Below are positions 1 through 64,000 of a DNA stretch of 64,000 bases, one piece after another. The stretch's first letter is position 1, and every line of letters begins with the position of its first letter. This DNA is from Bradyrhizobium sp. CCBAU 53338 (GTDB lineage: Bacteria > Pseudomonadota > Alphaproteobacteria > Rhizobiales > Xanthobacteraceae), in contig NZ_CP030048.1 in assembly GCF_015291665.1 (NCBI RefSeq), positions 5,146,001-5,210,000 on the forward strand, in the 5' to 3' direction. A program made the position numbers and the translations under genes. The notes below the pieces were generated by a model. That model was not told where the DNA came from and made no database searches. It saw only the letters and a list, made by a program, of their open reading frames with translations.

Positions 1-79
1 GAGCGCACCAGCGCGCCGCAATCTCGCGGGTGGCCGCGCCTTGGCCAACCTCTTGGCCAACCCCATTGCGATGTGTCAT
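1..79 (-). CDS. Partial hypothetical protein, N-terminus only
   Basis: The reverse strand opens with an ATG at 79 and reads MTHRNGVGQEVGQG followed by ATREIAARWCAL to the window edge with no stop. The REIxARWCxLAE-like start resembles, from memory, a small conserved Bradyrhizobium/Rhodopseudomonas protein family (TIGR03809 type) of unknown function. Only about 26 residues are visible, so neither the family nor the reality of the gene can be settled here. No strong ribosome binding site is seen in front of the ATG. Confidence 0.4.
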   Translation of the reverse strand, partial: MTHRNGVGQEVGQGAATREIAARWCA

Positions 80-560
80 GAATCAGCCCGTCTTGAGAAG
101 AATACGGACGCGACGCAACGCACACGAATCAATTTAGACGCGACGTGAATATTTTGTGGAAAAGTTTTGACTTGTCCAGCAACGACACGGCCGTCGTCAT
201 CAAAGACCGTAGTCGCGCGGAGTTTTCAGGGATTTCAGAGTCAAGCTTCGCGCAAGCATAGCGGGCTTGCCGCGTGCCGGTGCGGCCTCGCAACGACGAG
301 GCGCGTCCGCGGGCTCAACCGCAAGCTGATCTCGCATTGCGCTTCAAGAAATCGGATGCCCAAAAGAAAAGACCCGTCCGGGGGGACAACCGGACGGGTC
401 GAGCCATATGGGCGCTTGGGGTGGATGGGCGCTCGCGCCTGATATGACTGATGGGGAGGGATGACCGCTCCCACATAGATTGGTCGTGGCAGCGGGCTGG
501 ACGTTCAAAAGCGGCGTTCGAATTTTTGACCTTTGGCCGGCGCGCAAAGTTGTCGCAGGC
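80..560. other. Intergenic stretch, no supported gene
   Basis: About 480 bases lie between the partial gene at the left edge and the end of the subtilase gene. Short open frames exist on both strands, but none has a recognisable protein, a ribosome binding site or a plausible start. The only structure seen is the hairpin at 361-400. Confidence 0.6.
361..400 (-). terminator. Rho-independent terminator downstream of the subtilase gene
   Basis: A perfect 10-bp stem (371-380 with 391-400, GACCCGTCCG / CGGACGGGTC) has a 10-base loop. Read on the minus strand it is followed by a T-rich run (TTTTCTTTTG). It lies about 160 bases beyond the stop of the S8 peptidase and can end the sigma/anti-sigma/peptidase transcript. 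Confidence 0.7.
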
Positions 561-561
561 G

Positions 562-2244
562 CTAGCGCGACGCCGGTCTATCCACCTGAGAAATCGTGGA
601 TTTATCGTCGGCGCTCGACAGCGAGGGCTGCGCGATCGCGCGGATGCCGGGGTCGTCGCGACGCTTGCCGGCATCTTCACGTTTAGTTGTACCGGCAGCA
701 GCGACCGGCGTCGTGCTGTCGACCGGAACGGCCATGACCGCGGCAAACGCATCGGCCTCGCCGTCACCGTAGAGATCATCGCGCCCGGGTGAACCGAGAT
801 CGCGGGCGGTCTTAGCCAGCGTCATCCGCAACGCTTCCGGCTTGAGCGTGTAGTTGCGCTCCAGTAGCAGTGCCGCGACGCCGGAGACGTAGGCCGCCGA
901 GAAGGAGGTGCCTGATGTCATCTGGTACTTACCGTCAGGCGCTGGCAGGAAGATGTCGACGCCGGGCGCCGCCAGCGCGATGTAATTGCCGCGGTTCGAT
1001 GCCGTGAACAGCTTGTCCTGCTGGTCAGTCGCGCTGACCGCGATCACGTTGGGATTGGCCGCAGGATAGAGCGGCGGCGATTTGGCACCGGCATTGCCGG
1101 CGGCTGCTATCAGCACAAGCCCGCGCTCGGCGCTCGCCGCGATCGCGCGCTCGATCACCGCGTCCTTGGGACCTGCAAAGCTCATATTGACGATCTGGGC
1201 GCCGTGCTCGGCGGCATAATTGAGCGAGCGCAGGATGATGTAGGACGAGCTCTCGGCGCTGCCGCCGGTGCCGCCGAAGGCCCTGATGGCGATGATGCGC
1301 GCCTCCGGCGCGCTGCCCATCAGCCTCGCATGCGCCACGATGGCCCCCGCAATACCGGTGCCATGGACATGGGCGCCCTCGCTGCTGCCCAGCGCGTCGA
1401 AATTGTCGGCAATGGAGTTGGCGAGTTCGGGATGTTTGGCGTCGATGCCGGAATCGATCACGGCAACCGTGACATTGGCGCCGTGCGCCAGCGTATGCGC
1501 CTGGGGCAGACGCAGCTTCGACAGCGCGTATTGCGCCGGATCGCCCTCGGTCGGCACCGACGGCTTCTGATCCTGGAGCACGTAGCGGAAGTTCGGCTGA
1601 AGCGAGCGCACGCTGCCGTCGGCGGCGAATTCGCGCCGCACCGTCTCATATGGCCGTCCGTCCGTGATGCGGAACAGGCCAACCGTAGCCCCGATCAGCG
1701 GAAAATTCTCCGATGCAATTCGCGCGAGCCCATGACGCCGCGCGAGTTCATCGGCCTCGGTCAGTGACAGCGCGCTGTCGATTTCGGCCACGAATTCGTT
1801 GGCGTAGGTGCGCGAGACGACACCGACAGGCGTATTGTTGCCCCGCCCCTTGCCAGTGCTCTTCTTGGCCGATTTGCCGGCCCCCCCGCCGCCTCCGCTC
1901 GGCTGTGCAAGGCACTCGCCATCGGCATCGCGATAAGGCGCGGAGCAGGCCGGGTAGAGGTTCGGCGAATAGTGCGCATAGGGCAACATCGGGTTCGGCG
2001 CCATCCGCGCCGAAATATGCGGCGTCGTCGGCGCCACGCGCGGACCGTGGTCGACACTCATCACCCTGGCCGCAACATTCGGAGAGATCGTCGGTACGCG
2101 CGAGGGAACGCTGATCGTCGGCGTGCGCATGATCGCCTGGGCGTGCGCCACCTCGATGCCGAGACAGGCGGCGAGCAGGAGCGCAACTCCAACCGAGGAA
2201 GCATAGGCTCCGATCCGCAACTGACTCCCGGATTTGCGCATCAT
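562..2244 (-). CDS. Exported S8 family serine peptidase (subtilase)
   Basis: This 560-residue protein has an N-terminal signal or anchor segment (about residues 12-36, ending in AHAQA), a Pro/Thr- and Gly-rich linker, a pre-domain (about 140-225) and a subtilisin fold. The catalytic triad is visible: Asp264 in VAVIDSGID, His294 in HVHGTGIAGAI and Ser447 in SGTSFSAAYVSG, with the oxyanion Asn384 in AAGNAG. It should act in the periplasm or outside the cell. The gene starts 16 bases after an anti-sigma factor gene and is the last member of a sigma/anti-sigma/peptidase operon. The substrate is unknown. Release of the neighbouring sigma factor by this protease is possible but speculative, because an output role under the sigma factor fits equally well. 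Confidence 0.9.
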   Translation of the reverse strand: MMRKSGSQLRIGAYASSVGVALLLAACLGIEVAHAQAIMRTPTISVPSRVPTISPNVAARVMSVDHGPRVAPTTPHISARMAPNPMLPYAHYSPNLYPACSAPYRDADGECLAQPSGGGGGAGKSAKKSTGKGRGNNTPVGVVSRTYANEFVAEIDSALSLTEADELARRHGLARIASENFPLIGATVGLFRITDGRPYETVRREFAADGSVRSLQPNFRYVLQDQKPSVPTEGDPAQYALSKLRLPQAHTLAHGANVTVAVIDSGIDAKHPELANSIADNFDALGSSEGAHVHGTGIAGAIVAHARLMGSAPEARIIAIRAFGGTGGSAESSSYIILRSLNYAAEHGAQIVNMSFAGPKDAVIERAIAASAERGLVLIAAAGNAGAKSPPLYPAANPNVIAVSATDQQDKLFTASNRGNYIALAAPGVDIFLPAPDGKYQMTSGTSFSAAYVSGVAALLLERNYTLKPEALRMTLAKTARDLGSPGRDDLYGDGEADAFAAVMAVPVDSTTPVAAAGTTKREDAGKRRDDPGIRAIAQPSLSSADDKSTISQVDRPASR

Positions 2245-2260
2245 GGGTGCGAAGGCGCGT

Positions 2261-2953
2261 TTAAGGCGCCGCCACGGCGAGGTTGACGACCTTCTCGCGC
2301 TGCATCCTGCCGAGCAGCGCGGTCAGTTCGTCCTGGCTCATCGCCTTGTCGAACTGGAGGCGGAACATGCCGCCCTTGGCATCGCCGATGATCGAAGCCT
2401 GGTAGCTGTCGAGCAGGGCGGTGATGTCGGCGACGCGCGCCTCGGGCGTGAAGCGCACCAGCGCCCGCGACGGAGCGACGGCGCCCAGTTCGCGCGTGAT
2501 CGGCGCGCCGGTCGAGAGCGATGCGGTCTGGAAGGTCGCAGGCTGGGTCTTCATCAGCACGGCGCCGATGATGCCGGCCTGGAGCAGCAATGCGATGGCA
2601 CCCAGGCTCGCCGACCAGGCAAGCGTGCGCGGCGACAGGCTGGCGAAGAACGTGGCGATGCGCGCCGACAGCGGCAGCGAACCGGTCGCCCGCGCCGGCT
2701 CGGCGTCGATCGCGGCGAACAGCTTCTGCATCGCACGTGCCGAGGGAGCACCCAGGCTCTCGTTCAGATGGATTGTCTCTTCGTACTCGCCGCGAATCGC
2801 CGCATATTGCCTGGCGAGTTCCGGATCGCTCGCAAGCGCTTCCTCGACGCGGCGGACATCGCGCGCGTTCAGCGTGCCGGCGGCGTGCCAGGGCAGCAGC
2901 ATCTCGATCTCACTGGGCTCTTGCTCCAGCATCTTCTTGCTCAACGCCATCAT
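2261..2953 (-). CDS. Anti-sigma factor, single-pass membrane protein
   Basis: This 230-residue protein has a cytoplasmic N-terminal domain (about 1-110, with the typical EIEMLLPWHAAGTLNARDV start), one transmembrane helix (about 113-137) and a periplasmic C-terminal domain of about 95 residues. The HxxxCxxC zinc motif of ZAS anti-sigma factors is not present. Its start codon overlaps the stop of the upstream ECF sigma gene by 4 bases (ATGA), the usual arrangement for coupled synthesis of a sigma factor and its inhibitor. The family is inferred from architecture and position. The sensed signal is unknown. Confidence 0.8.
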   Translation of the reverse strand: MMALSKKMLEQEPSEIEMLLPWHAAGTLNARDVRRVEEALASDPELARQYAAIRGEYEETIHLNESLGAPSARAMQKLFAAIDAEPARATGSLPLSARIATFFASLSPRTLAWSASLGAIALLLQAGIIGAVLMKTQPATFQTASLSTGAPITRELGAVAPSRALVRFTPEARVADITALLDSYQASIIGDAKGGMFRLQFDKAMSQDELTALLGRMQREKVVNLAVAAP

Positions 2954-3519
2954 GGCCAGCCTCGCTCAATGCCGGCTGCCTTCAGCAGTTCGGCCAATTT
3001 CTTGCGCGCATAGAACAAGCGCGTCTTCACCGTATTCTCCGGGATCCCGACGATCTCGGCCACCTCTTCCACTGATTTCTCGTGGTAGTAGACGAGGTCG
3101 ACGATTTCCCGATGGTCCGGCGAGAGGCCCGTCAGACACTCCCGCAACGCTTCACTGGTATCCTTCTTCTGCACCACCGTTTCCGGATCGTCGGATGAAT
3201 CCTCGATCGCGTTCGCGGCTTCGTCGTCCAACTCAAAATCCTTCCTGCGCCGAAGCGCGGACAGGGCCTTGAATCGGGTGATCGCCAAAAGCCAGGTGGA
3301 AACCGCGGACCGGCCCTCGAATTTACCGGCCTGACGCCAGACGTCGAGAAACACCTCGCTGATGAGGTCTTCCGCCGTCTGCTCGTCCCGCACGAGCCTC
3401 AGCCCGAACCTGTACACCCTGACATGGTGCCGCCCGTACAACACCTGCATGGCGAGCCGGTCACCTTGGGCGATCCTGGCGATGAGGACCTCGTCCGTAG
3501 CCGCCTGTGTCACGCTCAA
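2950..3519 (-). CDS. ECF-type RNA polymerase sigma factor (RpoE-like)
   Basis: This 189-residue sigma factor has only regions 2 and 4. Region 2 includes the TAEDLISEVFLDVWRQAGKF helix and the VSTWLLAITRFKALSALRR segment. Region 4 includes the helix-turn-helix VEEVAEIVGIPENTVKTRLFYARKKL. It directs RNA polymerase to a small regulon, normally including its own operon. The gene overlaps the anti-sigma gene by 4 bases, and the subtilase gene follows. It is one of three ECF/anti-sigma pairs in the window. Its promoter was not identified. Confidence 0.9.
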   Translation of the reverse strand: MSVTQAATDEVLIARIAQGDRLAMQVLYGRHHVRVYRFGLRLVRDEQTAEDLISEVFLDVWRQAGKFEGRSAVSTWLLAITRFKALSALRRRKDFELDDEAANAIEDSSDDPETVVQKKDTSEALRECLTGLSPDHREIVDLVYYHEKSVEEVAEIVGIPENTVKTRLFYARKKLAELLKAAGIERGWP

Positions 3520-3959
3520 AGCCCGTCTCGCAAGATTGGTCGGGTCGATGGGGCGCAGGGTTCGACGGGAGAGGTGAAATTCTTCAACCTACCGCAGTCA
3601 TACGGGGATCCGTGTGAACTACCCCACATGCGCGCAGCTTCCTTGTCGCACCCGTGGCGGTTGGCGGCTTCGCTCCAGAACGGTAACATAATACGGGAAC
3701 ACTCTCTTACGGACTGCCGTTGGCCGGCACAGACGGCCCGATCGAGCCGGGTTCATGACACGGCCCTGTGCACCTTATGTCGCTCGGCGCCGGATTTGGT
3801 CCGCGATATCGCCTGCGATGCCTAACTGACTGCCATACTCCGCGCCGCACGAAGCCCCTCACCCGCGCGCGGCGTCCCCCGGATTCGATGCAAAAGGATA
3901 CCAAACCTAAAGGCTTACCACGTAGATTTTTTCGGCTGACATCCACCATTGGCGGGACC
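3520..3959. other. Divergent intergenic region with an EcfG-type promoter
   Basis: About 440 bases lie between the divergent ECF sigma gene and the diguanylate cyclase gene. The only confident site is the promoter-like match at 3696-3721. The cyclase frame stays open upstream to a GTG at 3768, so an N-terminal extension cannot be fully excluded, but that stretch (Arg/Pro/Thr-rich) does not look like protein. Confidence 0.55.
3696..3721 (+). promoter_or_regulatory. EcfG-type general-stress promoter
   Basis: GGAAC at 3696-3700 is followed by exactly 17 bases and CGTT at 3718-3721. This is a full match to the alphaproteobacterial EcfG consensus (GGAAC-N16/17-CGTT). It points toward the diguanylate cyclase gene, with transcription expected to start near 3728 and a leader of about 230 bases to the chosen start codon. 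The call rests on motif and spacing only. Confidence 0.65.
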
Positions 3960-5117
3960 ATGAGCACGGCCGCGACGTCCATTCCGGAAAGGAATGCCGC
4001 TGAAGTCGCGGATCTCGTCCTCGCGCCCGAGGCGGCGGCACCCGAGGCGCTGGCGCGCCGGATCCGGCAGCGACGGCAGATGTATGTCGGCCAGGCCGCC
4101 AGCTACTCGCTCGGCGCCTTCGTCCTGTTGCTCTATGCCTATGACGGCGCCATTCATTTCGACGTTCCGTCGCTGTTCTGGGTCGGCGGCCTCCTGATCA
4201 TCGGCATCTTCGTGGTCATGTCGGAGGCCGGCGTCGGCGACCAGCACACCGACCATTACCTCACGGTCTTCCAGATCTCGGCGCATATGGCGCTGCAATT
4301 CATCTTCCTGGTGTCGGTGCCGACGATCGGGATTGCCTTCATCAGCGTGCTGTTCCTGATCTTCGCCTTCGGCACGCTGCGCATGACCCCGGAACAGGCG
4401 ATGCTCACCTGGGCGCTCGCGACGCTCGCGCTCGCGGCCGTGTTCCTCGGCTCCGACCTGCCGATCGGCATGCCGGTTGCGACGCGGCTCCAGCGGACCG
4501 CCTCGATGCTCTGCTTCGTGCTGGTGATCGGCCAGTGCGCCTTCCTCGGCCTGTTCGGCGCCACGCTGCGCAAGATCCTGTACCGGCGCAGCGTCGAGCT
4601 GAAGGCCGCCTATCAGCGCATCGAGGAGCTCGCCGAGCTCGACGAGCTGACCGGCTCCTACAACCGCCGCTGCATCATGCGGCTGCTCGACGCGGAGATC
4701 GAAAAGTCGCGGCAGACTGCCGCACCGTGCGCGATCGCGCTGATCGACCTCGACTGGTTCAAGCGGATCAACGACGCGTACGGACATCCCGTCGGCGACG
4801 AGGTGCTGCGGACCTTCGCCATCACCATCTTCGCCAACATCCGGCCCGACGACCGCTTCGGCCGCTATGGCGGCGAGGAGTTTCTGCTGCTGCTGCCCGG
4901 CACCGCAATCGAGGCTGCATCGCGCATGCTCGACCGGCTGCGCAGCATCGTCGCCGAGCTCGACTGGGGCGCATTCTCGCCCGGCATGAGCGTGACCATT
5001 TCCGCCGGCGTCGTGACGCTGCGTGACGTTGATACTGCCGACACGTTCCTCGCGCGCGCCGACCGCGCGCTCTATTCCGCCAAGGCGCAAGGGCGCAACC
5101 GCATTGCTACGAGCTGA
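3960..5117 (+). CDS. Membrane-bound diguanylate cyclase (GGDEF domain)
   Basis: From the ATG at 3960 the protein has 385 residues: about six hydrophobic segments in the first 210, then a GGDEF domain. The signature is intact as GGEEF (RYGGEEFLLLLPG), so cyclic-di-GMP synthesis from two GTP is expected. An inhibitory I-site RPDD lies exactly five residues before the signature, implying product feedback. No EAL domain is present. The start was chosen because the upstream extension lacks protein character, although in-frame ATGs at 3777 and 3888 also exist. The DUF2336 gene begins 62 bases downstream on the same strand, and both probably depend on the EcfG-type promoter at 3696. Confidence 0.88.
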   Translation: MSTAATSIPERNAAEVADLVLAPEAAAPEALARRIRQRRQMYVGQAASYSLGAFVLLLYAYDGAIHFDVPSLFWVGGLLIIGIFVVMSEAGVGDQHTDHYLTVFQISAHMALQFIFLVSVPTIGIAFISVLFLIFAFGTLRMTPEQAMLTWALATLALAAVFLGSDLPIGMPVATRLQRTASMLCFVLVIGQCAFLGLFGATLRKILYRRSVELKAAYQRIEELAELDELTGSYNRRCIMRLLDAEIEKSRQTAAPCAIALIDLDWFKRINDAYGHPVGDEVLRTFAITIFANIRPDDRFGRYGGEEFLLLLPGTAIEAASRMLDRLRSIVAELDWGAFSPGMSVTISAGVVTLRDVDTADTFLARADRALYSAKAQGRNRIATS

Positions 5118-5179
5118 CCAATCCATTTATGCCGGCAGGTGAGAAGGCATCGCCGGACCGAACGCTCCAGGACAGGGCC

Positions 5180-6280
5180 ATGACATCCAAATCCGTTAAA
5201 TCATCCGAGAACATCCTCGACGAATTGCAATCGGCACTCGCGCACGGCACCGTCGCCCGCCGGGTCGAGACGCTGCGCCGCGTCACCGACCTCTTCGTGG
5301 GCAATGCGGTCGACTACTCCGACGACCACATCCGGGTCTTCGACGACGTCTTCCAATGCCTGATCGAGCAGATCGAGACCTCGGCGAAAGCATTGCTCGC
5401 CGACCGGCTCGCGCCGATCGGAGCCGCCCCGCCCCAGATCATCCGCACGCTCGCGCTCGACGACGTCATCGAGGTCGCGGGTCCCGTGCTGTCGAAGTCC
5501 GAGCGGCTCGACGAGACGACCCTGATCGAGATCGCACGCAGCAAGAGCCAGGCCCATCTCAAGGCAATCTCGCTTCGGCGGGTGCTGTCGGAAGCGCTGA
5601 CCGACGTGCTGGTGTCGCGCGGCAACGAAGACGTGGTGCAGTCGACCGTCAGCAATCCCGGTGCGAAGCTCTCCGAGGGCAGCCTCACCGATCTCATCGC
5701 CCGCGCCGAGCGCGATGACGATCTTGCGGCCTGCATCGGCCTGCGGCCCGACCTGCCGCGCCATCATTATCTGAAGCTGGTCGCCAAGGCATCCCTCAGC
5801 GTGCGCAGGAAACTGGAAGCCGCCCATCCCGAACTCGCCGACGAAGTGTCCAGCGTGGTCCAGGAAGCGGCACAGCGGGTCCGCGCCGCCGCCATGAGCC
5901 GGCAGACCGAGATGGCGCGCGCGCTGGTGAAGTCACTCCACGACGACGGCCGTCTCAACGAATTCCAGGTCGCAGCCTTCGCCGAACAGGGCAAGTTCGA
6001 CGAGACCAATGCGGGGCTCGCGGCCCTTGCCGGCGTTTCGGTCGACATCGCCGAGAACATGATGATCGAGAGCCGCACCGAGGGCGTGATGATCCTCGCC
6101 AAGGTCGCCGGGATGCAATGGTCGAGCGTGCGCGCGATCGTTGCCATGCGCGAAAAGCTCTCGGGCGGCACGCAGACCGACATGCTGTCGCTGCGCGATA
6201 CCTACGAGGCCCTGCGCAGTTCCACCGCCCAGCAGGTGCTGCGCTTCCAGCGCATGCAGAGCACGACGTCCGCGGCTTAA
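5180..6280 (+). CDS. DUF2336 domain-containing protein
   Basis: This 366-residue, largely helical soluble protein has no signal peptide. Alternating helices rich in Ala, Leu, Arg and Asp (for example VARRVETLRRVTDLF and HLKAISLRRVLSEAL) match the DUF2336 family, common in Bradyrhizobium and Caulobacter relatives and of unknown biochemistry. The start at 5180 was preferred to an in-frame ATG at 5159 or an ATG-like start at 5129 because a purine-rich stretch (AGGACAGGG) precedes it. Placement 62 bases after a diguanylate cyclase suggests shared expression and possibly a role in cyclic-di-GMP or stress signalling, which is inference only. Confidence 0.75.
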   Translation: MTSKSVKSSENILDELQSALAHGTVARRVETLRRVTDLFVGNAVDYSDDHIRVFDDVFQCLIEQIETSAKALLADRLAPIGAAPPQIIRTLALDDVIEVAGPVLSKSERLDETTLIEIARSKSQAHLKAISLRRVLSEALTDVLVSRGNEDVVQSTVSNPGAKLSEGSLTDLIARAERDDDLAACIGLRPDLPRHHYLKLVAKASLSVRRKLEAAHPELADEVSSVVQEAAQRVRAAAMSRQTEMARALVKSLHDDGRLNEFQVAAFAEQGKFDETNAGLAALAGVSVDIAENMMIESRTEGVMILAKVAGMQWSSVRAIVAMREKLSGGTQTDMLSLRDTYEALRSSTAQQVLRFQRMQSTTSAA

Positions 6281-6915
6281 TATCTCAATACTCTCGACCC
6301 AACCGCCGCGCCGATCGCGGTCACGACCGCGGTCGCGATCGTGTACCAGGTCGCGACGAACAGCGGCGAGTCGTCGGTGCAGTGCGAGGCGTAGAGCGTG
6401 GCGGCGAGCCCGGCCGAGAGCAGTCCGGCGAGCGCGCCGGCAAGCGCAGGACGCGCCGGAGCGCCATGGCGCAGGCCGAACAACGCGCCCGCAAGAAGCG
6501 GCAGCGACATCGCGGGAATCGCCGACAGGCATGCCCGCGAATTCTTGCCGACGAGCCGCATCGTCATCGGCATGGCCGGCGCCATCATCGCCTCGCTGCC
6601 GATCGCGACCGCAAGCAATCCCACGGGCAGCAGCAGAAGCCAGCCCCAGCCGCGCAGCAATGCCTCGGGCCGCGACAGGTGCAGGCTGATGATGATCGCG
6701 GGAATCGCGAGCGACAGCGTAACCGCGAACTTCATGTCGAAGAACGGGTTGTGCATGGCGCTCATCACGTCCGGCCGGACGCCGAGAAACGTCGCGAAAA
6801 CCAGAATCGACAATGGCGCCGCGACCAGGAGCCCCGTCGTCAGCAGCGCACCGACGCGTGGGGCGCGGTGGGCGTTGTCGGCGGCAAGCGTGCGAATGAG
6901 TTGATCGGTGTCCAT
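6277..6915 (-). CDS. osrA: OsrA/NrsF-type membrane anti-sigma factor (DUF1109)
   Basis: This 212-residue protein has about six transmembrane helices, typical of the NrsF/DUF1109 anti-sigma family. Two cysteines fall at residues 129 (NSRACLS) and 179 (ASHCTDD). These are the two positions I recall as required for function in B. japonicum OsrA, which restrains EcfF and responds to reactive oxygen. The gene lies 2 bases downstream of the ecfF-like sigma gene on the same strand. Its stop at 6277 overlaps the end of the convergent DUF2336 gene by 4 bases. Confidence 0.88.
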   Translation of the reverse strand: MDTDQLIRTLAADNAHRAPRVGALLTTGLLVAAPLSILVFATFLGVRPDVMSAMHNPFFDMKFAVTLSLAIPAIIISLHLSRPEALLRGWGWLLLLPVGLLAVAIGSEAMMAPAMPMTMRLVGKNSRACLSAIPAMSLPLLAGALFGLRHGAPARPALAGALAGLLSAGLAATLYASHCTDDSPLFVATWYTIATAVVTAIGAAVGSRVLRY

Positions 6916-6917
6916 GA

Positions 6918-7463
6918 CTAGTGGTCCCGTAGTTTGGCGGTCAGGGCCGCAAGCCCCCGATGCAGCGCGACGCGCACCGCACCTTCACTCATCGAGAATT
7001 TCGTCGCGGTGTCCTTGATCGAAGCGCTATCCACCGCGATCGACTGCAACACGTCGCGCTGACGCTGCGGCAGCGTGTTGAGCTGCGCCGTGACCTCGCC
7101 GGCCGAGGCCGTCTCCTGCGGCGTCTCGCCGGGCAGCGTCTCGGCGAAATCGTCGATGTTGACGAACACGCGCCGGCCGCGGCGCCTGAGCGCGTCGATC
7201 AGCTTGTTGCGGGCGATCGCAAACAGCCAGGGGGCGAAGGGCGCTTCGCTGTCCCAGGTGTGCCGCTTTAGATGCACCGCCAACAAAATCTCCTGCACGA
7301 TATCCTCGGCCTGATCGGGAGGCTGCCCGGCACGCGCCAAGCCGCGCCTCGCGGCAGCGCGCAGCACCGGCGTGACCGCCTTCAACAGGCGATGATACGC
7401 CGCATCATCGCCTGCCATGGCCGACCGCATCAGGCCGGTCCATTCGTCCTCACGTCCGCGCAC
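6918..7463 (-). CDS. ecfF: ECF sigma factor EcfF (oxidative-stress type)
   Basis: This 181-residue ECF sigma factor has region 2 (QAEDIVQEILLAVHLKRHTW, then PWLFAIARNKLIDALRRRGRR) and region 4 with a helix-turn-helix (ASIKDTATKFSMSEGAVRVALHRGL). The pairing with a two-cysteine DUF1109 anti-sigma factor identifies it as the SigF/EcfF type, which in B. japonicum is induced by hydrogen peroxide and singlet oxygen. The ATG is preceded by a candidate promoter of its own class at 7484-7509, consistent with autoregulation. The symbol rests on family and partner, not on an alignment. Confidence 0.85.
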   Translation of the reverse strand: MRGREDEWTGLMRSAMAGDDAAYHRLLKAVTPVLRAAARRGLARAGQPPDQAEDIVQEILLAVHLKRHTWDSEAPFAPWLFAIARNKLIDALRRRGRRVFVNIDDFAETLPGETPQETASAGEVTAQLNTLPQRQRDVLQSIAVDSASIKDTATKFSMSEGAVRVALHRGLAALTAKLRDH

Positions 7464-7483
7464 GCGCGCCCCTCATCATTGCA

Positions 7484-7509
7484 ATTCGGCCGCTCTTTCA
7501 ATTTGTTAC
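7484..7509 (-). promoter_or_regulatory. Candidate EcfF/SigF-type promoter of ecfF
   Basis: On the minus strand GTAAC (7509-7505) is followed by 16 bases and CGAAT (7488-7484), close to the GTAAC(C)/CGAA elements I recall for Caulobacter SigF-type promoters. Transcription would start only about 15 bases before the ecfF start codon. Consensus memory is imperfect, so this is a candidate. Confidence 0.4.
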
Positions 7510-7523
7510 GACCCGGCCCGAAC

Positions 7524-7541
7524 GATCACGAAGTCGTGATC
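7524..7541. promoter_or_regulatory. Perfect 8-bp inverted repeat, possible operator
   Basis: GATCACGA and TCGTGATC are separated by two bases, upstream of both ecfF (minus) and the exported protein gene at 7748 (plus). It has no T-run and sits before genes rather than after them, so it resembles a dimeric regulator site more than a terminator. The regulator is unknown. Confidence 0.35.
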
Positions 7542-7747
7542 AAGATCGCACCTTCCCCGAAGCAGCCGCAGGAATTCCGTCAGGGCTCATAACACCGATC
7601 GGGCCCTGCCGCATCCGGCCACCCGCTGCCGCTAACCGGTTTGCCCCGGTTTTGCCCGGTGTGGCCCGAAGATTCCCATATTTTGCCCCGCTGTCGTCAT
7701 GGCCCAAGGTCTCTGTTCGCTTCCGGGACGGGCGAATTGGGGAGACC

Positions 7748-8425
7748 ATGAACATGACGAAAGCCAGCGGGCGCGCGGCATTGGCCGTTCTGGCCGGGCT
7801 GTTCTTGCTGTTGGGAGCCTCGGCGCAGGCGGCGCCGAGTTCTGCTGCAAGCACGAGCGCAAGCAAACAGGCCGATGCGGTCAAGCCGACCAAGTCGCGG
7901 CACCACGCCTCCCGCCGCCACACCGGCAGCAAGACGGCGCAGAAATCCGACGACAAGGCCGACAAATCCGACAAGGCGGATGCGCAGCCGCAGGTCGACG
8001 AGGCCAAGATCGACAACAAGGCCAACACCGACGCCCCGGCCTCGAGCCAGATGTCGCCCGATGTCGCCAATGCCAACGCGCAGCTCACCCCCGAGACGCC
8101 CCCTGCGACAGCGGCCTCGGCGATGACCGGCCGCGCCAACGACAATGTGCAGGCCGCAGCCGACAATGACGCCGCCCCCAATGCCGAGAACCAGGTGGTC
8201 GCGCCCGACCAGCTCAACGACCTCGACCGCGCCCTGCAACAGGACAATCCCCCCGCGCAGAGAGCGGTGGTCGCCGCAACCGACGCGCAGCCGCGTCCGG
8301 CGCCGGTGATGGCGAGCAGCCAGCCGAACTCGGCCTGGGACCAGAGCACCCTGATCGGCAAGATCTTCATCGGCGTCGGTACGCTGCTGACGCTGGCCTC
8401 GGCCGCACGCATGTTCATGGCTTGA
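7748..8425 (+). CDS. Exported Ala/Asp/Lys-rich hypothetical protein
   Basis: This 225-residue protein begins with a clear signal peptide (ALAVLAGLFLLLGASAQAAP), followed by a low-complexity region rich in Ala, Asp, Lys, Thr and Gln, including KSDDKADKSDKADAQ-type stretches. A hydrophobic C-terminal segment (IGKIFIGVGTLLTLASAARMFM) probably anchors it in the membrane. No enzymatic motif is visible. The start at 7748 has a good GGGGAGA ribosome binding site, and MTKAS six bases downstream is an alternative. The function is unknown. Confidence 0.7.
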   Translation: MNMTKASGRAALAVLAGLFLLLGASAQAAPSSAASTSASKQADAVKPTKSRHHASRRHTGSKTAQKSDDKADKSDKADAQPQVDEAKIDNKANTDAPASSQMSPDVANANAQLTPETPPATAASAMTGRANDNVQAAADNDAAPNAENQVVAPDQLNDLDRALQQDNPPAQRAVVAATDAQPRPAPVMASSQPNSAWDQSTLIGKIFIGVGTLLTLASAARMFMA

Positions 8426-8535
8426 ACGACCCATTTCGGGCCGCGCTGCGCGCGCGTCCCGGCGGCCCTTGGCCCCCTTGAAGGCATCCGCGCCAGCGGG
8501 CACATTGCCCGCCCAATCAAACGCGTGGGTGGAGC

Positions 8536-9315
8536 ATGAGCACGTTCGAACACATCATCGTCGAGAGCAAAGGCGCAGTCGGCATCGTCAAGCTGAACCG
8601 GCCGAAGATGCTCAACGCGCTTTCCTTCGGCGTGTTTCGCGAGATCGCCGCGGCGGTCGACGATCTCGAGGCCGATGACGCGATCGGCTGCATCGTCTTG
8701 ACCGGCAGCGAGAAGGCCTTTGCGGCCGGCGCGGACATCAAGGAGATGCAGCCGAAGGGCTTCATCGACATGTTCTCCGAGGACTTTGCCGCGATCGGCG
8801 GCGATCGCGTCGCGCGTTGCCGCAAGCCGACCATTGCGGCGGTCGCAGGCTACGCGCTCGGCGGCGGCTGCGAGCTCGCCATGATGTGCGATTTCATCAT
8901 CGCGGCGGACACCGCCAAATTCGGCCAGCCCGAGATCACGCTCGGCACCATCCCCGGCATCGGCGGCACCCAGCGCCTGACCCGCGCGATCGGCAAGTCC
9001 AAGGCGATGGATCTTTGCCTCACCGGCCGCATGATGGATGCGGCCGAGGCCGAGCGCAGCGGCCTCGTCAGCCGGATCGTGCCCGCCGACAAGCTGATGG
9101 AGGAGACCCTGGCGGCGGCCGAGAAGATCGCCTCCATGTCGCGCCCTGCGGTCGCGATGGCCAAGGAAGCGGTCAATCGCGCCTTCGAGACGACGCTGGC
9201 CGAGGGCATGAGCGTCGAGCGCAATCTGTTCCACTCGACCTTCGCGCTCGAAGACCGCTCCGAGGGCATGGCCGCCTTCATCGAGAAGCGCAAGCCGGTG
9301 AACAAGAACCGGTGA
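8536..9315 (+). CDS. Enoyl-CoA hydratase
   Basis: This 259-residue crotonase-fold protein has the usual full length. The oxyanion-hole segments are visible as [10 protein letters not shown] and [17 protein letters not shown]. The two catalytic glutamates of hydratases fit [21 protein letters not shown] (both are present around the PEITLG turn). It should hydrate trans-2-enoyl-CoA to 3-hydroxyacyl-CoA in fatty-acid beta-oxidation. A GTGGAG ribosome binding site precedes the ATG. It stands alone between an exported protein gene and a convergent CoA hydrolase/transferase gene. Confidence 0.92.
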
Positions 9316-9325
9316 TTTCCTCTCC

Positions 9326-9468
9326 GTCGTCCCGGACGAGCGCGCCTTAAGCGCGCGCAAATTCGGGACCCATACTCCGCAGCAATGTTTTTGCGATGAC
9401 CCGGAGTTACCGGCTTCGCACCACGACTGCTCCCAAGTGCAATGGGTTCTGGCCTTCGCCAGGACGAC
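9326..9468. repeat. Intergenic palindromic repeat element
   Basis: The ends are inverted copies (GTCGTCC... at 9326 and ...GGACGAC to 9468, each with an inner CCCA/TGGG match), and an inner palindrome GCGCGCCTTAAGCGCGC lies near 9340. This looks like one of the mosaic intergenic repeats dispersed in Bradyrhizobium genomes. It fills the gap between two convergent genes and may also end their transcripts. Confidence 0.6.
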
Positions 9469-9475
9469 AGCGGAG

Positions 9476-11338
9476 CTAGCTGGCGCGGCTCTCTGCCAGA
9501 GCAGCGTTGACCAGTGCGCGATAGAAGCGCTCCGGCCAGGTTTTGGGACGGTCAAGGCCGAGGCGTGCCAGGCACGCCTCGTCGGCCGTATCAGGCTTCC
9601 GCATCAATCCTTGCCACAGCAGACCTGCCAGCGCGCGCGATGAATGTTGCGCGCCTTGCAGGATCTCCAGCGCCGGAATCAGGCGCTGCTCCACCTCGGT
9701 GAAATCGCAACCGAACGGGAACGACGGCAAGAGCCCGGCCTCGCGCGCAGGCTTGAGCGCGGCTGCGATCCTTTCGGGATGGTTGTCGCGGTAAGCGGCC
9801 GGGATCTCGTAGCCCCGCGGCAGCTTGCCGGCGTCCTTCGCCAGCCGCGCCAACTCGCCTTGAAAGCGTGAATCCGCGATTGTCAGCATGCTTGCGATCA
9901 CATCGGCGTCCGACTTTCCCCTGAGATCGGCAACGCCGTATTCGGTGACGAAGACATCGCGCAAATGGCGCGGAATGGTCTCATGCCCGTAGCGCCAGAG
10001 AAAGTTGGATTTCAGCGCGCCGCCGGACTGCCGCGTAGCTTCCAGCGTCAGGACCGACCGCGCGCCCTGGAGCGCGAAGGCTTGCGCTACGAAATTGTAT
10101 TGCCCGCCGACCCCGCTCACGACCTGCCCGTCATCGAGGCCGTCCGACACGGCCGCCCCCAGCAGCGTCGCCATCATCGTGACGTTGATGAAGCGTGCGT
10201 CGATGCGGGCGCTGCGCTTCCGATCCTCATCGCCGTAGAGCTCGTTCGTAAACGACACCGGCATCATCTGGATGCGCGCGATCTCGTCTGATGGCATCTC
10301 GCGCAATACACGATAGAACGACCTTGGACCGAGGAAGAAAGCGCCATGCAGCACCACGCCGTCGATGGCGCGCGTGAGAATGCCGGCGTCGATCAGGCCG
10401 ATGAAGGCCTCGGTCACCATCTCGCTGACGCCATAGAGGCCAACCTGGAAGGCCCCGGCTTCCTGCGCCACGCCCGGTCGCGCCTCGCACAGCCGCGTGA
10501 CGACGTCATGAAACGCTGCTCCATGGCGTTGGCGGAGGATCAGGCCCTGCGCGAGCGCATCGCCGATCTGCCCGATGCCGATTTGCAGCGTGCCGCCGTC
10601 GCGGACCAGCGATGCCGCGTTCAGGCCTATGGCGTATCTGGTATCGGAGATCGGCTCCGACGGCGGCGCGAACAGAGGAAAGTCGGTCGCCGCACTGTCC
10701 AGCACCGCGGAAAACTCCTCGGCCGGAAGATCGCCCTCGCCTGGCATGAACGGCAGCTCGGAATTTACCTGCGCGATCAGCTTGAACGTCGCGCGTCCGG
10801 CGCGGCGCTCGCGCAGCACGTCCAGCGTCGTGTCGGTATTGCAGGAGAGGCTGTAGCGCGGCACGCCGTCGACGACGCGCTGCGCCACCAATTGTGTCAC
10901 CACGTTCATCCCGCGCGCCAGCAGATAGCTCGCGGCATTGGTATAGTTGGCCGAAATGTAATTCTGCTGGGCAGCAGGCACGTGCAGCCAGCGCCCGGCC
11001 AGAAAGAAAAATTCGACCACGTCGATATTGGGCGGCAGCCGACGTTCGCGCAACGCATCGGCGTAGGTCAGATCGGGATACCCGCCGAACAGGCGATCGA
11101 TCACCGGCGTGATGAACCGGCGTTCGATGAGCGCCTTCGGTGCTGGCTTCTCCAGTGTCAGCGCCGACAGCATTGTCAGCTTGATGTCAGGATCGGCACA
11201 GGCCCGCGCATAGAGCGCGTTGACGACATGATTGGCCTTGCCGAGACCAAGCGGCAGACCGACCACCAGATCGGTTCCGACGTCGCGAATGATTTCTTCC
11301 GCGAGTGCATCGGGATCGGAGAAGACTTTCGGCATCAT
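9476..11338 (-). CDS. Acetyl-CoA hydrolase/transferase family protein
   Basis: This 620-residue protein is of the family that includes acetyl-CoA hydrolase, succinyl-CoA:acetate CoA-transferase and 4-hydroxybutyrate CoA-transferase. Visible family segments include the N-terminal LVVGLPLGLGKANHVVNALY, the central GTLQIGIGQIGDALAQGL and the C-terminal VSGVGGQYNFVAQAFAL and VTEYGVADLRGKSDADVI. A cytoplasmic enzyme moving CoA between short-chain acids is expected. The substrate cannot be told from sequence. It is longer than the roughly 430-540 residues of classic members, with an extra C-terminal region of about 100 residues. Confidence 0.85.
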   Translation of the reverse strand: MMPKVFSDPDALAEEIIRDVGTDLVVGLPLGLGKANHVVNALYARACADPDIKLTMLSALTLEKPAPKALIERRFITPVIDRLFGGYPDLTYADALRERRLPPNIDVVEFFFLAGRWLHVPAAQQNYISANYTNAASYLLARGMNVVTQLVAQRVVDGVPRYSLSCNTDTTLDVLRERRAGRATFKLIAQVNSELPFMPGEGDLPAEEFSAVLDSAATDFPLFAPPSEPISDTRYAIGLNAASLVRDGGTLQIGIGQIGDALAQGLILRQRHGAAFHDVVTRLCEARPGVAQEAGAFQVGLYGVSEMVTEAFIGLIDAGILTRAIDGVVLHGAFFLGPRSFYRVLREMPSDEIARIQMMPVSFTNELYGDEDRKRSARIDARFINVTMMATLLGAAVSDGLDDGQVVSGVGGQYNFVAQAFALQGARSVLTLEATRQSGGALKSNFLWRYGHETIPRHLRDVFVTEYGVADLRGKSDADVIASMLTIADSRFQGELARLAKDAGKLPRGYEIPAAYRDNHPERIAAALKPAREAGLLPSFPFGCDFTEVEQRLIPALEILQGAQHSSRALAGLLWQGLMRKPDTADEACLARLGLDRPKTWPERFYRALVNAALAESRAS

Positions 11339-11561
11339 CCGTGGGTCCGGACCGCATGGCTAAGGCGCCCGACGGAATTGGAAGGCACCATCAGGTCCCT
11401 ATAGCCTATTCGTGGCGCAATCGGTGTGTGACGCACCTGCAACAAGCACGGATTTCATGGGGGTTTGCTCCGCGGCAGTTTGCCTGCGCGACCGGCGCTG
11501 GGTAAACAGTTAAGAGAACCGCCGTCGGCGGGGGCGGACAGCCGGGGTTTTGCGGGATTAC

Positions 11562-12992
11562 ATGATTGGGCGTACCGCCAGAGCTGGCCGCGTGATGACG
11601 CGGCGTCGATCGGGCGTGGGTCCTGTCCTGGCGACATGGACTGCGGTGGCGCTCTGTTGCGCCCTGCCCGCCGCCGTCTGTGCAGAGGCGCTGCCGGAGG
11701 CGCTGGTCAAGGCCTACCAGACCAACCCGCAACTCAACGCCGAGCGTGCAAGGCAGCGCGCCACCGACGAGAACGTTCCGCAGGCGCTGGCCGGCTACCG
11801 GCCGCAGATCGTGGCGAGCCTCAGCGCCGGCATGCAGGCAGTGCGCAATCTGCTTCCAGACAACACCATCCAGACCGCAACGCTGAAACCATGGACCATC
11901 GGGGTCACGGTGTCGCAGACCCTGTTCAACGGCTTCCGCACCGCCAACAGCGTGCGGGTCGCGGAACTCCAGGTGCAGTCCGGTCGCGAGGCTCTGCGCA
12001 ACGTTGGCCAGGGCGTGCTGCTCGACGCCGTCACCGCCTATACCAACGTGCTGGCGAACCAGTCGCTGGTCGAGGCGCAGCGCTCAAACGTCGCCTTCCT
12101 GCGCGAGACGCTCTCCATCACCCAGCGCCGCCTCAACGCCGGCGACGTCACCCCGACCGATACCGCCCAGGCCGAGGCGCGCCTCAATCGGGGCCTTGCC
12201 GATCTCAATGCCGCCGAAGTCGCGCTTGCCGTGAGCCAGGCGACCTACGCCCAGGTAATCGGCAATTCGCCCTCCGCCCTTCGTCCCGCCGAAGTTGTCG
12301 ATCGCTATCTGCCGAAGAGCCGCGAGGATTCGATCGCCATGGCGATCCGCGAGCATCCCGCCGTGATGGCAGCCGGCTTCGACGTCGACGTCGCCTCGAC
12401 CAATATCCGCGTCGCCGAAGGCGCACTGCTCCCCAGCGCCAGCCTCCAGGGCAGCGTCAGCCGCAGCCGCGACAGCGACCAGACGCTCGGCACCTTCGGT
12501 ACCGATCAGGCCTCGATCGTCGCCAACGTCACCGCGCCGATCTATGACGGTGGCCAGGCGGCATCGCAGACCCGGCAGGCCAAGGAAGTCACGGCGCAGA
12601 GCCGTCTGGTGCTCGACCAGATCCGCAACCAGGCGCGTACGGCGGCGGTCAGCGCCTGGGTCGCCAACGAAGGCGCCAAGATCGCGGTCTCGGCCTCGGA
12701 GTCCGAGGTGAAGGCGGCGACCGTCGCGCTCCAGGGCGTCCAGCGCGAGGCCGCCGGCGGACAGCGCACGACGGTGGACGTGCTGAACTCGCAGGCCGAT
12801 CTGATCCAGGCCAAGGCCCGCCTGATCGGCGCGCTGCGCGACCGCGTCATCGCCTCCTACACGCTGCTCAGCGCCATCGGCCATCTCGACGTCAAGACCT
12901 TGAACCTGAACACACCGGACTATCTGCCCGAGGTGCACTACCAGCAGGTCCGCGACGCCTGGCACGGCCTGCGCACGCCGTCGGGGCAGTAG
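11562..12992 (+). CDS. TolC family outer membrane efflux protein
   Basis: From the ATG at 11562 the protein has 476 residues. Alternatives are TTG at 11550 and ATG at 11595, the last giving the tidiest signal peptide (VLATWTAVALCCALPAAVCAE). The two homologous halves of TolC are visible: ALPEALVKAYQTNPQLNAERARQRATDE and the second-half SIAMAIREHPAVMAAGFDVDVA, with Thr/Ala-rich coiled-coil helices. It forms a trimeric outer-membrane channel for type I secretion or RND/MFS pumps. No inner-membrane partner is adjacent. The CusA/B-like pump 1.5 kb away on the other strand could use it, but this is not shown. Confidence 0.9.
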   Translation: MIGRTARAGRVMTRRRSGVGPVLATWTAVALCCALPAAVCAEALPEALVKAYQTNPQLNAERARQRATDENVPQALAGYRPQIVASLSAGMQAVRNLLPDNTIQTATLKPWTIGVTVSQTLFNGFRTANSVRVAELQVQSGREALRNVGQGVLLDAVTAYTNVLANQSLVEAQRSNVAFLRETLSITQRRLNAGDVTPTDTAQAEARLNRGLADLNAAEVALAVSQATYAQVIGNSPSALRPAEVVDRYLPKSREDSIAMAIREHPAVMAAGFDVDVASTNIRVAEGALLPSASLQGSVSRSRDSDQTLGTFGTDQASIVANVTAPIYDGGQAASQTRQAKEVTAQSRLVLDQIRNQARTAAVSAWVANEGAKIAVSASESEVKAATVALQGVQREAAGGQRTTVDVLNSQADLIQAKARLIGALRDRVIASYTLLSAIGHLDVKTLNLNTPDYLPEVHYQQVRDAWHGLRTPSGQ

Positions 12993-13016
12993 TTTCGAAT
13001 CTTTCGGTCGACGCCA

Positions 13017-13574
13017 ATGAAGAGCCGCCGCATCCATCTGATGGGAGCTTCGGGTTCCGGCGTGACGACGCTCGGCCGCGCTCTTGCGAGGCGGTTGGCG
13101 CTGCCGCATCACGACACCGACGACTATTTCTGGCTCCCGACTGCTCCGCCCTATCGGACGACACGCCCAGCCGCCGATCGTCTGCGCCTCATGCGTGAGA
13201 TGTTTCTGCCGCGTCTCGATTGGGTGCTCAGCGGAACCGTCACCGGCTGGGGCGACGAAATCGTCCCGCTGTTCGATCTTGTTGCCTTCGTGACGACGCA
13301 GCGCGATCTTCGCGTGCAACGCCTGTACGCCCGCGAGGCTGCGCATTTTGGTGCGGATGCCGTTGTTCCCGGGGGCTGGCGCCACGAGGAGACCGAAGCC
13401 TTCGTCGAATGGGCCTCGCACTACGAAGCCAGCGATCGCGACGGACGCAGCCTCGCAAAGGACGAGGCCTGGCTGGCGGGTCTGCCCTGCACGGTCGTCC
13501 GCGCCGACGGCGCGCGGCCGATTGCGGAGCTGGTCGACCAGCTATGCGCCGACGTGGCGGGACTGCCCGGCTGA
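13017..13574 (+). CDS. Adenylate-kinase-like P-loop protein with atypical Walker A
   Basis: This 185-residue cytoplasmic protein has an N-terminal P-loop reading GASGSGVTTLGRALA, then PHHDTDDYFWLPTAPPY as a nucleotide-kinase-like substrate loop, and later LYAREAAHFG. The lysine of the canonical GxxxxGK[ST] motif is replaced by valine. Relatives that I recall carry GASGSGTTTL, so this may be normal in the family. It is annotated in relatives as an adenylate kinase or AAA-type protein without a proven substrate. It begins 24 bases after the TolC-like gene and lies just upstream of an amidohydrolase gene. Confidence 0.65.
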   Translation: MKSRRIHLMGASGSGVTTLGRALARRLALPHHDTDDYFWLPTAPPYRTTRPAADRLRLMREMFLPRLDWVLSGTVTGWGDEIVPLFDLVAFVTTQRDLRVQRLYAREAAHFGADAVVPGGWRHEETEAFVEWASHYEASDRDGRSLAKDEAWLAGLPCTVVRADGARPIAELVDQLCADVAGLPG

Positions 13575-13614
13575 TGTGATATCGTTCCGCGCCTTCCTCG
13601 CCGCCGGAGCCGCC

Positions 13615-14526
13615 ATGACCGACAAGATTTTCGCGCGCGCAGCGCAGCCCGCGACACCGATCAGTTTCGATGTACCGGCAGGTGCCTGCGACTGTCACAC
13701 CCACATCCATGGCGACGTCGAAGATTTTCCGTTCTTCGCGGGGCGCGTCTACACGCCGGGACCGGCAAGCCCCGACGAAATGGCGGCGCTGCACGAGGCG
13801 CTGCACATCGAGCGCGTGGTGATCGTCACGCCGAGCGTCTACGGCACCGACAATTCCTCGAGCCTGTTCGGCATGAAGGCCCGCGGCGCAACCGCGCGCG
13901 GCGTAGCCGTGATCGACGACAAGACCACCGAGGCCCAGCTCGATGCAATGCATGCGGACGGCTTTCGCGGCATCCGCATCAATCTTGCGACCGACGGTGT
14001 CAACGATCCCGATGTCGGCCGCGCCCGCTTTGCCGCCGCCGTCGAACGCATGTCAGCGCGCGGCTGGCATGTGCAGCTCTACACCACGCCGGCGATGATC
14101 TCGGCCATCAGGGATCTCGTGCTGGCTTCACCGGTGCCCGTCGTTTTCGATCATTTCGGCGGGCTCGAGGCCGCTCTCGGGCTCGAGCAGCCAGGGTTTT
14201 CCGACCTCGTCGCGCTGGTCAAGTCAGGCAAGGCCCATGTGAAGATCTCCGGCGCCTATCGCTCGTCGAACCTCGCGCCCGACTATCAGGACATGGTGCC
14301 CTATGCGCGTGCGCTGATCGCCGCAAACCCGGATCGTATCGTCTGGGGTACCGACTGGCCGCACCCGGATTCGGCGCAAGTCGCGGGCCGCAAGGCTACC
14401 GATCCCGCACCATTTCACCAGATCGACGACGGCCGGCTGCTGAACCAGCTTCCGGTGTGGTCACAGGATGATGACATCCGCAGGAAAATCCTGGTCGACA
14501 ATCCGGCCCGGCTCTACGGATTTTGA
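13615..14526 (+). CDS. Amidohydrolase family protein (lactonase-like TIM barrel)
   Basis: This 303-residue protein is an amidohydrolase-2 type metal-dependent hydrolase: ACDCHTHIHGD gives the HxH metal motif at the start of strand 1, VVFDHFGG the strand-5 region, and RIVWGTDWPHPD the final catalytic aspartate. Family members hydrolyse lactones such as 2-pyrone-4,6-dicarboxylate or decarboxylate aromatic acids. The substrate here is unknown. The frame stays open further upstream into the P-loop gene, but the ATG at 13615 begins the recognisable protein. Confidence 0.85.
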   Translation: MTDKIFARAAQPATPISFDVPAGACDCHTHIHGDVEDFPFFAGRVYTPGPASPDEMAALHEALHIERVVIVTPSVYGTDNSSSLFGMKARGATARGVAVIDDKTTEAQLDAMHADGFRGIRINLATDGVNDPDVGRARFAAAVERMSARGWHVQLYTTPAMISAIRDLVLASPVPVVFDHFGGLEAALGLEQPGFSDLVALVKSGKAHVKISGAYRSSNLAPDYQDMVPYARALIAANPDRIVWGTDWPHPDSAQVAGRKATDPAPFHQIDDGRLLNQLPVWSQDDDIRRKILVDNPARLYGF

Positions 14527-14534
14527 GATCGGCG

Positions 14535-17651
<3,117 letters not shown>

Positions 17652-17684
17652 TCAGGTTTTTCGCAGTTTCTTGGGGCTCGTCGA

Positions 17685-18929
17685 TCAGCTGCCGGACGCC
17701 GCGCGGTCGATGAACAGGCTGCCTTTGACGACGATCCGTTCGCCGGGCTTCAGGTTGCTGGTGACCTCGACGAGTTTGCCATTGATGAGGCCGATCTTGA
17801 TCTGGCGGAGCTCGACCGACTTGTCGTCACGCGCGACCCAGATGCGGACCTGGTCGCCTTCATAGATCAGCGCCTGCTTCGGCACCGCGGGCGCGGCGCG
17901 GTCGCCGGTCGAATAGATCGTGACGTTGGCGAACATTTCCGGCTTGAGCAGGCCGTCCTTGTTGTCGATGGTGGCGCGCACCAGCAGGCGGCGGGTGTTG
18001 GGATCGATCGCAGCGGCGACATAGTTGATCTTGGCGGCCAGCGGATGGCCCGGCAGCGCCATCACGTTGACGGCGATATCCTGCCCGACACTGACGGAGG
18101 CGGCGTCGCTCTCACGCACGAAAGCGGTGAGCCAGACCGTGGAGAGATCGCCGATCACGAAGACTGGATCGCTGGCGCCGGTGTTGACATATTGCCCGGG
18201 GCCGATCTTGCGTTGCACGACCGTGCCCGAGATCGGCGCATAGATCGTGATTTCCGGATTGATGGTGCTCTTCGTCTGGAACGCCTTGATGGTCTCGTCG
18301 GTAAAACCGAGGATGCGCAGTTTGTTGTTAGCGGCTTCCAGCGCCGTCACCGAGGAACGCATGTCGTTCTGCGCCTGGACCTGGGTCGCTTCCGCCTGCT
18401 GGAAATCCTTGAGCGGAATGGCGCGGCCTTCGTAGAGATCCTTGGCGCGCCGGTACTGGATGTCGGCAAGCTCGAGCGCCGACTTCGCCTTGTTCTGCGA
18501 CGTCATCGCCGCGATGAAATCATTCTGGGCCTGCACGGTATCGGCGGCCTCGATTGTGAACAGCGGTTGACCCTGGGTCACGCTCTCGCCCGGCTTGGCG
18601 AGCAGCTTGGTCACCCGGCCCGCATAGGGCGAGAACACCGGCGTCGAACGGTCCTCGTCGACGGCGACCTTGCCTTCGGTGACATACTCGGCGCGGAAGG
18701 TCTTGGCATTGACCGGCTCGATCGTCAGCGTCGCCCATTCGGATGGCGTCGGCGTGAAATTCTGGGCGTTCTTGCGCGACTGGCTTGAGACCTCGGAGTT
18801 CTTCTTCTCCTTGGTGCCGGCAAACATGAAACCGTAGGCGCCGGCCCCGGCGAGCGCCAGCAAGACTGCGGATGTGATCACCCGCCGTTTCGTAAGCGCC
18901 TGCGATCGCTTGGTGTTTTCAACTACCAT
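17685..18929 (-). CDS. RND efflux periplasmic adaptor subunit (CusB/CzcB-like)
   Basis: This 414-residue membrane-fusion protein has one N-terminal membrane helix (VITSAVLLALAGAGAYGFMF), a lipoyl/barrel-sandwich domain split by a coiled-coil hairpin (about 130-215, rich in Ala/Gln/Lys), then beta-barrel and membrane-proximal domains (AAIDPNTRRLLVRATIDN is the typical adaptor segment). It links the inner-membrane pump to an outer-membrane channel. It is the first gene of the two-gene operon. No CusF-like metal-binding extension or Met-rich metal site is obvious. Confidence 0.88.
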   Translation of the reverse strand: MVVENTKRSQALTKRRVITSAVLLALAGAGAYGFMFAGTKEKKNSEVSSQSRKNAQNFTPTPSEWATLTIEPVNAKTFRAEYVTEGKVAVDEDRSTPVFSPYAGRVTKLLAKPGESVTQGQPLFTIEAADTVQAQNDFIAAMTSQNKAKSALELADIQYRRAKDLYEGRAIPLKDFQQAEATQVQAQNDMRSSVTALEAANNKLRILGFTDETIKAFQTKSTINPEITIYAPISGTVVQRKIGPGQYVNTGASDPVFVIGDLSTVWLTAFVRESDAASVSVGQDIAVNVMALPGHPLAAKINYVAAAIDPNTRRLLVRATIDNKDGLLKPEMFANVTIYSTGDRAAPAVPKQALIYEGDQVRIWVARDDKSVELRQIKIGLINGKLVEVTSNLKPGERIVVKGSLFIDRAASGS

Positions 18930-19074
18930 GGAGCCCGGTCGTGTCTGCGACGATCTCGGCAGACGACTGCCTCATCGGTCGCGCTAATAGTGCCGATTTG
19001 GGATTTCAAACAACCTAAAAAACGCCGCGCACCCTTCGGTTTGCGTTAAAATTTTGCGGCATGTCAGCTTCACG

Positions 19075-20490
19075 TCAGCTTTGCGCCGGCCATTGCGGCG
19101 AATGACTGCCGAGCGGCATCGCCGGACGGCTCCATTGCGCCGGTGTTCTCGACAGCACAGCCGAATGGCGCACCGCCTTCAACGTTCCGAAGCCAGATGA
19201 CATCGTTTCCATGAACGCAGCATGTACGGCCTCGCCCGTAAGATCCGGGGTGTTCAGGCCATCCGCAAGCCGGCCGAGATTCCAAAGCCAGCGTCCGGTC
19301 TGCGCCAGCGACACGCGCACGTGCCAGCTACCGCCTTCGCGAGCCTGACGCGCCTTCGCCATCATCGCGCCGAACGCCATGAGATAGCCGGTGGCGTGGT
19401 CGAGAATCTGTGCCGGCAATTCCTTGGGACCATCGACGCCGACAGCCTTCCCTTCCGCGTCGTTGAAGCCGGTCGTGGTCTGCACCAGCGAATCGAAGCC
19501 GCGACGCTCGGCCCAGGGACCGCCATGGCCGTAAGCCGACAGCGTGACATAGACGATGCCGGGATTGATCTCCGCGGCGTGCTCCGGCGAGAAGCCGAGG
19601 GCCGCGAGCGCGCGCGGGCGATAGCCCTGCGAGAAGATGTCTGCATCTTTCAACAGCGCGCGCATCTGCGCCTTGCCTGCCTCGCTCTTCAGCTCGATGA
19701 AGGTTGTGAGCTTGCCGCGGCCTGTGTCGATGGTGAGCCAGGGAATGGCCGGCAGTGCCGGCCCCGAAACGAGCAGCACATCGGCGCCGTGCGCCGCGAG
19801 CGTGCGGCCGGCGACGGGACCGGCGATGACGCGGGAGAGATCGAGCACGCGCAGACCTGCGAGCGGCCGATCGCCTTTCGGCCATGATTTTTTAGGCCAT
19901 GGCTTCGGCGGGGCATCGCCGATTCTGTCGATCGAGATCAGCGGGAGCTCCGCGAGCGCACACGCCTGCGGCAGCGCGGACCATTCGTCGTAGGAGCGCA
20001 TCAGCGCAACGACGCCGCCTGCGGCATAGGCTGCCGTTTCGAAATCCGCGCCCTTCCATTGCATCAGAGCGGCCTGCACCTTGTCGCGCTCGGGCACGCA
20101 GCCAAGCACCTTGCAGACAGCGTCGCGGTGATGCGGGAAATTAGTGTGGCAGCGGACGAAGCGGTCGTCGCCGGTCTTGTAGACGCCGGCGATGGCGTCC
20201 CAGGCCGGCGGCGGCGGCTTGTCGTCGAGACGCAGATAACGCTCGGAGCGGCATTCGACGACGGCATGGCGCATGTCGACGCTCACGCCCTGCGCCTCGC
20301 CGCCGCGCAGCCGCCAGATCTCGGCGGCGGCAAGAGCTGCCGCGGCGATTGTCGTTTGCCCGGCGACGGCGACACGGAACGAGGACGGGATCTGCGGCTC
20401 CTCGCCGGTCAGATGCACACGCTCGAGCGCGGCCTTATCGCCGCCGGCGGAGGTCCAGATATCGCTGAGAACGCCGATAGGGCTTTGCAT
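19075..20490 (-). CDS. CaiB/BaiF family CoA-transferase
   Basis: This 471-residue class III CoA-transferase-like protein contains the family segments LAGLRVLDLSRVIAGPVAGRTLAAHGADVL, DIFSQGYRPRALAALGFSPE and VTLSAYGHGGPWAERRGFDSLVQTTTGF. The class transfers CoA between organic acids through an aspartyl-CoA intermediate. An extra N-terminal part of about 200 residues resembles the swapped small domain (RLRGGEAQGVSVDMRHAVVE). It is monocistronic, and the direction relative to neighbours gives no clue to the substrate. Confidence 0.85.
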   Translation of the reverse strand: MQSPIGVLSDIWTSAGGDKAALERVHLTGEEPQIPSSFRVAVAGQTTIAAAALAAAEIWRLRGGEAQGVSVDMRHAVVECRSERYLRLDDKPPPPAWDAIAGVYKTGDDRFVRCHTNFPHHRDAVCKVLGCVPERDKVQAALMQWKGADFETAAYAAGGVVALMRSYDEWSALPQACALAELPLISIDRIGDAPPKPWPKKSWPKGDRPLAGLRVLDLSRVIAGPVAGRTLAAHGADVLLVSGPALPAIPWLTIDTGRGKLTTFIELKSEAGKAQMRALLKDADIFSQGYRPRALAALGFSPEHAAEINPGIVYVTLSAYGHGGPWAERRGFDSLVQTTTGFNDAEGKAVGVDGPKELPAQILDHATGYLMAFGAMMAKARQAREGGSWHVRVSLAQTGRWLWNLGRLADGLNTPDLTGEAVHAAFMETMSSGFGTLKAVRHSAVLSRTPAQWSRPAMPLGSHSPQWPAQS

Positions 20491-20549
20491 CGTAGCCTCT
20501 CTCCCCTAGGTTTTCTTGCGACCATCCCATGAGCACGGAAAGGATTGCA

Positions 20550-20837
20550 ATGGCCGCCATCGATCCCCTCACCGCAGGCGCCGTGTTCGTCGCAACGGCG
20601 GCAACCGACGCAGTCTACGTGATGTTTACGTCGGCCGTGGTCGCACGCAAGCGCGTACCGGCCGCGAGCTGGAGTGCGATCTGGTACCTGCTCTCCTCTT
20701 ACGCCGTGATCAGCTACACCGAAAACGCTTTCTATGTCGCATTCGCGGCCATCGGCTCCTGGGTCGGCGCCTATGCATCGCTGACCTTCCTGCATCGCCC
20801 ACCCGGCGGCCCGCCTGTGGGGGCCTCGCCGGAATAG
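20550..20837 (+). CDS. Small membrane protein, function unknown
   Basis: This 95-residue hydrophobic protein has about three transmembrane segments (around TAGAVFVATAATDAVYVMF, WSAIWYLLSSYAVISY and FYVAFAAIGSWVGAYASLTF). The start at 20550 is favoured by an AAAGGA ribosome binding site seven bases ahead; an ATG at 20529 would add seven residues. It is followed by an SDR gene 67 bases downstream on the same strand. No family function was recognised. Confidence 0.65.
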   Translation: MAAIDPLTAGAVFVATAATDAVYVMFTSAVVARKRVPAASWSAIWYLLSSYAVISYTENAFYVAFAAIGSWVGAYASLTFLHRPPGGPPVGASPE

Positions 20838-20904
20838 AGGGGGAGGACTTTCTCCGCCTCCGCGGCTACACTCCGTACGACCAACAAAAAGGAAAACCCA
20901 AACA

Positions 20905-21675
20905 ATGGATCTCGGTCTCAAAGGCAAGAACGCCATCGTGCTCGGCGGCACCCGCGGCATCGGGCGGGCAATCGCAGCAACGCTGGCCGGTGAAGGCAGC
21001 AATGTCGCGGTGTGCGCGCGTAACGCGGAGCAAGTTGCGGCCACCGTTGCTGAACTCAAGGCGAGCGGCATCCGCGCCACCGGCGGCACGGTCGACGTCA
21101 CCGACGGCGCTGCTCTGAAGGCGTGGGTCGAGGGCACTGCGAAGGAATTCGGAGGAGTAGACCTGGTTTTCGCCAACGCCGGCGCGATGGCGCAAGGCCA
21201 TGATCCGGCATCGTGGGAACAGAACTTCCGGCTCGACGTGCTCGGGGCCGTGCATGCGTTCGACGCGGCGCGGCCCTTCCTCGAGGCCAGCGGCGAAAAG
21301 AACGGCGATGCCGCCTTCATCATCATCTCCTCGATCGCGGCGGCACAGGCCGATCTCGCCAGTTCCTACGGCCCGATCAAGGCGGCGCTGATCCACATGG
21401 CCAAGGGCCTGGCGCGGCAATATGCGAAGAAGAAGATCCGCGTGAATGTCGTGTCGCCCGGCACCGTCTATTTCAAGGGCGGCGTCTGGAACATGATCGA
21501 GCAGAACATGCCTGAACGCTACAACGACGCGATGAAGCGCAATCCGACGGGACGCATGGCAACGCCACAGGAGATCGCGAACGCCGCGGTGTTTCTGGCG
21601 AGCCCGGCATCGTCGTTCACGACCGGCGCCAATCTCGTCGTGGATGGTGCGATCTCGAACCGGGTGAATTTCTAG
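20905..21675 (+). CDS. SDR family oxidoreductase
   Basis: This 256-residue classical short-chain dehydrogenase/reductase has the cofactor loop GGTRGIGRAIA, the VFANAGAM (NAG) motif, the catalytic Ser in IIISSIAAAQ and the YxxxK pair in SSYGPIKAAL. The C-terminal FTTGANLVVDGA is typical of the 3-oxoacyl-reductase-like group. An NAD(P)-dependent alcohol or ketone substrate is expected but cannot be specified. A purine-rich AAAAAGGAAAAC sequence precedes the ATG. Confidence 0.9.
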   Translation: MDLGLKGKNAIVLGGTRGIGRAIAATLAGEGSNVAVCARNAEQVAATVAELKASGIRATGGTVDVTDGAALKAWVEGTAKEFGGVDLVFANAGAMAQGHDPASWEQNFRLDVLGAVHAFDAARPFLEASGEKNGDAAFIIISSIAAAQADLASSYGPIKAALIHMAKGLARQYAKKKIRVNVVSPGTVYFKGGVWNMIEQNMPERYNDAMKRNPTGRMATPQEIANAAVFLASPASSFTTGANLVVDGAISNRVNF

Positions 21676-21695
21676 CGCGTGCTCCTGTCTGTTCC

Positions 21696-21823
21696 GTCAT
21701 CCTGAGGTGCGAGGTTTGCGATGCGCATGCATCGCAAGCCGAGCCTCGAAGGATGAGCAGCCAAGCTGGCAGTCGGGCCGTCGCCTTCGAGGGCCGCTGA
21801 AGGAGCCGCCACGTCAGGGTGAC
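21696..21823. repeat. Intergenic palindromic repeat element
   Basis: GTCATCCTGA at 21696 and TCAGGGTGAC ending at 21823 are near-perfect inverted ends. Inside are a hairpin TCATCCTGAGG...CCTCGAAGGATGA with a perfect inner palindrome TGCGATG/CATCGCA around 21718-21736. It fills the gap between the convergent SDR and dnaE2 genes and looks like a dispersed Bradyrhizobium repeat of a different family from that at 9326. Confidence 0.65.
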
Positions 21824-21853
21824 GGGGAGAGACTTGCGCGCATGGATCAAGCC

Positions 21854-24800
21854 TCAATGGAAATCCCGCGACGGCGGCAGTATGCGGACGTTGCGGGGAT
21901 GGCGAATTTTTTGCGCCGGCATATCCGCGTGGTCGCGACGATCGTCATTGAGCGGCTCGACGACCGTGGCGCCTGCCGGCACCGGAGGCTTGCGGCTCAG
22001 AACATCATTGGCAAGGCCAACCAGATCGTGCGAACGGTCGATCATGCGCTGCGCGATCAGATGCGTCACCTTCTCGGGGCTGCTCTGGATATAGCCTTGA
22101 ACCTCGATGAGGCGCGCGCCCATCACCTCTTTCCGATACTGCTCCATGACCTTGGGCCACACCACGACATTGGCAATGCCGGTCTCGTCTTCCAGCGTCA
22201 TGAACACGACGCCGCTGGCGCTGCCCGGCCGCTGCCGCACCAGCACCACGCCGGCGCAGCGGGCGCGGCGCCGTTCGTTCTCGTGGCTGATCTCCTTGCA
22301 GGCGACGATCCGCTCGCGCGAAAACATCTCGCGCAGGAATTCCATCGGATGGCCTTTGAGTGACAGACGGATGGTCTGGTAGTCGGCGACGACCTGTTCG
22401 GGACGCGGCATCATTGGCAACGGCTGCGCGTGCTCGTCCGGTTGCTCGCGGGCGGTGGCTGCTTCAAACAGCGGCAGCGCGACGTCGTCGGGCAGCCGCC
22501 GCACCTGCCACAGCGCCTCGCGGCGATCGAGCCCGAGCGAGCGGAAGGCATCCGCATCCGCCAGCAGGATCAGCGCGCGCTTGGGCAGGCCGGTGTCGCG
22601 GGCGAAGTCTTCGAGCGAGGTGAAGGGGCGGCGGTCGCGAGCGGCGATGATACGGTCGGCCCAGTCTTCTTTTTTGTCATTCCGGGGCGACGCGCCAGCG
22701 TCGAGCCCGGAATCCATAACCACCATCGGGAGTATCGATTCCGGGCTCGCGCCTGTCGGCGCGCCCCGGAATGACGACTGAATTTGCTTCAGCCTCTCTT
22801 CATCCTCATCGAGCCAATGAAAACCGTCGATCTGACGGAAGCCCAGGCGAACGGCACAATATCTGCCGTCCGTGTTCTCCAGCGTGTTCTGCGCGAAGCT
22901 GTAGGACACGTCGATTTCGCGCACCTCGACGCCGTTCTTGCGGGCATCGCCGACGATCTGCGCCGGGGCGTAAAAGCCCATCGGCTGGGAGTTCAACAGG
23001 CCACAGCAGAAGGCGTCGGGGTGATGATATTTCAGCCATGACGAGATGTAGACGAGCTGGGCAAAACTCGCAGCATGGCTCTCCGGAAAACCGTAGGAGC
23101 CAAAGCCCTTGATCTGGTCAAAGCAGCTTCTGGCGAAGTTGGCATCATAGCCGCGCGCGACCATGTTGCCGATCAGCTTCTCCTCGTATTGGCCGATGGT
23201 GCCGACATTGCGGAAAGTCGCCATCGAACGGCGCAGGCCGTTGGCTTCCTCGGGGGTGAATTTTGCCGCCTCGATCGCGATGCGCATTGCCTGTTCCTGA
23301 AACAGGGGCACGCCCTTGGTCTTGTGCAGCACCTTGTAGAGCTCGTCCGCGGGACCGTGCTCGGGCGATGGCGAGGGATAGGTCACCTTCTCCAGATTGT
23401 TCCGCCGCCTCAAGTAAGGATGCACCATGTCGCCCTGGATCGGCCCCGGCCGCACGATCGCGACTTCGATGACGAGATCGTAGAAGGTCCGCGGCTTCAG
23501 GCGCGGCAGCATGTTCATCTGGGCGCGGCTCTCGACCTGGAAGACCCCGAGCGACTCGCCGGCACACAACATATCGTAAACCCTGGGATCATCCTGCGGG
23601 ACGGTCGCCAGAACCCAACGCTCGCCCTTGTGATGGTCGATCAGATCGAAACATTTCCTGATGCAGGTCAGCATGCCCAGCGCGAGCACGTCGACCTTCA
23701 TCATGCTGAGCGCGTCGACGTCGTCCTTGTCCCATTCGATGAAGGTGCGGTCGTCCATCGCGGCGTTGCCGATCGGCACATAGGTGTCGAGCCGATCCTG
23801 CGTCAGCACATAGCCGCCGACATGCTGGGAGAGATGGCGCGGGAATTCGATGAGCTCGGTCGCAAGCTCGACCGCAAGGTTGATCATGGGATTCTGGGGA
23901 TCGAGCCCGGCCTGCCGGACCTGCATGTCGTTGAGACCCTTGCCCCAACTACCCCAGACGGTATCGGCGAGCGCCGCGGTGACGTCCTCGGTCAGGCCGA
24001 GCGCCTTGCCGACATCGCGGATGGCGCTGCGCGGACGATAATGGATAACCGTGGCGATGATCGCAGCCCGGTGGCGGCCGTAGCGACGATAGACATATTG
24101 CATCACCTCTTCGCGCCGCGAATGCTCGAAATCGACATCGATGTCGGGCGGCTCCAGCCGCTCCTTGGAGATGAAGCGCTCGAACAGCAGATCGACCTTG
24201 GTCGGGTCGACCGAGGTGATGCCGAGCACGTAGCACACGGCCGAATTCGCCGCCGATCCCCGTCCCTGGCACAAAATGTTCTGGCTGCGGGCGTAGTGGA
24301 CGATGTCGTGCACAGTGAGAAAGTAGTGCGCGTATTTCAGCTCTGATATCAGCGCGAGCTCCTTCTTCAGCGTGGCGCGCAGCTTGTCATCGATCTTGCC
24401 ACCGAAATATTTGTCGACGCCGGCCCAGGTCAGGTCCTCCAGATGCCCCTGCGCGCTCTTGCCCGGCGGCACCGGCTCGTCAGGATACTGGTACTTGAGT
24501 TGATCGAGCGAGAAGCCGATCCTGCCCGCAAAGCGCATGGTCTCCGCGATCGCATCAGGGAAATCGCGGAACAGCCGCGCCATTTCGCGGGGCGTCTTCA
24601 GAAAGCGCTCGGCATTGGCTTCCAGCTTGCGTCCGATCGTCTCGATCGTGGTCTTTTCGCGAATGCAGGTCAGCACGTCCTGCAAAGGACGGCGGCCGGG
24701 GTGGTGATAGAGCACCTCGTTGGTCGCGAGCAGCGGCACTCTTGCTGTTGCGGCGAGATCGTCGAGCCGTGCCAGGCGGCGGCGGTCATCGCCACGATAG

Positions 24801-25303
24801 ATCAGGCTCGCTGCCAGCCACACGCCTTCGGCGCGGCTTGCTTTGAGCTTTCCAAGAATATCCAACGCTTGCGCGTCATCGAACCGGTGCGGCAGCGTCA
24901 GGACCAGGAGCTGGCCTTCCACGAACTCCAGCAGATCGGCAAAGCCGAGATGGCATTCGCCCTTCTCGATCCGCGTGATGTCGTCGCCGCGCTTGCCCCG
25001 GGTCAGAAGCTGGCACAGCCGGCCATAGGCGGCGCGATCGCGCGGATAGACGAAAATGTCGGGCGTGCCGTCGATGAAGACGATGCGCGCGCCGATCAGC
25101 AGCTTTGGCTTGTGAAGCACCTTGTCATTGTCGAGCTCCTTCCAGGCCCGCACCACGCCGGCGAGCGTGTTGCGATCGGCGATGCCGATCACGGGAATGC
25201 CGAGCTTGCTGGCCTGATGCACATAGGCGCGCGGATCCGAGCCGCCGCGCAAGAAGGAGAAATTCGTGGTGATGCCGATCTCGGCATAAGCAGGCGCGTT
25301 CAT
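21854..25303 (-). CDS. dnaE2: Error-prone DNA polymerase III alpha subunit DnaE2 (ImuC)
   Basis: This 1149-residue damage-tolerance polymerase has an N-terminal PHP domain (YAEIGITTNFSFLRGGSDP), the C-family polymerase core (QGRGSAANSAVCYVLGITSVDP; EPPDIDVDFEHSRREEVMQY with catalytic aspartates) and C-terminal helix-hairpin-helix and OB parts (RARCAGVVLVRQRPGSASGVVFMTLEDE). With ImuA and ImuB it performs SOS mutagenesis. The start at 25303 overlaps the imuB stop by 4 bases (ATGA), so longer starts are rejected. Residues about 843-876 are encoded by a palindromic repeat (22676-22776) that adds a segment including SSFRGAPTGASPES and DSGLDAGASPRND without breaking the frame. Confidence 0.93.
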   Translation of the reverse strand: MNAPAYAEIGITTNFSFLRGGSDPRAYVHQASKLGIPVIGIADRNTLAGVVRAWKELDNDKVLHKPKLLIGARIVFIDGTPDIFVYPRDRAAYGRLCQLLTRGKRGDDITRIEKGECHLGFADLLEFVEGQLLVLTLPHRFDDAQALDILGKLKASRAEGVWLAASLIYRGDDRRRLARLDDLAATARVPLLATNEVLYHHPGRRPLQDVLTCIREKTTIETIGRKLEANAERFLKTPREMARLFRDFPDAIAETMRFAGRIGFSLDQLKYQYPDEPVPPGKSAQGHLEDLTWAGVDKYFGGKIDDKLRATLKKELALISELKYAHYFLTVHDIVHYARSQNILCQGRGSAANSAVCYVLGITSVDPTKVDLLFERFISKERLEPPDIDVDFEHSRREEVMQYVYRRYGRHRAAIIATVIHYRPRSAIRDVGKALGLTEDVTAALADTVWGSWGKGLNDMQVRQAGLDPQNPMINLAVELATELIEFPRHLSQHVGGYVLTQDRLDTYVPIGNAAMDDRTFIEWDKDDVDALSMMKVDVLALGMLTCIRKCFDLIDHHKGERWVLATVPQDDPRVYDMLCAGESLGVFQVESRAQMNMLPRLKPRTFYDLVIEVAIVRPGPIQGDMVHPYLRRRNNLEKVTYPSPSPEHGPADELYKVLHKTKGVPLFQEQAMRIAIEAAKFTPEEANGLRRSMATFRNVGTIGQYEEKLIGNMVARGYDANFARSCFDQIKGFGSYGFPESHAASFAQLVYISSWLKYHHPDAFCCGLLNSQPMGFYAPAQIVGDARKNGVEVREIDVSYSFAQNTLENTDGRYCAVRLGFRQIDGFHWLDEDEERLKQIQSSFRGAPTGASPESILPMVVMDSGLDAGASPRNDKKEDWADRIIAARDRRPFTSLEDFARDTGLPKRALILLADADAFRSLGLDRREALWQVRRLPDDVALPLFEAATAREQPDEHAQPLPMMPRPEQVVADYQTIRLSLKGHPMEFLREMFSRERIVACKEISHENERRRARCAGVVLVRQRPGSASGVVFMTLEDETGIANVVVWPKVMEQYRKEVMGARLIEVQGYIQSSPEKVTHLIAQRMIDRSHDLVGLANDVLSRKPPVPAGATVVEPLNDDRRDHADMPAQKIRHPRNVRILPPSRDFH
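22676..22776. repeat. Palindromic REP-pair element inserted in frame in dnaE2
   Basis: The 101-base segment begins GTCATTCCGGGGCG and ends CGCCCCGGAATGAC, perfect inverted ends. Inner arms GAGCCCGGAAT and ATTCCGGGCTC are also inverted, so each half is itself a hairpin (ATTCCGGG/CCCGGAAT) and the two halves face each other around a 24-base centre. This is a BIME-like arrangement. It is read through by dnaE2 on the minus strand without a stop. Confidence 0.85.
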
Positions 25304-26892
25304 GCGAAGAGACCGTGGACATACCAGTTGGGTGGCGTGGGCTTGCCGTCGGCATCGAACACCTCTCCCTCGTAAAGACCGTCCCGAAAGATCCAGAAGC
25401 GCAGGCCTTCGGCATCCTCGATGCGGAAATAATCCCGCGTCAGCTGCTTGCCGTCCTGCCGCCACCATTCCATGGCGATGCGCTCGGGCCCTTCCACCCG
25501 CACCACCGCATGTTTCGCGCGGCGCCAGGTGAATTGATGCGGCGGCCCGTCAGGCACGGTCGCGAACGGCACGGTGACCGGCTCCGGCTTATCGAACAGC
25601 CTGAGGGGACGCAGCGGCGGTTCACCTTCGGCACGAGCAGGCCACTGGGCCTGCATGGCGACGGCGAGATGATGCTGCGCCGGCGCGGCCAGCACCGCCT
25701 GTTCGGGGACATGGGTATCCTCAGGTAGATGCACGACGACGCGCTTTCCTCCGATCCGCGCGGCAATGCGGTCGATCAGTGCGGCGAGTTCGTCATTGTC
25801 GTGAACATGGGCGTCGAGATCGCGCTGCTCCTGCACCACGACCTCGGTGTGGCTCGCCGACAAGCGCACCATGTCGAAGCCGAAACCGGGATCGAGCGGA
25901 TCGGCGAGCGCATCGAGCCGCTCGCGGAACAGCCGGTCGATCACGGCGCTCCGCGTCACCGGACGTCCAGTCTCGACCATGATCGCGCGCACCACGCCGT
26001 CGGTGCGGAAGAACGCGGCCTCCAGCCGGCGCGCGCCCTTGCCCTGCTTCTCCATGGAGGCGATCAACGTATCAGCCAGTCGCGACAGCGTCATCGCGAT
26101 CATGGTGTCGGTCGCGATCGGCTCGGCAAAGCGCTTCTCCACGATGTAATCGGGCAGCGGCTTGCGCGGGCTGATCGGCGCATCGCCCTGTCCCAGCGCA
26201 TGCGCGAGCAGCGTGGAGAACCGCGCGCCGAACCGCGCCGTGATTTCGGAGGCGCTGCGCGATGCGACATCGCCGATGGTCTTCAGGCCGGCGCGGCGCA
26301 GGCCGGTGGTGATGGTCTCGTCCGCACCGAGCGCGGACACCGGAAACCGGTCGATCGCCGCCGCCTCGCCGCCATCGGCGACGATGTTGCCCGTGGCCTG
26401 TCGCGTCAGCGTGCGCGCGCAGACCGAAGTGCCGGCAATCGCCGCGCTGACGGCAAAGCCCTGACGGTCGAGCGCCCGGACCAGTGTCTGCAACAGTGCA
26501 GCCTCGCCGCCGAACAAATGCGCGCAGCCAGTGATGTCCAGGAACAATCCATGCGGCGCATCGAACGCCACCAGCGGGGTGAAGCGATCGCACCAATCGG
26601 CGATATCGCTCAGCGTTTTCGCGTCGGCCACGACATCGGCGTCGAACACTTTTAAATCCGGACACACCGCCCGCGCATTGGCGAGCGGCTGGCCGATGTA
26701 AAGTCCGAGCCGCTCGGCGGCCTCGTCCAACGCATGGATCACCAGCGCGTTGTTGTTCTTGATGACGACGATGCTGGGATCATTGGCCTTACCCAGCCCG
26801 GCGCTGTTGAAGAACCGCTGGATCCGGTCGATGGGCAGGCGCGGCAGCCACAGGCTGAGAATACGTCGACGGTTCACTGAACTGGCACTCAT
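25300..26892 (-). CDS. imuB: ImuB, Y-family polymerase-like mutasome subunit
   Basis: This 530-residue Y-family polymerase homologue begins RRRILSLWLPRLPIDRI. The catalytic carboxylates of active Y-family enzymes are not evident at the equivalent N-terminal strand, as expected for ImuB, which acts as an adaptor joining DnaE2 and the beta clamp. The start at 26892 has a GGAAG ribosome binding site and lies inside the 3' end of imuA (104-base overlap). The stop overlaps the dnaE2 start (ATGA). Part of the imuA-imuB-dnaE2 SOS operon. Confidence 0.9.
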   Translation of the reverse strand: MSASSVNRRRILSLWLPRLPIDRIQRFFNSAGLGKANDPSIVVIKNNNALVIHALDEAAERLGLYIGQPLANARAVCPDLKVFDADVVADAKTLSDIADWCDRFTPLVAFDAPHGLFLDITGCAHLFGGEAALLQTLVRALDRQGFAVSAAIAGTSVCARTLTRQATGNIVADGGEAAAIDRFPVSALGADETITTGLRRAGLKTIGDVASRSASEITARFGARFSTLLAHALGQGDAPISPRKPLPDYIVEKRFAEPIATDTMIAMTLSRLADTLIASMEKQGKGARRLEAAFFRTDGVVRAIMVETGRPVTRSAVIDRLFRERLDALADPLDPGFGFDMVRLSASHTEVVVQEQRDLDAHVHDNDELAALIDRIAARIGGKRVVVHLPEDTHVPEQAVLAAPAQHHLAVAMQAQWPARAEGEPPLRPLRLFDKPEPVTVPFATVPDGPPHQFTWRRAKHAVVRVEGPERIAMEWWRQDGKQLTRDYFRIEDAEGLRFWIFRDGLYEGEVFDADGKPTPPNWYVHGLFA

Positions 26893-27577
26893 CACACTTC
26901 CATTCCATGATCCACCGGCCACACGGGCCGTGACGATTACGCAGCAGCTCGACATCGAAGCGCGGCGCGCCCCAGGCACTCCAGGCTGGCCCCGGCGGCG
27001 AATGCGCCGCGCGCAGCATCCACCGCGTCTCCGCGGTCGAGGGCAAAGGTTGCGCCGCCATCCGCAGCAACAGACCGGTGACGCCGGAACCCTGCGCGGC
27101 CAGCGTCAGCTTGCGACTCGCCACCAGATCGAACTGCCTGGTCTCGCCCCAGAGCTCGAGCACGACGGCACCCAGCGCATCGCAGGCGAGCGCATCGGCC
27201 GAGGTGCGCAGTGCACTCTCCACGTCGGCGGCACGCACCATTACGATACGGCGCGGATCGAGGCCGAGCTCGGCGAGCCCGCTCATCGACAGCGCGCCGG
27301 TTTCAAGTTCCGAGAAATCCTGCCGCACCCACAGCAGCGGCCGCTGCGCCGTGATGCGACCCGCAAGCCCGGTGACAAAACCGGTCGCGGCCGCGCCTTG
27401 GCGCCCCTCGCAAAACACCTCGTGGATTGCCGCACGCGCGAGCCCACCTTTCAAGGCGCGATCGACTTCGCCGTGACCGAGCACGACACGGTCCTGATGA
27501 TGCACGACCTCCGCCGTCTCGATCCGTTCGATCTGGCTGCGCAAGGTCGCAAGCGCGCTTCTGCGTGCGCCGCTCAT
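26789..27577 (-). CDS. imuA: ImuA, RecA/SulA-like mutasome accessory protein
   Basis: This 262-residue protein is distantly RecA-like, with the ImuA features VDRALKGGLARAAIHEVF and PLLWVRQDFSELETGALS. In alphaproteobacteria and mycobacteria it is required for ImuB/DnaE2-dependent mutagenesis. It is the first gene of the operon, with a LexA box about 70-80 bases upstream of its start. The C-terminal 35 codons overlap the imuB start. Confidence 0.88.
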   Translation of the reverse strand: MSGARRSALATLRSQIERIETAEVVHHQDRVVLGHGEVDRALKGGLARAAIHEVFCEGRQGAAATGFVTGLAGRITAQRPLLWVRQDFSELETGALSMSGLAELGLDPRRIVMVRAADVESALRTSADALACDALGAVVLELWGETRQFDLVASRKLTLAAQGSGVTGLLLRMAAQPLPSTAETRWMLRAAHSPPGPAWSAWGAPRFDVELLRNRHGPCGRWIMEWKCDECQFSEPSTYSQPVAAAPAHRPDPAVLQQRRAG

Positions 27578-27643
27578 GCTCGCCGCTCCTTCAGAGGTGA
27601 TTGCCGATGACTCTCAAAAAGAGAACCAGCGGCTGGCTCATTT

Positions 27644-27658
27644 GTTCATGATATGTTC
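27644..27658. promoter_or_regulatory. LexA (SOS) box between imuA and the radical-SAM gene
   Basis: GTTC at 27644-27647 and GTTC at 27655-27658 are separated by exactly seven bases, a perfect match to the alphaproteobacterial LexA operator GTTC-N7-GTTC. It lies in the 163-base divergent region: 67 bases from the imuA start and 83 bases from the radical-SAM start. It could control either or both transcripts. Confidence 0.85.
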
Positions 27659-27740
27659 TAATATAAAGCTAACGATGCTCCGGGAGTCAACCGAATTGGC
27701 GTCCTGTCGGATTCATCAGCGAAATCAAAGGGATTCAATA

Positions 27741-28979
27741 ATGGACGTGCACCGCAAGCTGGAGATTCTCGCAGATGCCGCCAAGTACGACGCCTCCTGC
27801 GCTTCCAGCGGCACCGAGAAGCGGGATTCCAGCGACGGCAAGGGCATGGGCTCGACCGCGCCCGGCATGGGCATCTGCCATTCCTACGCGCCGGACGGAC
27901 GTTGCATTTCGCTGCTCAAGGTGCTGCTGACCAACGCCTGCAATTACGATTGCCTCTATTGCGTCAACCGCGCCTCCTCCAACGTGCCGCGCGCCCGCTT
28001 CACCATCGACGAGGTGGTCAAGCTCACGCTCGACTTCTACCGGCGCAATTACATCGAGGGACTGTTCCTCTCCTCCGGCATCATCCGCAGCCCCGACTAC
28101 ACCATGGAGCAAGTGGTGAGCGTCGCGCGAAAGCTGCGCGAGGAGCATCACTTCCGCGGCTACATCCATCTCAAGACCATTCCGGAAGCCGATGACGCGC
28201 TGATCACCGAAGCCGGCAAATATGCCGATCGTCTCTCCATCAACATCGAAATGCCCGAGGCGGCGAGCCTTCGGCAATTCGCGCCGGAAAAGGACGTGCG
28301 TGCGATCCGTCGCACCATGGGCCGGCTGCGTCTGAAGCTCGACGAGGCCGAGGAAGACCGCGTAGCGAAGACGACGAAAGTAAAGCCGCCACGTTTCGCG
28401 CCGGCCGGCCAAAGCACGCAGATGATCGTTGGCGCCGACAGCGCGAACGATCACACCATTCTCCATACAAGCGCCAATCTCTACGGCTCCTACCGGCTGC
28501 GGCGCGTCTATTACTCCGCCTTCAGCCCCATCCCGGATGCCAGCCGCGCGTTGCCTCTGGTCCAGCCGCCACTGCTGCGCGAGCACCGGCTCTACCAGGC
28601 CGACTGGCTGATGCGCTTCTACGGCTTCGATGTCGGCGAAATCGTCGACGACAGCGCGATGCTTCCGCTCGACATCGACCCGAAGCTGGCCTGGGCCCTG
28701 CGCCATCGCGACCGTTTCCCGCTCGACGTCAACCGCGCCAGCCGCGAGGAGCTGTTGCGCGTGCCGGGCTTCGGCACCAAGGCGGTCGAGCGCATCATCG
28801 CGACGCGGCGCACCACCACGATCCGCCTCTCCGATCTCGCGCGGCTGCACGTGCCCCGCAACAAGGCGCTGCCGTTCATCGTCCTCAGCGATCATCGTCC
28901 CGCGCCGCATCGTCTCGATGCTGCCGGGCTGATCGAACGGTTCAAGCCGAAGGCAACGCAACTGGGGTTTGGCTTCTGA
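27741..28979 (+). CDS. Putative DNA modification/repair radical SAM protein
   Basis: This 412-residue radical-SAM enzyme has a CxxxCxxC [4Fe-4S] motif at Cys67, Cys71 and Cys74 (CNYDCLYC), a long central barrel, and a C-terminal helix-hairpin-helix (NRASREELLRVPGFGTKAVE) suggesting DNA binding. It belongs to the family always found next to UdgX-type uracil-DNA glycosylase genes (annotated as a putative DNA modification/repair radical SAM protein); the reaction is unknown. The start at 27741 follows an AAAGGGA ribosome binding site; frames upstream run through the LexA region and are rejected. Its stop shares one base with the next start (TGATG). Confidence 0.85.
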   Translation: MDVHRKLEILADAAKYDASCASSGTEKRDSSDGKGMGSTAPGMGICHSYAPDGRCISLLKVLLTNACNYDCLYCVNRASSNVPRARFTIDEVVKLTLDFYRRNYIEGLFLSSGIIRSPDYTMEQVVSVARKLREEHHFRGYIHLKTIPEADDALITEAGKYADRLSINIEMPEAASLRQFAPEKDVRAIRRTMGRLRLKLDEAEEDRVAKTTKVKPPRFAPAGQSTQMIVGADSANDHTILHTSANLYGSYRLRRVYYSAFSPIPDASRALPLVQPPLLREHRLYQADWLMRFYGFDVGEIVDDSAMLPLDIDPKLAWALRHRDRFPLDVNRASREELLRVPGFGTKAVERIIATRRTTTIRLSDLARLHVPRNKALPFIVLSDHRPAPHRLDAAGLIERFKPKATQLGFGF

Positions 28980-30421
28980 TGCAATATATCACCCTCGACA
29001 GCGAAACCGATTTCGACGGCTGGCGCAAAGCCGCGCGCAGCCTCGTGCTTCATCACGTGCAGCCCGCCGATGTCACCTGGGTCGTGCAAGGAGGCGACGC
29101 CGAATTGTTTGCACCGCCTTCGCCGTCTCCGATCCTCGAGACGAACGACGGCACGTTCAACGTGCCGGCCAAATTCATCGACCTCGCGAAAGCGGCAATC
29201 CTGCATCGCGACGGCGAGCGTTTTGCGATCCTCTATCGCCTGCTCTGGCGGCTGAGGGACAACCACGATCTCATCGAGGTCGCGACCGATCCCGACGTCG
29301 CGCTGGTCACGGCGATGGCGCGCGCGGTCCATCGCGACGAGCACAAGATGCATGCCTTCGTGCGCTTTCGCGAGATCGGCCGCGAACGCGCGGCGCATTA
29401 CGTCGCCTGGTTCGAGCCGGAACATCACATCGTCGAGCTCGCAGCCCCATTCTTCGCCAAACGCTTTGCCGACATGCCGTGGTCGATCCTGACGCCCGAT
29501 CTCTGCGCGCATTGGGACGGTCACGCGCTCTCGTTCACACCGGGCGTGAGCAAGAGCGAGGCACCGAGCGAAGACCGGCTGGAGGAGACATGGCGGCGCT
29601 ACTACGCCAGCATCTTCAATCCGGCGCGGCTCAAGGTGAAGGCGATGCAGACGGAGATGCCGAAGAAATACTGGAGGAACCTGCCCGAAGCCTCGATCAT
29701 TAAGCCCCTGATCGAGGACGCCGAGCGCATGACCGGTGCTATGATCGCCAATGCCGCAACCGATCCGCACAAGCCCCAGAAGCGGCCGGAGGCTCCGATG
29801 AAACGCAAGTCCGCTGCCGACGATCTCGAAACGCTTCGCGAGGAGGCCGCCCATTGCCGCGCCTGCCCGCTCTACAAGGACGCGACGCAGACTGTGTTCG
29901 GTGAGGGACCGAAGGACGCCACCATCATGCTGGTCGGCGAGCAGCCCGGCGACAAGGAGGACCTTGCCGGTCATCCCTTCGTCGGCCCGGCCGGCCAGGT
30001 GCTCGACCGAGCGCTCGCGGAAGCCGGCGTCGATCGCAAGAAGGTCTATGTCACCAACGCGGTGAAGCACTTCAAATTCGTGCCGCGCGGCAAGATCCGT
30101 TTGCATCAGAAACCGGCAACGCCGGAGATCAAGGCGTGCCGGCAATGGTATGAGCGTGAAGTGTCGGCAATCCAGCCCGAGTTGATCGTGGCGATGGGCG
30201 CGACCGCCGCACAGAGTGTATTCGGCAAGATCACGCCCATCGGCAAGACCCGCGGCCGGCTCATAGACCTCCCTGAAGGACGCAGAGCTCTCGTGACGGT
30301 GCATCCGTCCTACCTGCTGCGACTGCCCGATCCGGAAGCCAAGGTGCTCGAGTATCAGCGCTTTGTCGAAGACCTGAAGATCGCCGCGGCGTTGCAGAAG
30401 AAAGCACCGCGCGCCGCCTGA
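28979..30421 (+). CDS. DUF4130-UdgX fusion, uracil-DNA glycosylase family
   Basis: This 480-residue fusion has an N-terminal DUF4130 domain (about 85-250) and a C-terminal UdgX domain (about 285-470). UdgX features are clear: GEQPGDKEDLAGHPFVGPAG, TNAVKHFKFVPRGKIRLH and VTVHPSYLLR. UdgX enzymes bind uracil in DNA and become covalently trapped through a histidine in a KRRIH-like loop; here the loop reads KIRLH with His376 in that place. Three cysteines (HCRAC, KACRQW) and the KHF histidine fit the 3Cys-1His iron-sulfur site. Translation is coupled to the radical-SAM gene (TGATG overlap), implying a joint role in DNA repair. Confidence 0.9.
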   Translation: MQYITLDSETDFDGWRKAARSLVLHHVQPADVTWVVQGGDAELFAPPSPSPILETNDGTFNVPAKFIDLAKAAILHRDGERFAILYRLLWRLRDNHDLIEVATDPDVALVTAMARAVHRDEHKMHAFVRFREIGRERAAHYVAWFEPEHHIVELAAPFFAKRFADMPWSILTPDLCAHWDGHALSFTPGVSKSEAPSEDRLEETWRRYYASIFNPARLKVKAMQTEMPKKYWRNLPEASIIKPLIEDAERMTGAMIANAATDPHKPQKRPEAPMKRKSAADDLETLREEAAHCRACPLYKDATQTVFGEGPKDATIMLVGEQPGDKEDLAGHPFVGPAGQVLDRALAEAGVDRKKVYVTNAVKHFKFVPRGKIRLHQKPATPEIKACRQWYEREVSAIQPELIVAMGATAAQSVFGKITPIGKTRGRLIDLPEGRRALVTVHPSYLLRLPDPEAKVLEYQRFVEDLKIAAALQKKAPRAA

Positions 30422-30543
30422 GACGGCGCCGATGCACGACGACGAGTCGTGGAGCACGCACGTGATTTCAACTGCCTCCAGCCATTTCAACCGCCTGTCA
30501 CATGCCGCGCGCAAAATCGGAGCCTTGGGACAGGAGAATTCCA

Positions 30544-32166
30544 ATGAGTGACGTTGCTTTGCCGGGCTCCATTGAGCCGGCCTTGAGTAAGGGACCGGAC
30601 CTCAATCGCGGATTCCATCCGCTCACCGGCGTGATCTACATGGGGGTGATCGCCGCTGCGCTGCTGTTCGTCGCCTACGCCATCTGGGTCGACGTGGATG
30701 CCACCGGCGCGCAGGTCAAGACCTTGGCTCCCTTCCTCCTGCTCTTCGTCGCACTCCTGATCGCACTCGGCTTCGAGTTCGTGAACGGCTTCCACGACAC
30801 CGCCAACGCGGTCGCGACCGTGATCTACACCCGCTCGCTGCCCGCCCACGTCGCCGTGGTGTGGTCCGGCATGTTCAATCTGTTCGGCGTGCTCCTGTCC
30901 TCGGGCGCGGTCGCGTTCGGCATCGTCTCGCTGCTGCCGGTCGAGCTGATCCTCCAGGTCGGCTCCAGCGCCGGCTTCGCCATGGTGTTCGCATTGCTGA
31001 TCGCCGCCATCATCTGGAACGTCGGCACCTGGTACTTTGGCCTGCCGGCCTCGAGCTCGCACACCCTGATCGGCTCGATCATGGGCGTCGGTATCATGAA
31101 CGCGGTCCTGCATGGCCGCAGCGGCACCTCGGGCGTCGACTGGAGCCAGGCCACCAACATCGGCAAGGCGCTGCTGTTGTCGCCGCTGTTCGGTTTCGCG
31201 CTCGCCGCCGGCCTGCTGCTGATCCTCCGCACCGTGCTGCTGCGTGCCACGCCCGCTCTGTTCGGCGAGCCGAAGGGCGACCAGCCGCCGCCGTTGTGGA
31301 TCCGCGGCATCCTGATCCTCACCTGCACGCTGGTGAGCTTCTTCCACGGCTCCAATGACGGTCAGAAGGGCATGGGCCTGATCATGCTGATCCTGATCGG
31401 CACCGTGCCGACCGCCTACGCGCTCAACCGTGCGCTGCCCGAGAGCCAGATCGCCGCGTTCAGCCAGAACTCGGAGGCTGCCAGCAAGATCATCGAGGGC
31501 AAGGCCGCCGGCTACAGCGTGATCGGCAATCCGCGCCCGGCCGTCACCAACTATGTCGCTCAGCACGAGGTCAACGAAGGCACGTTCCCGTCGCTCGCCG
31601 TGCTCGTGCGCGACATCTCCAAGCAGGTGACCACCTACGGCTCGCTCGCCAAGGTGCCGGCCGAACTCGTCGGCAACACCCGCAACGACATGTACCTGGT
31701 CTCGGAAGCGCTCCGCTTCCTGGTGAAGGACAAGGAAGCCGAGCTCGGTGCCGCCGACGTCACCGTGCTCAACGCCTATAAGAGCTCGCTCGACAGCGCC
31801 ACGAAGTTCATCCCTGGCTGGGTGAAGATCGCGGTTGCCATCGCGCTTGGCCTCGGCACCATGGTCGGCTGGAAGCGCATCGTCGTCACCGTCGGCGAGA
31901 AGATCGGCAAGACCCACCTGACCTACGCGCAAGGAGCCTGCGCCGAGATCACCGCGGCCGCCACCATCGCCGCCGCCGATGTCTACGGCCTGCCGGTCTC
32001 GACCACCCACGTGCTGTCATCAGGCATCGCCGGTGCCATGGCCGCCAACGGCTCGGGCCTGCAATGGGCCACGATCCGCAACATCGCCATGGCCTGGGTG
32101 CTGACCCTGCCGGCCGCGATGCTGATCTCGGGTGTGCTCTATTATCTGTTCTCGCACATCTTCTGA
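30544..32166 (+). CDS. PiT family inorganic phosphate transporter
   Basis: This 540-residue membrane protein has about ten helices and both PiT signatures: GFEFVNGFHDTANAVATVIYT in the first half and the related FFHGSNDGQKGMG in the middle, plus DVYGLPVSTTHVLSSGIAGAMAANG near the end. It imports metal-phosphate with protons. A long soluble loop of about 140 residues sits between the halves. The ATG follows a CAGGAGAATT ribosome binding site. The usual DUF47 partner gene is not next to it. Only a single CTGTCAC half-site was seen upstream, so Pho control is not supported. Confidence 0.93.
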   Translation: MSDVALPGSIEPALSKGPDLNRGFHPLTGVIYMGVIAAALLFVAYAIWVDVDATGAQVKTLAPFLLLFVALLIALGFEFVNGFHDTANAVATVIYTRSLPAHVAVVWSGMFNLFGVLLSSGAVAFGIVSLLPVELILQVGSSAGFAMVFALLIAAIIWNVGTWYFGLPASSSHTLIGSIMGVGIMNAVLHGRSGTSGVDWSQATNIGKALLLSPLFGFALAAGLLLILRTVLLRATPALFGEPKGDQPPPLWIRGILILTCTLVSFFHGSNDGQKGMGLIMLILIGTVPTAYALNRALPESQIAAFSQNSEAASKIIEGKAAGYSVIGNPRPAVTNYVAQHEVNEGTFPSLAVLVRDISKQVTTYGSLAKVPAELVGNTRNDMYLVSEALRFLVKDKEAELGAADVTVLNAYKSSLDSATKFIPGWVKIAVAIALGLGTMVGWKRIVVTVGEKIGKTHLTYAQGACAEITAAATIAAADVYGLPVSTTHVLSSGIAGAMAANGSGLQWATIRNIAMAWVLTLPAAMLISGVLYYLFSHIF

Positions 32167-32182
32167 TCCGCGAGACGACACC

Positions 32183-32220
32183 AAAAAAGAAGGCCCGTGC
32201 GATGCACGGGCCTTTTTTCG
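32183..32220. terminator. Bidirectional Rho-independent terminator
   Basis: A 9-bp GC-rich stem (GGCCCGTGC / GCACGGGCC, 32192-32212) with loop GAT is followed by six T on the plus strand and, on the minus strand, by a T-rich run. It lies 26 bases after the phosphate transporter stop and 31 bases before the end of the M20 gene, so it serves both convergent transcripts. Confidence 0.85.
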
Positions 32221-32242
32221 TTTGCGCTTTCGCCTTGGCATG

Positions 32243-33415
32243 TCACGACGCTGCGAGCTGTTCCTCGACCAGTTTGACCCAGTAGGACGTGCCGAACACG
32301 ATCGCCTCGTCGTTGAAATTGTAGGCGGGGTGATGCAGGCCTGCGCTATCGCCATTGCCGCAGAAGATGAACGCGCCGGGACGCGCTTCCAGCATGTAGG
32401 CAAAATCCTCGCCGCCCATCAGCGGCGACATCTCGTGCACATTGGCATCGCCCGCGACCTGTTTGGCGATGCGCATCGCCACTTCGGTCTCCGCGGCGTG
32501 GTTGTTCACGACTGGATAGTTGCGCTTGTAGTGCAGATCGATCTTGGCGCCGGTGATCTGCGCCACGCCCGCCACCACTTCGTGCACCCGCTTCTCGACC
32601 AGCTTGCGTACCTCCGGCGACAGCGTGCGAATGGTTCCACGCAACTCCGCCGTCTGCGGGATGACGTTGCGGGCATTGCCGGCGTGGAATTCGCAGATCG
32701 AGATCACGGCCGATTCCAGCGGATCGACGCTGCGCGCGACGATCGACTGCAACGCGGTGATCACCTGGGCGCCGACCAGAACCGAATCGATGCACTTGTG
32801 CGGACGCGCGGCGTGGCCGCCGAGCCCCTCGATCTTGATGTCGACCTCGTCGGTTGCCGCCATGATGGGGCCCGGCCGGATCGCGAACGAGCCGATCGGA
32901 ATGCCGGGACCGTTGTGCATGCCGTAGACTTGGTCGATGCCGAAGCGCTCCATCATGCCGTCCTTGACCATGGCCGCGCCGCCGGCGCCGCCCTCCTCGG
33001 CCGGCTGGAAGATCACGATCGCGTCGCCGGCGAAGTTGCGGGTTTCTGCGAGGTAGCGCGCGGCGCCGAGCAGCATCGCGGTATGACCGTCATGGCCGCA
33101 GGCGTGCATCTTGCCCGGAGTCTTCGAGGCGTAAGGCAGGTTGGTCTGCTCTTCGACGGGCAGCGCGTCCATGTCGGCGCGCAAGCCGATCGCCTTGAGC
33201 CCTTCGCCAGCGGGCTTGTTGCCCTTGATCACGCCGACCACGCCGGTCTGGCCGATGCCGGTAACGACCTCGTCGCAGCCAAACTCGCGAAGCCGGTCCG
33301 CAACGAATGCTGCAGTGCGGTGGACGTCATACAGCAGTTCAGGATGCTGGTGGATGTCCCGCCGCCAAGCCTGAATATCGGGTTGAAGGTCGGCGACGCG
33401 GTTCACGATGGGCAT
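32243..33415 (-). CDS. M20 family amidohydrolase (hippurate-hydrolase-like)
   Basis: This 390-residue M20/M20D peptidase-like hydrolase has the metal-site segments KMHACGHDGHTAMLLGAA and QPAEEGGAGGAAMV and the late SPLMGGEDFAYML segment. It probably removes an acyl group from an N-acyl amino acid. The start at 33415 gives the normal family length; the frame stays open to 33550, but that part is encoded by an intergenic repeat and is rejected. Confidence 0.9.
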   Translation of the reverse strand: MPIVNRVADLQPDIQAWRRDIHQHPELLYDVHRTAAFVADRLREFGCDEVVTGIGQTGVVGVIKGNKPAGEGLKAIGLRADMDALPVEEQTNLPYASKTPGKMHACGHDGHTAMLLGAARYLAETRNFAGDAIVIFQPAEEGGAGGAAMVKDGMMERFGIDQVYGMHNGPGIPIGSFAIRPGPIMAATDEVDIKIEGLGGHAARPHKCIDSVLVGAQVITALQSIVARSVDPLESAVISICEFHAGNARNVIPQTAELRGTIRTLSPEVRKLVEKRVHEVVAGVAQITGAKIDLHYKRNYPVVNNHAAETEVAMRIAKQVAGDANVHEMSPLMGGEDFAYMLEARPGAFIFCGNGDSAGLHHPAYNFNDEAIVFGTSYWVKLVEEQLAAS

Positions 33416-33509
33416 GGAGGGTCCGAGTTCTGTTGAAAATACAGGACTCTCTACCATGCAAGCGCCAGTCCACCTAACTCCCGCAGATCGAGGGTAGCTC
33501 TGTCCTCTG

Positions 33510-33606
33510 GGCATGGCCGGGCTTGTCGCCAGCTTGTCTTGGCCATCCACGTCTGACTATTAGGGCGGAAAGCGCGTGGATGCCCGGACAAGCTCGGGCC
33601 TGACGC
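33510..33606. repeat. Intergenic palindromic repeat element
   Basis: Imperfect inverted ends (GGCATGGCCGGGCTTGTC near 33510 against GACAAGCTCGGGCCTGACG near 33588) enclose a smaller inverted pair ATCCACG/CGTGGAT at about 33545-33581. It is a third repeat family in the window, placed between two divergent genes. Confidence 0.6.
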
Positions 33607-33625
33607 CTGTTTGGGTGGAAGCAAA

Positions 33626-35245
33626 ATGCCAAGACGCCTCGAAGGTGAATTTGACTACATCGTGGTAGGCGCCGGCACGGCGGGCTGCATCATTGCCAAC
33701 CGGCTATCGGCCGAGCCCAAGAACCGCGTCCTCATTCTCGAGGCCGGCGGCGACGACAACTGGATCTGGTTCCATATTCCGGTCGGCTATCTCTTCGCCA
33801 TTGGCAATCCGCGCTCGGACTGGATGTTCAAGACCGAGGCCGAGCCGGGCCTGAACGGCCGCGCGCTCGCCTATCCCAGAGGCAAGGTGATCGGCGGCTG
33901 CTCGGCGATCAACGCCATGATCTCGATGCGCGGCCAGGCCGCCGACTACGATCACTGGCGTCAGCTCGGCATGACCGGCTGGGGCTACGATGATGTGCTG
34001 CCGCTGTTCAAAAGGCTCGAGGATCACTTCCTGGGCGCAAGCGAGCATCACGGCGCCGGCGGTGGCTGGCGCATCGAGGCGCCGCGTCTGTCGTGGGACG
34101 TTCTCGATGCCGTCGGCGACGCTGCAGAAGAGATGGGCATCAAGCGGATCCCCGACTTCAACACCGGCGACAACGAAGGCACGAGCTACTTCCACGTCAA
34201 TCAGAAGCGCGGCCGGCGCTGGTCGTCGGCGCGCGGCTTTCTCAAGCCCGCGCTGGGCCGTCCCAATCTGCGGCTCGAGAAAAACGTGCTGGTCGACCGT
34301 CTGATCGTCGAGCAGGGCCGCGCCGTCGGCGTGCGCTTCATCCAGAACGGCGAGATCGTCGAGGCGCGAGCAAAGCGCGAGGTGATTCTGTCGGCCGGCT
34401 CGATCGGCTCGGTGCAAGTGCTGCATCGCTCCGGCATCGGTCCGGCCGATTGGCTGTCGCCACTCGGTATCGACATCGTCATGGACAAGCCCGGCGTCGG
34501 GCGCAATTTGCAGGACCATCTCCAGCAGCGCGCAATCTACAAGGTCGAGGGCGTGCGCACGCTGAACGAGACCTATTACAATCTGTTCCGGCGCGGCCTG
34601 ATGGGCCTCGATTACGCCTTCCGCCGCCGCGGCCCGCTGACCATGGCACCGTCGCAACTCGGCATCTTCACGCGTTCCGATGCGACGCGTGCGCGCGCCA
34701 ACATCCAGTTCCACGTGCAGCCGTTGTCGCTCGACAAGTTCGGCGATCCTCTGCACCGCTTCCCTGCGATCACCGTCAGCGCCTGCAATCTCCAGCCGAC
34801 GTCGCGCGGCACTGTGCGGCTGCGCTCGGCCACGCCCGACGAGAAGCCGATCATCGCGCCGAACTACCTTTCGACCGATGACGACCGCCAGGTCGGCGCC
34901 GACGCCATCCGCACCACCCGCCGCCTGATGCAGCAGAAGGCGCTCGCGAAATATCGCCCGAGCGAATATCTGCCCGGCCCCACCGTCGGCGACGACGACG
35001 CCTCGCTCGCAAAGGCCGCCGGCGATATCGGCACCACGATCTTCCATCCCGTCGGCACGGCCAAGATGGGCGCGGTGAGCGATCCCATGGCAGTGGTCGA
35101 CGAGCGCCTGCGTTTCTATGGCCTCAACGGTCTTCGCATCGTCGATGCCTCGATCATGCCGACGATCACCTCGGGCAATACCAACACGCCGACCGCGATG
35201 ATCGCCGAGAAGGGTGCGACCATGATTCTGGAGGATGCGAAGTAG
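33626..35245 (+). CDS. GMC family FAD-dependent oxidoreductase
   Basis: This 539-residue protein has the N-terminal FAD motif DYIVVGAGTAGCIIANRLS, the GMC signature region RGKVIGGCSAINAMISMRG and the C-terminal HPVGTAKMG with its catalytic histidine and NTNTPTAMIAEKGA. It is of the choline/alcohol dehydrogenase type; the alcohol substrate is unknown. The start at 33626 has a GGGTGGAAGC ribosome binding site. An alpha/beta hydrolase gene follows after 12 bases. Confidence 0.92.
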   Translation: MPRRLEGEFDYIVVGAGTAGCIIANRLSAEPKNRVLILEAGGDDNWIWFHIPVGYLFAIGNPRSDWMFKTEAEPGLNGRALAYPRGKVIGGCSAINAMISMRGQAADYDHWRQLGMTGWGYDDVLPLFKRLEDHFLGASEHHGAGGGWRIEAPRLSWDVLDAVGDAAEEMGIKRIPDFNTGDNEGTSYFHVNQKRGRRWSSARGFLKPALGRPNLRLEKNVLVDRLIVEQGRAVGVRFIQNGEIVEARAKREVILSAGSIGSVQVLHRSGIGPADWLSPLGIDIVMDKPGVGRNLQDHLQQRAIYKVEGVRTLNETYYNLFRRGLMGLDYAFRRRGPLTMAPSQLGIFTRSDATRARANIQFHVQPLSLDKFGDPLHRFPAITVSACNLQPTSRGTVRLRSATPDEKPIIAPNYLSTDDDRQVGADAIRTTRRLMQQKALAKYRPSEYLPGPTVGDDDASLAKAAGDIGTTIFHPVGTAKMGAVSDPMAVVDERLRFYGLNGLRIVDASIMPTITSGNTNTPTAMIAEKGATMILEDAK

Positions 35246-35257
35246 CATCCCGCCGCC

Positions 35258-36142
35258 ATGATGCCTCAGCGCTTTTCCATCGGGCCCGCCGGCGCAGCGA
35301 TCGCCATGGTGCAATGGGGCGAGAGCTGCAAGCCGCCCGCCCTGCTCGTGCACGGCACCGGCTTCGTTGCCGACGTCTGGGACGAGGTTGCGCGCGAACT
35401 CGCATCGACGCACACCGTCTATGCTCTCGATCGCCGCGGCCATGGCGCCAGCCACAAGCCCGCCACCTATCACTTTGCAGACTATGCCGATGATGTCTGC
35501 CGGGTGGTCGACGCGCTGGGCCTGCGCGGCGTCTACGGCATCGGCCACAGCGCAGGCGCAACCGATCTGTTGCTGGCGGCAAAGATGCTGCCGAAATGCT
35601 TCACGCGCCTCTTCGTGATGGAGCCGACGGCGATGAACCCGCACGCGACGCACGATCCTTCCGCAACACTGAGCGCGCAATCGCTGTCCCGCGTGCAGGG
35701 CGCATTGCGCAGGCAAGCGGAGTTCGACAGTCGCGACGCCGTCGTCGAACGCTATCGCGGGGCGCCCGCCTTTGCGGATTGGACCGAGGCTTCACTCTGG
35801 GCCTATGTCCGGCACGGCTTTACGCAGCTCGACAATGGCCGTGTGCGGCTCTGCTGTACGCCCGAGACCGAGTCGGCGATGCTGCGTCCGATCTACGAAG
35901 TGATGGAGCAGGTCTATGTCGGCGACGCGCGCGGCAATCCCTTTGCCTGGTTCAGTGAGATCGCATGCCCCGTGATGGTGACGACCGCCGAGGCGTCGTG
36001 GCCGATCTACAAGGAGATGGCCTCACGCGCCGTGGCGCTGATCCCGCACGCCCAGACGCTCACCTTCGAAGGTGCCGGCCACTGCGTCGTACAGGAAGCC
36101 CCATCCTTGGTGGTCCGGGCGGTCCGGGAATTTTCGGCGTAG
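35258..36142 (+). CDS. Alpha/beta hydrolase
   Basis: This 294-residue alpha/beta-hydrolase has the oxyanion HGTGF motif, the nucleophile elbow GHSAGA and a C-terminal AGHCVVQE carrying the catalytic histidine. It starts 12 bases after the GMC oxidoreductase gene, so the two are probably co-transcribed and may act on the same kind of compound. MM at the start leaves a one-codon ambiguity. Confidence 0.88.
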   Translation: MMPQRFSIGPAGAAIAMVQWGESCKPPALLVHGTGFVADVWDEVARELASTHTVYALDRRGHGASHKPATYHFADYADDVCRVVDALGLRGVYGIGHSAGATDLLLAAKMLPKCFTRLFVMEPTAMNPHATHDPSATLSAQSLSRVQGALRRQAEFDSRDAVVERYRGAPAFADWTEASLWAYVRHGFTQLDNGRVRLCCTPETESAMLRPIYEVMEQVYVGDARGNPFAWFSEIACPVMVTTAEASWPIYKEMASRAVALIPHAQTLTFEGAGHCVVQEAPSLVVRAVREFSA

Positions 36143-36280
36143 ATCCCCGTCAACCTCCGTTATCCCGCGCTCGGTGTATGTGACCCCGCCTCACGAAAAC
36201 GTCATCGCCCCCCACGAATAAACCGGCCCCACCCCCGATCACCTCCCCGAAGCCCAATTCCGGGCCAAAGGAGACGCGCG

Positions 36281-37225
36281 ATGAGCGGACACGATCACGG
36301 GGACGACGGCGTCAGCCGCCGCAAGGTGCTGGAATGCATGACATGGGCCGGCACCGGCGTGCTCTGGACCATCACGGGCGGCGTGCCGCGCTCGCTCGGC
36401 ATCATCGATTCAGCTGAAGCCGCCACCGCCGCCGCGCCTGGCATGACCTTCCTCCAGATCAGCGACAGCCATGTCGGCTTCGACAAGCCGGCGAACCCCA
36501 ATGCACTCGGCACGCTGGAGGAGGCCGTCAACAAGATCAATGCGATGCCGGCCAAGCCGTCGTTCATGATCCACACCGGCGACATTACCCATCTGTCCAA
36601 GGCCGCCGAGTTCGACAATGCCGATCGCATCATCTCGCAGTCCAAGCTGGACGTGCACTACGTCCCCGGCGAGCACGACTTCCTCGACGAAGAGGTGAAG
36701 TTTTATCGCGAGCGATACGGCCGCGGCACCAAGGGCGCGGGCTGGTACTCCTTCGACGCCGGCGGTGTGCACTTCGTCGGCCTCGTCAACGTCGTCGACC
36801 TCAAGGCCGGCGGTCTCGGCAATCTCGGCGCGGAGCAGCTCGCCTGGCTCGAGGACGATCTCCGCGGCAAGTCGAAATCGACGCCGATCGTGCTGTTCGC
36901 GCACATTCCGCTCTGGACGGTCTATCCGGAATGGGGCTGGGGCACCGAGGACGGCGGCCGCGCGCTCGAATACGTCAAGGGCTTTGGCTCGGTCACCGTG
37001 CTCAACGGCCACATCCACCAGGTGATGCAGAAGGTCGAGGGCAACGTCACCTTCCACACCGCACGCTCGACCGCGTTCCCGCAACCGGCGCCGGGCACAG
37101 CCTCCTCGCCCGGACCGATGAAGGTCGAGGACACCAAGCTCCGCTCGATGCTCGGGGTTGCCAGCATCAACTTCAAGCAGAACGAGCAGCGGCTCGCCAT
37201 CATCGACACGCCGCTCCAGGGTTGA
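36281..37225 (+). CDS. Tat-exported metallophosphoesterase
   Basis: This 314-residue protein has a twin-arginine start (SRRKVLECMTWAGTGVLW) and a calcineurin-like phosphoesterase domain: ISDSHVG, HTGDITH, PGEHDF (GEHD in place of the usual GNHD/E), FAHIPLW and NGHIHQ supply the dinuclear metal ligands. It should fold in the cytoplasm and be exported through Tat. The substrate is unknown. It begins a cluster with a Tat-type cupredoxin gene (24 bases later), an ECF sigma and a zinc-binding anti-sigma gene. Motif placement and length suit a periplasmic phosphatase. Confidence 0.88.
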   Translation: MSGHDHGDDGVSRRKVLECMTWAGTGVLWTITGGVPRSLGIIDSAEAATAAAPGMTFLQISDSHVGFDKPANPNALGTLEEAVNKINAMPAKPSFMIHTGDITHLSKAAEFDNADRIISQSKLDVHYVPGEHDFLDEEVKFYRERYGRGTKGAGWYSFDAGGVHFVGLVNVVDLKAGGLGNLGAEQLAWLEDDLRGKSKSTPIVLFAHIPLWTVYPEWGWGTEDGGRALEYVKGFGSVTVLNGHIHQVMQKVEGNVTFHTARSTAFPQPAPGTASSPGPMKVEDTKLRSMLGVASINFKQNEQRLAIIDTPLQG

Positions 37226-37249
37226 TCCAAGGTTGAACGGACGCTGACA

Positions 37250-37579
37250 ATGAAGACACTCAATCGCCGCGACTTCGGGGTTGCGGTGGCCGCGGCCATC
37301 CTGCTGCCCGTCACCACCGCCCGTGCCGACGACACCAACATGGAGGTGCATATCGACAATTTCGTCTTCCAGCCGCCGGAGCTCACGATCAAGGTCGGCA
37401 CGACCGTGACCTGGACCAACCGGGACGACATTCCCCACACCGTGGTGTCGGCCGGCAAGTTCAGGTCCAAGGCCCTGGACACTGACGACAAGTTCACGTT
37501 CACCTTCACCGATGCGGGCGACTACAAATATTTTTGTTCGTTGCACCCGCACATGACCGGGATGATCAAGGTTGAGTAA
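37250..37579 (+). CDS. Exported cupredoxin (plastocyanin/amicyanin-like)
   Basis: This 109-residue blue-copper-type protein has an NRRDFGVAVAAAILLP signal (Tat-like) and a cupredoxin fold. The type-1 copper ligands can be placed at His63 (IPHTVV), Cys96, His99 and Met102 (FCSLHPHMTGM). It is a periplasmic electron carrier or copper-binding protein. It lies 24 bases after the metallophosphoesterase gene and upstream of the ECF sigma gene, so it is likely part of one operon or regulon. Confidence 0.88.
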   Translation: MKTLNRRDFGVAVAAAILLPVTTARADDTNMEVHIDNFVFQPPELTIKVGTTVTWTNRDDIPHTVVSAGKFRSKALDTDDKFTFTFTDAGDYKYFCSLHPHMTGMIKVE

Positions 37580-37706
37580 CGTCTCCAACCAAGGCATCTC
37601 TGTCTTGCCCGGCCGGTGGTCCCACGCCGGCCGGGCTCGCGTGCCTTCGGTCAGGCCCCAAGGCGAAACGGCGTACCAAACGCAGCAAGAGGCAAAGCGA
37701 GAGGCG

Positions 37707-38255
37707 ATGCCCGTCAGCGACGATTTCCAGAAGGCCCAGCGCTTCCGCGAGGCGGCCCTGCCCTATCTCGACGACGTCTACACGCTCGCACGTTATTTGC
37801 TGCGCGACGCCTCCGACGCGGAGGACGCGGTGCAGGAATGCTATCTGCGCGCGCTGAAGCACTTTGACAGCTATCGCGGCCCGGCCATGAAGCCGTGGCT
37901 GTTGGCGATCCTGCGCAATGTCTGCAACGCCGAATATGCCAGGCGCGCGCATTCGCATGCCGCGATCGAGGACACGCCCGGCGCAACCGACCAGACGCCG
38001 ATGTGGCAGGAGAACGAGGCGAGCCCGGAGACCGAAGTGTTGCGCAACCGCGAAGCCGGCGCCATCCGCAAGATGATCGACGCGCTCGCCGAGCCGTTCA
38101 AGGAAACCTTCGTGCTGCGGGAGATCAACAACCTGTCCTATCGTGAAATTGCAGAAGCCGTCGGTGCCCCCGTCGGCACCGTGATGTCCCGCCTTGCCCG
38201 GGCCCGCGCCATGCTGCGCGCGGCCTGGATGGCGGAAGAGGAGCACTCGAAATGA
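37707..38255 (+). CDS. ECF-type RNA polymerase sigma factor
   Basis: This 182-residue ECF sigma factor has region 2 (SDAEDAVQECYLRALKHFDSY, PWLLAILRNVCNAEY) and region 4 with helix-turn-helix (LSYREIAEAVGAPVGTVMSRLARARAML). The start at 37707 follows an AGCGAGAGGC ribosome binding site; the frame is open upstream to 37572, overlapping the cupredoxin end, but that part is not protein-like. The stop overlaps the anti-sigma start by 4 bases (ATGA). Confidence 0.9.
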   Translation: MPVSDDFQKAQRFREAALPYLDDVYTLARYLLRDASDAEDAVQECYLRALKHFDSYRGPAMKPWLLAILRNVCNAEYARRAHSHAAIEDTPGATDQTPMWQENEASPETEVLRNREAGAIRKMIDALAEPFKETFVLREINNLSYREIAEAVGAPVGTVMSRLARARAMLRAAWMAEEEHSK

Positions 38256-39016
38256 CCTGCGACGAAGCAAAGATCCTGCTTCACGCGCTGCTCGACAACG
38301 AGCTTGATGCCGGCCACGCGCGCGAGGTCGAAGCCCATATCGACAGCTGCCCGGCTTGTGCCGCCGAGTTCGCGGCGCAGCGCGAGATGAAGCGCGTGCT
38401 GGCCGACAGCAACCTGCGCTACAGCGCGCCCGCAGCCTTGCGCGCCCGCATCGAGGCGTCGATGCCGCAGGCGCGGCCGCAGCCGAGCCGCCGCTCGGTG
38501 CTGCGCGGGTTCGCGATGGGCTCGGCCGTCTCGGCGCTCGCCGCCTCTGGCGTCGTCGCCGTGGTGCTGCGCCAGGACGATCAGCAGCGCATCCTCTCGG
38601 AGATCGTTTCAGCGCATCTGCGCTCGCTCCAGGCCGGCCATCTCATCGACGTCGTCTCGACCGACCAGCACACGGTGAAGCCCTGGTTCAACGGCAAGCT
38701 CGACGTGGCGCCGCCCGTGATCGACCTCACCGCGCAAGGATTCACGCTGGTCGGCGGCCGGCTCGACTATGTCGATGCGCGCGCCATCGGAGCGGTGGTC
38801 TACAAGCGCCGGCAGCACATCATCAATCTGTTCGTGGCGCAGACCGCCAGCACCGAGCATCGGCCGCCGAAGACGCAGACCATGCAAGGCTTCAACTGCC
38901 GCCGCTGGGGCGAGCGCGGCCTGAACTTCTGGGCCGTCAGCGACATCGGCGGCGACGAGCTCACCGAGTTCGTCGACAAGTTCGAGGCAGCGATGAAGGC
39001 GAATGTGGAAGGGTAG
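38252..39016 (+). CDS. Zinc-binding (ZAS-type) anti-sigma factor
   Basis: This 254-residue protein has an N-terminal zinc anti-sigma domain with Cys3, His29, Cys33 and Cys36 (HIDSCPACA), one transmembrane segment (about 90-110, RGFAMGSAVSALAASGVVAVV) and a periplasmic domain of about 140 residues. It should hold the adjacent ECF sigma factor inactive. Coupled ATGA overlap with the sigma gene. A thiol-based or periplasmic signal is possible but not shown. Confidence 0.88.
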   Translation: MTCDEAKILLHALLDNELDAGHAREVEAHIDSCPACAAEFAAQREMKRVLADSNLRYSAPAALRARIEASMPQARPQPSRRSVLRGFAMGSAVSALAASGVVAVVLRQDDQQRILSEIVSAHLRSLQAGHLIDVVSTDQHTVKPWFNGKLDVAPPVIDLTAQGFTLVGGRLDYVDARAIGAVVYKRRQHIINLFVAQTASTEHRPPKTQTMQGFNCRRWGERGLNFWAVSDIGGDELTEFVDKFEAAMKANVEG

Positions 39017-39056
39017 CTTTATCTCACACCATGAGTGCCGAGATACCTCGGCGATA

Positions 39057-40448
39057 TCACGCCGACCGCCGCACAGCGTTGTCCACCAGCGTCTTGCCGA
39101 GCGACCAGATCGCGCCAGGGACCTTGTGGCTGCCGGCGATGACGTCGTCGAAGGCTCGCTCGATCCAGTTGCAGTCTTCTTCGGTGATGGTGAGCGGCGG
39201 CAGCAGCTTGATCGTGTGGCTACCGTGACCGGCGACCTGTGTCAGGATCTTGTGATCCTTGAATAGCGGCACGGTGATGAGCTGGCAGAACAGGCCCTTG
39301 TTGGCGGCCTCGAGCACGTTCCAGGACGCCCGCAGGCGGAGCGATTTCGGCGGTCCGAACTCGATGCCGATCATCAGGCCCTTGCCGCGGACTTCTTTCA
39401 TCAGTTCGTAGCCGGGCACCATGCGCGTCAGCGCGAGGCGAAGCTCGGCGCCACGCTTGGCGGCGGCCTCGATCAGCTTCTCCGATTCCATCACGTCGAG
39501 CGTGGCGATGCCCGCCGCCATCGCGAGGTCGTTCTTGGAGAAGGTCGAACCGTGCACCACGGCGCGGTCCATCTGGTTGAAGATCTTGTCGAAGATGCTC
39601 TTGCGCGTCAGCACGGCACCGACTGGCACATGGCCGCCCGAGAGCGACTTCGACAGCAGCACCATGTCGGGCTCGACGTTCCAGTGCTCGACCGCGAGGA
39701 AGCGGCCGGTGCGGCCCATGCCGGTCTGGATCTCGTCGGCGACGAACAGCGTGCCGTACTTCTTGCAGAGCGCGGCCGCGCCCGGCAGGAATTCGTCGGA
39801 GGGCATGTTGACGCCCTTGCCCTGGATGGGCTCGACGACGAAGGCGGCGACCTCCCGCGAGGCCAGCGCTTTCTCGAGCGCGGCGAGATCGTTGAACGGA
39901 ACCGGGGTACATCCCGGCAGCAACGGCTCGAAGCCGGTACGGAAGTTCGAATCTCCGGTCAGCGACAGCGCGCCATAGGTCAGGCCGTGATAGCCGTGCG
40001 CGCAGTACACGATACCGGGACGGCCCGTAGCCCCGCGCGCGAACTTGATCGCGGCCTCGACGCATTCGGCGCCGGAATTGGCGAAGAAGGCCTTGTCGAG
40101 GTAGGGAACGTATTTCAACAGCCGCTCGGCGAGCACGCCGGCCAGCGTCGAGACGTCGAACTGGACGAGATTGGGCAGATCGGCGTCGAGCACGCTTTTC
40201 AGCGCATCGCGCATGACCGGATGGTTACGCCCGATCGCGAACACGCCAAAGCCGGACAACAGGTCGAGATAGCGCGCGCCCTCTCGATCGTAGAGGTACT
40301 GCCCCTGCCCCTTCTGGAAGCCGACGTCGTAGCCGATGGTCTTGAGAACCCGGACGAACTGCTCGTTCAGGTACCGATTATGCAGGGTGCTGCGCTGGGC
40401 CTGACGGTCCGCGAACAGCTGGGACATGTCTGGATTTGGACTGTTCAT
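39057..40448 (-). CDS. hpnO: HpnO, hopanoid side-chain aminotransferase
   Basis: This 463-residue class III aminotransferase has the PLP-dependent segments [33 protein letters not shown] and [16 protein letters not shown], with the PLP lysine in the SKSLSGG loop. By itself it resembles ornithine/acetylornithine-type transaminases; the position two genes from hpnN identifies it as HpnO, needed for aminobacteriohopanetriol formation from ribosylhopane or a related intermediate. The symbol rests on context plus length. It is convergent with the anti-sigma gene at 39016. Confidence 0.78.
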
Positions 40449-40590
40449 CCGCTACATACTTCGGTTGAGGGCCGCTTCGTCAACTGAAAACGGTCAGCAA
40501 ACGGAAAAGGGTCTGTGCGGCCTTTTGCCCTTTTTCGGACCATCTTCGCAAGCACAGCTTTAGACCATGTTGCACTGCCAAGGAACACTC

Positions 40591-41223
40591 ATGCGTTTGG
40601 CCCTTTACACCGGAATAATACTGGCAGGCAGTTACGCCGGCCTGACACCGGCGCTCGCCGCCGATCCCACCGGCGACTGGCGGGTCGCCGATGGCGTTGC
40701 CAACATTCGCGTCGCCCAATGCAATGGCAGCATGTGGGGCGCGGTTTCCTGGGAAAAACAGCCCGGAGGGCGCGACGAGAACAACCCGGATGTCTCAAAA
40801 AAGAACAGGCCGACACTGGGCATGGCGACCCTGATCAACATGAAGAAGACCGCCGGCGCCGAGCAGTGGGAAGGTCAGGTCTACAACGCGAAGGATGGTC
40901 AGATGTATAGTGCGACCATCACGCCTGTCGGCACCGACCAACTCGAGATCAAGGGCTGCGTGCTGGGCTTCCTGTGCGGCGGAGAGACCTGGACCCGCGT
41001 CGGTCCGCCGATCCCCCCGAGCACTGCCAACGCCATGGCCAAGAGTGCGCCCAAAACGACAGGTGCTGCGCCCAAGACCGCGCCGGCACACGGTGTCGCA
41101 GCACCAGCGCCGACGACGGCAGCTTCGAAAGGCGCCGCCGCGGCCAAACCCGGTCAGAAAGGTGCCGCCGATCCCGTCGGCGACATCTGTCTACTCCCTG
41201 AGATTGCGGGGTTTGCCCATTAG
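40591..41223 (+). CDS. Exported DUF2147 domain-containing protein
   Basis: This 210-residue protein has a signal peptide (LALYTGIILAGSYAGLTPALA) and a DUF2147 domain (DPTGDWRVADGVANIRVAQC to about residue 140), ending in an Ala/Pro/Lys-rich tail. The start at 40591 has an AAGGA ribosome binding site; ATG at 40567 would add eight residues. It lies between hpnO and hpnN on the opposite strand. Its stop lies 33 bases inside hpnN, an unusual tail-to-tail overlap. Function unknown. Confidence 0.8.
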   Translation: MRLALYTGIILAGSYAGLTPALAADPTGDWRVADGVANIRVAQCNGSMWGAVSWEKQPGGRDENNPDVSKKNRPTLGMATLINMKKTAGAEQWEGQVYNAKDGQMYSATITPVGTDQLEIKGCVLGFLCGGETWTRVGPPIPPSTANAMAKSAPKTTGAAPKTAPAHGVAAPAPTTAASKGAAAAKPGQKGAADPVGDICLLPEIAGFAH

Positions 41224-43779
41224 GGCCGGCTGGAACAACAGCACTGCGGCAAGCGTCGTCACCAGCGAGAGTGCGAGCAACTTGCCCATGCTGGACGTGC
41301 CGGGATGGCTCGACAGCCACAGGCTGCCGAACGCGGTCGCCGTCGTCAGCGCGCTGAAGAAGATCGCCCGCGTCAGGCTGGTCTGAAGCAGGTTTGTCCT
41401 GCCGGAGCGCCACGCCACGACGTAATAGATCTTGAACGCGACACCGACGCCGAGCAGCAGCGGGAACGCGACGATGTTGGCGAAGTTGAGCGGCAGGCCG
41501 ATCAACACGCAGATTTCGAGCGTCACCGCGCCCGCAACGAGGAGCGGCACCAGAGTCATCAGCACGTCGACGATGCGGCGCAGCGTGATCCACAGCAACA
41601 GGCCGATCACCAGCAACGCATAGATGCCGGCATGAATGAATGCATTTACCACGGTGTCGCCGGATTTCAGGATCGAAACCGGACCGCCGATCGCGGTCGG
41701 CTCGGCCTCGAGCACGGCTGCCGCAAACTTGCGCAGCGTATCGTTGTCGTTGGGATCGCCCTTCGGCTGAGCCTCGACGCGGATGATTCCGTCCTTGCTC
41801 CTCCAGGCGCTGACGAGATCCGGCGGCAGTGACTTCAGCGTGACCGGCTCGGCCTGCATCGCGTTCCTGAGCTGATCGAACACGATCTTCATCGGCGTCA
41901 CGAACACGTCCTGCGCCTTGTTGCGGGTCGCTTCATCCGAATTGGCAAGCTTCTCCAGCGCGTCGGCAAGGCGGCGCGAGGCGACCGCACCCGGCCCCTT
42001 CGCATCGCCTGCGGTGCGGCGCAGATTGTCGACCGAGGACTTCAGCGATTCGACATTCTCCTGGTCCGATGGCGCGGCATCGACCTGATCCGGGTTGAGC
42101 GCGGGATTCAGGATCTTGGCACCCTGCGCGATCAGCTTCAGCTTAGGCTGCTGGTCCTCCGGCACGAAGCTGTCGAGCGACATCACGCGCAACACCTCCG
42201 GCACCTTTTCCAGCTTCGCTTCGACCTGCTTGGCCTGCTCTTCAGACGTGGTCATCACGTTGATCGCATTGGCGCCGGTGTTCGGATCCTTTCGCAGGTC
42301 GAGGAAGGTCGCGATCGACTCGGCCTTCGGGTTGCGCAGGTTCATCGGGTTGAAGTCGAACTTCATGAAGTAGAGCAGCGGCAGGCCGGCGACCGCCAGC
42401 AGCAGCGTGCCGCCGACGACCAGCACACGGTGCTTCTCCAGGAAATGATCGAGCGGTGCCAGGAAGGCGTAGCCGACCGGCTCCTTCTCACCGGGCGGGT
42501 TCAGAAGCTTCAGGAGCGCCGGCAGGATGGTGATCGAGGAGATGAAGGCCACGAGCATGCCGACACCGGCAATCTGGCCGAGTTCCGAGATGCCCTTGTA
42601 GGCGGTCGGCAGGAAGCAAAGAAAGCCCGCCGCGGTCGCCATCGCCGCGAGAGACAGCGGCACCGCCGATCGCTTCGCCGCCAGCACGAGCGCCCCCGAA
42701 AGGTCGTTGTGCTTGTAGCGCTCGGAGCGATAGCGGACGCTGTACTGAATGCCGAAATCGACGCCGAGGCCGACGAACAGCACCGCGAATGCGATCGACA
42801 GGAGATTGAGCGAGCCGACCATCATCAGGCCCGCAGCGGTCGTGATCGCAAGACCGACGAAGAGATTGACGAACACCGCGAAGATGATCTTCGCCGAATG
42901 CAGCGCCAGCCACAGGATCAGTAGCACGACGAGCACCGTGCCGACCCCGTTGACGACAGCGCCCTCCTGGACGGTGGCATATTCCTCGTTGGCGATCGGC
43001 ACCGGACCCGTCAGCCGTACCCGCGCCTGATATTTCGTCGCGAAATCGAGATCGACCGCGGCCTTGCGGATCGCGTCGGTCGCACCCTTGCCGGGCTCCA
43101 GCGCGTTGTAGTCGAGGATCGGCTTGAACTCGATGAAGGCTCGCTTGTCCGAGTCCTGCAGCGGCTTGTCGCTGACGAGCTCCCGCCAGGAGAAGATCGC
43201 ATTGCCTTTGTTGAGCACGGTCTCGACCGTCTCTGCGATCTGGTTGAACGGCCGCTCGGTGCTGTCGAGCTTGACCTGGCCACGCTTGACGCCGGCAAGC
43301 CCGGTCTCCAGGGCGCCGGTGAGGCCGCGGATCGACGGATCGCCGGCCATGATCTCGATCAGGGGCGCGGCGGATTCGAACTGGCTGGTGATCTTGCCGA
43401 CTTCCTCGGTCGGCAGGAACAGCAGGCCATTCTTCTCGAAGAACTCGCCGGTGCCGAGCTGCTGCATCGACTGGAATTCGGTCTTGTTGTCCTTCAGCTT
43501 GGCAAACAGCGCGTCCGAAGCTGCGGTCGCCATCTCCGGCGTGCTCGCCTCGACCACCGCGAGAATCGTCGCGTCGCGGTCGAAGGCGCGGTCGAACTGC
43601 TGGTCGCGCTGGCGCCAGTCCAGATTCTGGGCAATCAGCGAATTGATGTCGGTGTTGATGGCGAAGTGCCGGGACGTGTAATAACCCGCCCCCACCGCCA
43701 GCAGGAGCCCGAGAACGACGACGAGGGAGGCAAACCGGGTACAGGCCCTGACGATGGCAACGACTACGCTTTGCAGCAC
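41191..43779 (-). CDS. hpnN: HpnN, RND-family hopanoid transporter
   Basis: This 862-residue MMPL/RND-type membrane protein matches HpnN in length and architecture: two halves of transmembrane helices and two large periplasmic domains, with VGLGVDFGIQYSVRYRSER in the first membrane core. HpnN carries hopanoids from the inner to the outer membrane. The gene is divergent from ispH-hpnH and lies next to hpnO, fitting the hopanoid cluster. The acidic GLGVDFGIQY segment is the likely proton-relay helix. Confidence 0.9.
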   Translation of the reverse strand: MLQSVVVAIVRACTRFASLVVVLGLLLAVGAGYYTSRHFAINTDINSLIAQNLDWRQRDQQFDRAFDRDATILAVVEASTPEMATAASDALFAKLKDNKTEFQSMQQLGTGEFFEKNGLLFLPTEEVGKITSQFESAAPLIEIMAGDPSIRGLTGALETGLAGVKRGQVKLDSTERPFNQIAETVETVLNKGNAIFSWRELVSDKPLQDSDKRAFIEFKPILDYNALEPGKGATDAIRKAAVDLDFATKYQARVRLTGPVPIANEEYATVQEGAVVNGVGTVLVVLLILWLALHSAKIIFAVFVNLFVGLAITTAAGLMMVGSLNLLSIAFAVLFVGLGVDFGIQYSVRYRSERYKHNDLSGALVLAAKRSAVPLSLAAMATAAGFLCFLPTAYKGISELGQIAGVGMLVAFISSITILPALLKLLNPPGEKEPVGYAFLAPLDHFLEKHRVLVVGGTLLLAVAGLPLLYFMKFDFNPMNLRNPKAESIATFLDLRKDPNTGANAINVMTTSEEQAKQVEAKLEKVPEVLRVMSLDSFVPEDQQPKLKLIAQGAKILNPALNPDQVDAAPSDQENVESLKSSVDNLRRTAGDAKGPGAVASRRLADALEKLANSDEATRNKAQDVFVTPMKIVFDQLRNAMQAEPVTLKSLPPDLVSAWRSKDGIIRVEAQPKGDPNDNDTLRKFAAAVLEAEPTAIGGPVSILKSGDTVVNAFIHAGIYALLVIGLLLWITLRRIVDVLMTLVPLLVAGAVTLEICVLIGLPLNFANIVAFPLLLGVGVAFKIYYVVAWRSGRTNLLQTSLTRAIFFSALTTATAFGSLWLSSHPGTSSMGKLLALSLVTTLAAVLLFQPALMGKPRNLRE

Positions 43780-44241
43780 ATCTTTTCTTTCTAGTGTTAA
43801 CAGCCTGCCGAAAACGCCCGCTGTTTAGCGGAGTTCCCTGGCGAAACCTATTGCCGTTTTAGGTCGTCCTCGCCGGAACAAGGTTCGAGGTAAACGGCGA
43901 AGGACCATGGCAAAATCATGCGGGGGCGGCCGGTATAGCCGGGGAGTTGAGGCGGTAAAGTGACGAAGGGGTGAGCACAAATGTCGCCGTCTTGCCCATC
44001 CGAAATGAAGCACTATAATACCTCAAATCGGCCCTATCCGGAACCGCGTCGCATTCCCACCTTTTCTTGTTGCCGACTTTTTGACACAAAGTGCTGTGCC
44101 TGCATGCGCCGGAACCTCGATGGGGTGGGCGGCTACCGTGGCTGTGACACCAATGGTGCGGATATTGCACCTTTGGCCGTTATCAGGGGTGCCGCCGGGG
44201 GCAACGAAGCGGATTGGTGCAACTTGCGTGATGGGCGTCCA
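43780..44241. other. Divergent promoter region between hpnN and ispH
   Basis: This 460-base region separates the divergent hpnN and ispH genes and must hold promoters for both transcripts. The ispH frame remains open upstream to 43981, but that stretch (Cys/Arg/Pro-rich) does not resemble IspH. A TTGACA-like hexamer near 44085 lacks a good -10 element at the right spacing. No EcfG-type or LexA site was seen. Confidence 0.5.
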
Positions 44242-45168
44242 ATGGAAGTTTATCTAGCGCAGCCGCGCGGCTTTTGCGCGGGCGTGGTACGCGCAATCGA
44301 GATCGTGGAGCGGGCGCTGGAGAAATACGGCCCGCCCGTCTACGTTCGCCACGAGATCGTGCACAACAAATACGTCGTCGAGAGCCTCAAGAGCAAAGGC
44401 GCGATCTTCGTCGAGGAGCTGTCCGAAGTTCCGCCGAAGGCGGTGACCGTTTTCAGCGCTCATGGCGTCGCCCGCAGCGTCGAGGAGGAGGCCGCCGCCC
44501 GCGACCTTCCGGTGCTGAATGCCACCTGCCCCCTGGTCACGAAAGTTCACAATCAGGGGAAGCGCTACATCACCAAGGGCCGTACCCTGATCCTGATCGG
44601 CCATGCCGGCCACCCCGAGGTCGAGGGCACGATGGGCCAGGTTCCAGGCCCCGTTCTGCTGGTCCAGAGCGTCGAACAGGCCAAGGCCCTGACGCTGCCG
44701 GCAGATACGCCAGTGGCCTACATCACCCAGACCACCCTGTCGGTCGACGATACCAGGGGCATTATCGAGGCACTTCAAGCCAAATTTACAGATATTCAAG
44801 GCCCGGACATCCGGGATATCTGCTATGCGACACAGAACCGCCAATCTGCGGTAAGGGACTTGAGCAAGCTGGTCGACGTGATCTTGGTGGTGGGCGCTGC
44901 CAATAGCTCGAACTCGAACCGGCTCCGCGAGATCGGCACTGAGGCCGGTGTCGCGAGTTATCTGATCGCCGATGGCCGCGAGCTCAATCCGGAGTGGTTG
45001 AAGAGTGCCAGGTCAGTCGGCCTCACGGCCGGCGCCTCGGCGCCCGAAGTGCTGGTGGATGACGTGATCGAAGCGCTGCGGCGGATCGGACCGGTGACGG
45101 TCTCGGTGCTCCCGGGCCGCGAGGAAAACATCGAATTCAGGCTTCCGGCCGAACTGGCTGCGAGCTGA
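44242..45168 (+). CDS. ispH: 4-hydroxy-3-methylbut-2-enyl diphosphate reductase (IspH)
   Basis: This 308-residue protein is the last enzyme of the MEP isoprenoid pathway, reducing HMBPP to IPP and DMAPP with an iron-sulfur cluster. The three cluster cysteines are at Cys12 (GFCAGV), Cys96 (NATCPL) and Cys194 ([10 protein letters not shown]), near the positions of the E. coli enzyme, which fixes the start at 44242. It lies immediately upstream of hpnH and supplies isoprenoid precursors in the hopanoid cluster. Confidence 0.93.
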
Positions 45169-45203
45169 CCTACCCGAATTTCAAGCCCAGAAAGAAACGT
45201 GTA

Positions 45204-46364
45204 ATGGCAATCCCCTTCTTCAAGGAAATGCGTATCGGCGGCTATTTGCTCAAGCAGAAAATGCTTGGCCGCAAGCGCTATCCGCTCGTGCTGATGCTGG
45301 AGCCGCTGTTCCGCTGCAACCTCGCCTGCGTCGGCTGCGGCAAGATCGACTATCCGGATGCGATCCTCAATCGCCGCATGACCGCACAGGAGTGCTGGGA
45401 CGCGGCCGACGAGTGCGGCGCGCCGATGGTGGCGATTCCCGGCGGCGAGCCGCTGATCCACAAGGAGATCGGCGAGATCGTGCGCGGCCTCGTCGCCCGC
45501 AAGAAGTTCGTCTCGCTCTGCACCAACGCGCTGCTGCTCGAGAAGAAGCTCGACCTGTTCGAGCCCTCACCTTACCTGTTCTTCTCGGTGCATCTCGACG
45601 GCCTCAAGGACCATCACGACAAGGCGGTGTCGCAAGTCGGCGTGTTCGACCGCGCCGTCTCGGCGATCAAGGCGGCGAAGGCGCGCGGCTTCACCGTCAA
45701 CGTCAACGCCACCATCTTCGACGGCCATCCGGCCGAGGAGATCGCGAAGTTCCTGGACCTCACGGTCGAGCTCGGCGTCGGCGTCTCGATGTCGCCCGGC
45801 TACGCCTATGAGCGCGCGCCGGACCAGGAGCACTTCCTCAACCGCACCAAGACCAAGAAGCTGTTCCGCGACGTCTTTGCGATGGGCAAGGGCAAGAAGT
45901 GGAACTTCATGCATTCCGGCCTGTTCCTCGACTTCCTCGCCGGCAACCAGGAATACGAGTGCACGCCGTGGGGCATGCCCGCGCGCAACATCTTCGGTTG
46001 GCAGAAGCCCTGCTACCTGCTCGGTGAAGGCTACGCAAAGACCTTCAAGGAGCTGATGGACACGACCGACTGGGAGACCTACGGCACCGGCAAGTACGAG
46101 AAGTGCGCCGACTGTATGGCCCATTGCGGCTACGAGCCGACGGCGGCGACCGCAGCGCTCAACAACCCGATCAAGGCGATGTGGGTGTCGCTCCGCGGCA
46201 TCAAGACCTCGGGCCCGATGGCGCCGGAGATCGACATGTCGAAGCAGCGCCCGGCGCAGTACATCTTCTCCGAGCAGGTCCAGAAGAAGCTCTCCGAGAT
46301 CCGCAAGGACGAAGCCGAGGCTGCTGCTGCGAAGGCTGCACGGAAGGCTTCGACGGCGGCGTAA
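45204..46364 (+). CDS. hpnH: HpnH, adenosyl-hopene radical SAM synthase
   Basis: This 386-residue radical-SAM protein has the CxxxCxxC motif at Cys38, Cys42 and Cys45 (RCNLACVGCGKIDYP). HpnH joins a 5'-deoxyadenosyl radical to diploptene, making adenosylhopane, the first step of extended C35 hopanoids. The C-terminal C-containing segment CADCMAHCGYEPTAAT and GEPLIHKEI fit the HpnH family. It lies 35 bases after ispH and is followed by a strong terminator, so the ispH-hpnH operon ends here. Confidence 0.93.
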   Translation: MAIPFFKEMRIGGYLLKQKMLGRKRYPLVLMLEPLFRCNLACVGCGKIDYPDAILNRRMTAQECWDAADECGAPMVAIPGGEPLIHKEIGEIVRGLVARKKFVSLCTNALLLEKKLDLFEPSPYLFFSVHLDGLKDHHDKAVSQVGVFDRAVSAIKAAKARGFTVNVNATIFDGHPAEEIAKFLDLTVELGVGVSMSPGYAYERAPDQEHFLNRTKTKKLFRDVFAMGKGKKWNFMHSGLFLDFLAGNQEYECTPWGMPARNIFGWQKPCYLLGEGYAKTFKELMDTTDWETYGTGKYEKCADCMAHCGYEPTAATAALNNPIKAMWVSLRGIKTSGPMAPEIDMSKQRPAQYIFSEQVQKKLSEIRKDEAEAAAAKAARKASTAA

Positions 46365-46386
46365 GCGCGCGAGGCCGCACGAACGA

Positions 46387-46425
46387 ACAAGGCCCGGTCG
46401 CCGATGGCGACCGGGCCTTTCGTTT
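46387..46425 (+). terminator. Rho-independent terminator after hpnH
   Basis: A 12-bp stem (46389-46400 with 46404-46415, GGCCCGGTCGCC / GGCGACCGGGCC) with loop GAT and a following T-rich stretch (TTTCGTTTTG) ends the ispH-hpnH transcript 25 bases after the hpnH stop. Confidence 0.85.
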
Positions 46426-46651
46426 TGTTCGCTCTCCACAAAGATGAAAAACAACCCCATGCACAGTAGAAGCGCGAGAACTCGCCGACATGAGAACTAT
46501 TCGGTTAGGCCATTGCAGCGTCGAGCAAATCGGCAGCGAACCGGCAAGGATCGCGACATAGGCGGCGCGGGCTCGTCTTCGTAACCAGCCGCGCCGTCAG
46601 CCGGCCGCAATCCAGACCGACTCAATTTCGTATTTTGCGAATATCGTTTGA

Positions 46652-48352
46652 CCCGACGAGGCTGGGCAAGAATTGGGCGTTGGCGGCTTCAGGCTGGAAC
46701 GAAGCGGCCAATTGGGAGCGGCGGCCGGATATTGGTCCAAAGTGCCTCTGGAGTGACCTGGATGTACTGCAGGAGGGCTGCGAGGATACCTCGGCAAATG
46801 ACAAGCGTCTTTGCGAGCGCAGCCAGGAACCCGTCAAATCCAAGGATGTTGAGCGCACGGGTGAAATTGTAGCAGAGCGCCATCAGGCTCCATTCGCCGC
46901 GGACCTTGTCGAAGCCGCGGACCAGAAAATGACGATAGCCGGCACGGCATTTGAGCGTGCCAAACGGATGCTCGACAATCCCCGAACGACGGCGCATCAG
47001 CTCGCCCGCGCCCTGCATCCGTGCGCGGTGGCGTTCGAGAACATCTTCATGCTCCCAGCGACCAATGGTGCGGTAGGTGGTGGTTGGTGAGAGACAGCGG
47101 ACCTTGAGCGGGCAGCTCCTGCAGGTCACTCCGCGGGCCGCGTAGCGGATCTCGACGCGGCCACTGACGTTCTTTTGCCTGCTCTTGAACGGATGCAGCA
47201 GCTGGCCCGCGGGACAGCGATAGGCGTCGATTGCGCCGTCATAGTTGAAGTCCTTGAGCGCGAAGCGGCCTTGCTTCTCGAGCCGCGCGTTAGCTTCGGG
47301 CAGCGGCACATAGGCGATGATGCCCTCGTCCTCGCAGGCCTTCAGTTCGACACTGCTGTAATAGCCCTCATCGGCCAGCGCCTGCAGTGTCTCGGCTCCA
47401 AGGGCCTCTTTGGCCGCCTTGGCCATCGCAGAGAGCTGTCGAACATCACTGCTGTCGTTGACCACCTCACTCGCGACAATGAGCTTGTGCTTGTCGTCAA
47501 CCGCGGTCTGCACATTGTAGCCTGCAATGCCCTGACCGTTCTTGACCAGAAGCCGGGCATCCGGATCCGTCAGCGACATTTGTGTCTCGCCACTCTCTTC
47601 CAGCCGAGCCACATCGGCCTCGGCACGCGAACGCTTCGCCATCAACGCCGCGACCTTCGCACCGATATCGCCGCCATCTCCTCGGCCATCACCGCCCGCG
47701 CGATCCGTCCCCGGCTTCTTGGCCTCTGTTGCATCATTGTCTTCAAGAGACTTGCGGTAAGCCTCGATCTCCTGGTCCAGCCTTGCGATCTGCTCGCCAA
47801 GCCGCCTGCGCGTGAAGATGGAAGCCTTGCTGGCGTCGCCCTGGAACAGGGAACCATCAATCGCTACGATCGTGCCGCCGACAAGCCCAAGCTCCCGAGC
47901 CAGCAGCACGAAGCTCCGGTTCGTGGCCTTCAGCGCCTTCCAGTTCTCCTTGCGGAAGTTGGCAATCGTCCGATAACCCGGCTTCAGCCCCTTCAGCAGC
48001 CAGATCAGCTCCAGATTGCGGCCAGCTTCCCGCTCTAGCCGGCGCGACGACCTGACCTGGTTGATGTAGCCGTAAAGATAGAGCTTCAGCAGATCGGCAG
48101 GATCGTACGGCGGCTGCCCGACTTCTTCCGCGCCACGATCCGCGTGGCCGAAGCCAAGCTTTGCAAGATCGAGCGCGCAAACGAAGCCATCGATCGCTCG
48201 CACCGGATTGTCCGGCCCGACATAGTCCTCAATCCGCGCTGGCAGAAGACTGGGTTGCTCCCGGCTCTCGCCGGTCTTAAATATGCGATTCGCCATAAGA
48301 CGAATCCTACATCAACTCTCAAAAAATCCCGTTCTTGCCCAGCCTCGTCGGG
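46652..48352. mobile_element. IS1182-family insertion sequence
   Basis: An element of about 1.7 kb is bounded by perfect 21-bp terminal inverted repeats, 46652-46672 and 48332-48352 (CCCGACGAGGCTGG... inward from both ends), and contains one intact transposase gene. The size and transposase fit the IS1182 family. No convincing target duplication was found just outside the repeats. It lies in the gap between hpnH and hpnG. Confidence 0.88.
46689..48296 (-). CDS. IS1182 family transposase
   Basis: This 535-residue transposase has an intact frame. The DDE residues can be placed in GGTIVAIDGSLFQGD (Asp), QALADEGYYSSVE (Asp) and RRSGIVEHPFGTLKCRAGY (Glu), and a cysteine cluster (VTCRSCPLKVRCLS) lies before the last. 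It fills the IS element, leaving short ends of 37 and 36 bases up to the inner edges of the terminal repeats. Confidence 0.9.
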   Translation of the reverse strand: MANRIFKTGESREQPSLLPARIEDYVGPDNPVRAIDGFVCALDLAKLGFGHADRGAEEVGQPPYDPADLLKLYLYGYINQVRSSRRLEREAGRNLELIWLLKGLKPGYRTIANFRKENWKALKATNRSFVLLARELGLVGGTIVAIDGSLFQGDASKASIFTRRRLGEQIARLDQEIEAYRKSLEDNDATEAKKPGTDRAGGDGRGDGGDIGAKVAALMAKRSRAEADVARLEESGETQMSLTDPDARLLVKNGQGIAGYNVQTAVDDKHKLIVASEVVNDSSDVRQLSAMAKAAKEALGAETLQALADEGYYSSVELKACEDEGIIAYVPLPEANARLEKQGRFALKDFNYDGAIDAYRCPAGQLLHPFKSRQKNVSGRVEIRYAARGVTCRSCPLKVRCLSPTTTYRTIGRWEHEDVLERHRARMQGAGELMRRRSGIVEHPFGTLKCRAGYRHFLVRGFDKVRGEWSLMALCYNFTRALNILGFDGFLAALAKTLVICRGILAALLQYIQVTPEALWTNIRPPLPIGRFVPA

Positions 48353-48419
48353 CAAAACGGTGGCACTATGCCATGCTGGCCGTTTCGAAAGCGGTCTTCA
48401 TCGCTGAGGATAGACTGAC

Positions 48420-49052
48420 GTGATCGATGCAGGCCGAAAGACGCTCTTCTTGCTGCTCCTCCTTTTCGCGATCCCGGCGAACGACTGCTCCGCGCAGACA
48501 CCGCCGCCGCCATTCGACGAACATGCGCTTGAGCGCGTGCCGCCGACGGTCGTGAAGAGATTGGCGACCCGCTTTTCGCTGGGCGCATTCGCCGGCCGCT
48601 TCGAGGAGACGCCGCTCGGCGCGGTCCGCGATGCCGTGGGCGAAGGGGCCATCCAACACCAGGGCGACGCTGGAGGTAGCATCTATTGGCTGTGTTATCG
48701 GCGCGCGCAGCATCGACTATGGGTCGTGTCCGGAGAGATCGGCGGCACGGACCATCTCGTCACGGAGATCGTTGAAGAGCTCACCGAGAAAGACGTCGGG
48801 GCCTCGACCGATTGCGCCATCATTCCGGAAAAGTTCTCGCCCGTCGTCTTCGACGGCAAGCTGCAGTTAGGCATGGCGCGTCAGGCGGTGATCACGGCGT
48901 TGGGACCGCCGTCGAAGTCGGAAGCTGCTCAGATGGTGTATTCTCACAGCGGAAAACGCGCGCACGGTTTCGACGAGACTGCATGGCTCATTCTCCGATT
49001 TCGTGAGGACAAGCTGGTGTCCATGCGCGGCGGAAAGACCACCACGAATTGA
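48420..49052 (+). CDS. Exported hypothetical protein
   Basis: This 210-residue protein begins with GTG and a signal peptide (KTLFLLLLLFAIPANDCSAQT), then a globular region with no recognised motif. It is in the accessory insert between hpnH and hpnG, next to the IS element (68 bases beyond its right end). A GCTGAGGATAG sequence gives a moderate ribosome binding site. Function unknown. Confidence 0.65.
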   Translation: MIDAGRKTLFLLLLLFAIPANDCSAQTPPPPFDEHALERVPPTVVKRLATRFSLGAFAGRFEETPLGAVRDAVGEGAIQHQGDAGGSIYWLCYRRAQHRLWVVSGEIGGTDHLVTEIVEELTEKDVGASTDCAIIPEKFSPVVFDGKLQLGMARQAVITALGPPSKSEAAQMVYSHSGKRAHGFDETAWLILRFREDKLVSMRGGKTTTN

Positions 49053-49070
49053 AGTGGCTGCGAGCAACCC

Positions 49071-49103
49071 GTAGGATGGGTTGAGCTCTTCGCGAAACCC
49101 ATC
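49071..49103. repeat. REP hairpin, left of RAYT relic
   Basis: This 33-base repeat contains the hairpin GATGGGTT...AACCCATC and is nearly the exact inverted copy of the repeat at 49367-49398. Such REPs flank RAYT transposase genes. Confidence 0.75.
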
Positions 49104-49120
49104 GCGCTTGTTTCTTCCTA

Positions 49121-49357
49121 ATGCCACATCACGACCACGTACTGTCGCAACTTCGTTCGAGGCAAATGCCTCTTTACCGTCGATCCGGCGGAACGGAAGC
49201 TATCGTCGCTCACGGATCATGTCGAGCTGTTGCGCGCGGCGTTTCGCGAGACGCGCCAACGCCATCTATTCACGATCGACGCCATCGTGGTGTTGACTAT
49301 CCGGCCGACTGGGCCGGCGATCTGTCGGATGATGGCCGCGATTACGAAGAGCGGTGA
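49121..49357 (+). pseudogene. REP-associated tyrosine transposase (RAYT) relic
   Basis: The region begins like RAYT (YCRNFVRGKCLFTV, then SLTDHVELLRAAFRETRQRH and LFTIDAIVVL), but the catalytic core with the HUH motif that should follow (PDHLHAIW-like) is missing. The sequence jumps frame to DYPADWAGDLSDDGRDYEER, which resembles the family C-terminus, with a stop at 49357. An internal deletion plus an early frameshift explain it. It lies between two inverted REPs. Frames: the start ATG at 49121 is in another frame from the RNFVRG stretch, so no protein is expected. Confidence 0.7.
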
Positions 49358-49366
49358 CCGAGAAGA

Positions 49367-49398
49367 GATGGGTTTCGCAAGGGCTCAACCCATCCTAC
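49367..49398. repeat. REP hairpin, right of RAYT relic
   Basis: This 32-base repeat reads GATGGGTTTCGCAAGGGC... and is the inverted near-copy of the REP at 49071-49103. It lies 10 bases after the RAYT relic stop. Confidence 0.75.
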
Positions 49399-49448
49399 GA
49401 AGTGACGCTTCGCGACAGCGCGGTCCATCCGGACTGACTACGGGCACC

Positions 49449-49488
49449 AAACAAAAGGCCCGATCGCCATTGGCGACCGGGCCTTTTC
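49449..49488 (-). terminator. Rho-independent terminator after hpnG
   Basis: On the minus strand a 12-bp stem (49457-49468 with 49472-49483, one mismatch as G-T/A) is followed by TTTTGTTT. It ends the hpnCDE-shc-hpnG operon 23 bases after the hpnG stop. Its core closely resembles the hpnH terminator at 46387. Confidence 0.8.
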
Positions 49489-49510
49489 TTTGTCAGCTCT
49501 CCGACCCCGC

Positions 49511-50260
49511 TCAGATCGTCTCCGCCACCAGCGCCTCGCTGTCCACGAGCTCCGTCCCGATCAGAAAATCGCGGCAGCCACGCAGCGAGCGCAGCGCGCG
49601 GTTGAAGTCGATGCCGGTCGAGACCAGCGCGTGGAGCGTTGCCGGATTGCGCACGATGCCGCGCAGGACGGCGGCGAGGTCGATCTGGCCGTTCGGCTTG
49701 ATCGCGGCGCGGGCGATTGCCGGCAGTGCGCGATGGGCGGGATCGCTGATGACGCGGACCGCGGCGAACGGCAGCCCAACCTCGGCAGCATAGGCGGCCG
49801 CGATGTGGCTCTCCATGTCGACGGCGAAGGCGCCGGTCTCCGAATGCAGCGCCGCCTTGCAAGACGAGCCCGTGACCACTTCCTCGGCGCCGGCCAGGGA
49901 GCCGCGCACGACGCGGCGGCGGCCGGAGGTCAGCTTGTCGATCAGGTCGTCGCTAAGCGACAGGCCGGCGCCCCAGCGGGCATCGCCCGAGAGCACCTCG
50001 GTTGCCACCACGACGTCGCCGGAGCGCAAGCTCGGGTCGAGCCCGCCGGCCACGCCGAACGAGATCACGCCGCGAATCGTCTGGGGATCCACCACCGTCA
50101 GAAGCGCCCGCAATTGGGTCGGGCTGCTGGACGAGCAGATCACGGCCATGCCAGGGCCGGCCGCAATTCGGGCTTCCTGCACCAGTCCAGTCACGATCAG
50201 GATCGGCCGCGGATCAATGGCATTGCCCGCGGTAATATAGTCCCCCGTCCCCAAAGTCAC
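49511..50260 (-). CDS. hpnG: HpnG, adenosylhopane nucleosidase/phosphorylase
   Basis: This 249-residue nucleoside-phosphorylase-fold protein (VTGLVQEARIAAGPGMAVICSSSSPTQL; FGVAGGLDPSLRSGDVVVATEV; DMESHIAAAYAAEVGLPFAAVRVISD) removes adenine from adenosylhopane to give ribosylhopane. The start was set at GTG 50260: it overlaps the shc stop (GTGA) and follows an AGGGG ribosome binding site inside shc. The frame stays open farther upstream to 50407, but this overlaps shc and is rejected. It is the last gene of the operon. Confidence 0.9.
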   Translation of the reverse strand: MTLGTGDYITAGNAIDPRPILIVTGLVQEARIAAGPGMAVICSSSSPTQLRALLTVVDPQTIRGVISFGVAGGLDPSLRSGDVVVATEVLSGDARWGAGLSLSDDLIDKLTSGRRRVVRGSLAGAEEVVTGSSCKAALHSETGAFAVDMESHIAAAYAAEVGLPFAAVRVISDPAHRALPAIARAAIKPNGQIDLAAVLRGIVRNPATLHALVSTGIDFNRALRSLRGCRDFLIGTELVDSEALVAETI

Positions 50261-52209
50261 ATCCCGACCCCTACCACCCTGCTGTTGGTGTTCCGCAAGT
50301 TCCGATACCGCGCCAGTGCCCACAACGGGAAGAACTTTGGGTAACCATGATAACGTAGATAGAACACGCGGGGGAAGCCTGTGGCGGTGTAACGCTGCTC
50401 GTCCCACAGTCCTTTTTCGTTCTGTGTTGCAATCAGGTACTCCACCCCGCGGGCGACGGCCGGGTGATCAACCTCGCCAGCAGCCATCAGGGCAAGCAAG
50501 GCCCATGCCGTTTGCGAGGCGGTCGAGGGCGCGGCCTCCCATCCCCGGTAGTCGAGCCGGTAGCTGACCGCGTCCTCGCCCCAGCCGCCGTCCTTGTTCT
50601 GGATCGAGGCCAGCCAATCGGCAGCCTTGCGCATCATGGGGTCGTTGCGGTCGACGCCGGCCATGTTGAGGGCGCAGAGCACCGACCAGGTTCCATAGAT
50701 GAAGTTCATGCCCCAGCGGCCGTACCAGGACCCCTCGGGGTGCTGGGTCTTCCGGAGGTAGGCCACCCCGTCGGCGACGTGCTTGCTGGTCTTCTCGGTC
50801 TCGCCGAGCTGGGCCAGCATCGAGATGCAGCGCGCGGTGACGTCCTCGGTCGGCGGATCGAGCAGCGCGCCGTGGTCCGAAAACGGGATGTTGTTCAGGT
50901 AATATTCGAGGTTGTTGACGTCGAAGGCCGCCCAGCCGCCGTCGTCGCTCTGCATGCCCTCGATCCACTCGCGGCCGCGGTCGATCGCGGCATCGTAGCC
51001 GGTCGCACCATGCTCCCGGCGCATGCGGTCCATCGACATCACCACGACGGCGGTGTCGTCCAGATCGGGGTAATGCGCATTGTTGTACTGGAACGCCCAG
51101 CCGCCCGGACGCACGTCGGGCCGCTTCACCGCCCAGTCGCCCTTCACCTCGAGCTCTTGCCGCGGGATCAACCAGTCGAGGCCTTGCCTCGCCGCAGGCA
51201 CGGCCTTGTCGCCGCCGGCTTCCAGCAGCGCGTGGGCGGTCAGCGTGGTGTCCCACACCGGCGAGACGCAGGGCTGGCAATAGGCCTCGTCGCCCTTGAT
51301 CACGAGCAGCTTGTCGATGCCCCGGCGCGTGATCGCGCGCGGCGGGAACGTCTCGTCCTTGCCGAGCGCGTCATACATCATGACGATGTTGGCCATGGGC
51401 GGATAGATCGCGCCCATGCCGTCCTCGCCGTTGAGCCGCTCTTCGGTGAAGGCGAGCGCGGCATCGATCGCGCGCTTGCGCAGGCGTCTCGGAAACATCG
51501 GCTCGACCACGCGCAGGATGCCGTCGAGCGCGCGGAACAGCACGAACCAGGCCATGCTCTGGTGCGGCGCCTTGGCAGTCATGCCGATCGAGCGCGGATC
51601 CTGCAGGAACAGCTCGTCGATACCGACGCCTTTCGGATTCCTCGCGCGCGGCTTCAGCGCGGCGATCACCATCAGCGGCACCATCGTGGTGCGCGCCCAG
51701 TAGGAGATCTTGTTGAGGTGGAACGGCGACCAGAACGGCAGCAGCACGATCTCGATCGGCAGCACCGGCACCGCGCGCCAGGTCACCACGCCGAAGGTCG
51801 CGAGCAGGAAGCGGGTGAAGACGTTGCTGTTGATCGCACCGCCACGGGCGTGGATCGCCTCGCGCGCGCGCACCATGTGCGGCGCGGCCACGGAATCGCC
51901 GATCATCTTCAGCGCGAAATAGGCCTTCACGCTGGCGCTCATGTCGAACTCGCCGTCATGCACCAGCGGCCAGCCGCCATGGGCACCCTGGACGCGGCGC
52001 AGATAGTTGCCGATCTTGGCCTCGAGCGCTACGTCGACGGGCTCGGCGAGGTAATGGCGCAGCAGGATGTATTCGGCCGGAATGGTGCAGTCGGCCTCGA
52101 GCTCGAAAACCCAATGGCCGTCGGGCTGCTGGAAGCCGAGCACGCCTTGCGTGGCCGACGCAATGCTCGATTCCAAAGCTTCGCCGCTGGTCGGGTTCAC
52201 GGAATCCAT
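50257..52209 (-). CDS. shc: Squalene-hopene cyclase
   Basis: This 650-residue membrane-associated enzyme cyclizes squalene to hopene and diplopterol. The catalytic DxDD motif is at residues 382-385 (DLDDTA), and several QW repeats are visible (QSDDGGWAAFD, GSWYGRWGMNFIYGTW, NKDGGWGED). The start at 52209 follows an AGGAG ribosome binding site and gives the usual family length; longer starts are rejected. It overlaps hpnG by 4 bases (GTGA) and lies 64 bases after hpnE. Confidence 0.95.
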   Translation of the reverse strand: MDSVNPTSGEALESSIASATQGVLGFQQPDGHWVFELEADCTIPAEYILLRHYLAEPVDVALEAKIGNYLRRVQGAHGGWPLVHDGEFDMSASVKAYFALKMIGDSVAAPHMVRAREAIHARGGAINSNVFTRFLLATFGVVTWRAVPVLPIEIVLLPFWSPFHLNKISYWARTTMVPLMVIAALKPRARNPKGVGIDELFLQDPRSIGMTAKAPHQSMAWFVLFRALDGILRVVEPMFPRRLRKRAIDAALAFTEERLNGEDGMGAIYPPMANIVMMYDALGKDETFPPRAITRRGIDKLLVIKGDEAYCQPCVSPVWDTTLTAHALLEAGGDKAVPAARQGLDWLIPRQELEVKGDWAVKRPDVRPGGWAFQYNNAHYPDLDDTAVVVMSMDRMRREHGATGYDAAIDRGREWIEGMQSDDGGWAAFDVNNLEYYLNNIPFSDHGALLDPPTEDVTARCISMLAQLGETEKTSKHVADGVAYLRKTQHPEGSWYGRWGMNFIYGTWSVLCALNMAGVDRNDPMMRKAADWLASIQNKDGGWGEDAVSYRLDYRGWEAAPSTASQTAWALLALMAAGEVDHPAVARGVEYLIATQNEKGLWDEQRYTATGFPRVFYLRYHGYPKFFPLWALARYRNLRNTNSRVVGVGM

Positions 52210-52273
52210 GTCGCTCGATTGCTCCTGATGTCGAATTGAAGATGACCGGCACATTGCCCGTCGGGGCCGCTTG

Positions 52274-53530
52274 TCAGGATCCTTTGGCGGCCAGCACCAG
52301 ATCCGCGGCGCGATCGCCTGACCGGACCGATCCCTCGATCGTTGCAGGCAATCCCGTAGCAGTCCAGTCACCGGCGAGGAACAGGTTTTTCAGCGACGTG
52401 ACCGGCCCTGGACGCAGGGCGTTCTGCGCCGGCGTTGCCGCAAATGTGGCACGGCGCTCGCGCACGATCTGCCACGGCGGCAGCTCGCCGGAGACACCGC
52501 CGGCCGCGCAGACGTCGTTCCAGATCGCCTGCGCCAGTTCCTCGCGCGGCATGTCGACCAGGCGGTCGCCATTGCTGATGGTGACGGACAGCCGGTTCGG
52601 GAAGGCGAACAGCCATTCCACCACGCCGCCGATCACGCCCAGGATCGGCGCCGAGCCCGGCGGCGGCGTGATGCGGAAATGCGCATTGACGATGGCGCGG
52701 AATTCGGTCGGCGCCGTCAAGCCCGGCAGCAGGCTCGTGGCCGCGCGCGGCGGCACCGCCATCACGATCACGTCGCCAACGCCAAGCTGGACCACGTCCT
52801 CGCCGCCGAAGTTCAGCGCGCTGACCTTGCCGTCAGTCGTGACGAACGAGCGCAGCTCATGGCCGAGCTGAACGGTGTGGCCACGCTCAGCCAAAAATTT
52901 CACGGCAGGCTCGATCAGCACGGCGCTGAGGCCGTCGCGCGCGATCAGCGGACGGCAGGCCTGCCCGCCGGCAAGCAGCGTCTCGCGCACGATCGCGCCG
53001 GCAAGCCCGGCCGAGCCTTCGGGCGGATCGACGTTGAGCGCCGCGAGCAGCAGCGGCTGCACCAGGCGATGATAGAGCGTGCCTTCGCAAGGAATGGACT
53101 TGCCGACCAGCGTCTGTTCCGACGCCCAGACCAGCGGCGCCAGCTTGAGATAATCGGTGAGGCCCGTGTCGGGCACGCGGCGACCCTCGTCGAACACCCA
53201 GGTCGGCCACCGGCCGGTGCCGAGATCGATCTGCCAGCGCTGACCGGTCTTGATGTCGACGAAGGGAAACTGAGCGCTCTCGGGGCCGACGAGGCCGGCT
53301 TCGGTGCCGATCGAGCGCGCGTAGGCGCGCGCGTGGCTGTTGCCGGACAACAGCAGATGATTGCCGTTGTCGATGGTGAGATTGGTGGCGCCGTCGAAAT
53401 ACGAGCGGCAGCGGCCGCCGGCCTGGTGCGTCGCCTCGTGCACGGCGACCTTGTAGCCGGCGTTGGCGAGCCGCACAGCGGCGGAGAGGCCGGAAATTCC
53501 AGCGCCGATGATGTGAGCTGTGTCTTGCAT
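52274..53530 (-). CDS. hpnE: HpnE, hydroxysqualene dehydroxylase
   Basis: This 418-residue FAD-dependent amine-oxidase-fold protein has the N-terminal FAD motif IIGAGISGLSAAVRLANAG and the C-terminal NLFLAGDWTATGLPATIEGSVRSG. HpnE reduces hydroxysqualene to squalene. The start shares one base with the hpnD stop (TGATG), which fixes the start at 53530 and implies coupled translation. Confidence 0.92.
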   Translation of the reverse strand: MQDTAHIIGAGISGLSAAVRLANAGYKVAVHEATHQAGGRCRSYFDGATNLTIDNGNHLLLSGNSHARAYARSIGTEAGLVGPESAQFPFVDIKTGQRWQIDLGTGRWPTWVFDEGRRVPDTGLTDYLKLAPLVWASEQTLVGKSIPCEGTLYHRLVQPLLLAALNVDPPEGSAGLAGAIVRETLLAGGQACRPLIARDGLSAVLIEPAVKFLAERGHTVQLGHELRSFVTTDGKVSALNFGGEDVVQLGVGDVIVMAVPPRAATSLLPGLTAPTEFRAIVNAHFRITPPPGSAPILGVIGGVVEWLFAFPNRLSVTISNGDRLVDMPREELAQAIWNDVCAAGGVSGELPPWQIVRERRATFAATPAQNALRPGPVTSLKNLFLAGDWTATGLPATIEGSVRSGDRAADLVLAAKGS

Positions 53531-54369
53531 CAGATGAAAGCGTAGCGGAGCAGGATCAAGATGCGCGTGACCTTCGACACACGCACCGGCTCGCGCGGCG
53601 CGTTGAAGCCGCGCGCGATCAGGAGGTCCAGAATGGAATGATAGTACTTCGACATGATCCGCGGCGCGCGCACCGCGCGGCGCCTGTTGCGGTTCATGAT
53701 CTCGTCCGACTTCTCGAAATGCGCTTTCGCGCGCTGCGTCAGCGGCAGGCAGACCTTTGGCAGCGCACGCTGGGCGGTCACGCGGTTCGGATCGTCGGAG
53801 GTGATGCCGGCATGCAGCAGCGCCTCGCGCGGCAGATAGAGCCGGCCGAGACCGGCGTCCTCGTCGATGTCGCGCAGGATGTTGGTGAGCTGGAGCGCTC
53901 GGCCGAGGTGATAGGCGAGCAGGATGCCGTCGTCTTCGGGCAGGCCGAACACCCGCACCGACAAGCGTCCCACGGCGCTGGCGACGCGATCGCAGTAGAG
54001 ATCCAGCGTCGCCATGTCGGGCGCGCGGATGTCCTGCGGCACGTCCATTTCCATGCCGTCGACGATGGCGAGGAAATCCTCGCGCTTCAGACCGAAGGTC
54101 TTCACCGAGGCGACGTAGTCCTTCAGGCGCGGCGGCGGATTGCCCTGATAGAGCGCGTCGATGTCGTTGCGCCACTCCTGGAGCGCGGCGAGCCGCTCGT
54201 CGCGCGGGCCGTCGGAATCGGCGATGTCGTCGACCTGGCGACAGAAGCTGTAGATCTGGAACATCGCCTCGCGCTGGTCGCGCGGCAGGATGCGCATCGC
54301 AGCGTAGAAGGAGCTGTTCGATGCGGACGAGCCGTAATTGGCGCCGGGCGCGGTCGCCTCAAGCGTCAT
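53530..54369 (-). CDS. hpnD: HpnD, presqualene diphosphate synthase
   Basis: This 279-residue trans-isoprenyl diphosphate synthase-like protein (squalene/phytoene synthase family) joins two farnesyl diphosphates. Asp-rich motifs: VDDIAD at residues 46-51 and NILRDIDEDAGLGRLYLP later. The start at 54369 overlaps the end of hpnC by 11 bases. Translation coupling with hpnE (TGATG). Confidence 0.92.
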   Translation of the reverse strand: MTLEATAPGANYGSSASNSSFYAAMRILPRDQREAMFQIYSFCRQVDDIADSDGPRDERLAALQEWRNDIDALYQGNPPPRLKDYVASVKTFGLKREDFLAIVDGMEMDVPQDIRAPDMATLDLYCDRVASAVGRLSVRVFGLPEDDGILLAYHLGRALQLTNILRDIDEDAGLGRLYLPREALLHAGITSDDPNRVTAQRALPKVCLPLTQRAKAHFEKSDEIMNRNRRRAVRAPRIMSKYYHSILDLLIARGFNAPREPVRVSKVTRILILLRYAFI

Positions 54370-55243
54370 GGGCAGTCCCCGGATTCGAGATGGCCTTGCG
54401 GCCGATCGCACGGCGGCCGATTTCACCGACGATGCCGGCAAGGCTGAAAACGAGCAGCTCGAACTTGTTCAGGTGCACGCGCTCGCGCAAGGGATCGCGC
54501 ACCTTCAAGAGGCGCACGATGCGATCGGCATAAGCCTGGATCACCGCGACGTCGATGCCGAGGCGGACATCCCGGATCTCGCCGCTCAGCGACCTGCCTT
54601 CGCCGAGCAGCGCTTCGTTGCGCACGGCGAGCCCCTGAAGACAGGCCAGCATTGCCGGCGGCGACCGCGCAAGGCCGAGCTGTTCGACCGAGGCGCCGCT
54701 TGCGGCCAGCGCATCGCGCGGCAGGTAGACGCGGTTGAGCTCGCGATAATCCTTGCCGCAATCCTGGAGATGGTTGTTGATCTGGAGGCCGGCGCAGAGC
54801 GCGTCCGACGCTGCCCAGGTCGCGGTGCTCTCGCCATGGACGTCGAGCATGAAGCGGCCGACCGGCATCGCCGAATAGCGGCAATAATGGATCACTTCGT
54901 CCCAGTTTTCGTAGCGGAGCTTGGTCACGTCCATGCGGAACGCGATGAGTACGTCGAGCGCGTGGCGCGGTGCCATGCCGCGTTCGGCGAGCGCACGCCG
55001 CAGCGCGACGGCCTCGGCCTGGGTGTCGCCCGTGCCGAGCAGTTCCGCCTCGAGCAGGTCGAGATAGCGAAGCTTTTCGTCCGCCGGCAGGGTCGCGTGA
55101 TCGGCGATGTCGTCGGCGGTCCGGACGAAATTGTAGTACGCCAGGATCAGGGCGCGATGACGCGGATGAATGATCCAGGACGCGACGGGGAAATTCTCGT
55201 CGCGGTCACCTTTGCCGGATCGCAATTCGCTCGCAGAGGTCAT
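54359..55243 (-). CDS. hpnC: HpnC, hydroxysqualene synthase
   Basis: This 294-residue squalene/phytoene-synthase family protein has the first Asp-rich motif TADDIADH (residues 43-49) and the second NNHLQDCGKDYRELNRVYLP. HpnC converts presqualene diphosphate to hydroxysqualene. Start at 55243 chosen because it matches the family N-terminus (SGKGDRDENFPVAS); the frame stays open to 55327. First gene of the hpnCDE-shc-hpnG operon. Confidence 0.92.
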   Translation of the reverse strand: MTSASELRSGKGDRDENFPVASWIIHPRHRALILAYYNFVRTADDIADHATLPADEKLRYLDLLEAELLGTGDTQAEAVALRRALAERGMAPRHALDVLIAFRMDVTKLRYENWDEVIHYCRYSAMPVGRFMLDVHGESTATWAASDALCAGLQINNHLQDCGKDYRELNRVYLPRDALAASGASVEQLGLARSPPAMLACLQGLAVRNEALLGEGRSLSGEIRDVRLGIDVAVIQAYADRIVRLLKVRDPLRERVHLNKFELLVFSLAGIVGEIGRRAIGRKAISNPGTAHDA

Positions 55244-55391
55244 CGAGGGCTGATCAACAATCGTTTGGACAGGAAGGGCTTTTGCGTTCGCGCGGGCTCG
55301 TGCCGGCGACGCCGCCGCGGCCCCCATATAGGGGAATACGGCCGCAAAACCAATCCTGTCGCGCGATGGCAGCCCTTCCTGATCCGGCCTG

Positions 55392-55416
55392 AAAAGGCGG
55401 CCCCGGGGCCGCCCTT
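55392..55416 (-). terminator. Terminator after the small Cys-rich protein gene
   Basis: A perfect GC-rich palindrome (AAGGCGGCCCC / GGGGCCGCCTT) is followed on the minus strand by TTTTC. It lies just downstream of the 77-residue protein gene and before hpnC, suggesting separate transcription of the hopanoid operon. Confidence 0.65.
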
Positions 55417-55434
55417 GTGGGCCAGTGGCCGAGC

Positions 55435-55668
55435 TTACTGGTTATGGTTCTTCAGGACCTGGTCGCAGCCCTGCGAGATCTTGGCCCGATTCTCCTTGAG
55501 GCAGGCCAGGATGGTGAAATCGCCCTGGTCGATAACCGGACGGCAGAACTTCTGCACGTCGCGCGTGCAGGCCTTCTGCTCGGCGTCCGTGCCACGCCCC
55601 TGCTGGGCAAACGCAGCCGTGGACAGGGTTGCCGACAGCACGGTGAGAGCGACGAGAAGCTTACGCAT
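55435..55668 (-). CDS. Small exported cysteine-rich protein
   Basis: This 77-residue protein has a signal peptide (LLVALTVLSATLSTAAFAQQ) and a short domain with four cysteines (KACTRDVQKFC, ILACLKENRAKISQGC) in the cysteine-rich-repeat pattern. A periplasmic location is expected. It lies upstream of hpnC on the same strand but has its own terminator. Function unknown. Confidence 0.8.
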   Translation of the reverse strand: MRKLLVALTVLSATLSTAAFAQQGRGTDAEQKACTRDVQKFCRPVIDQGDFTILACLKENRAKISQGCDQVLKNHNQ

Positions 55669-56146
55669 TGTATTCCTTCATTCTGACGGCAGAATCGCAC
55701 CAATCCCGGACAGCACAGGGCGGACGACGGGAACGGAATGTTCTGATGGCAAGTTACCGCGGGAAGCGAGCGGTACCGGAGAAGGCCACAAGCGCTGGTA
55801 AATGCGGCCAAATTGGTGCCGCACCGACCAAATAAGGTCTTCCCTCGACCTTCATTGGCAGATGTAAGGGTTTGATACTACGTCATAATTCGGACAGGCG
55901 GCGTTTTACTGCATACCTGTTGCAGAGCTGCATCTGTCCGGCCGGCCGCCTCGGCCGGAAACACATGGAAACAGAGAGAATCCGGGGCCGGACCCGTGGC
56001 AACAGCGCTTTGCGAGCCTGACATCGCGGGCGGTCGGGTTCCGAGCCGGATCCAGCCGCTTGAACCTGAGACAGGCTCGCAACACTAAACTTTCGATGCG
56101 GCGAGACCCCTGCAATGCGCGGGCGTCGTTCCAAAACGGGATATTG
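55669..56146. other. Divergent intergenic region
   Basis: About 480 bases lie between two divergent small exported-protein genes. Short frames exist, but none is protein-like. A GGAAC at 55731 is not followed by CGTT at 16-17 bases, so it is not an EcfG-type promoter. No other site was recognised. Confidence 0.5.
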
Positions 56147-56647
56147 ATGATGAAATTCCTTGGGCGATCTGAACTGGCAATCAAGGCGGCCGGCATTGGT
56201 GCGGCGCTGCTCTTCTCAGTTGCGGCGAGCCACGCTCAGTCGTCCGGGCCGTTCGCCGGTTTCGACGGCGCGTGGACAGGCACCGGCACGGTGTCGCTGT
56301 CCGACGGCTCGACCGAGCGTATCCGCTGCAAGGCGGACTACAAGGTTGCCGGCACTGGCCTCAGCCTCAAGCAGGCGCTGCACTGCGCCTCCGACAGCTA
56401 CAAATTCGACCTCACCAGCGACGTGACGAGCCAGGGTGACCGTATCTCCGGCAATTGGAGCGAGGCCAGCCGCAACATCTTCGGCAATCTGCAGGGCACC
56501 GCCGGCGGCGGCCAGATCGACGTGTTCGTCGAGGCCAACGGCTTTGCCGCCAACCTGACGCTGCGCACCAACGGCACCAAGCAGACGGTGCAGATCTCCT
56601 CCAAGGGCGAGATCCGCGGCGTCAATATCACGATGACGAAGGGCTGA
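56147..56647 (+). CDS. Exported hypothetical protein
   Basis: This 166-residue protein has a signal peptide (IKAAGIGAALLFSVAASHAQ) and a beta-rich mature part (FDGAWTGTGTVSLSDGSTERIRC, ISGNWSEASRNIFGNLQGTAGG) resembling small periplasmic lipocalin-like proteins. The start at 56147 or 56150 is favoured by an ACGGGA sequence; upstream starts are rejected. It stands between the hopanoid operon and a second RND exporter. Function unknown. Confidence 0.7.
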   Translation: MMKFLGRSELAIKAAGIGAALLFSVAASHAQSSGPFAGFDGAWTGTGTVSLSDGSTERIRCKADYKVAGTGLSLKQALHCASDSYKFDLTSDVTSQGDRISGNWSEASRNIFGNLQGTAGGGQIDVFVEANGFAANLTLRTNGTKQTVQISSKGEIRGVNITMTKG

Positions 56648-56673
56648 TCGCCCTCTCTGCCTCGAAATAAATA

Positions 56674-56706
56674 AAGCCTCCGGTTTTCGCGAGCCGGGGG
56701 CTTTTT
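56674..56706 (+). terminator. Rho-independent terminator
   Basis: An AAGCCTCCGG / CCGGGGGCTT stem (one G-T pair) is followed by TTTTTG. It ends the transcript of the 166-residue protein gene. Confidence 0.8.
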
Positions 56707-56731
56707 GCTGTCGAGAACGTGTCGCCCCCGC

Positions 56732-59098
56732 TCATATCGCCGGCTTATCCGGGCCCTGAAGCCTGGCGTGCAGATTGATCAGCCACATCGCGGTCGGACG
56801 CAGGATGAAGAGGTCGGCGACCAGGGCCGCCACCATCGAGAAGGCGCTGAGCCAGCCGAACAGCCGCAGCGACGGCAGGTCCGAGAAGACCGTGACCACG
56901 AGGCCGCAGGCCAGCACCACCGTGGTCAGGATCAGCGCCGGGCCGACCAGCACGGTCGCGCGCTCCACCGCGAGTGCCGAACCGACGCCGGGCTTGCTCT
57001 CGAGCCGCAGGCGGTTGAGGAAGTGGATGGTTGCGGACAGGCCAAGGCCGAACGAGACGGTGAGCGCCACCACGCTGGCGAATTGCAGCCCCTCGCCCAT
57101 CGCCCACAGCACGGTTCCCGACATCACCACCGGGAAGATGCCCGGCAGGATGCAGGCGAACATCACCACCCAGGAGCGGAAGGCGAGACCGATGAAGATC
57201 GCGACCAGCGCGAATTCGACGGTGAGGCCGCGGTTCAGCTTCTCGATCATGCCGGCCGAGTTGCGCGCGGCGATGGCGGCAAGACCCGTGACGGCGATCT
57301 CGTAGCCGGGATGCTTCTTGCGGACGGCGTCGAGCTCGGTGTCGAGCTTGTCGACGATCGGCAGGAGCTGGCTGGAGTCCTTGTCCGGCACGCGGCCGGC
57401 CACGACCACCGCGTCCTGCTGGGCGTCGATGAAGCGCCGCACCAGATGCTCGGGAATGACGTTGACGTATTCCTTCAGGGTCGCGACGTCGTCGCTGCCG
57501 GCCTTTTCTGCCAGCCAGCGGCGCAGCGTCTCCAGCGACCAGACATTGCCGACGCCGGCCGCCTTCTCCACGGTCGCGTGGACATCTGCGATGGTTTGCA
57601 GCGTCTCCGGCGAATAGAGCGATTCACCCTTGGGGAACTGGATCAGGACGTTGACCGGATTGGCGCCGGTCAGCTTGGCGTCGAGCCGGTTGCTGGCGGC
57701 CACCGCCTGACGCTTGTCGGGCACCTGGTCGGCGAGCCGGTAGCGCGGCTGAAGATTGGCGTAGACGACGCCGAGGCTGGCGACGAACAGCAGTGCGATC
57801 AGGCTGAACAGGCCGGGCCGGCCGACCATGCGCACCGCGATCCAGTAGCAGAAATTGCGCAGCGCCTGCACGCCGGCATCGGCGCTCTGGAACTTGACCG
57901 CAAAGACCTTCTCGTTGCGCACGAACAGCACGCCGAACACCGGCACCAGCGACAGCACCGTCACCAGCGCGATGATGGTCGCGGCGAGCCCCGCCTCGCC
58001 GAACTTGCGGATCAGATCCGAATCGGAGAACTGCAGCGCGATGAAGGAAATGCCGGCGGTGCCGTGCGTCAGCACGCAGGCCGGGCCGACCACCAGCACG
58101 GCGTTCTTGAACGCGGTGAACTTGTCCTGGCCCGCGATCAGCCGGTCGCGCGCGGCGAAGGTGAGCTGCATCGAGTCCGAGAACGAGATCACCATGATGA
58201 GCGGCGTCATCACGTTCAGGAACATGTTGAGATTGAAATTGGCCCAGCCGAGCGCGCCGAGCGCGATCAGGATCGCGATCATCGGCGGAAACGCCGCGAC
58301 CACCATGAACGAGATCTTGCGGAAGAAGATGATCGCGATGATGCAGCCGGCGAGGATGCCGAGAATGTTGTAGGTGAGGCCGTCGCGCTCGACCGCATTG
58401 CGGATTTCGAGCTGCATCACCGGCACGCCGGAGAGCTGCACGCTGAGCCCGGTGTCGCCGAGATCTTCCTTCATCAGCGCGCGGATGTCGCCGACGGTCT
58501 TGCCGAGCTTGCTGGAGGCGACCACCTCCGGATCGAGCGAGAGCACGATCAGCGCGAGCGTGCCGTCCTCCGACAGCAGCTTGCCGCGGATGATCTCGTT
58601 GTTTTTGACCGTTTCGATGAATCGGTCATAGGCCGCGCCCTCGGGCAGTTCGGCCGGGAACAGCGCGGCCGGCAGCTTGCCCGGCGCCGGCGCTTGGCGC
58701 GCCGAGAACAGCGAGACCAGGCCGCGGGTACCCTCGACCAGCTGCAGATCGGTGACGAAGTCGCGCAGCTTCTCGAGGTTATTCCGCGCCAGCAGGGTCT
58801 TGCCCTCGACCACGACGAGGACGTCGAATTCCTCGGCCGGGAACTTCTTGGTCACCTCTTCGTACTGGCGGAATTCGCGGGTGTTGGAGCGGAACAGCTG
58901 CGACAGCGAATCGTCGATCTTGATCCGCTCGATGCCGAACACGGCACCGACGATCAGCGCCAGCAGGATGATGCAGGAGACGATCGGTGCGCGGACGGCG
59001 ATCAGCCCGAGACGCTCAAGCCCGAAGGCAATGGAGGACGCGGGCCCCTGTTCGACCTTGTCGACATGAACCTCACTCTCGCTGTGCTTTTCGAGCAT
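56732..59098 (-). CDS. RND superfamily exporter (MMPL/HpnN-like)
   Basis: This 788-residue inner-membrane protein has two RND halves, each with a periplasmic domain (residues about 60-230 and 440-600) followed by a five-helix bundle. The second bundle carries FGLGLSATIHFLNRL, and the first FSDSMQLTFAARDR. It resembles the HpnN/MMPL group (COG1033) but is not the typical HpnN, which lies at 41191. Lipid or hopanoid export is plausible by location, upstream of hpnC, but unproven. Confidence 0.85.
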   Translation of the reverse strand: MLEKHSESEVHVDKVEQGPASSIAFGLERLGLIAVRAPIVSCIILLALIVGAVFGIERIKIDDSLSQLFRSNTREFRQYEEVTKKFPAEEFDVLVVVEGKTLLARNNLEKLRDFVTDLQLVEGTRGLVSLFSARQAPAPGKLPAALFPAELPEGAAYDRFIETVKNNEIIRGKLLSEDGTLALIVLSLDPEVVASSKLGKTVGDIRALMKEDLGDTGLSVQLSGVPVMQLEIRNAVERDGLTYNILGILAGCIIAIIFFRKISFMVVAAFPPMIAILIALGALGWANFNLNMFLNVMTPLIMVISFSDSMQLTFAARDRLIAGQDKFTAFKNAVLVVGPACVLTHGTAGISFIALQFSDSDLIRKFGEAGLAATIIALVTVLSLVPVFGVLFVRNEKVFAVKFQSADAGVQALRNFCYWIAVRMVGRPGLFSLIALLFVASLGVVYANLQPRYRLADQVPDKRQAVAASNRLDAKLTGANPVNVLIQFPKGESLYSPETLQTIADVHATVEKAAGVGNVWSLETLRRWLAEKAGSDDVATLKEYVNVIPEHLVRRFIDAQQDAVVVAGRVPDKDSSQLLPIVDKLDTELDAVRKKHPGYEIAVTGLAAIAARNSAGMIEKLNRGLTVEFALVAIFIGLAFRSWVVMFACILPGIFPVVMSGTVLWAMGEGLQFASVVALTVSFGLGLSATIHFLNRLRLESKPGVGSALAVERATVLVGPALILTTVVLACGLVVTVFSDLPSLRLFGWLSAFSMVAALVADLFILRPTAMWLINLHARLQGPDKPAI

Positions 59099-59303
59099 GC
59101 CTTGTCCAGTTCCTAAATCGGCTCTAGCTGTGAGCTTATTGCGCCGCGCGAACGGCTTGAAAACGCCATACCAATGGGAGGCTTGCCCGTTGAAAATGCG
59201 CGGAAAATCGCCGGCAGCGGTTTAGCAGGTCAATCACCCCTCTCGCAAGCACACCGGCGGTCTCCGAATCAATCAAGATGCGGCGATTTTGCTGGAATGC
59301 CCG

Positions 59304-60089
59304 TCATTCGGGCAAAGCCGTGCCAATTCGACGCGGCGCACGGTCGGCACTCTCGTCCTTGAGCGCCACACCGGTGACCTCCCGCGCCAGCCCTTCGCGG
59401 ACGAGCCAGGCAATCTTGTGGGCCGCCTCGTCATGGCTCAACCCAGCCTTGTGGATGTTCGACACGCAGTTGCGCCCGGCATCGGTCAGGCCGGGCCTTG
59501 GCGCGAAGGTCAGATAGGCCCCGAGGCTGTCGGGCGCCGACAGGCCCGGCCGCTCGCCGATCAGCATCAAAACCATGCGGGCGCCGATGATAGCCCCGAT
59601 CTCGTCGCCGAGCGCAACTCGCGCGCCTGAGGCGACGACGACGTGGTCGATCGCGACAGCCTCGCCCTCGCCCAGCAGCGGCAGCAGGCTTTGCAGCAGC
59701 GCGACGGCATGGGCGTGGATCGCGGCGGCCGACAATCCATCGCCGATGACGATCGCAAGCTGGCACGGCGCTGTGATGCCATCCGCCAGCGCCGCAGCGG
59801 AAGCGGCATCGAGCTGCCGTCCGAGATCCGGCCGGCGTAGATAATCTGCGCGATCGGCGGCCCGGCTCCTGACCTCGGCGACCGCAAGGCCGAGCGCCCT
59901 CACCCCGGCCGCCAGATGCGGCGCATCGAAGACGGCATGCACGGCATCGCGAGCGCGGGCGTGGGCCAGCGTGAAATCGAGCAGCGGTTTTGTCGGCAGG
60001 CTCGCGCCGCTCCGCCCAAGCGCGACGCGCGCAGGCGTGAACGATTTCAAGTCGACGGTCGGGCGGGCCGGAACGGGCTTGTCGCTCAT
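59304..60089 (-). CDS. eutC: Ethanolamine ammonia-lyase small subunit (EutC)
   Basis: This 261-residue protein is the light subunit of the B12-dependent ethanolamine ammonia-lyase (ethanolamine to acetaldehyde and ammonia). Family segments [16 protein letters not shown] near the start ([19 protein letters not shown]), [40 protein letters not shown] and [20 protein letters not shown] are present. Its ATG overlaps the hpnP stop by 4 bases (ATGA), so it is translated in coupling with hpnP, while eutB is one gene farther upstream. Confidence 0.92.
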
Positions 60090-61672
60090 TCGGCGGGAAC
60101 GGACGCTTCGCGCAGCCGGATCGAATAGTTCGAGGCGTTCTGCCTGCCGCTCGTGGCCGCGCGCGCGAAGGTGATGAGATGATGCGCGATCATGGTGCAG
60201 CCGATCAGGCCCTCCATGTCACCGCGCCGGAGCCGCCCCAGCGCGAATTTCCAGAACACGCGCCTGTAGTCGCCGAGCACGCCGACCTTCCAGAAGATGT
60301 TGCGCAGCATGACGAGGCCGCGCTTGATGTTCGGCCAGGTCTTCATCTCGTCCGGCACCGGCATCTTCAGGCGGTGCACATAGACGTTGTCACATTGATA
60401 CTGGAAGCGTTCGTAAACCTTCTCGGGCTCGTAGGCCACGCTCATGGCGTGCTTCCAGGATGCGACGACCTCGTCGTAAGGCAACAGGAAGTCGACGTTG
60501 GAATCGCGCCCCTCATCGTCGACCAGACGCCCTTCCTTTGCCAGTCGGTCCCACAGGGGCGTCTTCGGCAGCGCCTGAAGCAGGTTGATGGTGAGCAGCG
60601 GAATCCGGGACTCCTCGACGAAGGCCAGCAGCGCATCCGACGTGTTCGGCTTGTCGGTGTCGAGCCCCATGATGATGCCGGACACCACCTCCATGCCGTA
60701 GGAGTTGATGGTGCGCACGCCTTCGAGGATCGGGACCATCATGTTGTGGTCCTTGTGCATCGCCTTCAGCGCGTCCGGGTCCGGTGTCTCGATGCCGCAG
60801 AAGATCGTGATGAAGTAAGCCTCACGCATCTTCTTGAGAATCTCCGGCCGCTTGGCGATGTTGAGCGTCGCCTCGCAGGCAAGCCGCATCACATAGCCGG
60901 TCTTCTTCTGCCATTCGATCAGATGCGGCAGCAGATCCATCGCCGCCTTGCGATTGCCGATGAAATTGTCGTCGACGAAGTAGACCGTGTCGGTCATGCC
61001 GCATTCGCGCAGGCGGTCGAGCTCGGCGATGATTTGTTCCGGCGCCTTGATACGCGGATTGCGGCCATAAAGGCCGGGGATGTCGCAGAACTCGCACTCA
61101 TAGGGACAGCCGCTGGAATACTGGATGCTGCCGAGGAAGTAGCGCTTCACGTCGGCGAGCTCATAGGCCGGGATCGGAAACTCCGTCATCGGCACGCGGT
61201 CTTTGGTCGTGAGCACGACCTGCTGCTCGGGGCGCGAGGTGTCGCGCGACAGGATTTCGAGCAGCTGATTGGTGGCGTCGCCGAGCTCGCCGACATGAAG
61301 ATAGTCGAACGAAGGATAGTAGTCGGGGCAGGCGCTGACCGAGGGGCCGCCGAGCGCAACCGGCAGGTCGAACTCATGGGCGCGGCGGCAGATATCGTTC
61401 ATCTGCTGGCGCTGGATGTGCATGCCGCTGACGAAGACGGCCTCCGCCCATTCGAACTCCTCCTTCGTGGTGCTGCGGAGATTCTCGTCGACGAATTTGA
61501 CCTGCCACTCCTTCGGCAGATAAGCCGCGAGCAGCAGCAGACCCTGCGGCGGCATGAAGGCGCGGACGCCGTCGGTCAGCGGATAAGCGTGCTCAAAAGT
61601 TCCGAACGACGAGGTGTAACGGGGAAAGACACAGAGAATATGCCGGCTCGTTCCGTTGCTTTCAGCGCGCAT
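60086..61672 (-). CDS. hpnP: HpnP, hopanoid C-2 methylase (B12 radical SAM)
   Basis: This 528-residue protein has an N-terminal B12-binding-like domain (about 15-150) and a radical-SAM core with CxxxCxxC at Cys189, Cys193 and Cys196 ([18 protein letters not shown]). The C-terminus [22 protein letters not shown] matches HpnP as I recall it. The enzyme adds a methyl group at C-2 to give 2-methylhopanoids. The start at 61672 follows a GGGGGAAG ribosome binding site. It lies between eutB and eutC, overlapping eutC (ATGA). No EcfG-type promoter was found upstream. Confidence 0.85.
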
Positions 61673-61844
61673 CGAACTTCCCCCAACCACGTTCCAGGAA
61701 CGGTACTGACGAGGTCTCCAGACACATAGCGTAACGCTGCAACCGGAATTCCTCAATATTGTGGCACCGAACTAATTCTTGAGACGCGCCAATGGTTTCC
61801 CCGGTTCACGCCGGCGCGTGGAAGTTTTTTAGCCGGTTTTCGCG

Positions 61845-63227
61845 CTACGCGATCAGGCGGGAGGCAAAATCGGGCAACAGGCCTGCGTCACCGGCAAGCC
61901 GGAAGTCGGCGCCGGCAATTCCGCTCTGAACCAGCCAGTCGTCGAACTCGGGCGCGCGGGCCGCACCGAAGACCTCGCGCACATAGAGCGCGTCGTGGAA
62001 GGAGGTGGACTGGTAGTTCAGCATGACATCGTCGGCGCCGGGGACACCCATGATGAAAGTGACGCCGGCAGCGGCGAGCAGCGTCAGCAGATTGTCCATG
62101 TCGTCCTGGTCCGCTTCGGCATGGTTGGTGTAGCAGATGTCGATGCCGAGCGGCAGGCCGAGCAGCTTGCCGCAAAAATGGTCTTCCAATCCCGCCCGGA
62201 TGATCTCCTTGCCGTCGTAGAGATATTCCGGACCGATGAAGCCGACCACGCTGTTGACCAGCAATGGCGCGAACGCGCGGGCGACCGCATAGGCACGCGC
62301 CTCGCAGGTCTGCTGGTCGATGCCGTGATGCGCACCCGCCGACAGCGCCGAGCCCTGGCCGGTTTCGAAATACATGACGTTCTCGCCGACCGTCCCGCGC
62401 TTCTGCGACAGGCCGGCGTCGTGCGCCTCCTTCAGCAGTGCGAGGTCGATGCCGAAGCTGCGGTTGGCGGCCTCGGTGCCGGCGACCGACTGGAAGACGA
62501 GGTCGACGGGCACGCCCTGCCCGATCAGCGACAACGTCGTCGTGACATGGGTCAGCACGCATCCCTGCGTCGGGATTTTCAGCCGCGCGATGATCTCGTC
62601 CAGGAGCCGCAGCAATTGCGCGATCACGGCCGGATCGTCGCTCGCGGGATTGATGCCGATGCAGGCATCGCCGGCCCCGAGCAGCAGGCCGTCGAGGATC
62701 GAGGCGGTGATGCCCCTGGCATCGTCGAAGGGATGGTTCGGTTGAAGCCGCGTGCTCATCCGGCCCTTCAGGCCGATGGTGTTGCGGAAGGCGGTCGTGA
62801 CCCGGCATTTCCGCGCCGCCAGGATCAGGTCCTGGTTGCGCATCAGCTTCGAGACCGCGGCGGCCATCTCCGGCGTGATGCCGGTCGCGAGCTTGCGCAG
62901 GGACTCCGGCGTGGCGGCATCCGACAGCAGCCAGTCGCGGAAGGCTCCGACAGTCAGGGAGGCCACGGGCGCAAAGGCTTTGGCGTCATGGCTGTCGATG
63001 ACGAGACGGGTGACCTCGTCGGCCTCATAGGGGATGACGGCTTCGTTCAGGAACTGACTTAAGGGAACGTCCGCCAGGGCCATTCGCGCGGCGATCATCT
63101 GCTCGGCGCTGCCAGCGGCAATGCCGGCCAGCCGGTCGCCGGAGCGCGGCGGCGCCGCCTTGGCGAGCAGGTCGCGCAGGTCGGGGAAGGTGTAGGTCGT
63201 GGCGTCGATGGCGTGGCGGTAGACCAA
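61845..63227 (-). CDS. eutB: Ethanolamine ammonia-lyase large subunit (EutB)
   Basis: This 460-residue catalytic subunit has family segments YRHAIDATTYTFPDLRDLLAKA, LKGRMSTRLQPNHPFDDARG, YFETGQGSALSAGAHHGIDQ and MGVPGADDVMLNYQSTSFHD. Start: TTG at 63227, giving MVYRH, is preferred because GGAGGGG lies just before it and the family starts with a YRH-like sequence; another TTG at 63266 would add 13 residues. It is the first gene of the eutB-hpnP-eutC group, with 172 bases between eutB and hpnP. Confidence 0.9.
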   Translation of the reverse strand: MVYRHAIDATTYTFPDLRDLLAKAAPPRSGDRLAGIAAGSAEQMIAARMALADVPLSQFLNEAVIPYEADEVTRLVIDSHDAKAFAPVASLTVGAFRDWLLSDAATPESLRKLATGITPEMAAAVSKLMRNQDLILAARKCRVTTAFRNTIGLKGRMSTRLQPNHPFDDARGITASILDGLLLGAGDACIGINPASDDPAVIAQLLRLLDEIIARLKIPTQGCVLTHVTTTLSLIGQGVPVDLVFQSVAGTEAANRSFGIDLALLKEAHDAGLSQKRGTVGENVMYFETGQGSALSAGAHHGIDQQTCEARAYAVARAFAPLLVNSVVGFIGPEYLYDGKEIIRAGLEDHFCGKLLGLPLGIDICYTNHAEADQDDMDNLLTLLAAAGVTFIMGVPGADDVMLNYQSTSFHDALYVREVFGAARAPEFDDWLVQSGIAGADFRLAGDAGLLPDFASRLIA

Positions 63228-63447
63228 AGGCCCCTCCGGGATTCGTCGGCCAGTGACCGACTCCAAGCGATCTCGAGACTATACCTTCGTATCAAGACGC
63301 TGAAATATCTTACCTTTCCTTCGGCCAGGAACGAAGGGGGCCAACCGCCGCGTTAACGCCACGTCCATCTTCATTCTGCATAGTTTTGTATCAATTTCAC
63401 TCGACCGCGCGCACCGGCCGCTCCCGGCCACTCGGGCCCTGAACACC

Positions 63448-64000
63448 ATGCAAGTCAATCGATCTGGGAATACTGCCGGCCTGGCAGGCCGTTTCACGCT
63501 GGCCATCAAGCTCTATGCGATCTTCGCGCTGTTCGCCCTGCTGACGGCGGCGATCGCGATGCTGTCCGACTACAACAGTCGCCGCGGCGCCGAATTGACC
63601 AGCGCGATCGAGACGGCCAACGCGGCCGCGCTCAACGTCGAGCGCGTCAACTCGCTGGTCTATGCGGTCGTGATGGAGTCGCGCGGCATCTACATGTCGA
63701 CCGAACCGGCCGTGGTGAAGAAATACGGCGACGGCCTGCTCAAGCTCAACAATCGGATCCTGGGCGTCGTGAAGGGCTGGGAGAGCATCGTCCAGGCTGA
63801 CGACGCCGAGCAGTTCGCCACCTTCAAGAAGCGCATCGAGCAGTTCGTCGACTTCCGCAAGGAGCTGGTGCGCCGCGGCGTCGAGATCAATGCCGCCGCG
63901 GGGCGCGAATGGGGCGACAACGACGCCAACCGCGCCGTACGCTCGGCGCTGAACAAGGACCTCGAGGCGCTGTCCAAGGTCTATGCCGAGCGTGCAAGGC
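63448..64000 (+). CDS. Methyl-accepting chemotaxis protein, N-terminal part
   Basis: The gene starts with ATG at 63448 and stays open to the window end (184 codons). The visible part has a membrane helix (about 18-40, LAIKLYAIFALFALLTAAIAML) and the start of a periplasmic four-helix-type sensor (VNSLVYAVVMESRGIYMST, ESIVQADDAEQFATFKKRIE) as found in Bradyrhizobium chemoreceptors. The signalling domain lies beyond the window. The ligand is unknown. A GGAAC...CGTT pair upstream has an 18-base spacer and is not called a promoter. Confidence 0.8.
   Translation, partial: MQVNRSGNTAGLAGRFTLAIKLYAIFALFALLTAAIAMLSDYNSRRGAELTSAIETANAAALNVERVNSLVYAVVMESRGIYMSTEPAVVKKYGDGLLKLNNRILGVVKGWESIVQADDAEQFATFKKRIEQFVDFRKELVRRGVEINAAAGREWGDNDANRAVRSALNKDLEALSKVYAERAR

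What the first reader, a model, noticed from the sequence alone, without database searches (positions are those of the whole stretch)
27741..30421. Translation-coupled radical SAM and DUF4130-UdgX pair facing an SOS mutasome operon
The sequence shows a radical-SAM protein with a C-terminal helix-hairpin-helix whose stop shares a base with the start of a DUF4130-UdgX fusion. The UdgX part carries the KRRIH-like loop as KIRLH, with His376 placed to trap uracil-DNA covalently. UdgX enzymes form a covalent adduct that must be removed or used somehow. A coupled radical enzyme with a DNA-binding motif is a natural candidate partner, either to resolve the adduct or to modify the base. That joint role is inference.
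Basis: partly seen in the sequence, partly recalled or inferred. Interest (0 to 1): 0.72.

Follow-up and report, generated by a model that had tools for sequence, protein, structure and literature searches.

The report
SOS-linked radical-SAM and uracil-trap operon
Beside its error-prone DNA-copying genes this bacterium carries a damage-linked gene pair, a radical enzyme and a partner protein predicted to weld itself to uracil sites in DNA; the pair is of a known kind with unknown function, and comparison shows that the radical enzyme's constant partner is the other half of that protein, not the uracil trap.

Summary
Window 27741-28979 encodes TIGR03916 (radical SAM, C-terminal HhH) and 28979-30421 DUF4130 fused to UdgX, overlapping by one base. 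A LexA-type box (27644-27658) lies between them and imuA-imuB-dnaE2. The families and their pairing are known, and SOS control of such operons is in print; function is unknown. Added here: (1) The constant partner of the radical-SAM protein is DUF4130: 31 of 31, 42 of 42 and 16 of 16 genomes in three overlapping samples, twice even unlinked. UdgX is optional: 8 of those 31 genomes and 10 of 76 complete loci lack it, and four genomes of one genus kept UdgX after losing the rest. (2) In fusions the crosslinking residues are invariant (67 of 67). (3) The box recurs (59 of 62 alphaproteobacterial loci; 5 of 471 control ORFs). (4) In one family the pair sits inside the mutasome cassette (9 of 40 loci). 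(5) The radical-SAM protein has three extra invariant cysteines. Adduct resolution as core role is not supported. Best reading: an SOS-induced, DNA-directed two-protein radical enzyme, with UdgX as an accessory covalent cap on uracil/abasic sites beside ImuB-DnaE2. The chemistry is inferred.

The parts
27741..28979 (+). radical SAM protein, TIGR03916 (rSAM_link_UDG), 412 aa, with C-terminal helix-hairpin-helix
   Evidence: 564.5 bits vs cut-off 343.5; PF04055
27939..27962 (+). radical SAM cluster motif CX3CX2C (C67, C71, C74)
   Evidence: invariant in 86 of 86 aligned proteins
27798..27905 (+). stretch with three further invariant cysteines C20, C46, C55 (possible auxiliary cluster ligands: inference)
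   Evidence: 86 of 86; residues 20-54 are low-confidence in the model
28722..28811 (+). helix-hairpin-helix (residues 328-357)
   Evidence: PF12836, 22.4 bits, below cut-off 27; ComEA-like chain at E 0.03
28979..30421 (+). DUF4130-UdgX fusion protein, 480 aa; start overlaps the rSAM stop by one base
28997..29692 (+). DUF4130 / TIGR03915 domain (residues 7-238)
   Evidence: 227.9 bits vs 112.25; R119 H122 R129 E146 H149 R162 N214 R217 E237 identical in 67 of 67 fused proteins
29699..30382 (+). UdgX domain (residues 241-468)
29936..29950 (+). UdgX motif A GEQPG (residues 320-324)
   Evidence: E321 and Q322 67 of 67
30092..30106 (+). R-loop KIRLH (372-376), His376 the predicted crosslinking residue
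   Evidence: R374 and H376 67 of 67; H376 aligned to H109 of 6ajo
27644..27658 (+). LexA-type operator GTTC-N7-GTTC in the divergent intergenic region
   Evidence: a box of this type within 120 nt upstream in 59 of 62 alphaproteobacterial loci
26789..27577 (-). imuA-like gene, divergent
   Evidence: NF033429, 37.9 bits, below its cut-off of 150
25300..26979 (-). imuB-like gene (Y-family polymerase relative)
   Evidence: PF00817 and PF11799 over cut-off
21854..25468 (-). dnaE2, error-prone polymerase (ORF as listed; true start probably near 25312)
   Evidence: NF004225, 1559 bits vs 939, match from residue 58

Best explanation
The two genes form a LexA-controlled DNA-damage operon. The radical SAM protein and the DUF4130 domain are an obligate two-component enzyme: HhH and DUF4130 bring the radical SAM centre to damaged or gapped DNA, where it carries out radical chemistry on a base or sugar (partnership shown by co-occurrence; DNA as substrate and the chemistry are inferred). 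The UdgX domain is an optional add-on to DUF4130 that excises uracil and stays covalently bound to the abasic site, capping it against strand cleavage while the SOS polymerase ImuB-DnaE2 works nearby (crosslinking residues conserved; capping role inferred from a published UdgX proposal). Because each UdgX molecule acts once, inducing it only under SOS makes sense (inference).
For: Pairing rSAM-DUF4130 over cut-off: same 31 of 200 genomes; all 42 rSAM genomes of 59; same 16 of 101; some genomes are in two samples. In the only 2 of 40 fetched loci with no DUF4130 in reach it lies elsewhere in the genome, so the pairing is not mere linkage. DUF4130 follows rSAM in 78 of the 82 loci; the other 4 run out at a contig end, one of them 774 bases on. 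rSAM-DUF4130 with no UdgX beside it also in a Bacteroidota and a Clostridia record. UdgX residues E321, Q322, N360, R374, H376 67 of 67. LexA-type box: 28 of 30 loci; 59 of 62 alpha loci against 5 of 471 control ORF upstreams and a shuffle mean of 0.22 of 62; 38 of 40. Mutasome linkage: imuA, imuB or dnaE2 found within the flanks (up to 6 kb) in 10 of 80 genome loci, in several arrangements, and imuB plus dnaE2 in 10 of 40 of one family. Published: SOS regulation of a COG1573-COG4277 operon (PMC8565304, passages); DUF4130 tied to SplB-like radical SAM and UDG (PMC3765255, figure legend in passages).
Against: No substrate, product or mutant phenotype was found. The LexA box is a sequence match; binding in this genome is untested. 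Loci without a recognisable box: 2 of 30, 3 of 62 alpha, 2 of 40, and 7 of 16 beta/gamma even with a pattern widened after inspection, 5 of them Xanthomonas-Rhodanobacter kin. DUF4130 has no recognised fold here and was not searched alone. One genome (G244) has a partial DUF4130 match over cut-off without rSAM. The two unlinked DUF4130-UdgX genes have no exact box near them. Most loci are not next to imuA or dnaE2 in the flanks seen.
Confidence: 0.5

Rival explanations
1. One reading: the radical SAM enzyme resolves the covalent UdgX-DNA adduct, or turns it into another product, so UdgX and rSAM are the working pair.
For: Gene overlap in the window and in 53 of 78 loci by my choice of start codon (gaps); fusion of UdgX to the constant partner DUF4130; association in 200 genomes (23 with both, 8 rSAM only, 6 UdgX only; Fisher p 3e-18, not corrected for kinship).
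Against: rSAM-DUF4130 without UdgX in 8 of 31 genomes and 10 of 76 complete loci, and beside none in a Bacteroidota and a Clostridia record; UdgX kept after loss of rSAM and most of DUF4130 in four genomes of one genus; the long list of rSAM positions invariant across 50 aligned proteins includes 10 proteins from loci without UdgX.
Confidence: 0.1
2. Tether model: the UdgX crosslink is a covalent anchor that holds the DUF4130-rSAM enzyme at a uracil or abasic site so that it can act on the neighbouring lesion or stalled polymerase.
For: UdgX is fused to DUF4130 in 66 of 76 complete loci, and all 67 fused copies aligned keep the crosslinking residues.
Against: Pairs without UdgX exist; no evidence for uracil near the true substrate.
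Confidence: 0.2
3. SPL-like direct reversal: the rSAM protein is a photoproduct lyase of vegetative cells, as the published 'SplB-like' label suggests; UdgX serves a separate purpose.
For: Published label (PMC3765255, passages); a gene called splB predicted under LexA in alpha- and betaproteobacteria (PMC3323433, passages; whether it is this family was not tested); HhH; radical SAM fold.
Against: No spore photoproduct lyase model among the NCBIfam matches at E 0.001; three invariant extra cysteines N-terminal to the cluster motif. Neither is decisive.
Confidence: 0.15
4. DNA modification: the pair installs a damage-induced base modification (for example sulphur insertion with an auxiliary cluster) rather than repairing a lesion.
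Against: Cysteine spacing (C-X25-C-X8-C) is not the CX4CX5C of lipoyl synthase (recalled); HydE is tied on Z; one orphan only, its chromosome not searched.
Confidence: 0.1

Closest known systems
NCBIfam TIGR03916 / TIGR03915 / TIGR03914 (COG4277-COG1573 operon; that COG4277 is this rSAM family is recalled)
   Same: Both proteins are members well above the curated cut-offs; the model names (rSAM_link_UDG, SAM_7_link_chp) show that the pairing was known. SOS regulation of a COG1573-COG4277 operon reported for Bacteroidetes, with Verrucomicrobia and Alphaproteobacteria cited (PMC8565304, passages).
   Different: This locus shares one intergenic region, with one exact box, with imuA-imuB-dnaE2; in another family the pair lies inside that cassette in 9 of 40 loci.
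UdgX of Mycobacterium smegmatis (6ajo, 6l6s, 6iod)
   Different: Solved chains of about 209 aa without DUF4130; here the C-terminal half of a DUF4130 fusion in an SOS-type operon. Motif B reads HPSYLLR instead of HPS(S/A)(L/V)(L/V)R.
Lipoyl synthase / HydE (radical SAM, auxiliary cluster)
   Different: 12-15% identity, other cysteine spacing, HhH C-terminus. Analogy only.
SRAP/HMCES-type abasic-site capping (works like, not a member)
   Same: Covalent capture of abasic sites (recalled); SOS-linked in bacteria (PMC3765255, passages).
   Different: Unrelated fold and chemistry (recalled); UdgX makes its own abasic site from uracil.

Membership tests
UdgX | TIGR03914 over curated cut-off | tested here: met
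   343.4 vs 189.95 bits
UdgX | Motif A GEQPG with Q53 | tested here: met
   residues 320-324
UdgX | R107 and H109 signature in the R-loop | tested here: met
   R374 and H376, 67 of 67; H376 aligned with H109
UdgX | Motif B HPS(S/A)(L/V)(L/V)R | tested here: not met
   HPSYLLR: Y in the S/A place, as in 47 of 65 aligned fused proteins, window included; rest of the motif met. The two residues that the 2023 paper calls the signature are met, so I keep the UdgX name
UdgX | Covalent crosslink to DNA after uracil excision | not testable with these tools
   needs a gel-shift assay
TIGR03916 radical SAM | Over curated cut-off, CX3CX2C present | tested here: met
   564.5 vs 343.5 bits; C67, C71, C74
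TIGR03915 / DUF4130 | Over curated cut-off, next to TIGR03916 | tested here: met
   227.9 vs 112.25 bits; genes overlap
LexA (SOS) regulon | GTTC-N7-GTTC operator upstream | tested here: met
   27644-27658; recurrent
LexA (SOS) regulon | LexA binding and RecA-dependent induction | not testable with these tools
   needs an experiment
Spore photoproduct lyase | Match to SPL models / fold | tested here: inconclusive
   no SPL model in NCBIfam hits at E 0.001; fold lists are not exhaustive
Lipoyl synthase | N-terminal CX4CX5C auxiliary cluster motif (recalled) | tested here: not met
   cysteines spaced C20-X25-C46-X8-C55

The most novel reading that the evidence does not exclude
The operon is a trap-and-bypass arm of the ImuAB-DnaE2 mutasome. 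UdgX welds itself over uracil/abasic sites in SOS single-strand gaps, and the DUF4130-radical SAM enzyme, with a second iron-sulphur site built on C20/C46/C55, performs a new DNA-directed radical reaction at or near those sites before DnaE2 copies past them. In some alphaproteobacteria trap, radical enzyme and polymerase are one gene cassette.
Probability: 0.2. Interest if true: 0.82.

Novelty: new member of a known kind. Interest (0 to 1): 0.5.

Why it matters
The physiological role of UdgX is described as largely unknown (PMC10359453, passages), although it is used as a tool. In the library searched no paper holds both the words 'UdgX' and 'radical SAM' or 'UdgX' and 'SOS response'; two papers do link a UDG, not called UdgX, with DUF4130 or COG4277 and SOS. 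Placing UdgX, by a recurrent LexA-type box and by gene order, in an SOS-type operon, and in some genomes inside the mutasome cassette, gives it a directly testable setting. It also weakens the simplest story (rSAM repairs the UdgX adduct) and points to rSAM-DUF4130 as the unit whose chemistry needs to be found.

Tried and rejected
Adduct resolution as the core role: rejected as the main reading (see rivals). A first count of loci without UdgX (12 of 76; tree with 15 unfused rows) was wrong: my filter missed L075 and L084, which are fused. Corrected to 10 of 76 and the tree labels redone. One search ignored the strand of half the loci and is superseded.

Beta/gamma boxes: with the exact pattern CTGT-N8-ACAG upstream of the start, 3 of 16; after I allowed the box to run over the start codon and A or C at one place, 9 of 16. 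That widening was made after looking. The two verrucomicrobial loci (L115, L143) were left out of both counts (62 + 16 + 2 = 80). The control ORFs are stop-to-stop frames of 250 aa or more with the first ATG as start, so some are not genes.

No match is not evidence of a new fold. No spore photoproduct lyase appears in the top 50 rows for the rSAM model, which does not exclude it. The relative orientation of DUF4130 and UdgX is not reliable (pTM 0.58).

The tree is a quick one in which long branches meet; at least 5 changes of UdgX state on well-supported branches cannot tell gain from loss. Fisher p values ignore kinship. The window's order sample also held a 39-residue rSAM remnant with a stop (G300).

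Phage and plasmid searches show the genes on plasmids and in a few phage-collection records. Defence-system libraries were not searched. A LexA-bound 'Radical SAM protein' in Streptomyces (PMC9380542, passage) was not identified to family.
Full report
What is there. The rSAM gene (27741-28979) ends TGA at 28977-28979 and the second gene starts ATG at 28979. Family matches are far over curated cut-offs for TIGR03916, TIGR03915 and TIGR03914. The model names rSAM_link_UDG and SAM_7_link_chp show that the link was known to the curators. The HhH matches are weak. The divergent genes are imuA-, imuB- and dnaE2-like. By nearest relatives the genome is a Bradyrhizobium: rSAM is 95-96% identical in four named Bradyrhizobium loci, which group with the window in the tree.

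Control. A box GTTCATGATATGTTC lies at 27644-27658 between the two operons. GTTC-N7-GTTC is the published Caulobacter SOS box (PMC9578287, passages). Such matches are expected by chance in 64 kb, so the test is recurrence. Of 30 rSAM loci from Pseudomonadota genomes (30 of the 31 with the gene had a locus) 28 have a LexA-type box within about 105 nt upstream, 22 of the direct-repeat type and 6 CTGT-N8-ACAG; L003 and L018 have none. Of 62 named alphaproteobacterial loci 59 have the direct repeat within 120 nt upstream; 5 of 471 control ORF upstreams do, and shuffles give 0.22 of 62 on average, 3 at most. Two of the three misses, L072 and L142, have a one-mismatch box. Of 40 loci of one further family 38 have it. 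In most of these loci no imuA is seen nearby, so the box is the operon's own. Beta- and gammaproteobacterial named loci gave 9 of 16 with a pattern widened after inspection. SOS control of such an operon is in print: a two-gene COG1573-COG4277 system in Bacteroidetes, with reports cited from Verrucomicrobia and Alphaproteobacteria (PMC8565304, passages). The two cited originals were not held. That COG4277 is this rSAM family is recalled.

Who pairs with whom. The same 200 Pseudomonadota genomes were searched with each of the three families. rSAM is over cut-off in 31, DUF4130 in the same 31, UdgX in 29. A 32nd genome, G071, has only a DUF4130 remnant of 50 profile positions with a stop. rSAM and UdgX share 23; 8 rSAM genomes have no UdgX over cut-off and 6 UdgX genomes have no rSAM. 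In 59 genomes of the family of G087 (unnamed; like sphingomonads in gene order, inference) rSAM is in 42 and DUF4130 in those 42 plus one partial match in G244. In 101 genomes of the window's order both are over cut-off in the same 16. Some genomes are shared between samples. In 40 loci fetched from that family (40 of the 42) DUF4130 lies in the fetched stretch in 38, and in the other two genomes it is present elsewhere. The pairing is therefore not only linkage. Among the 82 loci have DUF4130 after rSAM, in 53 of them with overlapping genes by my choice of start. L115, L145 and L147 end within 120 bases; L146 ends 774 bases on, after an ORF like one found between the two genes in L140. In single records, Parabacteroides (annotated) and Acetoanaerobium (by profile) have rSAM and DUF4130 with no UdgX beside them.

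UdgX is a module that comes and goes. Of 76 loci with a complete second gene 66 are fused to UdgX and 10 are not (corrected from 12). On a quick rSAM tree of 84 rows (80 labelled) the state changes at least 5 times on well-supported branches and 7 times by parsimony. Four of the six UdgX-only genomes are of one genus in the window's order. Compared with an intact relative of that genus their sequence stops matching near the start of rSAM (just before it in two, 5 and 36 bases inside it in two) and resumes in the last part of DUF4130 in three and inside the start of the UdgX match in one. Junctions differ, which suggests separate or continuing deletions. All four keep KRRIH. In G071 a LexA-type box remains just upstream of the truncated frame; the other three have no exact box in the fetched stretch. 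So UdgX is kept without rSAM, and rSAM-DUF4130 is kept without UdgX. A strict enzyme-adduct partnership does not fit.

The mutasome. In 10 of 80 named genome loci imuA, imuB or dnaE2 lie within the flanks of up to 6 kb: divergent as in the window in four Bradyrhizobium loci, Methylopila L074 and Henriciella L106; on the same strand in L132 (imuA-imuB-rSAM-DUF4130/UdgX-dnaE2), L138 and L145 (contig ends before dnaE2) and L141 (dnaE2 behind only). In the family of G087 10 of 40 loci have imuB and dnaE2 near, 9 of them in the order imuA-imuB-rSAM-DUF4130/UdgX-dnaE2 on one strand. Two different arrangements suggest that the link arose more than once. Some flanks are short and single-sequence queries miss distant imuA and imuB, so counts are lower bounds.

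How it most likely works. Shown: constant rSAM-DUF4130 partnership, optional UdgX with intact trapping residues, recurrent LexA-type operator, linkage to ImuAB-DnaE2 in part of the genomes. Inferred: that the substrate is DNA, that DUF4130 and HhH position the radical centre, and that UdgX caps uracil/abasic sites in SOS gaps. The capping idea follows the proposal that UdgX protects AP sites from fragmentation (PMC10359453, passages). Earlier authors suggested that DUF4130 is a mutagenesis-related enzyme tied to enzymes that might modify thymines (PMC3765255, legend in passages), and that UDGs in the SOS response address misincorporation by error-prone polymerases (PMC8565304, passages). In the passages I saw, neither was tested.

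Novelty. The locus is a new member of a known, uncharacterised kind. What I did not find in the library searched is the word UdgX together with radical SAM or SOS response; papers outside that library were not seen. An expression hint for the rSAM family exists: a gene so named is up in desiccated Acinetobacter (PMC13130816, passage).

Noticed in passing
L076, L082, L084, L127 and L113 (UdgX domains): Five fused UdgX domains (four Acetobacteraceae/Roseomonadaceae, one Mesobaculum) have lost the cysteines matching C293, C296 and C387 (iron-sulphur ligands by recall) but keep the R-loop R and H.
   Followed up: partly
L140 about 4089-4539; L146 from 6236: A hemerythrin-like ORF (judged by eye from sequence) sits between rSAM and DUF4130 in a Sphingomonas locus, and a similar one follows rSAM in a viral-collection contig that ends before any DUF4130.
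   Followed up: no
L042, L044, L046, L052: Four genomes of one genus have lost rSAM and most of DUF4130 with different junctions but keep UdgX.
   Followed up: yes
L150 about 4001-5260: A Gemmatirosa plasmid encodes an orphan relative of the rSAM protein without the three extra cysteines and without DUF4130 on the record.
   Followed up: partly
plasmid records: 158 plasmid records carry the rSAM gene, led by Phaeobacter, Paracoccus and Azospirillum; some of these records are chromosome-sized.
   Followed up: no
G000:C1:5743852-5744388 (L002): The same genome has a second, family-4-like UDG below the UdgX cut-off (129.9 bits), so UdgX is not its only enzyme of this superfamily.
   Followed up: no
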